A stretch of DNA of 64,000 bases, taken from Dictyophora rubrovolvata (Eukaryota; Basidiomycota; Agaricomycetes; Phallales; Phallaceae). The notes under the pieces were generated by a model, which saw only the letters and a list, made by a program, of their open reading frames with translations, did no database searches and was not told the origin of the DNA. This document shows positions 1-64,000 of this stretch, one piece after another. The translations under genes were made by a program, and so were the position numbers. Location of the stretch: contig CP114123.1 in assembly GCA_029959195.1 (NCBI GenBank), positions 1,798,001 to 1,862,000 on the forward strand. The letters are read 5' to 3'. Position 1 is the stretch's first letter. Every line of letters starts with the position of its first letter.

Positions 1-1782
1 TTTATTCTCGTCGAGGCACGCAATGAGCTGGGTGAGTCAAGTTCCTGTTGCTGTGTTTCGCTTATAGGGTCGACATGACGAACGGCGACTATATCAGGCG
101 GTCGAATGCAAGATGTTGCTCTAAACAATGGTGTTCGTGTTGAGCTTGGTCCTAATTGGGTTCAAGGACTAGGAGAGGGTGCTACGCAAAACCCTATCTT
201 CACACTAGCCCTTGAAAACAACCTACGAACTGAGTTTTCGGACTTTGACAATCTGACTACTTTCGATAATAACGGTCCCGTTGATATGGAGAAGCAACTA
301 GATGCTTTTGACAATGCTTTTTCGGCCTTTTTAGCTGGTGCTGGTAAGATGATCGTTACTTTTTATCTTGGCCGCCACTGACGTTCCTCCCAGGACAACG
401 TGTACTAAACCAAGTATGACACATCCTAAGACCTCTTTGGCGTATGCAAACATTGAAGTCACGTAGCAAGGTGATCTCACTGCACGGGCTGGTTTGAGTG
501 TAATAGGGTATCGTCCCCTGACCTCTTTGGATGACGCAGCCGAATACTATACCATGGACTTGTGAGATTTACCCGTTTTTGATGTTGATTTTATCTTGAT
601 CCACTGTTAAAAGCGAGTTTGCTCAACCTCCTGAAGAGACATCATTCCTTGCAGCAGCCGAGAACAACAATTTCACGTTCAACGGTACCGCTGAATTATA
701 CTCTCCTTGCTATCTTAGCTTTATACATTCATTCAGGATTCTCTCCTGACAACAACCTTGTTATCGACCAACGTGGCTTTAAAGTCATTGCGCAAGCTAC
801 AGCAGCCAAATTTTTGAATAACTCAGATCCACGTTTACTACTGAACCAAACGGTTGCCCAGATTGCGTACTCATTGAATGGTGTTACAATCCACACGCAA
901 CAAGGCGTTATCATCAATGCCGACTATGCCATATGCACATTCTCGTAAGTGTGTTCCTTGTCCATCGAGACGATCAACGTTTTTATACCACATCACGAAG
1001 TGTCGGTGTCCTTCAAAACAGCGATGTCAGCTTCAACCCTCCTCTTCCCGACTGGAAACGAGAAGCTATTGATGGAATGAATATGGTAAATTACTTTTCA
1101 CGACCATAATACCATTTCTAAACAAGATAACCATCAGGCAATATACACTAAAATCTTCCTAACCTTCAACACAACCTTTTGGTCACCTACACAATACCAA
1201 ATCTACGCCGACCCGAGCAAACGCGGATTTTATACTGTATGGCAATCTCTCGATCTCCCGGACTTTCTTCCTGGGTCGCATGTGTTGTTTGCAACAGTTA
1301 CAAACCAAGAATCGATTCGGATAGAAAGGCAAAACGACGCCGAGACTCAAGCGGAGATGATGACTGTCCTGCGTTCGATGTACGGACCCGATATACCGGA
1401 GCCTACACAGTTCTTGTTCAAAAGATGGCACGCCGATCCTCTTTTCCGTGGAACGTATTCTAATTGGGGTCCTTCATATTCTCCTGGTGTGTTTGACGAC
1501 TTACGGGCTCCTCTTGGGACAAGACTTTGGTTTGCCGGAGAAGCTACCAGTTTCAAATTCTACGGGTTCTTACAGGTAAGTCAAAATATCTTGCTTGTTA
1601 ACTGTTTTCTGGTATAACGTCCGTAATAGGGTGCTTTTACAGAAGGACAATCCGCTGCGATGTCTGTCGCTCAATGCATTTTTGGAAATTGTTCAGTTAC
1701 ACCTACTTCCGCCTCCCAACACACCGTCGTACCAGCTTGTGGGAAAACGTTCTTGGAGGAAGATCCCGTTCTTATTTTCTAA
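1..1782 (+). CDS. Polyamine-oxidase-like flavin amine oxidase, 5' end outside window, frame damaged near 394-475
   Basis: FAD-dependent amine oxidase, probably oxidising polyamines or related amines. The window opens inside the FAD-binding N-terminus: exon 1-31 joins across an intron (32-97) to position 98 to give EARNELGGRMQDV, followed by a GPNWVQGLG stretch. Further exons carry DFEFAQPPEETSFLAA, the segment from GFSPDNNLVIDQRG to the AYSLNGV region, and the long block starting SPTQYQIYADPSKRG. The C-terminus has the FAD-contacting motif LWFAGEATSFKFYGF, then after a last intron GAFTEGQSAAMSVAQ, stopping at 1780-1782. About seven introns of 45-65 bases are seen. Between roughly 394 and 475 no clean reading exists: GQRVLNQ leads into a frame change, and an in-frame TAG sits just before QGDLTARAGLSVIG. 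Either the gene is a recent pseudogene or the assembly has small errors. The family assignment is solid; the exact substrate is inferred. Confidence 0.82.
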
Positions 1783-2202
1783 AAATACTTACCATCTCAC
1801 TCAATGTAGAATTAATAATCCGACGAAAAAGAATATATATATTTTTTACCACGACAGGAATAACGGGTTGATTTCGAAAAAGAAAACGACACACGACTCG
1901 GTAACGTCTGAATTTGAAGCTGGATACTAAAGGTTTGAGCAAAACGAGGGAGGGGTCGTAGTGGTACACGAAGTTGCGAAGCAAGAGAAATATAAAAAAA
2001 AAAAGCGTAGAGTGAAAGTTTGTCGATGAAAGAACATGGTAGTGGGGGCGCGACACACATTGAAAAGAGACGGGGTGATCACAGGACAAAATAAATGATT
2101 TTGGAGGAAAAAGGAAGAAAGAAAAAATTATCTTATTCCAATCTGTGAAATTAAGAGTGATAACTCTTTGACAATACAGCAATCACCAGTCAGTGTCATT
2201 TC
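1783..2202. other. Short convergent intergenic region
   Basis: This is the tail-to-tail gap between the amine oxidase (plus) and NOT2 (minus). It is A-rich on the plus strand, including a run of ten or more A around 1992, and presumably holds both 3' ends. No gene or repeat is seen. Confidence 0.6.
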
Positions 2203-4429
2203 TCACGCCATACCAGCTACAACATTCATGCCGCTATAACCTTGTGGTCTTAAAGGGTTCAAGCCACCCGTCGGTCCGATATTATTCTGCAATCCGACGT
2301 TGACGGAAGGCTGCAGTCCCGGCCCTTGCATGAATGGTGAAACAGACCTTTCCTCTAAATCAGCATAGAGTACAGTAAGCTCTTTTCGTTCCTTCGACCA
2401 TGTTTCGGGGTCCCAGAATGTGTAAGTTCCAGCTTCACCTCCAGGAACCTTTTGAGAAGGAGGCGTTCCAGTTTCCTTAGTCAACCAGTGCCTTAGAATT
2501 TTGTGCCAGCGCCAATTTCTATTCCATCTGTGTCGAAGGGATTAGCGAATGGAGATGAGATTAGACCCAGCTATTATGATAACACGTACAGCTCTTGTGC
2601 CGCTACTTCTTGAAGTGCATCTCGCGGCGACGAATAGAACATGAAGAACAGAGTTTCATCACTAAACGCTACGACTCTTGTTGGACCAGGCGGTGGTGGT
2701 TGGACATTATAGCACGACGGCAAATGAAACTCGGGTTCAACTCCAACAGCAGCATTTGAACCAGTCCAAGGGGTAATAAAATTAGAATAGATGTTCCTGA
2801 AGACACGGCCATAAATACAATATTTTGATTGACGCGTTGAAAACCAAAAGGAAAAGAAAAAGAGAGTTTTTTGCATAACGACGAATACTACACATACCCT
2901 GATTGGCCGAGGTTTACACCAAGATTCGTAAGGTCTGCACCCATACTTAGCAAAGCGGTATCCGGATCCGCGTTCTTTATCAAGGCTAAAAGCCCTAATA
3001 AACCCCATCGATCCGCCGGCGAAATGATTAGCTGTTGGGCAGGCGTTTGAGGATGCTGCGTATTTTGAGATGTCGTTTGAGGCCCGCTTTGCTGCTGAGT
3101 ATGTGAATGGTGTGAATCCGGCGGTTGAACGTAGGACTGCTGTGGCTGGTGCCCGTAAGTTGACGACAGCGTTGGTACACCAGGTGGGTTAAGCTGTTGC
3201 TGCTGAGTCGTAGACTGCGACTGAGCGGACTGCGATTGCAAAAGAAGATGCTGTTGAACACCATTCGAGAGACTCGGATTCGATGGGAACGTTGAAGTAG
3301 GAGTGTTCCCTGTGGGCCAATTCTGGTTACTCGACTTCGGGAAGTTAATCTAGAGCCAAGGTTAACTTAACCCCCATCATTACCAACAACAAAAAGGAAA
3401 GCATTTGCGAACCCTCTTATCCGCATCGTAGTTCGGAACTAAACTTGTCCCATGTACCGTCCGTTGTTGCTGTTGCGCCTGTAATGACCCTGCCAGTAGA
3501 TTCTGGCGATGCGATTGACTTTGGTCTGAGTTTTGAAATCCGTTTAATCCCGGAGGATGTTGCTGTAGCGACTGCGATTGCGATTGCGACTGTTGTTGTT
3601 GTTGTTGTTGAGATACCGTCGAATTATTATCCAGTGTTCCTTGGTGTTGCTGTTGCGCCTGGGTCGGCGGTCCACCTAGAGCCGGAAAGTCGTCCGGACC
3701 GAAATCGCGAGCTTGTGGAGTTGGTTGGCCCCCATTTCCGAGACTTTGACTAGTTGGTGCTGCTTGCGTAGCATAACTCGAGTGGAGGCTTGTTGTACCG
3801 GCCGATGCAGGAGGAACACTCGGGGTGTTGGCTATGACTAGTGCAGGAAAATCGTTCGGATCTAGAGCTACATCATTTGAATTTGAGTTATTCCCACCCG
3901 ACGAAGTATGTTGCGCTAAATGTGGTGGCACTGAAAGTGCACCTGGGTTTTGAGGCTGTTGGGGAGGATGAGGAGGCGCCTGCTGCTGCTGTTGCTGTTG
4001 TTGCTGTTGTTGCTGCTGCTGCTGCTGTAACGACGATGCCGGCTGTTGCGGATGATGATGAGCAGCAACGGATTGCTGGGATGCAGCCTGCTGCTGCTGC
4101 TGAATATTTCCCGCGAAACTAAACGCGTTGCCCGTGTTTGAGCCAACGCTCCCTCGTTGAATGAATCCCGGCGATGGTTGCATAACCAAACCCTGCGCAC
4201 GGTGGTTCTGCATTGGAGGATATCCTTGCATTACACCACGCGGTGGTAATCCGTATGTTTGTTGGAAAGGACCTCGAAAGCTGCCCATATTCGGTGTCGG
4301 TCCCAAGTTTGGTGGCCGTTGGGGCTGTTGACCTTCGGACAATAAGGGAATAGCAATTAAAATAGAAATATTAGCTCAAGATAGTAAATTCTCAAAAGTG
4401 AGATAAAAGAAAATACCTGGTCGATTCAT
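2203..4429 (-). CDS. NOT2: CCR4-NOT complex subunit NOT2 (CNOT2 homologue)
   Basis: Scaffold subunit of the CCR4-NOT deadenylase and transcription complex. Read on the minus strand: exon 1 encodes only MNRPG (ATG at 4429), followed by a Gln/Ser/Pro-rich low-complexity exon (about 4340-3413) with two DFPAL-type motifs (DPNDFPALV and GPDDFPALGG). The next exon ends with the conserved DRWGLLGLLALIKNADPD, NLGVNLGQSG block. The last two exons form the NOT2/3/5 box: FHLPSCYNVQPPPPG, FYSSPRDALQEVAAQEL, then WNRNWRWHKILRHWLTKE and GGEAGTYTFWDPETW. Four introns; roughly 650 residues, frame intact throughout. The NOT box is the part that binds NOT1 and NOT3/5 in known complexes. A diverged partial copy with introns lies at 60353-61215. 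Confidence 0.95.
3970..4032. repeat. CAG/CAA triplet repeat coding polyglutamine in NOT2
   Basis: On the minus strand this stretch is a nearly pure run of CAG and CAA codons giving a tract of about 17 Gln. Further shorter Gln runs lie at about 3590-3605 and 4090-4105. It is a likely length-polymorphic site. Confidence 0.85.
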
Positions 4430-6058
4430 TTCTTAAGCGCAAAAGTTGTGAAAGATGGTTTCAAGCAAATACTCAAAGTAAGTATAATCCTGTTCTCGCT
4501 GTCGCTTCGGACTTGTCCACGCGGAGTTTGAAATTCAGCTCTTTTTTCGCGCGTGCCACTAGCTCCCCAAGACACTTGAAGGATTATCTCAGCTAGCATG
4601 GATTCCACGAGGAGGATTTCAAACTTTAGCTTAAAGCTTGCAGATTTGATAAGGAAGCTGTATTCAGGAGGAAGCTGCTGATCTTCTCCTATGGTTTGCA
4701 AGGTTGAGTGGTGCGATATTTACTTTATGATACTTCGTTTGGCATCAGTCCGACACGTATCACAGCTTGATGGGGGAATTCCTGGATTTGGCAAATAAAA
4801 GCAGCTCGAAAGATCAATGACTAACGACGATGCTTCCTTCTTATGCATGTTCAGACTAATCTAACGGAAATCAACCGATCTCCGACAAGTACAATATGCT
4901 CTGCCGGTGAATTTTCTCTTCTAACTTAGCCGGAATCTACTTTTCTCTAAACTGAAGTTCAGGCGACAAAGTTTATCGTTGATAAGTCAAAATTTACATA
5001 CTAAACATCATTCATGATCTGACAGAGTTCCGAGTCAGAGCGCATTGTTCTATGGTTTCCGATTGAGCCTACTCAGGAATATATCACACATACTCGCACA
5101 GGCCATGTAGATTACATAGAAATTTTTAGTTCCCTAGAGATCATTAGCAGACGTCTGATAATCGCTACGGATACACCGGCTTTTTCATGTATTCACCACA
5201 GCACTTTGTCAGCATTTCCTACTTTTTGAGGCATTGGATCGTATAAATGATCTTTGCAACCAGCGCCTTGACATTTCGGACAGAACCGTATACAACGGTT
5301 TCGTCGCTATCCTCAGACTATGAGACAATATGAATCAGTAGATAATAATTAGTAGGTTTCAGTAATCGCCTCTAATTCACAAAAAAGAGACGCAAGTAAT
5401 GTTCGGCGCAGAAGGAAAATTGGTACTCTCCGGTTCCTTAAACTCCGACTCAGCAGGCAAAGTACGGTGTACCTAACGCGCCAGGCAAGGGATTTCTTGA
5501 GGTATCTGTTCCCTTTCAGAAGCTTTCGGCCACTTGAAAGGCCCGCTCCTTGAATCATCTTCATTGTTTACAACCGGCATCGAGTTGTGGCAACTTCGCG
5601 GGCAGAAATCGTGCTCTCGGGAGGAAATATTCTCACACAGTCATTTCTATCTAGTCAACCGTTTCCAGGTACCTCATAAGGTTTCTACGGTGACACTCTT
5701 GATAACCAGGGTTCCTAATATATGAAGATTATTTTCCCTGCGCGTGGGTTGTTCAGAGTGTTCGTTTCCAATGAAACGCTCAGTCCGAGTCTGTCCGTGG
5801 TCCGAATATTCTCCAGCCGCAACGGCCCCTGAACCCAATATAAAGGAAAAATTCTTCGTTGTCGAACTCTCTAGGTTTCTACCCATTTTCACATTTCCTT
5901 TGAGGTACGTCGCTCATTTTGAGAGCTGATCTATTCGTTATGCATAACTTTTTCCCTTTACAGCTGGGCTCAATCTGTTCCTTTTTGCTTCGGTCACGTT
6001 CAGCTATTCCCTCAAACTATATCCCAATATCTTTTCGTAGTAACTCCACATATTTGAA
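4430..6058. other. Divergent intergenic region between NOT2 and the secreted modular protein
   Basis: About 1.6 kb with no convincing coding sequence on either strand; open frames are short and lack family resemblance or paired splice sites. It should hold the promoters of both flanking genes. An AATATAAAGG box lies near 5838, about 220 bases before the start at 6059, and is only a weak TATA candidate. Confidence 0.5.
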
Positions 6059-7763
6059 ATGTTGTGCTGGTCCACCGTGCATCTTGCCCTTCTCGCTGGA
6101 GCCGTCTCGGCAAGGCCTGTTCATTTCTACAAGTACGCTCGCCGGGCGACGCTAGATACTGGCAGTTGCGGATCTCCCGAGATTGAATTTGCAAATGGTT
6201 TAGATGGAAGGAATCAACCCGCTTTCCAACCTGTAAATCAAGCCGAGTACGTCATATTTCGTCGCATGGCAATAGATTTGCCAAATGACAATTCATCAAA
6301 TAAAGTTTCAACCATGGAAGCGCGCTTAACATTGGAGTTATTTCGAGCTTTATCTGCCAACAACTTCAGGATAAATGCAAAGCTGGTCAAGACACTTTGA
6401 ATACTTGTTCCAACGCACAAGCTGCTGCCGCAAAAGCTACGGGTGGTGCCGCTGCTGACGCTTTGTAAGTTCTGAGATACTTGGTCTATTGGCAGTACTT
6501 GATTCTTCCCGTCTCATCAGCAATACTGCTTTTGGAATTGAAGTAAGTCAAAACACCAAGGTATATAAATAAAACGGATGTGCTTATAGACACTAGACCA
6601 ACTTCGCTAATCCGGCTAACGACGTAGCGCTACCAGCTTCTGCTGCTCAACAAGCCAGCTCCGGAGCAAGCGCATCCAGCTCCAACGCTAATAACGCCAA
6701 CAATGCCAACAGCGGCTCTTGTCCTGCTGCCTCGGGTTCCTCGTCAGCTGCTGCTACTTCTAGTGTCGTCGCTGTCAGTAGTGCTGCTCCGCCTCCCCCA
6801 GCTGCAACTACGTCTGCTGCGACGGCTTCGGAATCTAGCTCTGCGTCCAGTTCCACCAACTCAACTCAGTCTAATAATTCCGCGTCCAGTTCTGCATCTA
6901 ACTCCACATCTAGCTCTGCGTCCGGTTCCACCAACTCAACTCTTAGCTTTGGAAGTTGCGCAAATCCTGCCATAGAATTCGGAGCAGGATTCGATGGAAG
7001 GAAAGCCTCGGAGTCCTCTTTCCAGCCTGAAGATCAGAACAGCATCAGTCATGGATCTGCATTGAATGTTCGTCTATTCTAGTGTCTCTATGGTACATGG
7101 CTTACCCTATCTTTACTAGATCAACATCATCACTCAAGCAACCTGTGATCAGCTTAAGACGAAATGTAACGCACCGGCATCGACACTTGCTGCATGTGCA
7201 CAGGGACAACAAGCAGCCTCTTCTGCTCCAACAGGGGGCGCTCAAGCGGATGCTTTCAATGCAGCTTTGGGAATCACCACCGACTTTGCTACTACCCCGG
7301 CTCTGTCCGATGGTAGTATTCCGACTCCAGAAGAAGCGGCCCAAGCAGCATTACCCAACATTGGCTCGTGCACAAACCCCAACATTACTTTCGGTATTTT
7401 TGATGGTCGAACTGAGGACTCTTTTGAACCTGCTAACAAACAAGAGTACGTTAACCCAATGTTTTTTCTTTTGTTGATTAATTGACAAACCTGATTCCCG
7501 CCCCACAGCTTCAACCACGGTAGCGCGCTCAATATCAACATCATCACCCAATTCAGTACGTCGTATTATTGTTTGGGAATCTGCTCTCTTGACGTACATA
7601 TTTCTTTTACACAGTTTGCAATACCTTCGTAAACAGCTGCAATGCGAACCAAGCCGCTATCGCCTCTTGCGCTGCCGCTCAAAACGCAACTCAAGGTCTC
7701 TCTGGCCAAGCTGCTGCTGACGCTTTCAACGCAGCCGTACTGACGCCGGTTTCCTCATCCTGA
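6059..7763 (+). CDS. Secreted protein with three repeated Cys/Ala-rich modules
   Basis: Not a family I can name. ATG at 6059 starts a signal peptide (MLCWSTVHLALLAGAVSA, likely cut before RPVHF). Three modules follow, each built as: SC.(S/N)P.I.F....DGR...(S/A)F.P.N, then (FN)HGSALNI.(I)IT, then a C...L...C......L..C segment and an Ala-rich tail ending ADAFN. Module 1 begins GSCGSPEIEFANG, module 2 FGSCANPAIEFGAG, module 3 GSCTNPNITFGIF. Modules 1 and 2 are separated by a roughly 110-residue Ser/Ala/Asn linker (6615-6945). Splice sites fall at equivalent places inside the modules (after NQAE/NKQE and after ALN), so the repeats arose with their introns. Seven short introns; stop at 7761-7763. 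Cysteine spacing and the signal peptide point to an extracellular or wall-associated role (inference). Confidence 0.8.
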
Positions 7764-10417
7764 AAGTCATTCAACCCTCGGTAGAAATGTGTGTGAAAAC
7801 CTGCTACAAAAAGTATATCGGTTATCTGGGATGACCGTCAGAACACTCCTTCTAGTTACATTTATCTTGCTCCTTTCTGACGTCCAGAACGTTGGTGTGT
7901 AAAATAGGTAGAAGTTTCCCTGTAATGCAAGTGCTGCAACCAGGTTATGTTTTGGTTCGACGCGATTTGTGAGATGATTACAATCGAGTGATTGTTTCGG
8001 TATCGTGGATGTTGTATCGCAGCCAATTCAAAGCGAAGCGTTCTTCTGTGTCAAAATGGGGCCAATTACCATGATCGTAAGCAATGGCAGCTCTATTTGA
8101 AGAATCTTTGCGCGCTGAAGCTTGACGTAGAAGTCGTCGAATTCGAAAGATGCTCACGTAACGTGAGCTACATAATCACGCTGAGCTGAGCGTTCCATTA
8201 CGGACATCCGATACCTTATTATCGTCCCAAAAACTTTGCTACGTGCCTTCTACGGAAAGACAACATACATTCGACCTGTGTCTGCCCACTTTTTAAGGTG
8301 CTTACTTATCACTTTAATTTCTCTGGGTGGGAGGTACGCGGCACGCCACAGTTCGCCGTTTGTACCTTTTAAAGCAAAAACAAAAAATAATGCAATGTTG
8401 ATATGATATTGTCTTGTGGGTTATTTGAATGTGTTTCCTATGGCATTTTCCACAACCTGACGCAGAATGAAACGCTTTATGGAATCGTTCAAAACATGCT
8501 GGCGCCGTGTCATGAAAAAGCATGGTCGATGGATTATCCCGTTTGATTCCCTAACTTGTTTTTTTTCCCCGTGGTTCTCCAAGTTTAGTAGAATGTCAAT
8601 CGAAGTCAAGGTTCGGAACTATCCAAACTGAACTCGAAAGACTTGCAGGCAACAATGTGAAGGAAGAGTTTTTTCATGAACACCGGTGGTTAGCGGTTGG
8701 ACTAAGAAGTCTGGTTTGACTCCTGTGACAACGAAGATCATGAAACTTCTAATAATGGCTGTTCCGCCGATGGTCATGCCTTCGCCTTCACGTCTCAAAG
8801 TTCTTGAGGAACCGTCGTTCTAAAACGGAGTCAAAGCCAGATTCGAGATTCTTTTTTCTTCCTGATGGCTTATCACCACTCGTGAAAATGTCTATCTCAA
8901 AATACGCCGAAAGCAAGTGATTAAGCTTTGCTTCAGGTACACGATATGTACTGCGATCAAGCCGTCGGCTCATGAGTCGCTCGCACATCACTGTCTCTTT
9001 TAGGCCAAAGACGTGGTTTGTCCCTGGTAGCATCAATTTCACAAGAGCCTGGTATCACGTTACGTTCCATATCCTGAAGAAATGAGATGGTTCCGACAAT
9101 TAAGACCAGTATTCCGGTCTGGTGCAAATATCAGACCTACCGGCCGTATAACCTTACTTCACACCTCAGTAGGACACGCATGGTAACTTAAATCTATCTT
9201 GAGTAGTAATTGGATTGATACGCACATCCTCCAGCTCCGGAGTCCCTTGCTTTCATGCGTGCCAGAACCAATTGCCTGGACCATCGGTGGAAGAGTTACG
9301 GAATCTTGTTAATCAAGCGCCACGAAGGAGCTCGATCCGAAACTCGAGCCGAGAATCCAGTTTAATTTCGGGGCCTACAGATTTTCGTGTCTTCGCGTGA
9401 TTTTGCAGATATCACTTTAACTCGGAATTTACCGAATCGTTTTTGCTCCAGGCATTTGGATGTAGTTCACAACTGGCATGAACTCGTTCGTGTCCACGCT
9501 TTTTTTTGTATGCTCGAGAGGTAAATGCTATAGTTTCCTAATTTCTCTCTCCAACACGATACCGCGAGCAATTAGCTTTTACTCAAAATGCGGAAGATGT
9601 CGTGAAAGAACTTAATATGCAAGGACATCTGTGCTTAATTAGCCTTCGATCTGTGTTACCATCCCACCAAGTTTTATATCACCTATTCATAGGATGAATC
9701 AACAGATTCAACATAGAGCATCAACAGAATACCATCATGAGCCAGAATCGTCCTCACATAAGATCACTTGAGAAACACATTTCTCCTAATCGAACAAATT
9801 TTAAAAGTGGAGTCTCTTTAGCGTCACACTCACGCGCACACGTCAGCCCCCATTTCACGGAGTCTACTGGAAAAATTGCGGGCAAAAAGTGACATCGGCT
9901 AGAAGCATTTTACATGTGAAAGACAAGGCGGTACATGCACCACTTACGCGTTATTACGGCTACGCCAGGTTCATCCCTATTTATCCATCCCTCACAGGCC
10001 TCACACTCTCCCATCTTGGATTTCGTGTCCAAAGCGTTCCTTAGTGGCTTGCAGTCTCAAGACAACTTCTCATATTTGAACCAGTTCAACAAAATGAGTG
10101 GATGCCTAGAATATCATCAATTTGTTTTCTGAGAAACATATCATAGATCTCGACCAGTTTAATTGGTATCTGAGGAGGGAGGCAAATCCCTGGAACCAGG
10201 CGACGTTTTCTTGTCTGTCCACAGATACATTACCCGCCTCTAACACGAGGCTAAAAACCCTGCATTTCATCAAAATAATGCAATTTAGCTACTCACGCTC
10301 AGGTCTTCCCTTCCCTTCCCCGCAACAGGATAAAAAGGCTCGACCTACCTAGCGTTTATTCTCCTCGTTAATCTCTGCACCTCTGACTCGTCTCCCTCAC
10401 TTCAACAACACCTGACT
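7764..10417. other. Long intergenic region with no confirmed gene
   Basis: About 2.65 kb of mixed, AT-leaning sequence between the secreted protein and the zinc-finger gene. The only coding-like stretch is on the minus strand at 8788-9053 (listed separately). A GATAAAAAGG box at about 10328, followed by a pyrimidine-rich leader, is a plausible promoter for the gene starting at 10418. Confidence 0.4.
8788..9053 (-). pseudogene. Orphan coding-like exon of unknown family
   Basis: After a good acceptor (ATACCAG, about 9054) the minus strand is open for some 87 codons to a stop at 8788, reading ALVKLMLPGTNHVFGLKE, then ERLMSRRLDRSTYRVPEAKL and SAYFEIDIFTSGDKPSGRKK. The composition is protein-like and the exon ends cleanly, but no matching upstream exon or start was found. 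It may be the last exon of a decayed gene or of a gene whose other exons I cannot resolve. Function unknown. Confidence 0.3.
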
Positions 10418-12200
10418 ATGAAGTCTACCACTCATATTAACAATAACTTCTATACTGAACCCCATTCTCAAGTCGAGCATTCTCCCGATCATAGTTTCTT
10501 TGATAATCTTCGAGCTCTGTAAGTCTGCCACCGACGCGTTCAATTGTGGCCGGCAATGTCAATTGACCTTGCTTCAGGGATGCTGTACAATTTAAAACAT
10601 CCCTCGATGATTTTTATAATGGTCTACCTAATTATTATGTGGCAGACACAAATGCGCCTGTCTACGCCGCCACAGGCCCAGTCTCATCGATGTGGTGGCC
10701 AGTCGGCGAACTAAAGGTCCCCGACACAGCCTCCTATGACGCGTACAACTCAAATAGCGGGTGAGTTTATTGTTAGATTTCTTTTTGTTAAGCCGGAATA
10801 GTAATTTTGCTTCAGCTCATATATGTATTCCGGTCCTGCACAGTACGTGAGCTCCTATTCATCTACTCCAACCGTCGTGCAACAGGGCTGGTATGTTACT
10901 CTTCCGCTCATCCTTAGTGGCTGTCACTGACAAATTGGTTCAGGACCGTACCCTCCCTGTTATATCATAATTCAACTTATGCAGGGAACGCTAGTCCACC
11001 GTTGTACAGCACGACACAGATGCAGAATGTGTAAGTCCGTTGATTTTTTTATAGATGAGCATAATTCTAACGCTGTATTGAAGGGATTCACATTCCAGCA
11101 CCTGTGCACAATTGCAAATATATCACATGGACGCAGGGATGTCAAACAGCAACGTCCCTTTCAGCTATGTGATGCAATCTTACCAGGAGCCGGAGGGCCT
11201 TCGCGCTTCAAACTATCAAGAATATACCCCGTCTCAACAAGAGTATACCCCCGATTCGCAAGCACTGCGTTATGATGGCCAATATACCTCCAATCTCAGC
11301 CCCGTGAATGAACTGGAATACGGCAACCTCCCTGACACCCACTTTGCGCAGGGGAATACGCCAGTTTTATACGAATCTGACCACTCGATCTTACCATCAG
11401 CCCTCGCGACATCGTTGCCTTCTTGGCCTGTTCAACAAATGATACCCACTTCCTCCCCCATTGGTACTTCATTCCCCACCTCTTCTCCCGACTCCGCTAT
11501 ACCCCACTACAACCAACCTAATCCATCACCGTCTGGTTCTTTTGTTTTCAACAATACATCATTCTCCGTTTCTCATAATTTCGTACCCGTCCCTGATCTT
11601 AATCGCGAACCATTACTGGCTTTACCATCCTCTCCCGTTGCGCTCCCACTTCCATTTTCGACACCCCACCCCGTGCAGAGGAAGCGAGTATCCAGGTCCA
11701 AAAAGGTCGCATCCATCCCTACGCCCGTGTCGAAACGCCGGACGGACAAGCAGCGCCACAACTCTACAATCCGCAGTCAGTGTTGGTTGGACAAATTCTT
11801 CGACAAGGCCCAAGGTCGTTGCACCCTCTGCGGAGGAGGGCCGTCGAAATATAGAGGTGACCGAGCTTTGGAACATCTCGCATCAAAGCATGTGTGGCAG
11901 ATCGTCAAAAACACGAGCGAATTTGAGAAAATGAGATTAAACAGCTTGGTCAAGACACCAGCGCAATTCGCATACACCCGCAAGCGCATCGAAGAAATGC
12001 GATGTTCCATCTGTCTCCATGACACAGGACTAGTGATTCGAAGGGATAACCTGGAGAAACACATCAATTCTGTTCATCGAGAATTGCCAGACAGCACGCG
12101 AAAAGCAGAGTGGGAACGGGTGAATGAATTGACGCATCGGAAGGGAGGTTTTTATAATTTTCATGATGAATTCCTGTATCACTTTTTTCATGTATCGTAG
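10418..12200 (+). CDS. Protein with two C-terminal C2H2-like zinc fingers
   Basis: Probable nuclear DNA- or RNA-binding protein of an unnamed family. ATG at 10418 (MKSTTHINNNFYTEPHSQVE). Exons 10418-10518 and 10578-10760 are clear, followed by three or four small exons (SYMYSGPAQYVSSYSS; TVPSLLYHNSTYAGNASPP) and a long final exon ending at 12200. The N-terminal two thirds is a Tyr/Ser/Pro/Gln-rich disordered region with a basic patch (RKRVSRSKKVASIPTPVSKR) that looks like a nuclear localisation signal. The C-terminus holds RCTLCGG with a downstream H....H (EHLASKH) and RCSICLHDTG with H....H (KHINSVH). The layout resembles a transcription factor, but no target can be named. Confidence 0.75.
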
Positions 12201-12406
12201 TAACAATCGCGGATTTATAGTCGCGATGCTCACCTCTTGATTCCTTGGTTTTCCTTTGTTCTTCCGTCCAAAAGGTTGCGATCGATAAAAGCTGACGTCA
12301 CACAGGTGTGACCGTTTTTTAACGTCTTTTTATAAACAACCATTGTGGTCGAAAATTTATTTTTCATGATTGGCTGATTGACATCATCGATAAGTTTTAT
12401 TTTAGA

Positions 12407-12763
12407 TCATGACAATTCACCAAATTTGAGCCGGGATGGAGTGAGTCTGATGTCGAATTTCATTACGTACGGGCAGGCACCCTTTGGACACGAACAAAGC
12501 CTCGTGTTCGCATTAATCAACTGCGTACTCGAGGAGTTTTTCCTCAAAACTGTCGGGAATTTCGACGCAGCATATGCGGGGCAGTTTCTGTCATTAATTC
12601 TTGTCAAGATCAGATTTTTTGGCATAACGTCCAATCCTCTTCGGTGCTGGGCTCGTACACTGCAGGAGTGTTCTCCATTATGTTTTTTGAGGTCCAGCGG
12701 AGTGACGTGTCTATTTAGATTGCGGCTAATTCGCTCCAGTGTGTCCGGGTCTTTTCAAGTGAA
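12407..12763 (-). pseudogene. Open minus-strand frame of about 118 codons, unknown
   Basis: The frame runs from an AAAAG acceptor-like site to a TGA near 12407, reading DPDTLERISRNLNRHVTPLD and later NTRLCSCPKGACPYVMKFD. An upstream minus-strand frame (12715-12918, starting MTMNTKIWHGIALSF) could be an earlier exon. The Cys/His content recalls a zinc-binding protein but no family is recognised. It converges on the zinc-finger gene. It is possibly a decayed gene. Confidence 0.28.
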
Positions 12764-12918
12764 CACAAAAACTCCTGACGTCTTGTTAGATGTCGTATTC
12801 TTTCAATGGTAAAAAATCTATTCGCCACCAAAAAATAACAATTGGTTTGCAGAGCTTCCACGGCTTGTGTGCTAAAACTGAGCGCGATCCCATGCCAAAT
12901 CTTCGTATTCATGGTCAC

Positions 12919-13590
12919 TCAGTACTCAGTACTCAGTCAGTCCTCAGCTCTGCCCCCTAATAAACCATGAAACCACAGCAACGGAGGCGATGTTCACAAA
13001 CGAATGTACGTGTAAATAACTCTCTGGGGCAGACGTCACCAGCTTCGTGAGCCTGCAACGCAGATATGACGCCACAATCCATTTTTCGCTGGTAAACTGT
13101 CATTGTTGTTTTTCCGGCAATACTATCAATGGCAATGTACTTGTTTATCGTATATATATTGGGAACAAAGGTGCGTATATTGTAGATACTAAGTCGTCGC
13201 TATCTGGCGTCGACCTAATATACTGCAATGATTTCTAAGATGGAAAGATGATTTAATTCGAATGAAAAATGAGGATTAAATACAAAAGGTCTGAGGACCA
13301 CAATGTAAGCTAAGGACATAATGGAAGGACTAAAAATGAGGACAAGAAAGGAGTGTCCGTACGGACAAACGAACGATGAGGACAAAGAACCTAAATATGC
13401 TCTAAACGGGCGCTAGGGACCTCGTGTAGGGAGCTGCGCTCCCTTACAGTATATCGAGTTAAATATTTGATAATTCTTCCAAAAGAGACGTTATTGCAGG
13501 TGTTCTCGGCGTAATATTACACAAAAACGGTTTGGACCGTCTAGTAAAACTCATATCAGCAAATATTTCGGTTTTTGTATGTTTTTGTTC
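12919..13590. other. Intergenic region with purine-rich GAGGAC-type repeats
   Basis: No gene seen. Between about 13255 and 13400 the plus strand is purine-rich, with six loosely spaced (G/A)AGGAC units; a small ACTCAGT triplication lies at 12917-12940. Confidence 0.4.
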
Positions 13591-15593
13591 TTACGAGATC
13601 ACCCCCGGTAAGAAATAACCTGGACTCGGAATACTTGTAGGATTCGGTGTGATATCGAAAGTATACAACACTGAGGCAATGATAATGAACAACATGTTCT
13701 CTGCCAAAATACGCCCAGGACACACTCTATGACAATGTGAGTTTGAGAAATTATAAGACGTTTGTTTTACGAAGATACCTCCTTCCGTATCCAAAAGCCA
13801 TGTCGGGATCTTTGATACCTTTATTCAAGAATCTTTCGGGATTAAAAACATCGGCGTTGGGGCCATATAGTGATTCTGAATGAGATAAAGACCTGAGGAT
13901 TGATGCTATTGGGTTGGAACAGCCTGAGCATTGCTGCAGCGCAAAAGTACCATGTGTTTCCCATGACCAGCGTCCCCTTAGGCACAAAATATTTACCAAT
14001 AACGTCGTCTTGCTTGAGCATGTGGGGGAAGGCTATGGGAGTGATGGGATGCCATCTCAAAACTTCTTTGCATAGTGCATTCACATAAGGAAGATTGGAC
14101 CGATCTTTGAAAGTAGGAAAGGAGTTCGAACCAACGACTCGATCCAGTTCTGCTTGAGCTGTCTCTTGAACATCTGGGTATAGAACCATAGCCATAAAGA
14201 AAACTTGTACCACCGCTTCAGTCTGAAACGTAAATAATGAGTCATAGTGTTTGAGACAACGATTTAATATTTTAATTAACCGTATCGATTCCTGCGAGAT
14301 AAATGACAGCTGCAACTGCTTTGATAGCTTCTTCAGAGTTATCGTTTATCCTTCGAGTCGGGGTTGAGTTATCAAGCGGCATTCCCTGCAATAAGTTTGA
14401 TACTATGGAGGGAGACGCAACGCCAGCTTTCTACGACATATTAAAAAAATTACACATAGTGGAGACAGATTACGTACCATATTCGCTTTGACGGCAGCGA
14501 ATGGCTTATCCCTAACGGTGTTGAAATATAGCTTCATTGCCTTCGCCTTTTGTTTAAATGCCGTGCCAGGAAACCACTCTGGAATGTATTTCACTATTTA
14601 TCAACATTTAATTATCATCTTTATCAACGTCAAAAATCAGAAGGGAACAAACGGAATGGCAGGCTGTCGACGAGATAAGCCCCGGGTCTGGAAACATCTC
14701 CAAACACATGTAAAGCTTTTTCCGCGATTGCAACATAAGGATCGTTCTCTAGCTGAATCTGTATCCCATACGTAACCTGACAGAAGTAAGAGAATCAAGC
14801 CTTTAGAGAAGAAATGACCTGATCGTACTTCCAATATCATCGCACCAAGTATATGTCTCGAATGACCAAAAAACTGTGCAGGTGTACGGAAGAGAAGAGA
14901 CATAAGAGACCTAAAAACACATCAAAACTCGGTATAGATATATAAAAAAGCTTGCGATACTTTGAACAATTCTCCAACGTGGCCTCGTACTGTACCATGG
15001 ATGGTTTATTGAGGAAACGGTGAAGAATCGTTCGATGTTGCTTCCAGGTTTCATCAGCGGGCCTCAGACCAAGGCTCCAGTCAAATCCTGCTCTGTCATA
15101 TGCAAGGGATCAGAAGATAGATCGGGGCTACGTGATGGGTCATATTTACAAAGCGTATGTCATGGTAGCTTGAGGTCGGTCTGAATATATGGCGCCACGA
15201 GTGTCAAATAACTCAGATGCAAGTTCATATGAGTTGACGAACAAAAGAGATCTTCCAAATATTTTTAGGTAGACAAGGTCGCCTGAAATGAAGTATAAGC
15301 ACTATAGGCAAAAGAATGAAGCGAGGCTCGCCATAGGCTTGTTTCCATGAATGGTACGTCTCCCATTCTTTTTCCAAAGGTATATCCTTCAAGTTCCCAA
15401 TGAAAAGGCGACGCGGGGGGCCCGGTGGAAGTTTAAGACCTAAATCAAATCGGAATGTGCTCTGAGCTCTCCATTGAAAGAAAGAAAGAAAGAAAGAAAG
15501 AAACGCACCTTTAGGAACCTTTATATGAAAACAATACCGATAAATGATGTACAATAGAAGAACACAAGCTATAGTAGCCCCAAGCTTCGTCAT
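13591..15593 (-). CDS. Cytochrome P450 monooxygenase
   Basis: Haem-thiolate monooxygenase, ER-anchored. ATG at 15593 starts a hydrophobic anchor (LGATIACVLLLYIIYRY), then the proline-rich hinge LKLPPGPPRRLFIGNL. Further exons: GDLVYLKIFGRSLLFVNSYE; WSLGLRPADETWKQHRTILH (the C-helix W/R region); the I-helix side AAVIYLAGIDT; the K-helix ExxR in KEVLRWHPITP; the PERF motif in FNPERFLNKG; and the haem loop FGYGRR/VCPGR split by an intron inside the motif. About ten introns, frame intact, stop at 13591. The intron after WKQAYG seems to start with GCGAGC instead of GT. The intron after KVPKG contains a GAAA microsatellite. Fungal P450s of this kind are often annotated as O-methylsterigmatocystin-oxidoreductase-like, but substrate cannot be read from sequence. 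The SDR downstream on the same strand could act in the same oxidation route (inference only). Confidence 0.93.
15476..15503. repeat. (GAAA)7 microsatellite in a P450 intron
   Basis: Seven GAAA units lie within the first intron of the P450 gene. They also provide the pyrimidine-rich tract of that intron on the coding strand. Confidence 0.95.
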
Positions 15594-16517
15594 GGTGCAG
15601 TGGCGATTTATCTGGGGGTATCCTGGCTCAATTTATACATACATATGCGCTGGTTTGTTGCGGGGCGACTTTACAGCATTGAAAATTTACGTGGCAGATT
15701 AGCACAATGCGACGCCAACGAGAAAAGATTATGTTACGTGCGTCTTTGGAAACATGGTCGAAACGATTGAATGCGTAAATTCGCTGACAAGATACCGGTG
15801 TCAAAAGCTGCTTATGACGACAATGCGGTCTTCTCAACACCGGAGCTAGAATCCTGTTTCATATATATTAAGTGCCATCCCGCCACGGCTTACTGTACTA
15901 AGACCTGGTGGACGAGGCGCAAATTAGGCTCAGGTCATTGAGAGTATGTTACTGTGTGGAACCAGCTCAAGCTTGCCAGGTCGTTCGCGCAGACGTCCCT
16001 TTTTCTTCATTCCGAGTAATTGCTGGCATTCCACGTGGAGGTCTTTTCATATTATGGCGGTCTGATGGCAGTATAAAGGCAACGCAGCAGCTTTTCAAAG
16101 GCCGCTACTAGTAAAAGTATGTACCAACCGTATTGGGCACGGATTTAATTCTAAAGCAAAACACATTAACACGAGGATATAAAACCGACTATGGAGAAAG
16201 GCTGACCTACTGCTATAAATATCGGAACACACCTGAATAGGGTCCAATGGGAATATATCAGATGTCAATTTGCAGAAGTACTGTGCATATGACACATTAT
16301 AATGTTGGCCTCTGGAAAGATCGTTCATGTGTTGTTGAAACTGTCAATCATGCGTTCTCTAAGTTTGGAGAATTTCAATCCTGTCTCAGGATGTTCAAAT
16401 TCTCCTTACGGCTGGATTGCAGTGGGTGAAGTTAAATAAGTGACTATTCTCTCAAGCGGCTTGAAGAAACTGCCTTTGGATGAAAGATTAGCTACAACTG
16501 AGAAGATTCAGTGTTGC
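15594..16517. other. Intergenic region upstream of the P450
   Basis: About 0.9 kb between the SDR 3' end and the P450 start, both on the minus strand. No convincing gene; it should hold the P450 promoter. Confidence 0.5.
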
Positions 16518-17636
16518 CTAGTATGTCGCGGGGAATGCGAAGATTCTTCCACCATCCGTGACCATTATACTTCCCGTTAGATATCCCCCAGTACGAGAAG
16601 TCATATATAACGCAAGACCAGCCTATGATTGCAATCAGTTTTGGCAACAAGATATCGCATTCAAGAAGCGATTACCATCTCTTCCGCGGTTCCTTGTCGT
16701 TTCATGGGAACCACTGATGGAGGAAGAACAAGGGGATGGCTCGCAGCCATTTCTGGTTGACCCATGTCAGCTTTTCACTTCGTTTCTAACAAGGTGCTTA
16801 CATACCTGAAGGATGTATTCCAGGACATATGGCATTGACGCGAATATCGTATTCGACTAGCATAGCAGACAGTATTTTCGTAAGATGGACGGCGCCTTGT
16901 TTACTCAAATTATAAGAAACTGAGAAAGGTCGATCTTCTCTTCTGAAGGCTGAGATAGAAGCAATATTAAGCACTTGGCTGGTGACGCCTGGAATTCCGT
17001 GTTGATTGCCCTTGTCTAGCAGATCGAGGAATGCGACAGTGCAATAAAACGTAGAGGTGGTGTTGACTTCAAACGTTCGCTGAAATTCATCCCATGGGAG
17101 ATCCCAGAGGGACTTCTGGAATTCTTTGATATCGGCATTTTCTGAAGGCCATCCAACATGAGGACCAGTGATACCGCTATTATTGACCAGCAGATTTATG
17201 TAACCAGTTTGTGTCTCGATGGTAGCGACTATAGAGGATATCGAGTCTCTTGAGGTAACATCACCTTCCAATGGAATAATGTTCCCGTGTTTCTGCAAGG
17301 AATTCTAGCTGAGTGACAGGATACACGTAAAGAGTCAAACTTACTGCGTGGGATTGAGCAGCTTTGTCTAGGACGTCTTTTCTGAAATTGACGTCATTGA
17401 TATGTGTTGCAGGGTTGTGTGCAAACTACACCTACCTTCTCCCGACGATATAGACCCTAGCGCCATTGTTCTCCAAGGCACTGGCAATCATCAAACCAAT
17501 GCCCGTTCCACCACCTGTCACAACAGCCACCAGTCCTTGAGGAGATATGATTATCTTATCTAAATCCGTCGAATCAGCTGAGACATTTACCTTTCGTTGA
17601 AAACAGCTCCTCAGGTTGCAGACTGTTTGAAGCCAT
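16518..17636 (-). CDS. Short-chain dehydrogenase/reductase (SDR, Rossmann fold)
   Basis: NAD(P)-dependent oxidoreductase of the classical SDR family. The start chosen at 17636 gives MASNSLQPEELFSTKG, whose last codon is split by an intron leading into LVAVVTGGGTGIGLMIASAL (TGxxxGIG cofactor motif) and GARVYIVGRRKDVLDKAA. The main exon has EGDV, LLVNNSGITGPH (NNxG), the catalytic Ser in NIASISAFRRED and the YNLSK pair (YxxxK), then RVNAICPG. Two more exons give MGQPEMAASHPLVLPPS, RQGTAEEM and AGLALYMTSRTGGYLTGS with VTDGG near the end, finishing FAFPATY at 16518. About 300 residues, five introns, intact. The start is preferred over a longer upstream frame because the intron joins it directly to the Rossmann motif. 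Substrate unknown. Confidence 0.92.
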
Positions 17637-17874
17637 ATCGACGTGGATAAGCCGTTCAGAGAGCGAACCACTATGAGAAGCTCGACGATGTAGTAAGCAC
17701 CGACTACACCATGTGAACAGCGAGAACTCAAAGTGCTAAATTTATCCTGCATGTGAAACCAAAAACACGAGCAGATGTATTAATAGATTGCTTATTTACT
17801 TCTATCCATGCCGATCTTTAAATTAGTAACACGTAGTACTCTATACAACGAGAACACACTGCGCAAAGTCAAAA

Positions 17875-19407
17875 TCAGACCGGATCTGGTGTGCTGAAGT
17901 CGGATTCTGATCTTCGAACATTTTGCAAGGGTAATATCAAGTCGGGACCGTGCGGCGAGTTTTCGTGTATTAAGAAGTCCTCTAAAACTAGTGGGCGGAT
18001 GGGATAGTCCTAAAGAACAGATCAGTCAGAGCTAGAGCCGAGCAGGATCAACCTCTTGTCTCACCTCTCTTTTATCATTGGCTAGAGTCTTGATATCGTC
18101 TCTGTGTTCTCGCATGTATTCTCTGACAGGTACCATTGCCGCGTTTCGACATAGTTCTTTGAGGTCGGATCCCGAAAACGAAACGGTGGTCTGCGCAAGT
18201 GTGTCGAGCCGAAAGCCCGGAGAGAGTTTTGTGTCTTTCAAAGTCTGCGGAAATGTTAGCCTTTATGAAACAATCGATATACAACTCCTGCTTACGAGTT
18301 CTAGAATCTTCCGGCGCTGGGCTGCATCTGGTAGAGACACCGCGAACCGCTTTGGCATCCGCCGCATTATGGCGGAATCAATGTCATTGGGTCGATTTGT
18401 TGCACCTAAAACAAGGATGCTATCTCCACCTGATAAAAGACCATCCCATAATCTATTCCAAAAAAGCTCGTAAGAAAGATATTCCTAAGGGTGTCAGAGC
18501 AAACACGTACGTCATAAACTCAGCCTTCATCATCGCCGTAACTTCATGGTCACCTCTACTTCGCTCTCTTAGAAAAGAATCTATCTCGTCTATAAAGATA
18601 ATACTCGGTTGCATCTTCCTAGCTAGACCGAACAAACCAGCTACAAGTTTATTTGATTCACCATACCATTTGTTGGATAGAACGGACATAGCGATGTTGA
18701 TGAAAGTCGCGCCAGACTCTTTTGCTAGTGCTTTCGCGAGCATCGTTTTTCCACATCCTGGAGGTCCGTATAGGAGAACGCCTTTCGGAGCTGCTAGGAG
18801 GTTGGACGAAGATTTGAATAACGACGGGCACACTAGCGGGTAGATGACGGACTCTTGAAGAGATGATATGATAGGTTCTAGACCGCCAATATCTATATGT
18901 TGAATACGAAATTTGAGATCGTTTTCATGTAGCAAAGGTTAAGAAAGCACGAACCACTAAAACGGATATTGATATCGTCGGGGTGTATAACCTCTGCGGC
19001 AATAATTTCTATGAACAACTTGTTTGAGATAAAACACACGAGCGATAAACTTTGAAAACCATACGTTCGTATTCTGTCAACTCAAGTTTGTCCCGACCCA
19101 GACGTTTCATCATTTGGACGCTTTTGGCTTTCGCCTTTTTCTTCTCGTTATCCGAGGGACCGTAGCTTTCTAAAACCCACTGTGAAAAAGATCAGCGCCA
19201 AACAACCCACACTACACAACGCCTTACGGAGATCGTGTAATACATTGCAGCCTTCAAAAAATTAGACAGCTTACTCAACCGGAAAGGCTCGTGTACGCAC
19301 TTGTGTTACGAGGAGAATGGCAACTGTCAATGAATGAGTAGAATATCAGACGACAGTAAGATAAACATACTGTCAAGGACTATTTTCTTGGTCCTTGGAG
19401 AAGACAT
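17875..19407 (-). CDS. MSP1: MSP1/ATAD1-type outer mitochondrial membrane AAA ATPase
   Basis: AAA+ dislocase that pulls mislocalised tail-anchored proteins from the mitochondrial outer membrane and peroxisomes. ATG at 19407: [12 protein letters not shown] followed, over two small introns, by a hydrophobic segment ([21 protein letters not shown]) that fits the single N-terminal membrane anchor. Then a linker with [12 protein letters not shown] and [11 protein letters not shown], the family entry motif [20 protein letters not shown], Walker [20 protein letters not shown], pore loop NKWYGES, Walker [13 protein letters not shown], sensor [10 protein letters not shown], arginine finger region MRRMPKRF, and the C-terminal PVREYMREH helix. 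It ends at 17875 after FSTPDPV. Seven or so introns, intact. It lies head to tail with the prenyltransferase gene upstream. Confidence 0.93.
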
Positions 19408-19604
19408 TCTGAAGGATGAAAGACAAAATTGAGTCTGGCTTTGAGGTTTACGAGTTGTATTTCACATGCAAGCGATTTACGTAATGCGTGGGTCGGCATT
19501 TCGGCAATGGACAACTTTAGGAGGTGACCGGTGACCGATGAATGCGCTGAGCGACCAAATACAAAGAAGATTTCTATAATACAATTACATATTAATAAAT
19601 AACT

Positions 19605-21116
19605 TCAAATACTTTTAGGTATCATCTGTCTAGCCCATGACGCAGATTTCGTCCGTAAAATTAAGAGCGGATCTAGTTGATATATGTCCCAAGGGGATTT
19701 AGTCGAGTCCAACCATGTTACAGAAGGAAGGTATAGAGATAAAGATGCAAGTGCAAGATAGGTATGATACGGATCTGAACCAGTCTATATGTAAACACGA
19801 AAGGGATACCATACAACGATAACTCCCACCTGCAGGTTCTTCGGGTGCCTTGCCAATTCCGCCGTATTTATGTTGACATGCAAAGATAAATTCTGCATTT
19901 GAATCGGCATTTACCAAGTCATCGCATTGCAAGATCTGTAGTAGGTGAGATTTAGCAGAGATCAAACAAAAGAAATATTATGCGTACTTTCAGCGAGGCC
20001 CCACACCAAAAGCAATAACAGGCATCTGGATCCTTTTCAGTACGCCCTTGAAAGCCGCCTTTTTGCTTTTGGACGAGCCAGCTAATAGTATGACGAATTT
20101 CTTTTGCTGTAAGGTATTCTTTTACGTCTTTCTGGTCCTTTTGAGCTAGCAGCTGAAGAGACGCCAAAGCACAATATGTGGGGCCGCCTGCAATGAAATA
20201 TCTTAGGAAATTTTTTGATAGTCGAGAAAAACGAATTCACCTTGAGCTTCTCGATCAGGGGATTCTCCATATCCGCCTTCGTATGTCTTGACACGGTAGT
20301 TGTAAGGTCGTAAGCTCCACATACGAAAATGGAGATCGTACCCTGCATCGCGTGATATAATTCACGGCGGAATGTATGTTGATTCCAGACCAATCATTCA
20401 ACATCGACGAGATGACAAAGGCACAAAACATGAACCGGATATCTCTTTCAGAGTCCACTGTTCCAACTGGAAATGCAGAAAAACTACGAGTAGAATAAAT
20501 CAAGGATGCAAAAATCCACGATACTCATCTACTCACCTTCCGTCAGAGCCTTGAATAGAGGATATGAATGAAACGACGCCTCGGCGATTCAATCTTGAGA
20601 AGTCGTCCCGCAAAATGCTAAGAGAAAGCAGCGCAGTGTATGTCATAACTAAATTGGGCGGATCGTATTTTTCAATAGCAATACCAGACTTTGTTCGTGT
20701 CAATCAATGAAGGTGAATCTAGAGTTAAAACTTGCCCCAGGTATCGATGTTCCGCTTCTGAAGCCAAAAAACGATCTGCTTGCTGGTTGTGTTTCGTCAA
20801 AACGACGCCAAACGTAAATGTCCAAACTTACTAGTCGCTTGGTCCCATATCCAATCACGCCAAGTTGCCTTATCCTTATCTGAAATATTCCGATTTTCAA
20901 AGTCTAATTCTCCTAGAAGGTCGAGTCCAGAAAGACAATAGTACGCAACCGCCAAACTAAGATCAAATCAGGAGCCTGGGTCGCCGCACACGTTGTCCAA
21001 ACATCATACCGAGAAGTGTCCAAAATCACTTTTGAGTCAGGAATGGCGGAAAGACAAAGTAAAAAGTGTTTTATGTGGGATTTTCTGTTAAAGCTGTATG
21101 TGCCTTTCTTAGACAT
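19605..21116 (-). CDS. CDC43: Geranylgeranyltransferase type I, beta subunit
   Basis: Catalytic beta subunit that attaches geranylgeranyl to CaaX proteins such as Rho-type GTPases. ATG at 21116 gives MSKKGTYSFNRKSHIKHFLL. Exons then give LAVAYYCLSGLDLLGELDFE, the helical repeat YDPPNLVMTYTALLSLSILR, SSIQGSDGRFSAFPVGTVDS, YEGGYGESPDREAQGGPTYC, VQKQKGGFQGRTEKDPDACY, CFWCGASLKILQ, and ACQHKYGGIGKAPEEPA. The zinc ligands are visible as Asp and Cys in DPDACYCFW and His in DPYHTYLALASLSL. The protein ends RQMIPKSI at 19605. Five or more short introns, frame intact. The GGFQGR and KYGG repeats separate it from squalene cyclases. Farnesyltransferase beta is the main alternative, but the DACYCFW context and length favour type I. 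Confidence 0.88.
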
Positions 21117-21196
21117 GTCCAACGAAAGCTGCTCGCACCGCCGGTGTGACGTTGTGACATCCCGTAAATCGCAATGATGATTTCTCCTGTAAAGTC
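21117..21196. promoter_or_regulatory. 80-base divergent promoter region
   Basis: Only about 80 bases separate the ATG of the prenyltransferase beta gene (minus) from the first usable ATG of the WD40 protein (plus). Both must share regulatory sequence unless the WD40 transcript begins inside the neighbouring gene. No TATA box is visible. Confidence 0.5.
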
Positions 21197-24100
21197 ATGA
21201 AGGATGACAGCCTCATAATTCCTTTGATTCTAGACTCACGTCAACAAGGCTTTCTTGATAGGTCGTTCTGTCTTGCGGAACATTCGGCACTTACGAACTG
21301 GGGTTTTGGCGAGAATGAGCTCCGTGATGCACGCGTTCCTCCCGGTATAGCGGTCGGATGTACGGACGGCTCTGTCTTTATATTTCACGCACAAGAAGAT
21401 AAAAGGAGGAAGAAAAAGATTCCTGAAACATTGAACTTGTCAGCACTACAGTCTCCTTCCCCATCTGCTCGTCGCTCTACGCCATCCGGGTCACCGTCTC
21501 CATTGCCCTCGCCCGGTTCTACGTCTTCCAAAGGACCTTCGAAAGGCGTTCTTACTTCTTCACTTGTTCCGCTTACACAACCTGCACGCTCAAGGGTTGT
21601 ATCGGGTCTCTCAACAACGCCTGCAGAGGCACCAAAAAATTATGTCGATTTTGAGCCGGAGAAGGACAGACTTGAGGGTCTTCTCAGGTCCTCGTCATCC
21701 AAGAACAAGTCGTTTTTAGAAAATTTAAGACTGTCGCCTGCACATGTTAGCACGAGTCGTTTGCCAGATTTTGGCCACACGAGTCACAAGACGCATTCTC
21801 GCACCGCTCCTCCATCTAGGGCAAGTTCGCCGCGGCATTCCATATCGTCACCTCCCAGCCCGAACCCCCCCAGTTCACAGATGCCACAGATCCCTACCCA
21901 GCTATTTCCTTCAATACAAGCTGATAATTCCCCTCAACTTAAGTTAAAATATCATGTCTATCCGCATTTATTTGTTCCGGACAACCCATTGGTTTCCTTA
22001 AAATATCTCTTCGGGGGTTTACTGCTGGCATTGTTGAAGAACGGGTAAGGAGTCGCAATTGTATGTCTGCCTTCAAGTTTTATATATTGAACTAAAACAG
22101 CACAATTTTCGCAATTGACATTGCGTCCGGTCTCTGCGTGGCTTCCATTGACTTGAATAATCCACCCTACTTTCAACCTCCCCCTTCTATGACGTCTGCA
22201 TCTTCTGTAAGATTGTATACTGCCGTATGGAACTGGACTCATCTGCAAGCTATTGAGAACACCGATGTGAGCCTGCGTGAATCTTCCAGTGAAATTTTCT
22301 GATAATTTCGTATAGCACTCCACCGTGATGGCTGTGGCTTCTAGTTTAACGTCGATAAGCGCAGACAAGGAACCTGGCTCACACAGTCGAATTGCGATCC
22401 TTCAGCTAATGCCTTTGCAACATCCCAATTTGCAGCGGCGCGCGGGTATGCTAAACAAAGTAGGCGAATGGATGGTCGAGAATGACTCGTCTAATTTTTA
22501 CATCTTTAAAGATGATTATAGTACCTACTATTTCTTCTACACAAATTAATGTGCGCTAACGATTACACAGCATCTCTTGTTCATTTATTGTGCATCGAAT
22601 CGCACGCTCTCCTTTCTCGGACTTTGGAAATTGTCCCCGAAGCATACACGATCGCTGCTCCAGATTCACTTCAGCCATCCGCGGAAGCCATATCCTCCAG
22701 TCTAGTAGCACTGCCGGCACCGTCGCCACCAACTTTTCTGGTCCCTTTGCCCCTTTCGTTCGGGGTGAAGGGGGGTGACGCACAATCGCAGTCAAGAGCA
22801 GGCACGCCTAAGGTGATATCCGGCAGAGTTCTGTTAGGTCCGCCTGTCGCTATCGGAGATTTGCCTTCTTTAGAAGGAAGTCAAGCCAGAATACGTATAT
22901 TGGATTTCAATGTGAAAATGATACGGGGATGTGTCTGGAACGATCATGAATTCTGTGTAAGCTAGTCTTTTTGATCATGCTGCACCCAATAATTCATTTT
23001 AGTAGCTTTTTAGGACTTCAACGGATTCCCCTCCAAAGATACTAGGCCATATAAATCATCGTCACTCAATAGATGTTATCGGTGCGACATCTGGCACGGT
23101 TTTTCTAAAAGGAGAGGTCGGTGTCTTTTTTTCGTTTCAAATCTTGTCTTAATTGAATTTAGGGACATGTCCGTGCATTTAGTTTGCCTGAAACATGGTG
23201 GGATTCGTATGTACGCTCACAAATATTTCATTCGTCGTATTTATATATCGTCTCGGGAACAGGTTTGAGGACTTCAAGTTGGAAATTCTCTCTTCGGCCG
23301 AGCTCTCTAGTTCATCGCCCCTGGTCACTGTCTTATCTTCCTCCTACGCTTTGTGCACCGATCCGGATAATTCCCAAGAGTCAATGTCGTTGAGATGCAT
23401 ACCATTCGTGCCTTATAGGACTAAACGTCACAGTAAACGCCTTGAACATAGTCCGTCTAAACCAAAAACAGCTTGGTCTCCCAATGGCAAGATGTTAGAA
23501 TTGACATCAAACCGCATTACATCTCTTCTGCCCTTGAACAGCGAACTCATCGCTGTAGGAGATAGTAAGTCACGACATATTTGGTAATTATTCATTTTGT
23601 CTCATCATTCAGGCAATGGGAATATTCAAAAAACATCGCTGACGACCTTAATGTCCACGGGTCTCCCGCGTGCTCCCGGTTCTGGTGGCAACAGTCTGGG
23701 CGCTTACATCACTTCCCTTCACTTGGTCCAATCACGCGGCGAGGATCTGATTGTTGGCGGGTTAGATGACGGCGGCATTGCACTTTGGCAGTTTAGGTTA
23801 GTTCGAGGCTATGATGTTTTCAGAGTTTGATGCTTAAGTTAAACTTCAGGTCACTAAAATTGTCCATGCGCTGGACCGTATTCCTGGAACCTCTGTTGTC
23901 TGTGATCCCCATCAACGATGAGCGAACAGAAATGTTGAAAGACTGCGTACTGTGCACATCTGGAGATGGCACAGTTGTTGCAATCAATTTACCCAACCTT
24001 GAGCTGTGAGATTGTTATTATGCTATTGAATTTTTGTAACCGATCAATTCATCAGGCTGTATATGATTCCAGGCTCCGCGACTCGTTTAACGGAAATCTG

Positions 24101-26512
24101 TCTGTCAGAAAGTAATATTTTGCTGATGTATGCCGATGGAAGGTCGAGAATGTGGGACTTGAAAACTCAAGAATTTTGGAGATCTATGGCCACTCATACG
24201 GCTTTGGAATTAGTCAGTCAAGGAGGATGGGTTCGGTTGTATGTATAAGAGATATTTATTGGTATTCTAGAAAATGACGTTTTCTCTAGTGATGCATCTT
24301 CAAAAGAACTTGGTCTTTCTACGACATCCTTGACGACACTGCCCAACTCTTGGATTTCGCATGATGCTGGTGTGTTTATTCAAAAATTTCGCACGTGGAC
24401 AGGTTTGTGAGAATATCATGTTATCAGGCACCACTTTGCTTTGCGATCTACACACATTGAACGATTTGATATACCCAATTGCCTCTTCGTATCAATTCAA
24501 AGACCCTCGAACACAAGAACCGGGTGTCGCTGCAAGTGAGAATGAATCTCGCGATGCCCTACCTAAGAAGAGTCCCGTTCGTTTGAAGTATATTAGGTCC
24601 CTCATAGCTGCTCTTCATACTCCTGGCCTCGACGAAGAGATTGATCGCGCTTGCCGAGAAAAATTAGGCATATACGAAAGTAAGACAACAATAGGTGTCT
24701 ATTGGTAAGAAACCTTTACCCAAAGGCTTTTGGGTCCTGACTAGATATTAGGTCGAATTGTATATCCATATCAAACAATGCACCTTCCATGGAACTTTGG
24801 CAAATATCACCAAGAATGACTGCTTCTAGACTAATGGCCCTCGTTGCCTTACTTAGGGCATTATCGAATTTCGAAGGTAATACAAATTTTAAGAATTATT
24901 ATATTATTATCGACTTATATACTTTTTTTTGAGAATATGAAATTTATGCAAATCAGGTTATCACGTTCTATGTAGCTGCACTATCCGATATTGTTGGACA
25001 ATCCTGGCAGTCGCCAAGCTTAGAGTTCCTAGCCCGGTACTGGTTTCATCATTCGCGTAAACATTACTTTCTTTTGCTGTTACTATTCTCCGTTTTTCAT
25101 GGTTACACAGAGGACATACGAATGGCTGCTAGAACACTTTTTGGATCTACGGTTATTCGTCAACCCGACACCGATATCATCATTTGGACTGAATTTTGGC
25201 AACACGAACGTGAGTGCCCTCTGACGTGAAGTATGAATTTGAATGCCTACTTAAATTATTTAGTGCCCTGTCTTCAACCTGATGCCGAGAAGCAGTCGAA
25301 TCATTCCGCACTGGCACTTCTGATCGCTGGGAATATAGCGATAGAGCGACACTCGGTCTTATCAACGAGGTCTGTCCATCGCAATGTTATGAGGCTAAAA
25401 CATCTTTCGAACAAATTATTATAGTACATTGACGGACATTGCAAAATCCATAACACTGTATTTGCACGACGAAGAATGCCCGCATCGAGCGTTGGTTATT
25501 GATTTGTGTTCACGCGGTTTCCAGATATGGCAAAATCATGTTGATGTGGTTGAAGTGTTGCGGTCATTGTTCGCTTTAGCCACCAGTGCAGATCGAGAAC
25601 GCAACGTTGCACCCCAAGCGCGCTCGGCTGTTTTGCAAATTGCATCAGGAAACACCCCATTGTTTATGACCACACTTTTATTAGATATTATGCATCCAAA
25701 ATCGGTACAACAGCGTAAATCAATCCTTCAGTTGGTAGCATTTCTCATCCGAAAAGTGAGTACCTGATTATTCATATAGCATATTTGACTCACTTGATAT
25801 GAATGCGTAATTGTAGAAGCCTTTGGTACTGTACCCCAATCTTCCGCGACTTGTGGAAGCAGTTGTCAAATCTCTTGATCCGTCTTCCTCTGGGGAGCGA
25901 AATGCGGTGTTTGATGCCGCCACAGAAATCTTGGCACAAGTGGTGAAATTGTAAGAAGGGCTCATATATTACCTAACGTGTTGATTTTCATCCAGTTTTG
26001 ATTACCGTTGCCTCCGTTTAGCTTTCCTTCCGCGGATTTCCATATGGCGACACAACGGCTATGTGTTGGAACAAGTGAAGGCGCGGTTATCATGTACGAT
26101 CTGAAGACAGCGACTCGTTTATACGTGCTTGAAGGACATAAGAAACAGATAGACATTTGCAGCTTTTCTCCGGACGGGCGAAGGCTTGTGACTGTTTCCG
26201 TAGAGGAAAGAGTTGCAAAAGTATGGAAGGTGGGATCTAGTTTTGTCAGCTTGTTCACACCGGGCGCTCCACCTCGACAAGGCCATTCCGGGTCGGATCC
26301 TTATCGATCGGTTCCATTTAACATTGGGGAAGGTACGAGCTATATATATTGTGGCGTGGTGACGTTCGTTCTGATTGTATTTTTCCTTTCCCCATTCTGT
26401 ATTAGTTAATCTTTCGCCGGCGGCAATTTTTGATCATGTCCGCATTGAGTGGCCCGGAGATCGAAGTGCACGGCTTAAAATAAAAGAGATCGCATTCACT
26501 TTCAATACATGA
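21197..26512 (+). CDS. Large WD40 protein resembling WDR7 / rabconnectin-3 beta
   Basis: Likely a scaffold acting on the vacuolar ATPase and endosomal traffic, as WDR7 does. The 5' exon (ATG 21197) encodes LTNWGFGENELRDARVPPG and a WD-like strand VGCTDGSVFIFHAQ, then a 150-residue Ser/Pro-rich linker. Some fifteen further exons follow: SGLCVASIDLNNPPYFQPPP; LEGSQARIRILDFNVKMIRG; VGGLDDGGIALWQF; CTSGDGTVVAINLPN; LLMYADGRSRMWDLKTQEFW; then an alpha-helical repeat region (SRLMALVALLRALSNF, LLLDIMHPKSVQQRKSILQL). The C-terminus returns to WD repeats: ATQRLCVGTSEGAVIMYDLK, then HKKQIDICSFSPDGRRLVTV. Stop at 26510-26512. The layout WD / helical / WD at the C-end fits WDR7. The N-terminus looks short: the usual first WD repeats are missing, and the divergent neighbour leaves no room for them. 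Confidence 0.72.
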
Positions 26513-27151
26513 AAGAGAAAGAGAAGAATATGTCAGGGGTTCCTTCTCTTTTTCTTCTTCTTAATTCCCGTGCAGTCTTATTATGATGTTTATAAATGAT
26601 TCCGTGTACATGTGGAATTTCCTTTAATTGTAATTTTCAAATATGGCCCCCAAGTTTGATCAGCAGATCTGGCATTTGCGCGTTAGGGACCAGGTCGAAT
26701 GACCCGGAGATACTCGTATTGATTAGACGATCAAAATCTGAGAAGCGATACAAATGTGCACGGGCAACTGGAATCAGAAGAGGCAGAAAAAGCCTAATCA
26801 TGCAGCTATCCGACAATATCTAACCAATTACGTGCTTTCTGCACCAAAATTGACCTCAACTTCGCAATGATACTGGTACCTATCCCGAATTTGTCATTGT
26901 TCTCTTGACTCTCATTGGCAGCCTTGTTACTACCTTTCGGAAGTATTGAGCACTGGCGGCAGGTACACGTTCGCTGTTCCATTAGGTGAAGGGAACAAAT
27001 AAAACATATAGGGCCGGTGGTCAGATTGATTTCCTTCCCTGTGGGAGATTTTCCGTCAGCACTCCTTTTTTTCACTCAGTTTCCCATTTAACACGCCACT
27101 TCACCCCACCTCGGCCCCAGTGTATTATTCTTCCCCTTCCCCCTCCCCGCT
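26513..27151. promoter_or_regulatory. Intergenic region with pyrimidine-rich SUR2 promoter
   Basis: About 640 bases. The last 70 before the SUR2 ATG are strongly C/T-rich on the plus strand (27085-27147), a common leader of well-expressed fungal genes. A short minus-strand open frame at 26806-27075 has no recognisable features and is not called. Confidence 0.5.
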
Positions 27152-28219
27152 ATGGCGTTGAACTCAACACAAATCGCCACCGATTTCCCTTGGTATCATA
27201 TAACGAGGGAATCAGTGGTACCACACATCTCAGACCAAATCTTAATCCTCATAGCCCCGATCATCGAATATTGGATCGTCTCTCTCGCGTTCCATCTGCT
27301 GGACGTCTCAGGATGGGATTCGTTAGAGAAATATCGTGTCCAACCATCTGCCGAAATCCTGAAAAAGAATCTTGCCACAAAGCGCGAAGTCGTCGAAACC
27401 GTCATGAAGATGCAAATCTTGCAGACTGCGTTCGGATACATGTGGGTTCGCCTAGTTGATGGAGATCCGATTATACCGAACTATGCGGTGGAAATGCGTG
27501 AGATGGAGTTATTGTGGGTGAACAGGCTTGCTAGTTGGTTCGGGACGCATTTTGCTGCGGAGTTCATGAGAATGAGTGGGGTTAACCTTGGTTACGTTAT
27601 GTATTGGTGGGTGTATCCCCTTGGTCAACTAGCCATTGGCATGTGAGTATTATGAGGAATCTTCTTGGTGTGGAAGTGTTGCTAACCGAACGGAATCATT
27701 CTTTAGGGCCGTTCTCGACACCTACCAATACTTCGTTCATCGAACCATGCACGAGGTGCCCTTCCTATACAGACACCTTCACTCCGTCCACCATCGTCAA
27801 TATGTTCCGTATGCTTACGGGAGTCAATACAATCATCCGTTCGAAGGTGCCATTGTAGATGGACTCAGCGCCATCGTCTCATCATCAGCTGCGAGGATGT
27901 CTGATAGACAGGCATTAGTCTTTTTCTTAATTGTCACATACAAGGGAATCGAAGACCACTGCGGCTACCAATTCCCATGGCATCCGCTGCGGTTCCTCAC
28001 AGACAATGACTCACTTTTCCACGAAATTCACCATCAGGTTTGTTCTTTTTTTGACCGCCTTCTTGAGAAACTTGACTAATGGGAGTGCGATATCAGAGCT
28101 TGGGCCTCAAATCGAACTTTTCTCAGCCGCTATTCGTGTTTTGGGATCGATTACTCGGAACGTACATGTCAGCCGAAGAATTCGAGACCAGAAAGGCCGC
28201 TAAAATCAAGAAAAACTAA
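27152..28219 (+). CDS. SUR2: Sphinganine C4-hydroxylase (SUR2-type fatty acid hydroxylase)
   Basis: Membrane-bound di-iron hydroxylase that turns dihydrosphingosine into phytosphingosine in the ER. Three exons: 27152-27642, 27707-28037, 28097-28219. Transmembrane helices are visible around ILILIAPIIEYWIVSLAF and in the GYVMYWWVYPLGQLAIGM segment. The histidine clusters of the family are all present: HR in YQYFVHRTMHE, HSVHHRQ, and HEIHH in LFHEIHHQ. After the last intron the tail reads SLGLKSNFSQPLFVFWDRL and ends EFETRKAAKIKKN, with a lysine-rich C-terminus suited to ER retention. About 314 residues, intact. C-5 sterol desaturase relatives share the His boxes, but the sequence between boxes fits SUR2 better. 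Confidence 0.9.
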
Positions 28220-29604
28220 AATTGACTGTCATTTTATATTATAGATTAGCATTCCTGGCTCATTCATTTATACTGGACGTGTATTTACCATATAACATAT
28301 TTACAACATAACTTATACGGATATTTGCGAACGTGCGTGAAGATCGTTTTCAAAAGGGCTGAACCGGACCGCATGCGCAATAGGTCATGGACGCTGGGAT
28401 CGCCACAGCCCCATTCGAAATTAGCATGGTCGGCGGTGTTTTTCTGAGCGAATCGTTGACAGACTTTCTAATCGACTAGCAATTGGACCTCTTCGCCTGC
28501 GAAGGAGACGAGCTGTGCCAGTCTTTTAAGGATACTGTTCCAGAATGAATAAATGAATTTGGAGCCAAGCTATGAATCTTACTACAAATTATTTTAGCTG
28601 GTTTGTCTTCGAATTGAACCAGACATTATAGACGCTGCGGGGATGGAGTCCGTGTCAATTAATCATAGATTTATTGTACAAATGCTGTACATACCCACAA
28701 CATACCCACTAGCATGCACATGATGTTGCCTTGGCTTATTTTCTTACAGGGACGATTACCAGAAAGCAGTGCAGTGTAAAACAATATAGACAGATACACG
28801 AGGCAGAAAAATTCTTATTTGTGAAAGGACTGAAATTAGTGTCCCCGGCACATATAGCCGAGGTGGCGTTTCTGTCCCGCTTTTAGTCGCGCCGCCAGAT
28901 GATGCGTGCCGGGTGTGTCGGCAGAGAAGCCTTGTGTCATCGGGTTCTGAATATGTATCGTCCGGCGTGTACATGCCCCGGTCTCTTCGATCTACACCAC
29001 TCAGCTCTCAGATCTTTATCACATTAGGAGCTGTATATGAATGAAGCGGGATTCACTGTCTACCGGAAGACTATTCGAATTGAAAATAAATGTTCTATCG
29101 GAGAACACGGACTGATTCTTTTCCGAACACATCCATGCCATGGCTCATCTGGCAGAAACAACAACGAAGATAAATCTCTCGGCTTCCGGGCTATGGCTGT
29201 ACTGATACTCTCTTCATCCAATAGGCTGTAGTCATACGTGGGTTTTTCTTTCTTTTCAGCGAATCGCAAAGCAGTCTCATGTCTCCCAAACCAAGCTCTC
29301 TTCTTGTATGACGCTTCCAAGTCGCTTTTCTCGATTTTGATATAGGAGGAGTCATTATGATGCCACCAATATGAGTCTAGCTCACGGCGCTATTTGATCA
29401 TCTGCTACATACGCCTGCATTCTAATCATACGCAGTTATCGGTCCGTAATCCTGGACCTGCCTCCGTCTCATTTGGAGAGCATAAATAAGGCCAGGGAAT
29501 CCATGGTCCTTTCCTCTCTTCATTCTCTTGCTCGCTGCTGATTGACGGAAACGCTCTATATAACAATCTCATCTCACTTTTCAAAACTCCCACCACGGGG
29601 ACCA
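28220..29604. other. Intergenic region with TATA box near its 3' end
   Basis: No supported gene over about 1.4 kb. A CTATATAAC box at about 29555 lies some 50 bases before the ATG at 29605; the same TATA context precedes the paralogue at 35331. Confidence 0.5.
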
Positions 29605-30167
29605 ATGTCGTCGACTAGCTTTGCTACTAGCATGACTGGGCACAGTGCTGGTCTTTCATCGGTCATCATAATGGGTTTGGTGTTATGCCCCAGTGAGTGC
29701 TAAACCTGGCCCTCAGGTTCGGGTGGAAAAAAAATCACCCACGACCTTTATCTGCATCTGTAGTTCTCTTTCTTGCACTGATAGTAGGATTTTGCGTCGT
29801 CTCGCGAAGGGGCAAGAACTGCTGCTTTCCTAAGCCTAGCGACAGACTGGATGTAGAAGCTCGACCCGGAGGACATTTTACCACCGAAGGAACCTCTGCT
29901 CACCGTGGTGGGAGGGGTACTACTAGTACACGTGCTAGAAATTGCTGGCCGTCGTCATCATCAGCGTGTCGCTCTTATCCTCACAAAACACAAACCAATT
30001 CTCCGACTCTCATGATTGATCGTGTTCCCACTTGGGATCTGTTACCGATAACAAGAATTATATCCACTATGGACCCCGGTGTTTTCTCAGCCACCCCCTC
30101 TTCTTATCTACCTCCTGCGTTACCTACAGTGCCACCTGATGTACATTTGTCGCGAGACAACTTATGA
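29605..30167 (+). CDS. Small single-pass membrane protein, copy 1 of a three-copy family
   Basis: Unrecognised family. Two exons, 29605-29692 and 29764-30167, give 163 residues. The N-terminus (MSSTSFATSMTGHSAGLSS) is short and polar. A single hydrophobic helix spans the splice site (VIIMGLVLCP, ILFLALIVGFCVV) and is followed by a basic, Cys-containing stop-transfer (SRRGKNCCFPK). The tail has the family signature RLDVEARPGG and a long Ser/Thr/Pro-rich end. This topology suggests a plasma-membrane or vesicle protein with a cytosolic tail. Two related loci lie at 35331 and 36145, sharing the promoter layout, the first-intron start and the (L/V)D(V/A)(E/K)(A/T)(R/S)PG signature. This is the only copy with a complete membrane helix. 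Confidence 0.6.
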
Positions 30168-30395
30168 ACCTAGTTCATTTGGTTCAATAATTCGGTGGTA
30201 GCTTAAGGTTAATGCATTTTTGACAATCTTTGCATGACTCTTTTGAAATACCCTGCTTCATTGACGCATATCATTAAATACATATTATCTAGTTCATGTT
30301 GTAAGATACTAATAGACACAATTATTTTGTTTCAAAAGAGAGGACCCAGGCTTTACGAGCACTTAATAGTTTATGTAAACAATGACTCGAGACTA

Positions 30396-30872
30396 GGGGA
30401 GGAGAAATAGCAGGCCCGGGATAGGAAGAGATATATCATGGAATGAGGAGTTACCGGAGCCACGCGGGAATGCACTGATACCGTTAATGAACGGTAGCGT
30501 TGCACACGGTACCGAATTATTATACGACCTGCTGTTGTCGATCCTGTATATGGGGGGTGCGGGTTTCGTACATATATCAAGCCTCGATAAATCTGCGCTT
30601 TTTGGGAGCTTGAATGGTGTCCTAAACGTCCGTTGAGTGTCGGTAGGTGGCATCGGCATTGTACTTGCATTGTACTTTCATTGTCTCAAAAGGTTCGCCG
30701 CCGAGCTTTTTGGGGTCGTAGTTTGACACAGAACACTGAAAGATCCGCGCATGGTAGGAGTCTGGGGAGTGAATGCCATTTCACTAGTGTACAGATCCCA
30801 TCTGTCTGGATGCGTTCGCGGGTCAAAAAAAACAAAGGAGTGAATACCCGAAACAGTTGGAAAGTCAGCCAT
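30396..30872 (-). pseudogene. Proline-rich open frame with one internal TGA
   Basis: A minus-strand ATG at 30872 in good context (GGCCATGGC) opens a frame of about 159 codons. It reads MADFPTVSGIHSFVFFDPRT, then FTPQTPTMRGSF, and after one in-frame TGA near 30678 continues as MPMPPTDTQRTFRTPFKLPK and FPRGSGNSSFHDISLPIPG. No intron removes the stop. Protein-like composition suggests a recently broken gene or an assembly error. Family unknown. Confidence 0.35.
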
Positions 30873-31900
30873 GGCCTACCACGATGTTTAAAACAGTGTG
30901 ACTGGAGCAAGTATTTGGGCGTTGGGTATCGACAAAGGTTATGCGGTCATATTTTCAAAGTCTTCAAGTAAATCAAAAGGTTCCGTAACGTGATATATGT
31001 ATATGTAGGTGCTTTCTTTGTTCCGGTCGTGCAAAGCATTCCAATCATGTGAGGAATGTCGATGAGTGCGCAAGGCAAACTGTATTGGCTTGGTGATGAA
31101 CGGCGAATTGAATTTCCAACAAGACAGCTTTCTATCAAATTTGCCATACGCAAAAGAATGGTATTCATTGAATCATGGATGTTGTAGGGTCCTGGAGGCG
31201 CAGCAGGAGGGATGTGGTATCAACATATGATTGGTGACAATGCTGTGCCAAAAAACCGCTCAGAATATTTCGCCAATAGGAAAGGAGTAGCACGGAAGAA
31301 AGAAAAGACACAAGAGACAGAAATGACAGGAAATGACTTAGTTGCGCAGTCGACGTTCTTCTGGTGGAAGGGGACGACGCCGACGGCAAGACGCGGCACA
31401 CACATTGCCGAGGCCAGCTTTGTCTGGTCCCGCAGCTTGAAATTATACGGTCCAAAGTTGCATCAAAGATATGAGATAGTTTTGGGTCGAGAAATAGCTG
31501 AAAACATATCAAATGATTAAATGTGCGTCTGTACACATGCTACCGTTTTTTCTGACATGGCCAAGGCATGGCGGTATTATCTGGGCATGATGATATTGGC
31601 ATGAATTTCTGTCATCCCAGACAAGTTCAAGTGGGTAGGCACTTCCCTGAATTCCCTTGTTCGCCGTGACAGAAACTACGACGGTCTATGTCTTCAAAAT
31701 TCGCCCGGACCTCCAACAGACTAGCCTGAGTAATGTCGGTTACCTGACCCTGTAAATAAGAGTGTTGTCATTATAAGAAATAATTGTCAACCAGATTGTC
31801 TTGCTTCACTGCTGCAATGATTGTTCGCAAATGGGGTACTTGGGCCGATGGCAAACTCCGGCTTACTTGCCGCTGACGAAAGATTCCTCGTGTTGTGCTC
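30873..31900. other. Unresolved region upstream of VPS33
   Basis: About 1 kb in which both strands have medium open frames (minus 31165-31536, plus 31212-31520) but neither shows paired splice sites or a family match. It may contain exons of the broken minus-strand frame ending at 30396. The promoter of VPS33 should lie just before 31901. Confidence 0.35.
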
Positions 31901-34479
31901 ATGTCCACCTCCGGAACAGTGACTTCTACGGCCAATATCTCTAATGACAGTCTGGACACATCCTTGCTAAAGGAAGTATCGCGACGTTCTTTGGTAGATG
32001 CTCTGAACTCCGTCAATGGTGCAAAAACTCTTGTACTCGATCCTTCAACAGCTGGACCATTGGGTCTTGTTGCCGAGGTGTCGTTGTTCAAAGTATGTGT
32101 CAATTTTTGTGTCTTCTCGAGTAAAGCTCACATGGTTCTGTAGGACCATGGGATAGATAAAATGTTTTGGCTGGAAGAAGGACCCCTTGTTTCTTCAACA
32201 ACGAACATTGTCTATCTCTGTCGACCGCTCGTCAAGTGGTTAAAGATTATCGCTAGTAAATTTTTTCCGTCCGCGTCGAACGCTACTTGCTAACGTTTCT
32301 TCTTTGAGAGACCAGATTAAAGGACATGCTCAAGCCAATCCACCACTAAAACATAACTATACGATCCTTCTAATTCCTAGAGTGTCTACACTTGCTACGC
32401 GGATACTTGAAGAAGAAGGCGTCCTGGGAGACGTCACACTTTCATCTTATGATCTTCAATTCATCACTCTAGAAGAGGATGTGATATCTCTTGAATATGA
32501 AACTGCATTCAAAGAGATCTGGGTGGTAAATATTCCGTTTCTTTATCTTTCTCGGTCTGTTCTTTCGTTCTGACAAAAAACTCGTGTCTCATAGGACGGT
32601 GATGAAACAGCTTTATACGATTCTGCTCAAGCGTTGTTCAAACTGCAAAGATTATACGGTTCAATCCCTCGAATAATAGGAAAAGGCGACAAAGCTGCTG
32701 TAAGGAATGCTACATTAGGTTTCAAAGACTCGAGCGATCCGCTAAAATATCATAAACTTAGCGACTATGTCAGCTATTTCAGAAGATTTCACCTACTGGA
32801 CCCACCTTTCCTAACTCTTCTGTACCCTCCTTTGATAAAATCGACGGATTAATCATTATAGACCGTCAGGTTGACCTGTTAACTCCACTGCTGACGCAAC
32901 TCACATACGAGGGTTTTATCGACGAAATGATGGAAATCAAAAATGGTTAGTTGTTCTTTTTCATATCATTACAATTGACAATCAAATTCCTTTTTCTCTT
33001 CGTTCAGCGAACGTTGAAGTACCTGCTTCTCTCCTTGCTCCTGCTAACCAAAACCCTGCCCAAACCTCTGGGACATCGACGGCTACACCCGCAGTGATAC
33101 AGCGTGACAACAAAGAAAAGAAGAAGAAATATCTACTCAGCTCAGCAACCGACCCGCTTTTAGCCGAGTTAAGAGACTTGAACTTTGCTCAGATTGGGAG
33201 AAAGCTTAGTAAAGTTGCGCGGCGGCTAGACGAAGATTACAAGGTACGTGTTGGGTCATTTCGGTGTTTATCAAATGAATTTGGGATGTGTATCTTATTC
33301 TTATTCATATTAGAGTCGCTTGAAAGCGAAGACCGTTGCTCAATTGAAAGAGTTCGTTGGAAAACTGGGAGGCTTGCAGACGGAACATCAGGCCCTGAAA
33401 GTCCGTAAGTCTGCGCGCGTTATGTCTTCAGGCTACCCCGTCTGATTTGAATGCTAGATACCGGATTGTCTGAGATACTCTTGCCGTTGACGAAAACGGA
33501 TTTCTTCAATGCGTCGTTGGAAATACAGCAAAGTCGGTGACCTTTTTTCTTAGTGCAAAGGGATTGAACGTTGATCTTGTTTAGACCTTTTGTCATCGTA
33601 TGATGTACCAGCTCAGCTAAATGCCATTGAAGAACTGCTGGCCCAAGAGGCACCAGAACATGTTGTTCTGCGTTTGCTATGTCTAGCATCACTAACCTCC
33701 GGTGGTATCAAACTCAAGACCCTCGAAAGCCTAAAGCGAGAGATACTACAAACGTACGGATATGATCGTATTGGTCAACTACTTAATCTCGCCCCATTAT
33801 CGCTCTTGAATCCTCCACCTCCTTCACAAAAAAACGCCAAGTTCCCTTTTACACAGCTACGCAAGCAGTTACGGCTCGTAGTAGAAGACCAAGATTACCA
33901 GCCGCCAAATGCGGCTGATGCTACTACGTCGGATGGGCCTGAGCGTGCGGAAGATCGGGACATATCATATACATACTCTGGTTATGCCCCATTAAGCTGT
34001 CGGTTGGTTCAATGTATCGCGCAGAAAGGTGGAGTACTTGCGCCTCTGATCACTAAATCAAGCGAAGGAGAGGATATACGAGCACCTGCTCATCCGATTT
34101 TAAGCTGGAAAGGATTCGACGATGTTGCTACTTTGCTTCCTGGAGAAACGGTAGATGTAATCCTCCAAGGTCAGTACTTTTGTTGTTTTGATGAGTATGT
34201 AAGCTCACAAGCACAACACTGAAGAAGGTCAAACGTCGTATTCAAGATCTTTGACTAAGAACGACGGCATGACTACAATTGTGTTTTTCTTGGGTGGTTG
34301 TACTTATACCGAGATTGCGGCTCTTCGTTGGATGAGTCGCCAAACTAAAGGTACGAGTGGTTATGCGAGCTCGGCGATTTTGGGTTTCTAATCTCTTGTT
34401 CCTTTTTTTAGGACGGAAGTTTTTGATTGCGACAACTGGTATCATAAATGGAAATACGCTTATGGATGCATTTAAATGA
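31901..34479 (+). CDS. VPS33: VPS33, Sec1/Munc18 subunit of HOPS and CORVET
   Basis: SM-family protein that clasps SNAREs for vacuole and endosome fusion. The ATG at 31901 is chosen because it is the first ATG in frame with LLKEVSRRSLVDALNSVNGA, GAKTLVLDPSTAGPLGLVAE. Further exons: HGIDKMFWLEEGPLVSSTTN; HNYTILLIPRVSTLATRI; ALFKLQRLYGSIPRIIGKGD; then, after an intron removing 32701-32780, SFDKIDGLIIIDRQVDLLTP, the hallmark SM motif. Later: LLSSATDPLLAELRDLNFAQ; DTGLSEILLPLTKTDFFN; LLCLASLTSGGIKLKTLESL; YAPLSCRLVQCIAQKGG; and the C-terminal VFFLGGCTYTEIAALRWMS with KFLIATTGIINGNTLMDAF. Stop at 34477-34479. About nine introns, intact, near 680 residues, the usual length. Confidence 0.95.
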
Positions 34480-35330
34480 CGTTTCTTTAATCCTTTATTT
34501 TGAAGGGGGTATACGTGTTAATTGACGTTTGAATGGTTGGTTATATTCAAATTATCTCCAATATTGTGGAACTTCGAAAATTCCTCCAGAAGTATATATT
34601 AATATCTGAACGTAATACCGACTTTCCCGAGAACATCTGTTGAAGGGTTCGATCACTGAAACCTCCTAGTACTGGCTGCGAGGTTGTGTGTGGTTGGTCG
34701 CCCGCTATTACTGCAGCAGTATCCCCATGCAGAATTATACTCGCACTTGTCGTTTTGGGGACATGCTTCGCCATAGCTTTAGCTTCACTACCGGGGAAAT
34801 CCTTTCCTGTCAAATGCTTCAAGTCACGAATGATGTTATCATATAAAGCCCGATGTGAACAAGCAACTCAAACCTTGTTGTCTGAATCTCTGCAACGCAG
34901 AAAACTCACTAAATTAGAACATGAGCAATAAAGAAGATCGTGCAAGGACTCGTGAACAGCGTCGGAAGGAGCCTGTATCGTCGCCGGCGTGACGCTCAGT
35001 GTTACCAGTAACGACTATCCGCTTGCATCTTTCACAGGAAATATCCTTTGATGTAGGGGGAGTTGTTGGTCTCGATATAAATTAACTTTTATTTAGAGAA
35101 TCCAACAATGGTCCGCCCATCCCATGTGCTTGTCATAGTAAATGATTCTGGTTTACGTTGACATCGACATCGCGTCCATTCTGCTGCTGTTAAAACAGCA
35201 CGAACCGCCAACGTTCACAGATACCTTCATTGCTCTTGCTTGCTTCTGACAAAAACACTATATAACATTCTATCCCGCTTTGGAATCACCTACATCGGGA
35301 TCACCTAAAGGCGGAGTCACGCCAACCACC
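34480..35330. other. Intergenic region with weak coding-like frames
   Basis: A minus-strand frame at 34547-34822 reads HLTGKDFPGSEAKAMAKHVP and ILHGDTAAVIAGDQPHTTSQ and looks protein-like; the plus strand opposite is also open (34686-34931). Neither could be extended into a multi-exon gene. From about 35040 on, the sequence is duplicated at about 35920-36140, forming the 5' region of the small-gene family. Confidence 0.35.
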
Positions 35331-35653
35331 ATGGCAGGTATTGTATTAGGATATAGTGAGTGATAAACCTAGTTTTGGCACGGGAGTAGCAGCACTCACT
35401 ACTATTTTACGCGTCTAGTTTAGGGCGCTGTACCGCCATACTACAGAATAAGAATTGCCGTCTTCCTTGCAGACCTACCAAGCTCAAATTGGATGCGGAA
35501 ACCTCACCTGGACGTTCGACAGTCACCAAACAGACCGCTGCTCAGACTCAGGCTGACCATGAGGAACTCAAAGCTGGACCTGCGCTTAGAAGTTGCTATC
35601 ATCGTCTTTTCAAGCCGACAAGTGATTCTTTGGCACTCATTGTTGATTATTAA
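35331..35653 (+). pseudogene. Small gene family copy 2, probably decayed
   Basis: A TATA box (TATATAAC, 35259-35266) lies 65 bases before an ATG at 35331 (MAGIVLGY), followed by a donor in the same context as copies 1 and 3 (GTGAGTGATAAACCTAG). Downstream, KNCRLPCRPTKLKLDAETSP and QTAAQTQADHEELKAG match the copy 1 signature, and the frame ends at 35653. The sequence joining the two (around 35403-35440) does not read through in one phase and lacks the membrane helix of copy 1. I infer a decaying or strongly shortened paralogue. Confidence 0.45.
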
Positions 35654-36144
35654 CTTCTGAGTTTTTGAAATATAAACTCGTCTAACATGCGCTGCAGGAG
35701 ACCCGCCTGGCACTTCCCCCGTGATTTCCGGCTCATCCTATCAGGTTCTTCTTGCACCGCCACTAGCGACAGCGCCGCGGATGCAGCAGACGAGGCTGAA
35801 TGTCTCTTCTCAGACTAAACTGAATCGAGCTCCGTCACTCTGATGTCGTTTCAGGTCAATCTACTCCTTGGACCCGGTTCTAATCTTGCACAGGAAAATG
35901 TTACTTACGGAGATGCCATTGGTCTTTAAATTAAATCTACCTTTTTTTTTCGAATATCTGATTATTCGCTCATGCCATGCGTTCATCCTCACTGGTTTTC
36001 GTTGACGTCGACATCGCATTCATTCTACCACTCTTAAAAGCACGAACCGCCAACATTTACAGCCTTCTCCCCACCTGCTCGCTGCTGGCGGGAACGCCTC
36101 GTATCGTCTTATCTCGCTTCGAAATCACTCATCATAGAGGTCAA

Positions 36145-36480
36145 ATGTCTTCACCTAGCTTGCCTAATATTCCTGAAAACGGAGGTCATCACGGGCTCTC
36201 GACCACAGCCAAATATTGCATTCTTTTTGGATGTGGTAAGTGATAGGCCTGGTTTTGGCACGGGGCTCATTAATCTTTTTCATGTCTACTTATTATCTTT
36301 TTGATACTATTAACATGGTGTCTCTCGGGTTGTCCTTGTCGTTATAATTTCAAACCTACTAGTATCATACCAGTGGATGTGAAGGCTTCACCCGGACGTT
36401 CCGAGTCAGCAGTTACCGGACAAACCCCTGCTCAGACTCAGACCGAACAAAGTACAGAGTCATTTTCCGGCACTCACTGA
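36145..36480 (+). CDS. Small gene family copy 3, membrane helix lost
   Basis: ATG at 36145: MSSPSLPNIPENGGHHGLST, then AKYCILFGC up to a donor GTAAGTGATAGGCCTGG shared with copy 2. With an acceptor at CATACCAG (about 36374) the second exon gives VDVKASPGRSESAVTGQ and AQTQTEQSTESFSGTH, stopping at 36480. The product would be only about 65 residues, lacking the hydrophobic segment of copy 1. The intron between still holds remnants resembling that lost exon part. It may be expressed as a short soluble peptide or may be non-functional. The upstream 150 bases are clearly duplicated from the region before copy 2. Confidence 0.4.
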
Positions 36481-36810
36481 TCGTCCGTGGTAACTGGGCT
36501 CATAATTCTTTTGATACCTTCCTATGGAGCGTTGTGCGCATACGAGTAATTGTATACCCTTTCTGTTTATTTGGGACGTTTAGAATAAAATTGCTTTAAT
36601 TTTCTCGGCTCAATTCCTCAAGTCGAGCAAAAGTCGAGTGAGAAAGAAAGTCTGGCAATTCCCGGCCGGTTGAACTCCGAAGCTAGTAGAGTGACAGACC
36701 GCTCAAAACATTCCGTCTCACCTATTAGATTCATTTTCGCTTGTCTTCCCAGGTCTGCCCGCTTCTCCTTTCTCTTTCTCTTTTTTAAACAGAAAACACT
36801 TCACTTCGAA
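36481..36810. other. Promoter region of the epsin gene
   Basis: About 330 bases between copy 3 and the epsin. The last 80 bases include a CT-rich leader (CTTTCTCTTTCTCTTTTTT, about 36768-36786). Confidence 0.45.
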
Positions 36811-38944
36811 ATGGATCGTCTAACTGAACTTGGTAGTCAGCTCTCACAGCTGACAGTGTACGATATCAAATCATACTACAATCAGGTAAAGTGTTGCAAA
36901 GGCTGTCCAAATGGTCTTATTCTCAAAATAGATTTGCGATTGATTTGTGCTTTATTAGGCAAAGAATATGGTGCTGAATGTTAGTGAGATGGAAGCTAAA
37001 GTAAAAGAAGCCACCAACGAAGATCCATGGTGAGTGCTTTTTTTTTTGACAAGACCCGCTTGGCAAGAGGTTGAACACGACTATGTAGGGGTGCTAGTTC
37101 GACATTGATGCAAGAAATCGCTCAGGGGTACGTTTCAGATGTCACCGCTGTTGAGCTCTAGGTGTTAATCATGTTTGCATTTTTAGAACGTTCAACTTGT
37201 CTGTCGTCATTTTTTTTTATCATATATGATACAACTTTGGTTAATGCCTCTACTTTAGTCAGCAATTTAACGAAATCATGCCGTGTATTTATTCCAGGTT
37301 CATGGAAAAGGAAGCTCGTCAGTGGCGAGAAATCTACAAGGCACGTATTCTTTATCTTCCCTCTGCACTTCCAGTGCTTCCTGACCTGTCTCTTCAGGCT
37401 TTGCAGCTATTAGAGTATATCATCAAACATGGCAGCGAAAGAGTAGTCGATGATGCACGATCGCATCTTTCAACCATAAAAATGCTCCGAAGCTTCCATT
37501 ACATAGATGAAAAAGGGAAAGACCAAGGTTTAAATGGTCAGTTTCCTTTCAGAGTTTCAACTTGCCATATGTGGCGCCGCTAAAGCAACGCTGTTTCTGC
37601 CAGTTCGCAATCGTGCAAGTGAAATCGCCAACCTTCTTGTTGATTTGGATAAGATTAGAACCGAGCGCCGTAAAGCTAAAGCGAATAGGACTAAATATAC
37701 CGGTATCGGTAACGAGTTCTCGGGTGGAAGCAGGTTTGGTGGGTTTGGTGGTGATAGTTTCTACGATACAAGTCGATATAGTGGTAGCAGCGGTGGTGGT
37801 AATATCCTTTTCATTTTGTCTGCTTTCATTTGAGTCCTGGTTTTGACGACACTTTTATATCAGGTGGAGGATATGGCGGTAGCTCGTCATCCGGTTTTCG
37901 TGATGATACCGGACGTAAAGGATATGACGAGTATGATGCTGGAGACTTTGAAGATAGTCGTTCGCCGCGACGATCTGCCGTTGCAAGCCCAGTTACTCCT
38001 GCTCAGCCGAATTCGCCACGTGGGTTGTCAGCCGTTGCTTCGGAGTCAAAGGCCAAGGAGAAGGAGAAAGCTGTTGCCGTTGATGATTTATTGGGCGATT
38101 GGGGTGAATCAACCAGTACTGTTGCAGGCCCTGCTGCTGCGGCCAAATCAACTGGTCTTGGGAATGTTTTAGACGGTATTGCTCAAAACCTTTTGAATTT
38201 AGCTCTGCATCTAATGATGAGCCATATTTCATATTAGGTGACGATTTTGACGATTTCCAGTCAGCTCCAGTGTCTCCGCCGCCTACATCCACATCTGCGT
38301 TCTCTTCGGCTCCAATTGTACCCACCGTCCAATCGCTGGGTTCACCAACTGTACCAGTCGCATCTCAAGCTGGAAAACCCAACTTGTTCGATCTTTTGAA
38401 CCAATCTAAGCCGGCAGCTGCAGTGATGTCCAGTCAGAGCATGTCTCAGCCTTCTCCGAGATGGCAGCAACCTCCTCCTATGCAGGTTCAACAACCGCCT
38501 TTTCAATCTCAAGCTCAAGCTCAGGCCATACGTCCCAATTATTTTGGAACCACCTCGACTATTTCAGCCGCTTCGTCTAACCCCACGTCTCCGAACGCGC
38601 GTTCAACGTTCGGTTCTGCTGTTGGAGGAGGAGGAGCAACCCGTCACGCCCCTACCAAGTCTAACTCCAACTTTGATGACTTGTGGTCTTTGGGTCTTAA
38701 CGCTTCTGGAAAAGGTACGGCGACGACTGCCACGGCTTCGACAGGCACTGGAGGAGGAAAATCAATGAAGGATCTCGAACGAGAAAAGGCTCAAGCTGGT
38801 ATCTGGGGTGCTGCTACGTTGTCTGGCTCCAATACTGGGGCGCAAGCTTCTATGGGAAGTGGATTCGGGTCCTTCGCTAGTTCTGGTGCTGGTGCTGGGG
38901 GAAGTACGAGTGGGCTTTCGGGTGGTGATGATTTACTGTTGTAA
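36811..38944 (+). CDS. ENT3: Epsin-like ENTH-domain protein, Ent3 type
   Basis: Clathrin adaptor that binds phosphoinositides and curves membranes at the trans-Golgi/endosome. ATG at 36811: MDRLTELGSQLSQLTVYDIK begins the ENTH domain (first 150 or so residues, over about six exons): NMVLNVSEMEAKVKEATNED, TLMQEIAQG, TFNLQQFNEIMPCIYSRFME, QLLEYIIKHGSERVVDDARS, FHYIDEKGKDQGLN, VRNRASEIANLLVDLDKIRT. Next come a Gly/Ser-rich stretch, VDDLLGDWGES, and DDFDDFQSAPVSP, the acidic-phenylalanine motif that in Ent3/epsinR relatives binds GGA and AP-1 gamma-ear domains. The long last exon is Ser/Gln/Gly-rich and ends GGDDLLL at 38944. No ubiquitin-interacting motif or NPF motif was noticed, which favours Ent3/epsinR over Ent1/2. 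Confidence 0.9.
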
Positions 38945-39244
38945 AAAGAAAAAGAAACGCGAAAATTGCCGAGTATGTATGATGAATGTATCACGATCAC
39001 TTTCCCTCCCCTCTCCCTCTGGATTAGATTCCACCTGCCTTCTATCATTATTTAATTGAATACCAGCAATTTCGTGTTTATGAGGTATATGAATAGAATA
39101 CGTTAACTATTCATAAAGAGTCTCGGCTGAGGTTTGCCCACTGCTCTACTAGAGCTTTAGGATTGACGCGCACTTTGGCCGCTGTGTCACCGTGACGGTT
39201 CTCTCTTTTACGCTCATCGCTCATCACTGCAAACTCGGATAGCC

Positions 39245-40485
39245 ATGTCATCTCCAAAAATGCCGGATCCTTCCCCGCAATTCATATCTGATAGCCAATT
39301 CGACGCGTTAGTAGACCTCCTCGGAGTTGACAGCGATGCTGAAGATGACGAGGGAAAGAAGCAGCAGCGACCCAACAACATAGTAAATCCATTTGATTTC
39401 GCGGAGAATCCTAGCAGGTCGGACTCAAATTTGAATTTGAATTTGTTTTTCTTTAATCAGCTCAGACGAATCTTCACATATATGAAGGAACCAGGACCGC
39501 GACGATGTATTTAATGACGCGTGTGTAGTCTTTTACTATCCACGGAACCGCAGTCGAAGCTATCTCTTTTTTAAAGCAAACCTCGTGTAGACGCGGCAGT
39601 TCGCGCTGAAGCAGGCACGCTTTTTCTTTTGATTCATACCTTCGTCATGATTGTTAATTAATGGTTTCTCCTTATGCAGACCTCATTGATCTGGCTAACA
39701 ATTCACCTCTATGGAACCATGTGTCGATTCAGGAACCTTTACAAGAATCGACACCGATAAAGAAGCAGATGAAAACACCGCTTAAGGTCAAAGTGAGTTC
39801 TTTTCTTTTCGGGTACGCTATACTTGTTCCGCCAGACTCAATTGTCCATCGTGACCACGTCTGTAGAGAAGTCCGGACTTGGCGTCAATCAAAGCAGCAT
39901 TGGATTTAGCACATAGAGAGGCAGAAGAATTAAAAGAACGCTGTCGTGACCTTGAGGCTCTTCTTAAATCACGGTCTAACGAACTGGGAATTGATCTGCA
40001 CCACGAAGATAAGATTCAAGATCAAAGAATGTCCACCGATGAACTTCCGGAGAATGACCATGACCATGTAGACTCCGGCGATGAACAACAACAAACTACG
40101 TTAGATATTGATAATATTTCGCTTCCACGAGCTCGTTTGCTGCTAAAAGTGAGCATTCCTGGTCATGTGTCTTGTCTCTTACAGCTCGGTGATTGCGGCG
40201 CTCTAGTTTCTCCTAAAAAATTTTTCGCTATCCGTCGCTGAGGTCCAAAGCGAAGCACAACGTGCTGTCCACGTTACGGCACCGGTAGCATCTGGTTCGA
40301 AACTGGCCCTGAATGATTACCACAGGTCAGTCGAATTTGTATCATATATTGATGAGCTGGTGTGGAGACGGAGTCGACTGGGTTGCAAATACAATGACGC
40401 GCATGGCGAAGATAACATTTCGGCTTTAAAAGAGCGTATAGATCTGTGGGAAAGGGTGATACGTTCAAGGCCTCTGAAACGATAG
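39245..40485 (+). CDS. Coiled-coil protein of unknown function
   Basis: Family not recognised. ATG at 39245: MSSPKMPDPSPQFISDSQFD, acidic VDSDAEDDEGKKQ, then NIVNPFDFAENPS. Middle exons give VDAAVRAEA and LIDLANNSPLWNHVSIQEPL; splice sites here are partly uncertain and one donor may be GC. A helical, charged exon follows: LASIKAALDLAHREAEELKE, RCRDLEALLKSRSNELGI, a likely coiled coil. The last exons give LDIDNISLPRARLLLK, SLSVAEVQSEAQRAVHV and ALKERIDLWERVIRSRPLKR, stopping at 40485. The acidic N-terminus with short helical segments suggests an adaptor or complex subunit. Placement next to epsin may be chance. Confidence 0.6.
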
Positions 40486-40825
40486 GAAGAACAAAAGAGA
40501 ACCAGTTTGATACTTAACCCTGATCGGCTCGCAATGAGTAGCATGTGGACAACATACATTCGTTGGAGCCAGATTAGGCTTACTTATCGTAACCGTAAAG
40601 TTCTGTCCATAATAATCTCACTTCGGAGCACCAGGCCAAGAAACACATTTTGAAATATTACATGAAGGACTCCTCGTGGAAGGGTTAAATTCCATATGGC
40701 ACCTACGTCACGTGACAATTTTGTGTGTTTTTTTTTAATTGAGTTCTTACAGAGCCTTTACCTCCGAGTCAATTCAAAAACGCTATAAATGGTGAACGTT
40801 TAGCCTTGCCGTTGCATTTTTGCTA

Positions 40826-43319
40826 ATGGCTAGAAGATCTGGCGTCCGAGTCATGATGCACCAAGCACTGGTATTCGTAGGGCTTCTACTTGCTCTGTCT
40901 GGAAATGTCGCAGCATTATGGCCCAGGCCCAGCACAATCAGCACCGGATCGACTCGTCTACGTCTTTCTCCCCAGTTTTCAATCGACATCGCCATAAAAA
41001 ATGCGCCGAAAGATTTGCAAGATGCAGTGACACGTACTAAAGACTTCATTTCTAACGATAAACTCCAACTGCTGGTCCCAGATAGAGGAGCAAGTCTCGC
41101 CAGCTCTCTCAAGACAGCGAAGCAGCTGACAACTCTCACTGTGTCTTTGACCGGAAACAGACCCGTCAAGAGTATTTCTGACGAGGCCGTCGCTGATTTA
41201 ACTGAACGAGACGAGTCGTATACCTTGCATGTTCCGAACGACGGCTCAAATGCTCAGCTGTCTGCTAACTCGTAAGTGAACTTTTTCATTGTCCTAAAAA
41301 CTCGCAGCAAAGTCTAATATTGGTGCTTCGCATTATAATAGGACATTGGGGCTCTTGCGTGGACTGACTACTTTCACCCAGCTTTGGTATTACCTCGAGG
41401 GCGAAACGTATACCATGGAAACACCGATCAGTATCAGCGATTCTCCTCGTTATCCATATCGCGGGTTTATGCTTGACACGGCGCGCAATTTGTGGGGACA
41501 CTTTTAATATTTCTTTATTCCAATTGGAGCTGACTGGCAACGACAGCTTCCCGGTTTCCGACATTCTGTCAACAATAGACGCACTCAGTGCCACGAAGGT
41601 AATTAAGCATACCTTGACATATCTTGGATCATCATAACGTTAATGAAGATTAACACTTTCCATTGGCACATCGTGGACAGCCAGAGCTTCCCTCTCCAAC
41701 TCAAGAGTTTGTGAGTTAATTAAGCTTCATTAATGCTGATGAGATGGCTTATACGTCATTTAGCCCTGAACTGTCAGAAGCTGCTTATGATTCTTCATCC
41801 ATTTACACGGAATCCGACGTAAAAAATGTTGTATCTTATGCTGCCGCTGTAAGTTTCGCGCTTATTACAATGAGGAGCTGAGTTACTGACACTTCCCAAG
41901 CGCGGTATTGATGTCATGTTGGTATGGATACTCTTTCTCGTCGACATTACTTGGGGTCTGATCCATTTTCGGTATAGGAAATGGACACACCTGGACATAC
42001 AGCAGCCATAGCTGTTTCACACCCTGACTATGTTGCATGCAACAATCTCCAACCTTGGGCTACATACGCAAATGGTAAACACAGTACTCTTTCGGGTGAT
42101 GTGGTCCATTCATCCTGACTATGCATTCTCTTTTCATAGAACCTCCCGCAGGACAACTGCGTTTCACAGATAAAAATGTGATCGAATTCGTTCAATCCCT
42201 TTTCAAATCGACTGCCCAGCTTTCGATGTCAAAGCTATTTTCAACAGGCGGCGATGAGATCAACACAAACTGCTATGATCAAGATGGTCCGACACAGCAG
42301 GCGTTGCAGGCGAATAATCAGACATTCGAGCAGGCATTGAGTACTTTTACGCAACAAACTCATAGCGTTTTGGAGGGGCTGGGAAAGACGCCTGTGGTTT
42401 GGGAAGGTAAAGCGTTAATATTCACATGTCATTTATAAGAGTGTAGGTTTGACTGTCGTCTTGCAGAGATGGTACTCGCTCATAATGTGACGCTTTCGAA
42501 TAGCACCATTGCTTTGTAAGTATTTGTTATGACGCTGCTGTTTGCCACGCAATATTGATTGATCCTTAGAGTCTGGATCTCCGCAGAAGATGCATCTGCG
42601 TATGTATATACATTGCGTCGGTACACTTGCGCATAACCTCCTCACATCATTCTATTCTTAGTGTGGCTGCCAAAGGCTATAGAATCGTTCACGCTGCTAG
42701 TGACTTCTTCTATTTGGTAAGCAGTTATTGTTTTCACGCTCTAAAGTTTGTACATACCGACTGATCATGTCACAGGATTGCGGCGGGGGTGGTTGGGTTG
42801 GCAACAACATTGAAGGGTATTGCTCGATCTAGTGCATCTCACAGACTATCTCTGAACTGCTCATTACAGGAATAGCTGGTGCGATCCTTTCAAGACATGG
42901 CAAAAGGTAGGCATATTAAGCACTTCTCTGCTTCCCTTTCAGCTGATATGTTATCGTAAAGGCGTACTCCTTCGACCCACTCGCCAATATATCGGCAAGT
43001 CAGCACCATCTCGTTCTCGGCGGTAAGCTCAAACTCCAACCTTTATCTTCTTTCCTTACGGACGCATGGATTGAATTTTGCATTATCAGGCGAACAACTA
43101 CTCTGGACAGAACAAAGCGGTCCGCAAAATTATCAATCTATAATTTGGCCTCGTGCTGCTGCTTCTGCCGAGGTATTCTGGACGGGCGGAAACCTCAACG
43201 TCAGCGAAGCTCTTTCTCGTCTTCATGATTTCCGATACAGACTCGTTCAACGGGGCGTTAATGCTATCAACTTGCAACCTGAGTGGTGTGCGCTCAGACC
43301 TCATGCATGTGATTTGTAG
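40826..43319 (+). CDS. Secreted beta-N-acetylhexosaminidase (GH20)
   Basis: Removes terminal GlcNAc/GalNAc from chitin oligomers and glycans outside the cell. The ATG at 40826 is followed by a signal peptide (VMMHQALVFVGLLLALSGNVA, with ATGs at 40853/40856 as alternatives). The N-terminal domain includes LWPRPSTISTGSTRL and LSANSTLGLLRGLTTFTQLW. The catalytic barrel is spread over a dozen exons: YPYRGFMLDTARNFFPVSDI; INTFHWHIVDSQSFPLQ; EMDTPGHTAAIAVSHP; the catalytic Asp-Glu in STGGDEINTNCYDQDG; TPVVWEEMVLAHNVTL; VHAASDFFYLDCGGGGW; GGEQLLWTEQSG; IWPRAAASAEVFWTGG. Stop at 43319 after LRPHACDL. All splice joins tested kept frame, so the enzyme looks whole. The closest family behaviour is fungal NagA/Hex1; chitin recycling or autolysis is the likely role. 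Confidence 0.94.
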
Positions 43320-43617
43320 GTTGTCTTTTGGATTGTTCTTCCTCTCTCGAGTTGTGTTTTTCCCTTCCTTCCGTCCTTTGCATCCTTTGTCGTGTTGTTC
43401 TTTGCGTTTGGAGTCAATGTTGAGAGCTGTCGTGATTGGCTGGTTGGATGGGATGGATTCTATCATGTGAACCAGGATTATACCTATTCAGAATATGCAA
43501 GCTTGTTTGGTCTACTACTAATGGAAGTCTAACTCCTTATAATATACCAAATACTTCTACACATATCCATGTCCCCTGTCCCGATCCCTTTCGATCTTCT
43601 TTTGAATCCTGAAAGAA

Positions 43618-44298
43618 TTGTTATTAATCCTGAAATCATTGTATAGACTATCGACGACCACGTCTTTATCTGATAGCCGTAACGACGACGAAAGGACGCG
43701 TGGCAAAGATCAGGAGGAGCATATCAACGACCAGACTCCGAGTGGTCATAATGCTGCTCAACTAAAAGAACAAGATGTACCATTCTCAGCATTCTTGCAA
43801 AATCATATACAATGGACCCTGCATAACTTCTTCGGGAATAATCCATTTGCACCTGCGGACGATGACGACGACATTGGTGCTGATGAGACCATGACGGCTC
43901 GCGTTCATAAGGATGTGTCCGAGTCAACTCAAAATCGTGATGTCGATGATAGTCAAAACGATAACTTCGAACGAAAGCCAGAGGACACGAAAAAGCAAGA
44001 ACGACCATTTAGTGGTTCCGAAGAAGAAAAAGAAGAATCGTTTTCTGAGTTTTTCAAAAAACATGTTAAGAAACAGATGGGGGACTATCTCGGTACCGGT
44101 GCTGTTGCACCCGTCGATATCCGAGATGATTACTCCGATTCAGAGAGAAAGTCAGAGAGTACGAAGGAACGACCATCATTCGGTGATTCCAAAGAAGAAA
44201 CCCAGGAATCATTCTCTGAATTTTTCAAAAAACACGTTGAAAAGCGGATGAAGGGCTATCTCGGTCCTGTTGTACCTCGTCAAGAAAACGAGCTTTGA
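43618..44298 (+). CDS. Acidic protein with three FSEFFKKHV-type repeats, start unresolved
   Basis: Unknown family. The frame from about 43618 to the stop at 44298 is highly charged. Three related units are seen: VPFSAFLQNHIQWTLHNFFG, then SFSEFFKKHVKKQMGDYLG, then SFSEFFKKHVEKRMKGYLG, separated by acidic Ser/Asp/Glu/Lys linkers (DDDDDIGADE; SEEEKEESFSE; SKEETQESFSE). No ATG lies before the first unit in this frame; an ATG at 43569 (MSPVPIPFDLLLNPE) in another frame could join by a small intron ending TCTGATAG near 43676, but phases are not certain. The repeats look like amphipathic helices separated by flexible linkers. The gene is 300 bases downstream of GH20 on the same strand. Confidence 0.55.
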   Translation: MLLILKSLYRLSTTTSLSDSRNDDERTRGKDQEEHINDQTPSGHNAAQLKEQDVPFSAFLQNHIQWTLHNFFGNNPFAPADDDDDIGADETMTARVHKDVSESTQNRDVDDSQNDNFERKPEDTKKQERPFSGSEEEKEESFSEFFKKHVKKQMGDYLGTGAVAPVDIRDDYSDSERKSESTKERPSFGDSKEETQESFSEFFKKHVEKRMKGYLGPVVPRQENEL

Positions 44299-45729
44299 GC
44301 CATTTCCTATCATTGAGAAACAAGAGTTGATCTGAAAAAAACCAAAACGCAGATGGGAATGTTACGTCGAGCATGAATGTTGGTCCGCGAGCCCGGTTTG
44401 GAGACATTTGGCGCAAGGATGCGAATCTCAGAACTTCATTTTGCCCAGAGGGATGGTTTCAGTACCAAAAGGATTCCACGCAGTGATGCTGTAGACTGAC
44501 ACACCCCAAATTGTCTATAACGCTGTAAATTCCAGTCATCCAACGCAGAATAACCAATCACTATCATCAAATGGGCAGATCCACGGAGTCAATTAGATCA
44601 TAGATATAATAAAAAGCTACACATATAAATGCGTTTTGATTATGTTGACACAAGATTTGATTTAGAGACTATTAATAGGAGTTATAAGGAATGTATCAGG
44701 AAGTGAGATATGGAGTTCTAATGCCTCAGTGGAAGTAGCTAAAGCTATTTCGATACCAAGTCCGACATGTAAGGAGATCGCTAGAGATGAACATTGTTAG
44801 GCTCAGCGCAGGATAAGATAGATTGGGATCATACGTGGACGTGGTTTGCCATCAAGCTCGCAGATGGGTTACAGCACGCATTGTATATATCATTCCCTAC
44901 AAAGTGTCAAAAACGTATGTCATGAATGGATAGTATGAAGCCGTACAAGTAGTATATGATTGGTTGGCGGCCGTACAATTGAATGTCGCTAGGAAACTGT
45001 AGTCCACGAATGATGAGTGGGAAATTCTTTGTCGGTGCTCATGTCTGGTTTCGAAAGAACTGGAAATTGCCTAGAAGGCATGAGGTAGTTTCTTTCAGTG
45101 CAGCCTCGGTCGCCTCCAACAAGACCAGTGATTTGCCAGTGATGCAAGGGATAGGTCTGTGACCTTGTGTCACACCGGCTATGAGCCAATTTCTGCGCAT
45201 GCCATCTTTTTGAATCCTGTTATCGTTCGTGAATCCGCGCCCTGTGTAGTCGGTGTTATATGGAGGTCCGTATTTTTGTCAAGTTCCCTCCGTTCCTGAG
45301 CCAGAGAAATCTCTCCATATTAGATCATAAATCCTTGCGCGCATTTGCTTTCGAACTTTGAAGTTCTGGCATTACTCCGTGAACTCGAGCAGCTGAAACC
45401 AGAGCAGCACTTGCCTCACAAAAAGAAAAGGAAACAGCGCTCCAGAATACAACAATTGCCAAAGTAGCAATCCAGAATTTAGCACCTTTGTCCAACCTTT
45501 GTCTCTCACCAGTCACTCGTACCCGAAGTATGTAGTTCTCTCACATTTTTTGATCAACGGTGTATTCATTATTGTATTTTTTTGCTGACTCGACCCTGTT
45601 TCGACAGGCGGTTGCAAATCTCACAGCTCCCTTTCAGCCCCCCGCGCGCCAAAGTGCTAGTGACATCACTTCGCTCACAAGAAGCTTATAATATGATCTT
45701 ACCAAGGCTGAATCTTGCGCCGCTTCAAG
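44299..45729. other. Gene-poor region before the inverted duplication
   Basis: No complete gene. On the minus strand 45306-45530 reads VTGERQRLDKGAKFWIATLA then a hydrophobic helix (IVVFWSAVSFSFC), like the C-terminal membrane segment of a decayed gene. The interval 45207-45375 is repeated, diverged, at 56057-56230 in the same orientation. Confidence 0.4.
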
Positions 45730-46255
45730 AGAAACCAGTGAAAAGAATTTATTCGGACACCAACAAAATACAACGGCGTTAGTGATGACCAACGATTGAC
45801 ATAATAATAGCAAGTTTTGGAAGGCAGGAGTGCACCTGATTGAACAAGAAACCTGTCTCCCACCCCCCGCCCCCACCAAAGACTGAGCAATTCGAGCAAC
45901 ACCTAAATAGGTAAATTTGACTAATTTGACCCAGTTAACCCAAGATACAGCGAAAAGCCATTCTGTCGATTCACGTCTAAGTCAGCGGGCAGGTTACGTA
46001 CATAAACAAATTTTTTGTACGAATAAGCGGTAGACGAAAAAATTCCTACGGGAGTTCGTACTGCATGCAAGGGAATATATAGGTTTTCTGATATAAATAG
46101 AATATAGAATAGAACATAAAGTGAAAGAAACAAATAGATAAAGATAAAGACGATGAGTAATGGAGCGGAAATAAGTCATGCAACTTGTATTTGTTTTGGG
46201 CTCGGTCGCGTATTAGATAAGTCTGTTCCTTGGGTCCGTAGGACTGACGACCAGA

Positions 46256-47158
46256 TCAGACGTTATCTCCATTGTTAATGGCTGAATACGAATACGAATA
46301 CTTCCCACCACATCTGCCACCTTGTCTGTGACGTCGCCATAAGAAGCTATTAAAAGATAATCAGAATCATATGAATAAATGGAGCCATCTTATCCACTCA
46401 CATCGCGACAACAATAGCAATCAGAGCTGCAACTCCAGCTGCAATCCCAATACCAAGCTGTACTCCATTTGTGTTCAAGGATCCTTTGGAGTAGGCTTTG
46501 GCCAGAATAACTTCACAGTATTGTTGATTATTTGGCAGCGAGGGATCTTGTCCTGAAGGATGTATAAGATCCATTGTAAGACGAAGGTCCTTCGCATTAT
46601 ACTGGGACGGAAGCTGACGGCGAATAGGAAAGCCAGCTGACGAAGGCTTGCCAAAGACGCCGTTCGGGAAATTAGCACCTTTGGACGCAAATGTGAATGG
46701 AAGAGAAATAACATAGAACATCTAAACGCACCAGTGCCATTCTGGCGAAAATCCCTAGTATCAGGGGGAATAGGAACATTACTCGCTGCTCCTATACCTC
46801 TTGCTGCAAGAGAACCCCGTGGCGGTGTAAGTGCAGCTGTTGCAGCGGCGGTAAACAATTCTTCTCGTGCACCGCTTCCTCCTGCAGCCGTGCATTTCAT
46901 TGGGAAAACAACAAAGAGGTCCGCGCCTGACTTGTATCCTAGGTCTGACCCATCTTCGAGCCACTCACTCCATTGCTGACAACCGTTTGCTATTCTATCC
47001 TGGATGTATAAGGTCTGGTTTTGACGATCTTCGGTGCCCGAGGGCGTCGTTCGGAATAATGTAATGGAGCATTGGTCAGCACTCATCATCGATATTGGAG
47101 AAGAGAAAAAAGTTATTGGAGAAGAAAGGAGGGTTATTAGAGAAGAAAAGGAAATCAT
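46256..47158 (-). CDS. Unrecognised single-pass membrane protein, copy A (intact)
   Basis: Three exons on the minus strand. The start at 47158 gives a hydrophobic signal-like N-terminus built from a 21-base repeat (SLITLLSSPITFFSSPIS); ATGs at 47089/47086 (MMSADQCSITLFRTT) are alternatives. The ectodomain reads LYIQDRIANGCQQWSEWLED, GADLFVVFPMKCTAAGGSG, then NVPIPPDTRDFRQNGTG (an N-glycosylation site), and after an intron ANFPNGVFGKPSSAGFPIRR and MDLIHPSGQDPSLPNNQQYC. A clear helix follows (VQLGIGIAAGVAALIAIVVA), then after a second intron a basic tail FLWRRHRQGGRCGGKYSYSY ending at 46256. This is a type I topology with a short cytosolic tail. No family is known to me. The frame is open throughout. 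Confidence 0.7.
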
Positions 47159-47240
47159 TGAAGAAGAAAAAGAAAATTATTGAAGAAGACGAGGAAGTTA
47201 TTAAAGAGGAAGAGAAAGTTATTGGGAAGAAATGAAAGTT
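47095..47240. repeat. Pyrimidine minisatellite in the 5' region of membrane gene A
   Basis: On the coding (minus) strand, units of about 21-24 bases built on TTCTTCTCYAATAAC repeat some six times and extend into the proposed signal peptide. The same array occurs in the right arm at 53915-54055. Confidence 0.8.
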
Positions 47241-47624
47241 GATCAGCGTTTAGTAGCCCTATTTAAGTCGGAACTCATCCTTGTTTCAGTTCTTTGCATC
47301 GCATGCGACAACCCCCATGGGAATGTACGGCCTCGTATGCCCGCGCGCATGATCCAAATCACCCCGCGACATCTAGAGTCTCGACGTGAATTTGTCTACT
47401 ACATTTAAGAACGATTCCAGCTTTCGTGGTACGCGGTCTAAGCGACAACTATTCTTTTTGTTTTCAAAGCCTTAGTTTAACGGCTGCACCGGTTCATATC
47501 ATGTTCCGTTACAACCCTGAACCCACTGCAAACATGCCAGAGTCTTCAGACCCTCGGGGAAAGGGGTCAAAATGGGGAAATGGGGTGCTTGGGACGTTGA
47601 ACAGTTTGGCCCGTGACAGCAGTA

Positions 47625-47854
47625 CACGCTCAGCAAGAAATGTCGCCATTAATGGGACCTATGGATTGGGCCTGAATCGCCACCAATTTGGTACCATTTC
47701 AGTACTGACTTCATTTCGTTTTGGCTAGCCGAGACTAACCGAGACTAACCGATGCGATGACATAAGACATTGGTACTGAAATGGTACCAAATTGGTGGCG
47801 ATTCAGAGCCCAATCCATAGGTCCCATTAATGGCGACATTTCTCGCTGGGCGTG
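47625..47854. mobile_element. 230-base MITE with about 82-base terminal inverted repeats and TA target duplication
   Basis: The ends CACGCTCAGC and GCTGGGCGTG begin inverted repeats running about 82 bases inward (through a palindromic GGTACCATTTCAGTAC part), with a spacer of about 65 bases holding a tandem CCGAGACTAA. The element is flanked by TA on both sides (47623-47624 and 47855-47856). The right arm of the inverted duplication has the uninterrupted site GACAGCAG-TA-GTTGATG (reverse complement, near 53513), proving insertion. TA duplication and TIRs point to a Tc1/mariner-type non-autonomous element. No coding capacity. Confidence 0.93.
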
Positions 47855-48082
47855 TAGTTGATGTAGTAGAATGGGGTTTGTAAATTTGGACAAACAATTG
47901 ATTTGTTGAAGCGGCACATAATACGCTGGAGTACGGTGGACAGAAGTGCCCAGCTCCATTTCCACGGCTGGAGTGGTGCCGGTCAGTGCAGGCAGATGGC
48001 GCAGTATCTGGATACTGCCCACTGCTATCCTAGCCAGTGTCAGAAATACTATATATAGATCTTCAATAGACCTAATACTATG

Positions 48083-48187
48083 GCGCGGATAGCTCAGTTG
48101 GATGTCTGCATGTGCTGCTTCGGGAATTCGGTGGATAAACTTGGGTTACCTGTGGGTTTGACGCGCGTGTGTGCTCTTCTTTTTTTA
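48083..48187 (+). mobile_element. tRNA-derived SINE-like sequence
   Basis: GCGCGGATAGCTCAGTTGG is a very good tRNA 5' end with an internal A box (TAGCTCAGTTGG). About 60 bases on, GGGTTTGACGC is a weakened B box, and a T-run at 48179-48186 could end polymerase III transcription. The stems needed for a working tRNA (D stem partner, acceptor 3' strand) are missing, so this is a SINE head or tRNA relic, not a tRNA gene. Confidence 0.55.
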
Positions 48188-48932
48188 ATGCCAAATCTCT
48201 ATTACTAATTTTTTTTACGCATTTTAGCTACATGAAAAAATACCGGACCCAGTGCCTACTATAGGAAATGTAGCTGGCCCCCCCCCAGCTCTGCTCAGGC
48301 TATCCCGGATGCTACTGCAGCAGAATGTGCCCATTAGAGACCAGCTGCCCCCCCCCCCTGTGTGCAGCTGCAGATACCTGACAAGCCACACCACAGGGCC
48401 GGGATTCTCCTGCTACCAGACAGCCTGGGATGAGTGGGGTGGGGGTGGCCTGGTGGTGGTGGGTCGCGCGGCTGTGGCTTTTCAAACTCAGCTACCCCCA
48501 CACCTTGCGCAGAATGCCTAAGCCCACACAAAAGCAGCAGACACATGACAGGAAGATTAGACAGTGTAAGTAGTGCTCTATGCTGCTACAGGTCTATAGC
48601 TAATGGCTATTATTAGTTCTATGCCTACTTTGGGGGCAATCAGCCATTTTTAGTGAGATGCTGCAGGGTGAGATTAGTGTGCAAACATTAGAAAAGGCGA
48701 GAGAGCTAGGTAACCAGTACAAGCATGATGTACCTGAAATAAACCAAGTAGGCCCTGTATTTTTTAGACCTTTCCCTGACCTACCCATTATCCCAGCTAT
48801 CCGATCTCTTAGAGCTTCTTCTGATGCTCCCAGATACCAAATTTAAAAATGCCTATAGCCTCTACAAGGCAATTCGAAATTGTGTGTGGCAAAAGCTGTA
48901 TGACACTTGCCGATACTTCATAAGCCCTATAT
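48188..48932. other. GC-rich foreign-looking repeat sequence
   Basis: 48260-48500 is GC-rich with two pure C runs (nine and ten bases) and several CAGCTGC blocks, unlike anything else in the window. 48655-48845 is open on the plus strand (MLQGEISVQTLEKARELGNQ, FFRPFPDLPIIPAIRSL) and resembles a fragment of a longer protein, perhaps from a mobile element. It may be the body or tail of the SINE-like unit to its left. Confidence 0.35.
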
Positions 48933-49647
48933 TGTCAGGGCTACTCACTCAGACTAGAGGGAGGGGATCCTAAGTAAAATATATTCTAGGAATAATACTA
49001 ACTCACCTAGAGGGAGGGGATCCTAAGAGAACAAACTTAGGGACCCCTCCTCTAGGGCTACTAACTATATACTATGAAAAACAGCAAAGGCCATATGCAG
49101 CCTTTGGTTCATGGACTGGGTGTGTATTGCACTGGTCCTGGACTTTTAGCCGGGGCCTAGGCCATGGCTCTGATGAGAACGGGCACTCAGCACCCATTGA
49201 AGGGAGAATGGGAATACGGAAGGAGAGGGAAACGCAAGAGATGGGATAGAATACAAGAAATATGGAAATAAATAAAATAGACCAGAACCGAAGATAAATG
49301 TAGGAAAATAAGGGGACGACGCTAGCGTACCCTGACATCTTCGGTTCTGGTTTATTTTATTCACTTCCATATTTATCATATTTCATTTCATTTCTTGCTT
49401 TCCCCTCTCCTTCTGTATTCCCATTTTTCCCTTCAACAGGTGCTGAGTGCCCATTCTCATCAGAGCCATGGCCTAGGCCCCGGCTAAAAGTCCAGGACCA
49501 GTGCAATACACGCCCAGTCCATGAACCAAAGGCTGCATATGGCCTTCACCGTTTTTCATAGTATATAGTTAGTAGCCCTAGAGGAGGGATCCCTAAGTTT
49601 GTTCTCTTAGGATCCCCTCCCTCTAGTCTGAGTGAATAGCCCTGACA
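48933..49647. mobile_element. Back-to-back pair of solo-LTR-like units (fossil)
   Basis: A unit with TGTCAGGG...CCCTGACA ends occupies 48933-49337 (about 405 bases). A shorter copy lies in reverse orientation directly beside it (49338-49647), ending CCCTGACA. Together they form a large palindrome with arms of more than 300 bases and a loop of about 43 bases around 49295-49337. The left unit also has an internal tandem duplication of about 46 bases ending GGGGATCCTAAG. The TG...CA ends fit Ty3-type LTRs. No internal coding sequence remains; the element is a broken relic. Confidence 0.6.
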
Positions 49648-50208
49648 GAGGTGATGATGATTTCTTGGGATCTCTGGATGTTGAAGTGAAGAGTCGGCTT
49701 AGGATCACACTCACTTTTGGGCACACAATTGGCAACCAACTTTCTGTTAATAATTTTTTTGATCTTACAAATGAATAAAAAATATTTAACTGTCAAGGTA
49801 ATGTTTTGGAGGTCAATACAAAGCTTCATTTTTTTTCTCGGCCTGGGACAAGAATCACAGCCTCCATTCTTGTCTGTTTCAAGTCTCTCAGGGTGGTGGT
49901 TTACAGGATGTCATTGAAAAGGACAGCCTGTCATCACAACTACAGTAGAAAGAGTCATAAAAAGTTGTATTATTGCATGGCAAAAACATAATGAGTCTGA
50001 GGAATATGTGCAATAATGAAACACTGATTTCTGATACACACTAAACCTGTGAATTTATTTCCTTGTAAACATCTCTAAAACATAAAATATCACAAACACT
50101 TCATGTGTTTTCCAGCCCTCTCATTGTTGGAGTTTATGATGCAGTCACAATACTAGGTAGATTAGAACTTATATTACATAACGCACTGTACATAGTATCC
50201 TGAGGCGC
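49648..50208. other. AT-rich spacer between LTR relics
   Basis: No gene or named repeat. It is AT-rich with several poly-T/A runs and may be the remains of a mobile element interior. Confidence 0.3.
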
Positions 50209-50681
50209 TGTCAAGATCCAGATCTGCCAATAAACCCGCTGACCTGATATTACTCCGAATTACAACTCCGAAGATTATGAAACTTATGTCACATCCATTA
50301 TGATTATGTTTGCTCCGAAGTAATCTGTTAAACCAGAATTACCTAAATTAGAATACAATAACTGATTGTATTCCAAATCCGCTCATTCTGTTTTAGTCTT
50401 ATTATTTTATTGTAATCCGAATCATGTTTTATTGTTAAACCACTTTTATCAGTGCTGCCAAACTAGTATATTCCCATAGTATAAATAACCCTGAATCATG
50501 TATCTAGTTCCTCAGTTTCGAAATCAAACTAGTCATCTGACTCGTGGCTATTCTCGTTTGATACTTTCATCTTTAAAATCTGACTGCTAAATCTGGACTC
50601 ACTCCGAACTCTATCCCAAACCTCTGACCGATATATCTGCTATTCGCGGAGTGTTGCGAAGCAAATTGCTGAGCACGTACA
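50209..50681 (+). mobile_element. Ty3-type LTR fossil, plus orientation (473 bases)
   Basis: Begins TGTCAAGATCC and ends GCACGTACA, contains a TATAAATAA box near 50481, and is followed by AGTAAGTGGCGCAACATATAAG and a short leader to about 50812, as expected of a 5' LTR with primer-binding site. A 473-base relative in reverse orientation lies at 52555-53027. No intact coding region follows; the element is broken. Confidence 0.65.
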
Positions 50682-51463
50682 AGTAAGTGGCGCAACATAT
50701 AAGTTGAAGCCTGTTCAGTATACCGATCGTCTGTGATATTGGTCCCACGAGTCTGCCCGAGTTAACCGAAGTCCAGTATCTTCGGTAACCTCGGAAACTT
50801 TGATACGTATGCAACAGGAGCAAACAGGAAGGAAAGGGGAACCAAGTGGGAAATATGAGTCAAGGAAAATAGTGTAGGATAAAATTGTAAAGGTAGAAGA
50901 GTGAAAATAAAGCTTGTGTTCAAATTCAAACTGAGGGAAAAGTTGCGATACAAAACTAAGGAATTTGATGATATTTTTGGTCTTAAAACTGCGGATTTTT
51001 ATATACATGAGTAGCTCAGTGTCTGAGTGAAAAACAGAATACCAGTTATCTAAAAGTGATTGAAATGAGGTAAGACCATGTGGAAAAATGAATTCATGGT
51101 CTGGGGATTGGAATTTAAGAGAAAGAAAAAGGTTTCGCTGAGTTATCAAAATGTGAAATAAGGGAAAAATATATAGTAAAATGTGAACACTAAGAAAAAG
51201 CTAAGTTTAAAGGTGACACAGCCTTTATAATCATCATTTGGAACCCAACCTCGGCACATATACGATGGACAGGCTGTGCGAGTCTTGGTTATTCCGGCTC
51301 GGGTGGTACTAAGCCCAAAGCGTCAATTTCTACTGTTTCTCTTTGTATGGCATTTTCAAGCACAACAACTTAACAGGCACTATAACGATCTGAAGATAAT
51401 AGCTAAATGTCATAGCTATATATACAATCAGAAAAACTACAAAGATATTTGTTTGAGGCCGTC

Positions 51464-51975
51464 TGTCATGCCCCACATGCCCCAGAGTCCAAACCCGGAC
51501 TATTCCGAATCCCATACTACATACCCCATATTTCCCCTTGACTCCAAGACCCGTACTCCATCCATACTCCATATCAGACACCTTCCTTAAGGGGATGTGT
51601 ATTCCAGTCGCTTAGTAATAAGGTACCTGGTTGTCATCTTGGCTTGCACTAGTCAATTTCCACTTTCCCTTATTTGTCATTATCCCCATTTACGTAGTTC
51701 CGCTCCCTCCTGTATTTAAACCCCAGCTCCCTCAGCTGTGGATCCTCAGTCTGAATATAATCAGTTTAATCAGTTACTCTCTCATCTCTAGTCCGTCTCG
51801 TACTCTTAATCTGTATTGCGTAGTTGACTCGGACTTAACATTCAAGTCAACTCGTACTTATCGTTCACATCATCTTCGATGACGTGGACTTGTACTCCGT
51901 CGTCGTATCACATGTCGTCGGACTTGTACGTACTTGCATACTTCCTCGTATTCCAAAATCGAGGGATATTGTAAG
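51464..51975 (+). mobile_element. Second Ty3-type LTR fossil, different subfamily
   Basis: Begins TGTCATGCCCC and runs to about ATATTGTA (51972), followed by a leader GTGAGTGGGTGCAACATATA like that after the 50209 LTR. A GTATTTAAACC box near 51711 is the probable promoter. Its body is unrelated to the 473-base LTR, but the shared leader shows the two elements are relatives. Broken; no internal genes seen. Confidence 0.55.
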
Positions 51976-52554
51976 CTGGGTGAGTGGGTGCAACATATAA
52001 GTTGAAGCCAAGTCCCTCACCCTGTACTTCAATACTCCGTCTCCCGTCTGACCCTGTGGTCCGGACTTCTTTGGAACTATCCGGAATAGCCTTGGGCCAC
52101 CATATGTAACACCATCTAGTCTCCATGGAGTGGGTCCTGGTACTGATTTCATGATGAGGAAGTGGTGGGGGAATAAATGATATAGTGAGTGTGCAAGCGT
52201 TGATAACAAACCAAACAACAACAACAAATAAAATGATCCTAAGATCTTGTGTGCGTGAGGGGGATGATAAATGTGGATTCACAATAAAATGGTACGACAA
52301 TATGCTGATGATAAAACAGCGATAGAAATCTGTTAAAGTTAGTAAGGCTTCAACGACAATACGAATCATTGAGTTTATACTCCGAGGCCTCACTCAGAGT
52401 AATCCAAAGTAATAGATGTGAGTGAAGAAATTGTTAAGTTCCCGAAGTTACCGAAGATACCGGACTTCAGTTAATTCAGGCAGACTCCCAGGACCGATGT
52501 CACAGACAATCAGTGTACTGAGCAGGCTTCAACTTATGTGTTGCGTCACTTACT

Positions 52555-53027
52555 TGTATGTGCTCAGCAACTTGCTTTGCAACACTCCACGGATAGCGGA
52601 TATATCGGACAGAGGTTTGGACAGAGTTCGGAGTGAGTCTGGATTTAGTGGTCAGATTTTAGAGGTGGGAGTATCAAACAAGAATAGTCACGAGTCAGAT
52701 GACTAGTTTGATTTCAGAACTGAGGAACTAGATACATGATTCGGGGTTATTTATACTATGGGAATGTACTAGTTTGTCAGCACTGATAAAAGTGGTTTAA
52801 CAATAAAACATGATTCAGATTACAATAAAACAATAAGACTAAAACGGGAATGAGCAGATTTGGAATACAATCAGTTATTGTATTACAGATACAGAACATC
52901 GGGGTTTAGCGGATTATCGGGACAGATGAAAATAAACCTAAGTGACATAAGTTTTCGTAACATCAGATTCTGGTCATCAGAGTCGTATCGGAATATCGGA
53001 ATATTGGTTATTAACTGGATCATAACA
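52555..53027 (-). mobile_element. Ty3-type LTR fossil, minus orientation (473 bases)
   Basis: Reverse-complement relative of 50209-50681, of the same length, ending (minus strand) in GCACATACA and followed by the same leader down to about 52436. The two LTRs therefore face each other across 1.9 kb that contains the 51464 LTR. This arrangement is not one element but two insertions or an inversion. Broken. Confidence 0.65.
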
Positions 53028-53431
53028 CCGTATAGAGACAAATACGTGTACAGATGTTGTATTTCGCAAGATAAAGGAAATGTGGATGTGCAGAGCATGA
53101 AATAAACATTCTTTTGAGTAAATTCCATGCACAATGTCACAAAAACTCACATTGGGTACGATGACGTTGGTACTGGGGCCGGGTTGATGTGGGTGGTCCC
53201 GGTGCTTAACGTGAGACAAATGACTGACCACTAACCTACCACTAACTATCAGTGGTAGTCGACCACTGACCAACCACTGAATACCACTACATTCAGTGGC
53301 CGCTTTTTCCACAGTGGGGATAGTCTTCCTCCGAATATGTATTGGGGTCGAAACAATTGTCATTCAAGAAGACATCATACTGTGTACACTGTGGCGGATG
53401 GCGGCTAATGGACATGTGGTTGCACTGTATT
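53028..53431. other. Spacer with CCACTGA-type short repeats
   Basis: 53222-53302 contains seven CCACT(G/A)A-like units, some inverted, forming small hairpins. Just right of it, 53388-53530 (GGCGGATGGCGGCTAATGGAC and following) is repeated, diverged, at 56555-56680. Confidence 0.45.
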
Positions 53432-55425
53432 CTATCTCCAGCGTATTATGCACCGCTTCAACAAATCAATTGTTTGTCTAAATTTACAAACCCCATTCTA
53501 CTACATCAACTACTGCTGTCACGGGCCAAACTGTTCAACGTCCCAAGCACCCCATTTCCCCATTTTGACCCCTTTCCCCGAGGGTCTGAAGATCTGAAGA
53601 CTCTGGCATGTTTGCAGTGGGTTCAGGGTTATAACGGAACATGACACGAACCGGTGCAGCCGTTAAACTAAGGCTTTGAAAATAAAAAGAATAGTTGTCG
53701 CTTAGACCGCGTACCACGAAAGCTGGAATCGTTCTTAAATGTAGTAGACAAATTCACGTCGAGACTCTAGATGTCGCGGGGTGGTTTGGATCATGCGCGC
53801 GGGCATACGAGGCCGTACATTCCCATGGGGGTTGTCGCATGCGATGCAAAGAACTGAAACAAGGATGAGTTCCGACTTAAATAGGGCTACTAAACGCTGA
53901 TCAACTTTCATTTCTTCCCCAATAACTTTCTCTTCCTCTTTAATAACTTCCTCGTCTTCTTCAATAATTTTCTTTTTCTTCTTCAATGATTTCCTTTTCT
54001 TCTCTAATAACCCTCCTTTCTTCTCCAATAACTTTTTTCTCTTCTCCAATATCGATGATGAGTGCTGATCAATGCTACATTATTCCGAACGACGTCCTCG
54101 GGCACCGAAGATCGTCAAAACCAGACCTTATACATCCAGGATAGAATAGCAAACGGTTGTCAGCAATGGAGTGAGTGGCTCGAAGATGGGTCAGACCTAG
54201 GATACAAGTCAGGCGCGGACCTCTTTGTTGTTTTCCCAATGAAATGCACGGCTGCAGGAGGAAGCGGTGCACGAGAAGAATTGTTTACCGCCGCTGCAAC
54301 AGCTGCACTTACACCGCCACGGGGTTCTCTTGCAGCAAGAGGTATAGGAGCAGCGAGTAATGTTCCTATTCCCCCTGATACTAGGGATTTTCGCCAGAAT
54401 GGCACTGGTGCGTTTAGATGTTCTATGTTATTTCTCTTCCATTCACATTTGCGTCCAAAGGTGCTAATTTCCCGAACGGCGTCTTTGGCAAGCCTTCGTC
54501 AGCTGGCTTTCCTATTCGCCGTCAGCTTCCGTCCCAGTATAATGCGAAGGACCTTCGTCTTACAATGGATCTTATACATCCTTCAGGACAAGATCCCTCG
54601 CTGCCAAATAATCAACAATACTGTGAAGTTATTCTGGCCAAAGCCTACTCCAAAGGATCCTTGAACACAAATGGAGTACAGCTTGGTATTGGGATTGCAG
54701 CTGGAGTTGCAGCTCTGATTGCTATTGTTGTCGCGATGTGAGTGGATAAGATGGCTCCATTTATTCATATGATTCTGATTATCTTTTAATAGCTTCTTAT
54801 GGCGACGTCACAGACAAGGTGGCAGATGTGGTGGGAAGTATTCGTATTCGTATTCAGCCATTAACAATGGAGATAACGTCTGATCTGGTCGTAAGTCCTA
54901 CGGACCCAAGGAACAGACTTATCTAATACGCGACCGAGCCCAAAACAAATACAAGTTGCATGACTTGTTTCCGCTCCATTACTCATCGTCTTTATCTTTA
55001 TCTATTTGTTTCTTTCACTTTATGTTCTATTCTATATTCTATTTATATCAGAAAACCTATACATTCCCTTGCATGCAGTACGAACTCCCCGGGCCGTAGG
55101 AATTTTTTCGCCTACCACTTATTTGTACAAAAAATTTGTTTATGTACGTAACCTGCCCACTGACTTACGCGTGAAATTGACGGAATGGCTTTTCGCTGCA
55201 TCTTGGGTTGACCGGGTCAAATTTGCCTATTTAAGTGTTGCTCGAATTGCTCAGCCTTTTCTGTGGGAGCAAGGCGGTGGGAGACAGGTTTCTTGTTCAA
55301 ACCAGGTGCACTCCTGCCTTCCAAAACTTGCTATTATTATGTCAATCGTTGGTCATCACTAACGCCGTTTAAATTTGTATTTTGTTGGCGTCCGAATACA
55401 TTCTTTTCATTGGTTTCTTTAGCCA
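53432..55425. repeat. Right arm of the 2 kb inverted duplication
   Basis: Reverse complement of 45730-47935 without the MITE. It carries copy B of the membrane-protein gene. A few indels and substitutions separate the arms. Confidence 0.9.
53986..54883 (+). pseudogene. Membrane protein copy B, frame broken near its start
   Basis: Same three-exon structure as copy A: LYIQDRIANGCQQWSEWLED, second exon with ANFPNGVFGKPSSAGFPIRR and the helix VQLGIGIAAGVAALIAIVVA, third exon with FLWRRHRQGGRCGG, stop at 54881-54883. Compared with copy A, five bases are missing just after MMSADQC (about 54075), so the ATGs at 53986, 54055 and 54058 no longer lead into the ectodomain. The rest of the coding sequence is unchanged by eye. 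I infer recent loss of function in this copy. Confidence 0.7.
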
Positions 55426-56055
55426 TGCTGTAACATATGTAAGTGCGATGGGCATAGTTCAAATATTGTGGTGCTGTAAACATCCGTCATTATTATGAGT
55501 CGTCATTAGTATGGAACTTGGAATTCGCAGTCATATCACTGTTTACAACTTCAAAGCAATATCAATAGCAGTATGGGCCCAATATGGGTCGGTTCCTTCC
55601 CGAAAGATATGCGCAACGGCACGATTTCTTTCAATCTGGAGAGCAAGACTTCTTCTAAGGAAATAGCATATCATATTATACCTACTGAATTAAAATGTAT
55701 GATATGACGTACTTGTCACTTGCGGCCGTTGGGATCCATCCGCACAGTATCTGATATATAACACCCGGCCTGCACTGAGGGCTTTCTTTTTTGAGGTAAG
55801 CAAGAGACGTTCCAGCATGTTACAACGCATCGGGATTTGGTTATCAACGTTCCTGTCAATTTATTCAGCACGTTTGAGGTGTTAGTTAACCCTTGCGGTG
55901 AAGTATTTCCGAAGTATTGGCTTGTGACGTGCAGAGTATCAACTTTGAACCCACGACAGAGATGCGTATTAAAGTAAGAGGCACAAGGAAGTACAAGCTG
56001 AGTAGCACACGTAAATCCTGCACCTCATTTCAAAACGACACAAAACGAGGATTTT
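55426..56055. other. Intergenic, nothing recognised
   Basis: About 630 bases with no gene, family-like frame or clear repeat. Confidence 0.4.
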
Positions 56056-56056
56056 T

Positions 56057-56230
56057 CATGCCATCTTCCTGATATCGTTCGTGAAGCCGGAACTTTATAA
56101 TTGCCCTATGTGATTGGTGTCAATGGAGGTCGGTTTTTTTATCTTATTTCTGAATAAAAGAAATCTCTCTAAATTGGGTCGGGCGCATTTGCTTGTTCAA
56201 GTTCATGAGTTTTGAACTTTTGAGAAACCG
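56057..56230. repeat. Diverged copy of 45207-45375
   Basis: Shared blocks in order include ATGCCATCTT, TCGTTCGTGAA, TGTCAATGGAGGTC versus TGTTATATGGAGGTC, AGAAATCTCTC and GCGCATTTGCTT. Both lie in the same orientation, outside the two arms of the inverted duplication. Confidence 0.6.
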
Positions 56231-56255
56231 TTTCACAAAAATACCGACTCACGTA

Positions 56256-56385
56256 TTTAACAGGTTTCAACGTCAGAGTCGTAATCTGGGTCGCGTTCTG
56301 AACGGGACGTAGATTGAACGGCAGGTTTGCTTAAATCGACAGGTCGATCTTTTCTTTCAAATGCCGTCATCAAAGCGGTGTTTTC
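56256..56385 (-). pseudogene. Coding-like C-terminal fragment, unknown
   Basis: On the minus strand this reads NTALMTAFERKDRPVDLSKP, AVQSTSRSERDPDYDSD, ending ETC and a stop at 56256. The composition is strongly protein-like and ends as a normal C-terminus, but no upstream exon was found next to it. The sequence just upstream (56395-56505) is instead similar to the region upstream of the SDR gene, so this may be a gene fragment left by rearrangement. Confidence 0.35.
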
Positions 56386-56394
56386 ACTTCGCCC

Positions 56395-56505
56395 GTAGTT
56401 ACTATGAGAGATTCGACAATGCAGTCAGCACCGAGCACACCGTGTGTGGCAAGAACTGAAAAGAGGTTCTAAATTTATGCCGCATGCGAAACCAGCACTA
56501 GTAGA
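56395..56505. repeat. Diverged copy of the region upstream of the SDR gene (17660-17770)
   Basis: Shared in order with 17668-17770: ACTATGAGA, CTCGAC/TTCGAC, AGTAAGCACCGA versus AGTCAGCACCGA, ACACC.TGTG, AAATTTAT.C.GCATG.GAAACCA. It has the same orientation as the original. The similarity stops before the SDR coding exon. Confidence 0.6.
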
Positions 56506-56544
56506 TGATTGCGCGGATAGTCTTCTTTCGAATAATAAAGTCAA

Positions 56545-56680
56545 AACGATTGTCGTGTGGCAGATGGCGCCTAATGGACGCGGCTCCGTGTCAAAACCCT
56601 TAGCCGGACGCCCCGCTTTGACAAATCAATTGTTTGTCCAAATTTACAAAACTTCATTCTACATCTCTTTTTGGCCTTGA
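56545..56680. repeat. Third, diverged copy of the inner end of the inverted duplication
   Basis: TGTGGCAGATGGCGCCTAAT and CAAATCAATTGTTTGTCCAA followed by ATTTACAAAACTTCATTCTAC match 53388-53530 with some gaps, in the same orientation. Confidence 0.65.
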
Positions 56681-57069
56681 AATTTGTTTATTCCGGCAGA
56701 AACTTTGAAGCTACATAATCTAAAGCCACGTCGTCAATGGGATAGAAACATCCCAGGTGTGAAATGAAGGAACGGAGCCTACCACGCGCGTCGCTCACCT
56801 CAATACTCTATCGCGTGCTGGTAGAGGCACCTTGAAAACCTTGGGTTGAAAAAGAGTTCAATTCCGATGCGTTCAGAGAACGTCTGTGTGTCCGTGTCCG
56901 TAACATTGAGTCGGATGGCGGATGTAATGGACGAAACCCGTCAACTGGTCGACTCGAATTAACAACCCACTCGATTTCCAAACGCGCCCCGCACTCACAA
57001 CAAACTCCTCCATCCCATTCTCTCCACCCATTGCTTCCCTCTACCCCATTTTCACAACGATGTCGCGAT

Positions 57070-57807
57070 ATGTTTCGTCCTCTCCTTCAACCTGCCGCCG
57101 AGGACAAGTTCTCCTTGACGTCGCCCTGCCCTGCAGGCGGCTCTGAGCCAAATCACCAACTCGGTCACAAAAATTTCAATCGTAGTAGTACCCACGTCAA
57201 CTGCTTCATGATGCGATCTTTAACCTGGCTTCACGGCCGTAGCGATGAAACATCCTTCGATATAGAAGAAGCGACCAACCATCACCCTTTATATACCGAC
57301 ACGGTTTCCGCGTCGCCCCAATGTGTTCCTACTTCAAATACGGTGGCCCTGCTAGGACGTTCCCCCAAAAAGCTTATCCTACTTCTGTTACTGTCCTGCG
57401 ATCTCGTTCCCTCCGGATGTGTCTTTCTCCGCATTCAACGTCCCGGAATCGAGAAGAACAGCATCGCAATCTATAAGCTGTCCGTTGCTGCTCATCAAAC
57501 AGAGGACACGCACGCCAACGCGTCAGTAAGGACAATACCTACAGTTAACATTGGGACCCGTGGGCTGCCAGTGTCACTTCATATAACGCTTGCGAACAGG
57601 GTAGACACGCTCATGGTTACGTCAACATGCAGGATGAGCAACGTCATGAATACTCGTATTTTAACGCTTCTGGTTCTCGCTCTTGGCCAAGCACCATCAC
57701 TCCGAGTCCTCGGCCGTGTTTCAATATCGACGTTTTGCTGTTGGATTACCATCCGAAGGATTTTCCTCTCGTTCACATCGTCGTCAAGCTTACAATCAGG
57801 AAGATGA
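57070..57807 (+). pseudogene. Open frame of 245 codons after a strong CT-rich leader, coding status doubtful
   Basis: 56985-57058 is a C/T-rich leader typical of expressed fungal genes, ending TCACAACGATGTCG. The ATG at 57060 opens only a short frame (MSRYVSSSPSTCRRGQVLLD); the ATG at 57070 in another frame stays open to 57807 (DETSFDIEEATNHHPLYTD; LGRSPKKLILLLLLSCDLVP). A third frame near 57627 reads MQDEQRHEYSYFNASGSRSW and looks more protein-like there. Shifting coding character between frames suggests a decayed gene. Confidence 0.3.
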
Positions 57808-57834
57808 CAGTAAACCGGTCGTCAAACACATGAG

Positions 57835-58209
57835 AATATGAAGAAGAATTATATAACCGACGAATGGTGAAACGATAATACAGAAACGCACGATGATTCT
57901 CGTCCCAAGTCAAAAAGAATACAGACCTTATTTATAACGACCTCCGGTGTCTGGTCAGGTGCCGATTTACTTCAACGGTAAGAAAAATTATTCTTTTGTA
58001 AGATGAACAAATTGGTTAAAAAGTCGATAGATTTCTGCTACCCCCAAGGTGAGCCCAATCCTAAGCTGACTCTTCGCGTCGGAACCCGACATTTAAAGAT
58101 CCCGAGAGATTGTTATCGTCTCTGGATCCGTCCATGTTTCGAAATATAATAGCTGATGGTGTTCTATTTGTAAGGTCGGGAATAAATAAAGTGTCATTTG
58201 GATGAGAAG
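57835..58209. other. Intergenic, nothing recognised
   Basis: No gene or repeat seen. Confidence 0.4.
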
Positions 58210-59595
58210 AGAAATGATGATTACCTATGTTGGAGATTACCCAGAATATCTATTGCAACCTATTTAGCACGAATTTGAAGTTCAGTGCATTACATAATTT
58301 GTTTGAAACAGAGGGTATTTACCATGAAAGTATTCGGAATCTACAGAAGAATTCAGAAAACATAATCAAATTCTATAGAGATTGATATTACAAGTTCCAA
58401 GACTACAATAGTAATGGAAAAAGAATCACAAGGCTTTCCGAGAGGCCAAAATGAGATGTTGACGAAAGGACTCTATGTTGTTTAAGCTCACCAAAACCGC
58501 GATACGCCTATAGTCCTCAGTTAAAAACAGCTTTGATAAAGATGTGATTTGAAACCTACTCTGTTTAAGTAACATTTGAAACAAGGTCGTTGTTGTTTTG
58601 AATGCCAGCTTCACGCTTTAACTTCCATGTGCCCCAAACCTTCCAAAAACAAACGCAAAAGACAATCAGATCAGTTGAAATAACACAGATATTTGCAGCA
58701 GCGGCCTCTATGAGGGATTGTGCTAAAATTGTATCACAACGGGATCTGCAGTGTCAGTTAACTTATTATAAAACACCCTTACTCAAATCCACCGTCATGA
58801 TTACTATTGCTAGAGAAACTTTATTATATCTAAAAAAAAGCGAAATGAAACAATGATTTCCCATTGCATTAAGGACTCTTACGATAAGTGTTTATAATAA
58901 GCCCTCCCAAAAAGAAAAAGGCTAAAGGCCCAACTATGACCTTATTGGCTTGATACAGTGCGTATGCTCGAATGACCAATAAGCCTAAACGAATACTTGT
59001 AAAAAATTCATTCACAAATCGTATACTGTACTAACCTTGCACACCAGTATACATATCCCACGATGAACGCAGTAGACGTTACACGATTCAGGTCGTCGCA
59101 CGAGCTGCTGCTACTTTTTTTAGTTTCCAAATCTCCATGATTACGATATCTTACCTGCCTACCTGCAGAAGGGGTAAAAAGGGAAAAATTGTTTACAAAC
59201 TCGTCTGAAGAACCATTCGCGTGAAGCTCAACCGAAAGAAAGATCCTTGACTGATCAAAATTCCATATTTTGTAAACACGTAAAGCAAATTTGGGATACT
59301 AAGGGGTTTGGGCGATAGCCACACATATGTAATACCCCGTGGCATAGACAACACTACAGTATAAACAAGGAGTGCTGGGGTATTAAATTTCAACATTGAA
59401 TTGCACGAGTGTATTAGATATCAGATAACGCACCAAACATGCTCGTAGAAACAAGCGATACTACGTAACTGATATCCTACGGTCAAATAAAGACTGGATA
59501 TGAAGGATGAGAACCTACTCTAGATATACTTCTTGGACCAATTCTAAAGCGACCGCACTACTAGTGGAGGTAGCATTAGCAATATTGTTGTTCAT
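58210..59595 (-). pseudogene. DUF6533-like multi-pass membrane protein, tandem copy 1 (decayed)
   Basis: On the minus strand from an ATG at 59595: MNNNIANATSTSSAVALELV, VQEVYLE, then LLVYTVVLSMPRGITYVWLS, PKPLSIPNLLYVFTKYGILI, a pattern like DUF6533 (hydrophobic helix, E/YVW, then a helix with a RYG-type end), and a downstream helix near ILFRCYL-type sequence (58430-58610: MKLAFKTTTTLFQML). It corresponds exon by exon to 61323-63030 over 1.4 kb. Frames in this copy are interrupted more often than in copy 2, and the Glu of EYVW is replaced by Thr. Agaricomycetes carry large families of these; function unknown. Confidence 0.5.
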
Positions 59596-60352
59596 TTTGG
59601 CCAGGGAGGCTAAAGTGCAAGGGCGCAAAGGAGTGAAGTAATTTGACCCAGTAGCTTGAGCTGTGAGGCCAAAGTAGGATGGATAGATCGATGTTGAATA
59701 CGCGCCGAGTTTTTTTTTAATTTTTGCGCCCAGCTCAGAGCTGAAAAGGAGTTGCTAGTGTCTGAATTCAATTTGAAATAAAATTTGAACACTTTAGCTC
59801 CAGTGTCACAATCCTTCGGAATATTCAGATGCTGCGCTAAAAAGTATTCATTAGATGCTTCTATATTTAACTGGCTATAACAATGTGCATCAGCGGGTCG
59901 CGCGACCTCTCCATGGTGGATGATGATTGCGATGATTATGGTAATTTGCTAAGTAGAATCGCTCACTAGTCCACAACATCTGAATTATACATCTGCCGGT
60001 GAACCTACGACACTACGGCCATGATGGAATGAAGACTCACCGGCGCTGATATTGCCAACAACTTTTGTGGGCCTTGAACAAAGGTGTGACGCGGCCATTG
60101 ATTCTCTAATAAATTGCCATCTGGAAATGATATTGAAGATCATCCCAGCCTTGTACTTTCATTTTAGCTCCAAAGACACACATATTGAAATAGTTCAATA
60201 TGATGGCTGTTCAAGTTGTAAGGGAAACGTTCACTTTGTCCGAGTTGTGACCAGTCGAGTTTAGTAAGCGTTAGCGCCCAACAGACGCGAACACGGGCAG
60301 CGTGTTTAGTTGTGGGGAATCTTCGGCCAGGTTTGGGCCAGATCCGCAATGG
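59596..60352. other. Spacer between tandem copy 1 and the NOT2 fragment
   Basis: 59596-59700 still matches the upstream region of tandem copy 2 (63031-63130). The remainder holds nothing recognised. Confidence 0.45.
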
Positions 60353-61215
60353 CAACAATGCGTGCACCCTCAGTGTCCCTACGGGCACCACTGGCAGCCA
60401 CAACAGTCGTGTCTTTAACCTCGGGATTCAAAGAACGCGAATCTCGATACCGCTCTGCTCGCAAATCTCGGTGTACACGTGAACCAATTAGGGTACGTGT
60501 GATGTTCGTCGTTATGCAGAAGTTCTCTTTTTTATTTATTCATACTTATAACCGTGTCTTTAGAAAGATATTCTAATTTTATTACCCCTTGGGACCGGTT
60601 CAAATGCTACTACAGTTCGAGTTGTGCCCGAGTTTGAATTGCCGTCGTCCTACAATGTCCAACCACCACCGCCAGGTCCAACGAGAGTCGTAGCGTCTAA
60701 TGATGAAACCCCGTTTTCCATATTCTATTCGTCCCCGCGAGATACACCTCAAGAAATAACAGCACAAGAGCTACAAATGACATGTCTCTATTTACCAACG
60801 CGTTCTTGCAGATGGAATAGGAACTCTAAGGCACTGTTTGACTAAGGACACGGAAACGCCAATTCTATTCAACACATTACATCTGTATGCTCCCGACCTT
60901 CGCCGATCAACGAGGCTCTGTGTATCTGAGGGAAGATATCCAACGCGTTCAAGACTAATATTAACTCGTCGCTTCATATACTCAATGCTATCTGCCGATT
61001 GACTCTATCTGATTGGTATATCTTCTGCACAAAGCTCCCGAAGGTGAAGCTGGACTCATACACATCCTGGGTTTCCGAATCATGGTTGAAGGAGCGAGCT
61101 TGAAGTACATACTCTACGCTGAACTAAATTTGGAAAGATCTGTTTCATACATAGTTCATACGAGAATTGGGATTGTAGCCTTTCATGTCGGCATGTTGGT
61201 TTCCGGAATCTGATC
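60353..61215 (+). pseudogene. Partial, intron-containing copy of NOT2
   Basis: Matches the minus-strand gene at 2203-4429 from about 3190 down to about 2270: TACGGGCACC.. GCAGCCACAACAGTC, then RYRSA and IRVRVMFVVMQK over the old intron with its GTAC/GTATG start, then ELPSSYNVQPPPPGPTRVVA and FYSSPRDTPQEITAQEL, the next intron, an exon start (ATGGAATAGGAACTC), and EGEAGLIHILGFRIMVEG. Introns are kept, so this is a DNA-level copy, not a reverse-transcribed one. About 90 bases are missing early, and an insertion of about 170 bases lies at 60860-61025. Substitutions are many; it is an old, dead copy. Confidence 0.9.
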
Positions 61216-61322
61216 ATATATCGTATTCTTTCTATAATTATCTTTTTTGATAAATATCAACAAAATTATCACAATTTTAACAGTAAGTCTTGCTGTCTAT
61301 TGTGTTAAAACTGAGCGTAATT

Positions 61323-63030
61323 TTAAAGTGATTCTTCGCGTCGATTTGCGATGTCTGGAAATCCTGAGAGATCTTCATCATCTCCTTCCCTCGTGTCGGT
61401 GTTTTCAGGAGTGCCCATTTCCACAAGAATGGACTGGTGTATATAATTCATCACGTCTTGAAATTGAATAGTTGGTAATGTTTTGTTCATAGTTTGAGTT
61501 GCTGCCGAATTTTGTTGACGAAGATCCAAAGTAAAATCGGCGATTAAAATGGACGAAAAGCTTAAAATTGGAGATAAACAATGACATTGGGATAGAAAGG
61601 GAAATGACCATACCAACGTTGAAAACCGCTCAAGATGTCTACTACAAACTGATGTAACACAAATTGAAGTTCAGTGTACTAGGACCAGATCTCGACCAAA
61701 GCGGTGTGTACTTACGCTATCCAAGAACTGGAGAAGAATAATAAAATTTAAAAGTCAGTTACCAAGAGAATGTAGCCAAGTTTTGCGTAGATCTTACTTC
61801 AACAATGACTGTAAAGGTGACGGTGAAAACAATCACAAAGCTTCCCGGAAGGTTAGAATGTGATGTTGAGAAAATATTCTACGCTGTTGAAGCTCACCAA
61901 AATCGTGATACAGCTATAATACATTCAGTAAAATGGCTTATTTAATATTGTAACTGAAACATACTCTGTTTAAGTAGCACCGAAACAAGATCATTATTAC
62001 TTCGAATGCCAGTGTCACGCTTTAGTTTCCATGTATCCCAAACTTTCCATAAGCAAACACAAAAGACCACCAGGTCAGTAAAAATGGCAAAGATATTTGA
62101 GACTAAGCTAATTAGAAAATAACGAACTAAATTGTATCACGGTAAGACTTATTAGTTCACTTGTTATGAATGGCACCCCTAATACTCAAAACCTACCGCC
62201 AGTATAGCTAGACAAACGTTTAAGAACAAGATTTAGCATAACCATAACTTGGGAATTTATTGCTGACCTTACGCATCCGCTGTAAATTATTGGCCCTAAA
62301 TAAAAAACTAAGCCAGTGCTCCCATTGCATTGAGGATTCTTACTACAAATGTTCAAAGCAAGCCCTCCCAAAAACAAGAAGGCTAAAATCCCCGCTATAA
62401 TTTTATTCCCCCCACATAGTGAAAACCCTCGAGTGATTAGCAAGCCTGAACGAATACTTGTAAAGATATTTGATATAAACCACATGCTGCACTAACCTTG
62501 AACACCAGCAAAACCCACAACGGAGGCAGCATTTTCTACATTGACCAGGTTATTGCACACACTTTTGTTTTTTATTATGATTATGATATCATACCTTCCT
62601 TGCTGCAGAAGGAAAGTTAACGTTGTTTGCAGACACCTCAGAACTGTTTAGGCTTACTGCCACGAAGGTCAACCAAAAGGAAAGCCATTGACTGACTAAA
62701 CTTCCATATCTTGTAAAAGCGTAAAGCAAATTCGGAATACTAAGTGGTCTGGGTGATAACCACACATATTCCATTTCCTGTGGCATGGCCAGGACCGTAG
62801 TGTAAACAAGGAGTGCTGGGGCGTTACTTTTATCATTAAACTGTCCCCTTATATATTATGGGCTAACATACCTAATTCGCTGATATAAAAAAGCACGAGA
62901 ACATAACCAATAGTCAGTCAGATGAACACCGAGAATCGGGGATGAGGACCCACGCTACATATGCTTTCTGGACATATTCAGTAGTAACCACACTATTAAT
63001 GAAGATAGCATCAGTAGTATCATTGTTCAT
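61323..63030 (-). CDS. DUF6533-like multi-pass membrane protein, tandem copy 2
   Basis: ATG at 63030: MNNDTTDAIFINSVVTTEYV, QKAYVAWVL, then LLVYTTVLAMPQEMEYVWLS, PRPLSIPNLLYAFTRYGSLV (the DUF6533-like core), SANNVNFPSAARK, NVENAASVVGFAGVQG, LLITRGFSLCGGNKIIAGIL, LFLGGLALNICSKNPQC, the helix VMVMLNLVLKRLSSYTGG, TDLVVFCVCLWKVWDTWKLK, ITILVSFNSVEYFLNI, and a polar C-terminus TIQFQDVMNYIHQSILVEM ending near 61323 (DLSGFPDIANRREESL). Introns of 50-60 bases separate these. Several joins are uncertain, so the gene may be intact or slightly damaged. Family-level similarity is by pattern only; role unknown. Confidence 0.5.
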
Positions 63031-63130
63031 TTTTGGAGGCCGTCAAAATGTGAAGGTGCCAAAGGGTTGAGAAGTTAATCTGACCTACGTTCTTGAGATG
63101 TGAGGATAAGTATAATATGGACAGATGGGC

Positions 63131-64000
63131 ACATTAAATAAAAACTGAACCGTCTAGTTCGTTGATACTGTTGATAATCTGTCATGGCTGAGTTGATGAT
63201 CATCTCCTAAGCCTTTTTCTCTCAACTGAGATGAGGTTGATATTCATCAACTGAGGGCTTGAGTTTGGAGATTTGAAATTCTAGCTCCTGATGTCTTCTG
63301 ACAAAAGAGTCGGATATTGTTGAGAATGAGAGTAAGTTATGAGGAGAAATCATGAGGCGAGTCCCCACCGAAAACCCTCACAAATCGAATTATCATCTAT
63401 TTGCTTCAAACCAACGCGATTACGACATCCTTTTCAAATAATCGCTGTCACACAAGTCCTGGTACAGCCTCCTCCACCTGAGGCTGCACGTGGGCTCAGC
63501 CGGATGATAGCCTTGACTTAATCTGCAGCGAGCGCTCAGATCTCATTATATGCGCGTTTATTTGACGGATACATTAGAAATTATATCTTGGAACCGACGT
63601 CATCATAGTCTCTGTATAGCTACTCAAACCAGACTCGTCCCTTTTGGAATCTATTATACATCGGCTTTCTAGTAGTTTCGTAACTCCCGTTTCCTCCCGG
63701 GACCCGGACTCACCCATATCTCCTGTATTTCATCTAGACTTTCAGAATTTGGTTTTTCGCTTGTATTGTCTCTTGCCTTGATCTCCGTTGTATGATGATT
63801 TTTCTTGAGGATCATGGTACTAGTCCGGGCCAATTCGTTACTATCCAACAATATCTAGACCAAGCAACATCTGCATCGTACGTAAACAATGGGAACTCAA
63901 CTTCATTTAGTTAGCCGACAATTTATCTACAAAAATACAATGAAGGTGACCTTTTAAGAAATATGTAACTCGCTTACGCTGGCGTCGACGACTTCAAGTT
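63131..64000. other. Window end, nothing recognised
   Basis: No supported gene in the last 870 bases; small open frames have no family resemblance. A short AACTGAG/TTGATGATCATC inverted motif near 63190-63265 is weak. Confidence 0.4.

Follow-up and report, generated by a model that had tools for sequence, protein, structure and literature searches.

The window, that is, the whole 64,000-nucleotide stretch of Dictyophora rubrovolvata contig CP114123.1 that was analysed, holds an inverted duplication in which the differences between the two arms are strongly clustered, and arm-to-arm gene conversion is, judged from the sequence, the best reading of this clustering. We consider it probable (roughly 0.7) that a gutted gene was copied in inverted orientation, that the gap between the copies was filled by transposable elements and that the inner parts of the arms underwent non-allelic conversion.

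Arm A lies at 45730-47931 (minus strand) and arm B at 53436-55418 (plus strand). The inverted duplication proposed by the first-pass annotation is real, with slightly different ends from those first given (47935 for arm A, 53432-55425 for arm B). The alignment of the arms, which had been suggested as a check, gave 98.2% identity: of 1956 aligned sites, 36 are substituted, 28 by transitions, and the 10 indel positions include the junction of a MITE. The similarity (blastn E = 0) is far above chance. The arms had also been described as reverse complements over their whole length, which holds for a long inverted pair but not for the MITE itself, a palindromic element of 230 bp with TA on both sides that is inserted in arm A (47625-47854) and missing from arm B. 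Matches to this element, some of them partial, occur at 12 further genomic sites.

Differences between the arms are clustered

The outer 320 bp of arm A (45730-46049) carry 23 of the 36 substitutions, compared with 13 in the remaining 1636 bp (Fisher p = 1.2e-10), and this outer stretch appears not to have been homogenised, while the inner part of the arms is 99.2% identical. Counted per 100 bp, the variance/mean of the differences is 5.38 versus about 0.9 after permutation (0 of 5000), and the arms are thus alike in blocks, beyond chance clustering, as in palindromes under conversion. The proposed conversion tract is a run of 797 bp in arm A (46247-47043) without any substitution with respect to arm B; a clean run of this length was reached in none of 20000 permutations in one test and in none of 5000 in another. 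The tract includes both introns of the gene relic described below, and since these introns are identical too, protein constraint cannot explain it. We infer conversion as the cause from the clustering alone, and a difference in mutation rate or cross-polishing are other possible causes.

A single recent duplication without conversion, in which the inner part would simply be young and the outer 320 bp would be either fast-mutating or older homologous sequence, is in our opinion unlikely. The inner identity taken by itself would suit a young copy, and the outer part is non-coding and contains 6 of the 10 indel positions. However, the substitution density drops about 9-fold between about 46050 and about 46250, and introns belong to the clean part as well. 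Moreover, the genome search gave no further copy of the outer stretch, which for this reason most likely came with the duplication.

Gene conversion between the arms is the usual explanation for palindromes such as those of mammalian sex chromosomes and of the willow W chromosome (PMC7023750). The locus resembles these palindromes in having inverted, gene-bearing arms around a spacer, with parts far more alike than the rest; it differs from them in that its arms are about 2 kb long rather than much larger and in that the gene inside is a relic, and the comparison, which concerns one genome, implies neither sex linkage nor non-recombination. On a small scale, the locus illustrates the interplay of inverted duplicates, transposon build-up and probable gene conversion within a compact fungal chromosome.

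Arm ends, flanks and copies in the genome

A genome search with arm A gave at least 34 matches, among which the first 1895 bp of the arm are present in two copies only; the remaining matches are hits on the MITE or the inner edge, or are fragments shorter than 100 bp. When the outer flanks were compared (44300-45760 versus 55390-58000, blastn with word size 7), only the arm ends gave a significant match (29 bp), the next one having E = 0.47. We thus find long, near-identical, opposed arms with distinct outer flanks, as in an inverted segmental duplication, which is a fairly ordinary type of genome rearrangement. Ten open frames of the flanks were searched against Pfam, with GH20 found in three and nothing in the other seven. 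A dispersed sequence (55425-56056) starts 7 bp outside arm B and is found at four other places with 72-80% identity; C4 has two of these, which belong to an inverted pair there, and C5 and C2 have one each. At the inner side, the edges show that arm B extends further inward than arm A: the inner edge of arm B together with the stretch inside it (53318-53502, plus strand) is similar to 56505-56662 and to C5:2515395-2515570. Arm A ends, on its inner side, at a repeat.

As repeats adjoin two of the four arm ends, the arm could be imagined as a mobile element with a captured gene fragment that inserted twice, but the presence of two copies only among the at least 34 matches, and the lack, by eye, of common terminal repeats or target duplications at the arm ends, make this very improbable. 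An assembly or polishing artefact is very improbable too, whether the palindrome itself were false or polishing had removed the differences between genuine arms: short reads mapped to the wrong arm could yield the identical 797-bp tract, but the contigs, among those listed, measure 1.8 to 3.4 Mb, and an assembly join at this locus is unlikely because of the 36 differing sites, the nine further indels, the MITE present in one arm only and the outer flanks, which are no more similar than expected by chance.

A phospholipase B relic in the arms

Each arm had been credited with a full three-exon gene, a claim that does not hold, as both copies are relics that an internal deletion has left of a larger gene of the PLA2_B type. 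In arm A, the relic (46256-47158, minus strand; introns 46731-46679 and 46401-46347) has three exons and an open frame of 264 codons ending in a C-terminal hydrophobic segment. In arm B, the relic (53986-54883, plus strand; introns 54408-54460 and 54738-54792; its end was read from the sequence) has a 5-bp deletion near the start, because of which the frame opened by that same ATG ends after 52 codons. In view of these relics, the two arms should not both be annotated as carrying an intact copy of a duplicated gene.

Searched directly, the arm protein gave nothing meaningful in Pfam and PDB (best E 0.22 and 0.11, respectively), with no PF01735 match at E up to 1 and none reaching the gathering score. 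The identity of the relic comes from its paralogs, since genome-wide searches matched the arm protein to degenerate paralogs that also hold PLA2_B stretches. By local tblastn, the arm protein matches two C5 genes that themselves score over the PLA2_B cut-off; in the genome-wide search the same relation is weak, with E 0.007 for one gene and the other unlisted at E up to 1. The relic resembles the fungal lysophospholipase/phospholipase B family (PF01735) in that its N-terminal part is colinear with the C5 members, and differs from the family in that the catalytic core is deleted.

In PLA2_B proteins, GLSGGS contains the catalytic Ser, SGGG is the oxyanion motif and FFGCD marks the Asp region. 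A pattern search showed that GLSGGSW and FFGCD are missing from the arms and that SGGG is changed to AGGSG. The C5 phospholipase gene at 51 kb has SGGGYR and GLSGGSW, with FFGCE at the Asp region, and the one at 107 kb has SGGGFR and FFGCD; these two genes lie in opposite orientation and have no mutual DNA similarity at E up to 0.001. A relative on C9 has none of the three motifs in this search, and a relic pair at C7:2.09/2.20 Mb, which ends in a C-terminal hydrophobic tail like that of the arm relic and, as judged by eye, has its intron at the same position, has only FFGCD. Differences at first, second and third codon positions were 56/56/75 in 131 codons with respect to the C9 relative and 91/85/113 in 179 codons with respect to one member of the C7 pair. 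The excess at third positions is thus only moderate, and as a measure of protein-level constraint both comparisons are too saturated to use.

Nested repeats in the spacer and a proposed order of events

The 5.5-kb spacer consists mostly of nested repeats, and a genome search with it gave 184 matches. Most of it has copies elsewhere, LTR-like ones among them, which supports the earlier view of an inverted segmental duplication whose middle took up repeats. The segment adjoining the inner end of arm A (47932-48932, plus strand) has one other copy, at C1:416842-417854 (94%), and contains a tRNA-like stretch near 48080. It is followed by a palindromic (foldback) repeat with many copies (48933-49647) and by about 475 bp (49648-50122) with no other match in the genome. 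The LTR-like repeat X, which starts with TGTCAAG and has many copies, lies at 50209-50800 (plus strand), with a second copy in opposite orientation at 52432-52991 (minus strand). Repeat Y (51464-52111, plus strand; 648 bp) is a solo LTR, with TG...CA ends, a target duplication (CCGTC/CCATC, four of five bases alike) and an empty site elsewhere on the same chromosome (C7, about 1.9747 Mb). The middle had been annotated as LTR and SINE-like relics, and the LTR-like part of this description stands; the SINE reading of 47936-48932 was rejected, with no ARAGORN call, no Rfam match at gathering score and one other genome match. Beyond the foldback element, this segment and its C1 copy showed no continuation (best E 1.2).

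The arms, their clustered differences, the gene relic, the frameshift, the MITE and the nested repeats are observed features, from which we infer the following order of events. A locus with an already gutted phospholipase B gene would have been copied in inverted orientation on the same chromosome, perhaps with a short original gap between the copies. Transposable elements would have nested into this gap, widening it to 5.5 kb, and probably also cut arm A short on its inner side. Non-allelic gene conversion between the arms would have acted over much of the inner 1.5 kb, erasing differences near the relic gene, with the outer 320 bp continuing to diverge. Neither the arm A MITE nor the arm B 5-bp deletion has been transferred to the other arm.

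CpG content and hairpin silencing

The CpG ratio is 0.94 in the arms and 0.21-0.82 in eight of the nine spacer pieces, five of the nine being at or below 0.62. In repeat X (50209-50800) the ratio reaches 1.08, and the pieces at 0.73-0.82 come close to the minimum for ordinary 2-kb stretches of the window, which is 0.76 (62-64 kb). As CpG is undepleted in the arms, they carry no trace of CpG methylation. A CpG signature has been described in three basidiomycetes (PMC4352252), and the spacer resembles known nested repeat clusters with solo LTRs and CpG decay in its nested insertions and its solo LTR with target duplication, as well as in transitions at CpG sites and CpG depletion in part of the pieces; it differs in that not every piece is depleted here. 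The nested repeat cluster is itself ordinary, and its position between the arms is happenstance.

Silencing of both copies by hairpin RNA, also suggested in the first-pass annotation, is unsupported. Long, near-identical arms are the form of known inverted-repeat silencing triggers, and a transcript through both arms would give double-stranded RNA that silences phospholipase B genes. We regard such a functional hairpin locus as highly implausible: the relics face outward, and therefore both transcripts would be of the same sense; one transcript would have to span the whole 9.7 kb, across a repeat-filled gap of 5.5 kb; the arms lack the CpG depletion that is clear in part of the spacer; and the similarity of the C5 phospholipase genes to the arms is limited to the protein level, so that small RNAs from the arms would hardly match them.

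Other inverted pairs in the genome

Two further gene-bearing inverted pairs are patchy in a similar way, and with three pairs in one genome ectopic conversion could be tested over distances of about 5 to 110 kb. That long-range conversion repeatedly keeps such pairs alike in this fungus (distances of about 5.5, 103 and 110 kb), and here would also preserve a new single-pass membrane protein of 264 residues made from the fused start and tail of a dead phospholipase, is a long shot as read from the sequences. The gene-bearing pair on C4, 110 kb apart, has 254 substitutions in 3790 sites, a variance/mean per 100 bp of 8.21 versus about 0.9 after permutation (0 of 5000) and a clean run of 194 bp (3 of 5000 permutations); part of its diverged block belongs to a coding frame, so that its patchiness may have a different origin. 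The pair of the same gene family as the arm relics, at C7:2.092/2.198 Mb and 103 kb apart, has 147 substitutions in 3418 sites, with a variance/mean per 100 bp of 8.65 versus about 0.9 after permutation (0 of 5000) and a clean run of 596 bp, a length reached in none of 5000 permutations.

Structure of the inverted pair

Compared with itself, the window (1798001-1862000 of contig C7, in a genome of 28.24 Mb and 11 contigs, probably a basidiomycete's to judge by its gene structure and family features) contained one strong inverted pair, arm A (45730-47931) and arm B (53436-55418). The first-pass annotation had proposed aligning these arms; their alignment shows 98.2% identity: 36 of 1956 sites are substituted, by transitions in 28 cases, and indels occur at 10 positions. 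Its description of the arms as reverse complements along their whole length holds for the pair at this identity and fails at one of the indels, the junction of a 230-bp palindromic insertion (MITE, 47625-47854) present in arm A only. The MITE has TA on either side, and arm B runs uninterrupted at this site. A whole-genome search with arm A, whose counts are lower bounds, matched MITE-related sequence at no fewer than 12 other places, at some of them incompletely, and found no third copy of the arm's first 1895 bp, fragments below 100 bp aside. The outer flanks, past the arm ends, showed no similarity to each other above chance. The pair has the structural features of an inverted duplication. 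Another 5 bp of arm A (47063-47067) are missing from arm B; since relatives of the arm gene keep the reading frame of arm A there, the difference is read as a deletion on the arm B side.

Clustering of differences and proposed gene conversion

The two arms are identical in blocks. Of the 36 substitutions, 23 fall in the outer 320 bp and 13 in the remaining 1636 sites (Fisher p = 1.2e-10), and the variance/mean ratio per 100 bp is 5.38, a value reached in 0 of 5000 permutations. A substitution-free run of 797 bp (46247-47043) spans most of the arm gene, including both introns; it was reached by none of 20000 permutations and, in a separate set, by none of 5000. Selection on a protein does not account for this tract, because the introns are as clean as the exons. 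We infer that gene conversion between the arms explains it, with cross-polishing of the arms as a possible alternative. In this the pair would work like the sex-chromosome palindromes with arm-to-arm conversion treated in PMC7023750, at a much smaller size.

The arm gene, a phospholipase B relic

On the minus strand of arm A, positions 47158 to 46256 hold a 264-codon frame interrupted by two introns, with a hydrophobic segment at its C terminus; Pfam and PDB searches with its protein found no family and no solved relative. A six-frame search of its own genome gave relatives on C9 at 1.17 Mb (E 1.2e-15) and in an inverted pair on C7 at 2.095/2.198 Mb (E 1.1e-8 and 1.2e-7), with one C5 gene reached only at E 0.007. 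The C7 pair has stretches above the PLA2_B cut-off, and its C-terminal tail matches that of the arm gene, the intron position there being, by eye, the same. By local tblastn (E 3e-7 and 4e-5, each against a single 5-kb subject), two C5 genes above the PLA2_B cut-off have starts colinear with the initial portion of the arm gene. A pattern search found SGGGYR and GLSGGSW in the C5 gene at 51 kb and SGGGFR and FFGCD in that at 107 kb; all of these (SGGGYR/SGGGFR, GLSGGSW, FFGCD) are absent from both arms, where AGGSG stands in place of the SGGG motif, while the C7 pair keeps FFGCD alone and the C9 relative none. Judged from these PLA2_B-bearing relatives, the colinear start, the shared tail and the lost motifs, the arm gene is a phospholipase B relic without its catalytic core, the start being joined to a membrane tail. 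As both arms are alike in this gene, the internal loss would be older than the duplication or copied by conversion. The full three-exon gene previously assigned to each arm can no longer be maintained, as the core is gone in both and the arm B frame, from the same ATG as in arm A, stops after 52 codons.

The start of the relic (47100-47225) is minisatellite-like and TTCTTC-rich, and the leader it encodes is weakly hydrophobic. In one related pair its place is taken by what looks, by eye, like an ordinary signal-peptide-like start.

Spacer repeats and CpG content

The spacer (47932-53431) has copies elsewhere for most of its length, and no other genomic match was found for about 475 bp of it (49648-50122). 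Its components include a 715-bp palindromic element (48933-49647), an LTR-like repeat present once on each strand (50209-50800, plus; 52432-52991, minus), a disrupted repeat between these two copies, a 648-bp solo LTR (51464-52111) and, near 53028-53326, pieces of other families. The solo LTR is bounded by TG...CA and flanked by the target duplication CCGTC/CCATC. An empty site at about 1.9747 Mb of C7 (L033) carries the same target repeat without the insertion. The LTR relics reported between the arms are borne out by the two LTR-like copies and by the solo LTR with its target duplication and empty site. The SINE-like relic is not: the supposed segment adjoining arm A (47932-48932) has one other copy, on C1 (94%), and the window yielded neither an ARAGORN call nor an Rfam match.

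Each arm has a CpG observed/expected ratio of 0.94, against 0.95 for the window as a whole, with 2-kb stretches outside 46-56 kb ranging from 0.76 to 1.27. Nine spacer pieces, by position, gave 0.37, 0.32, 0.21, 1.08, 0.59, 0.80, 0.62, 0.82 and 0.73. Relative to the ordinary range, five of these are clearly too low, three are close to the lower limit, and one, an LTR copy, shows no depletion. Transitions fall at CpG sites in 8 of 28 cases between the arms, in 30 of 104 in the C7 pair, and in 16 of 43, 20 of 48 and 23 of 41 in three comparisons between spacer repeats and copies elsewhere. PMC4352252 connects C-to-T changes directed at CpG sites, in the transposable elements of three basidiomycetes, with methylation and subsequent deamination. 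Read in this way, past methylation would have affected parts of the spacer but not the arms. An arm could also have been refreshed by recent conversion. Any transcription of the two relics would run outward; a hairpin would therefore require a single transcript across 9.7 kb.

Other inverted pairs in the genome

The C7 pair (2092287-2095729/2198340-2201812; L025, L026) consists of inverted 3.4-kb copies 103 kb apart, with degenerate phospholipase B genes containing stop codons. Its identity is patchy (147 substitutions in 3418 sites; variance/mean 8.65, 0 of 5000 permutations; longest clean run 596 bp, 0 of 5000). A pair on C4, found through partial similarity to sequence outside arm B, has inverted 3.9-kb copies 110 kb apart (376391-380256/489903-493754; L029/L063, L064/L030), 93% identical in aligned sites. 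It is also patchy (254 substitutions in 3790 sites; variance/mean 8.21, 0 of 5000; longest clean run 194 bp, 3 of 5000), and one block, of about 900 bp, has diverged much more than the remainder; because this block overlaps a coding frame, the patchiness may have another cause. The three gene-bearing pairs above 90% identity that were encountered are all inverted; they came up through individual leads and not from a survey.

By eye, a 460-codon frame in the C4 pair resembles the window frame 11082-12200.

Neighbouring sequence

The inner edge of arm B (53318-53502) resembles, in direct orientation, a stretch just outside this arm (56505-56662). Sequence at 2.515 Mb of C5 is similar to both, and this may be an upstream region common to two gene families. 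A direct tandem duplication (58419-59668/61826-63105, 67-76% identical) holds, by eye, a multi-pass membrane protein gene; frames tested nearby had no Pfam match. Two short inverted similarities (73-84%) link opposite ends of the window, 2338-2817 and 60543-61147. To the left of the inverted pair, 40796-43316 contains exons of a GH20 beta-hexosaminidase gene.
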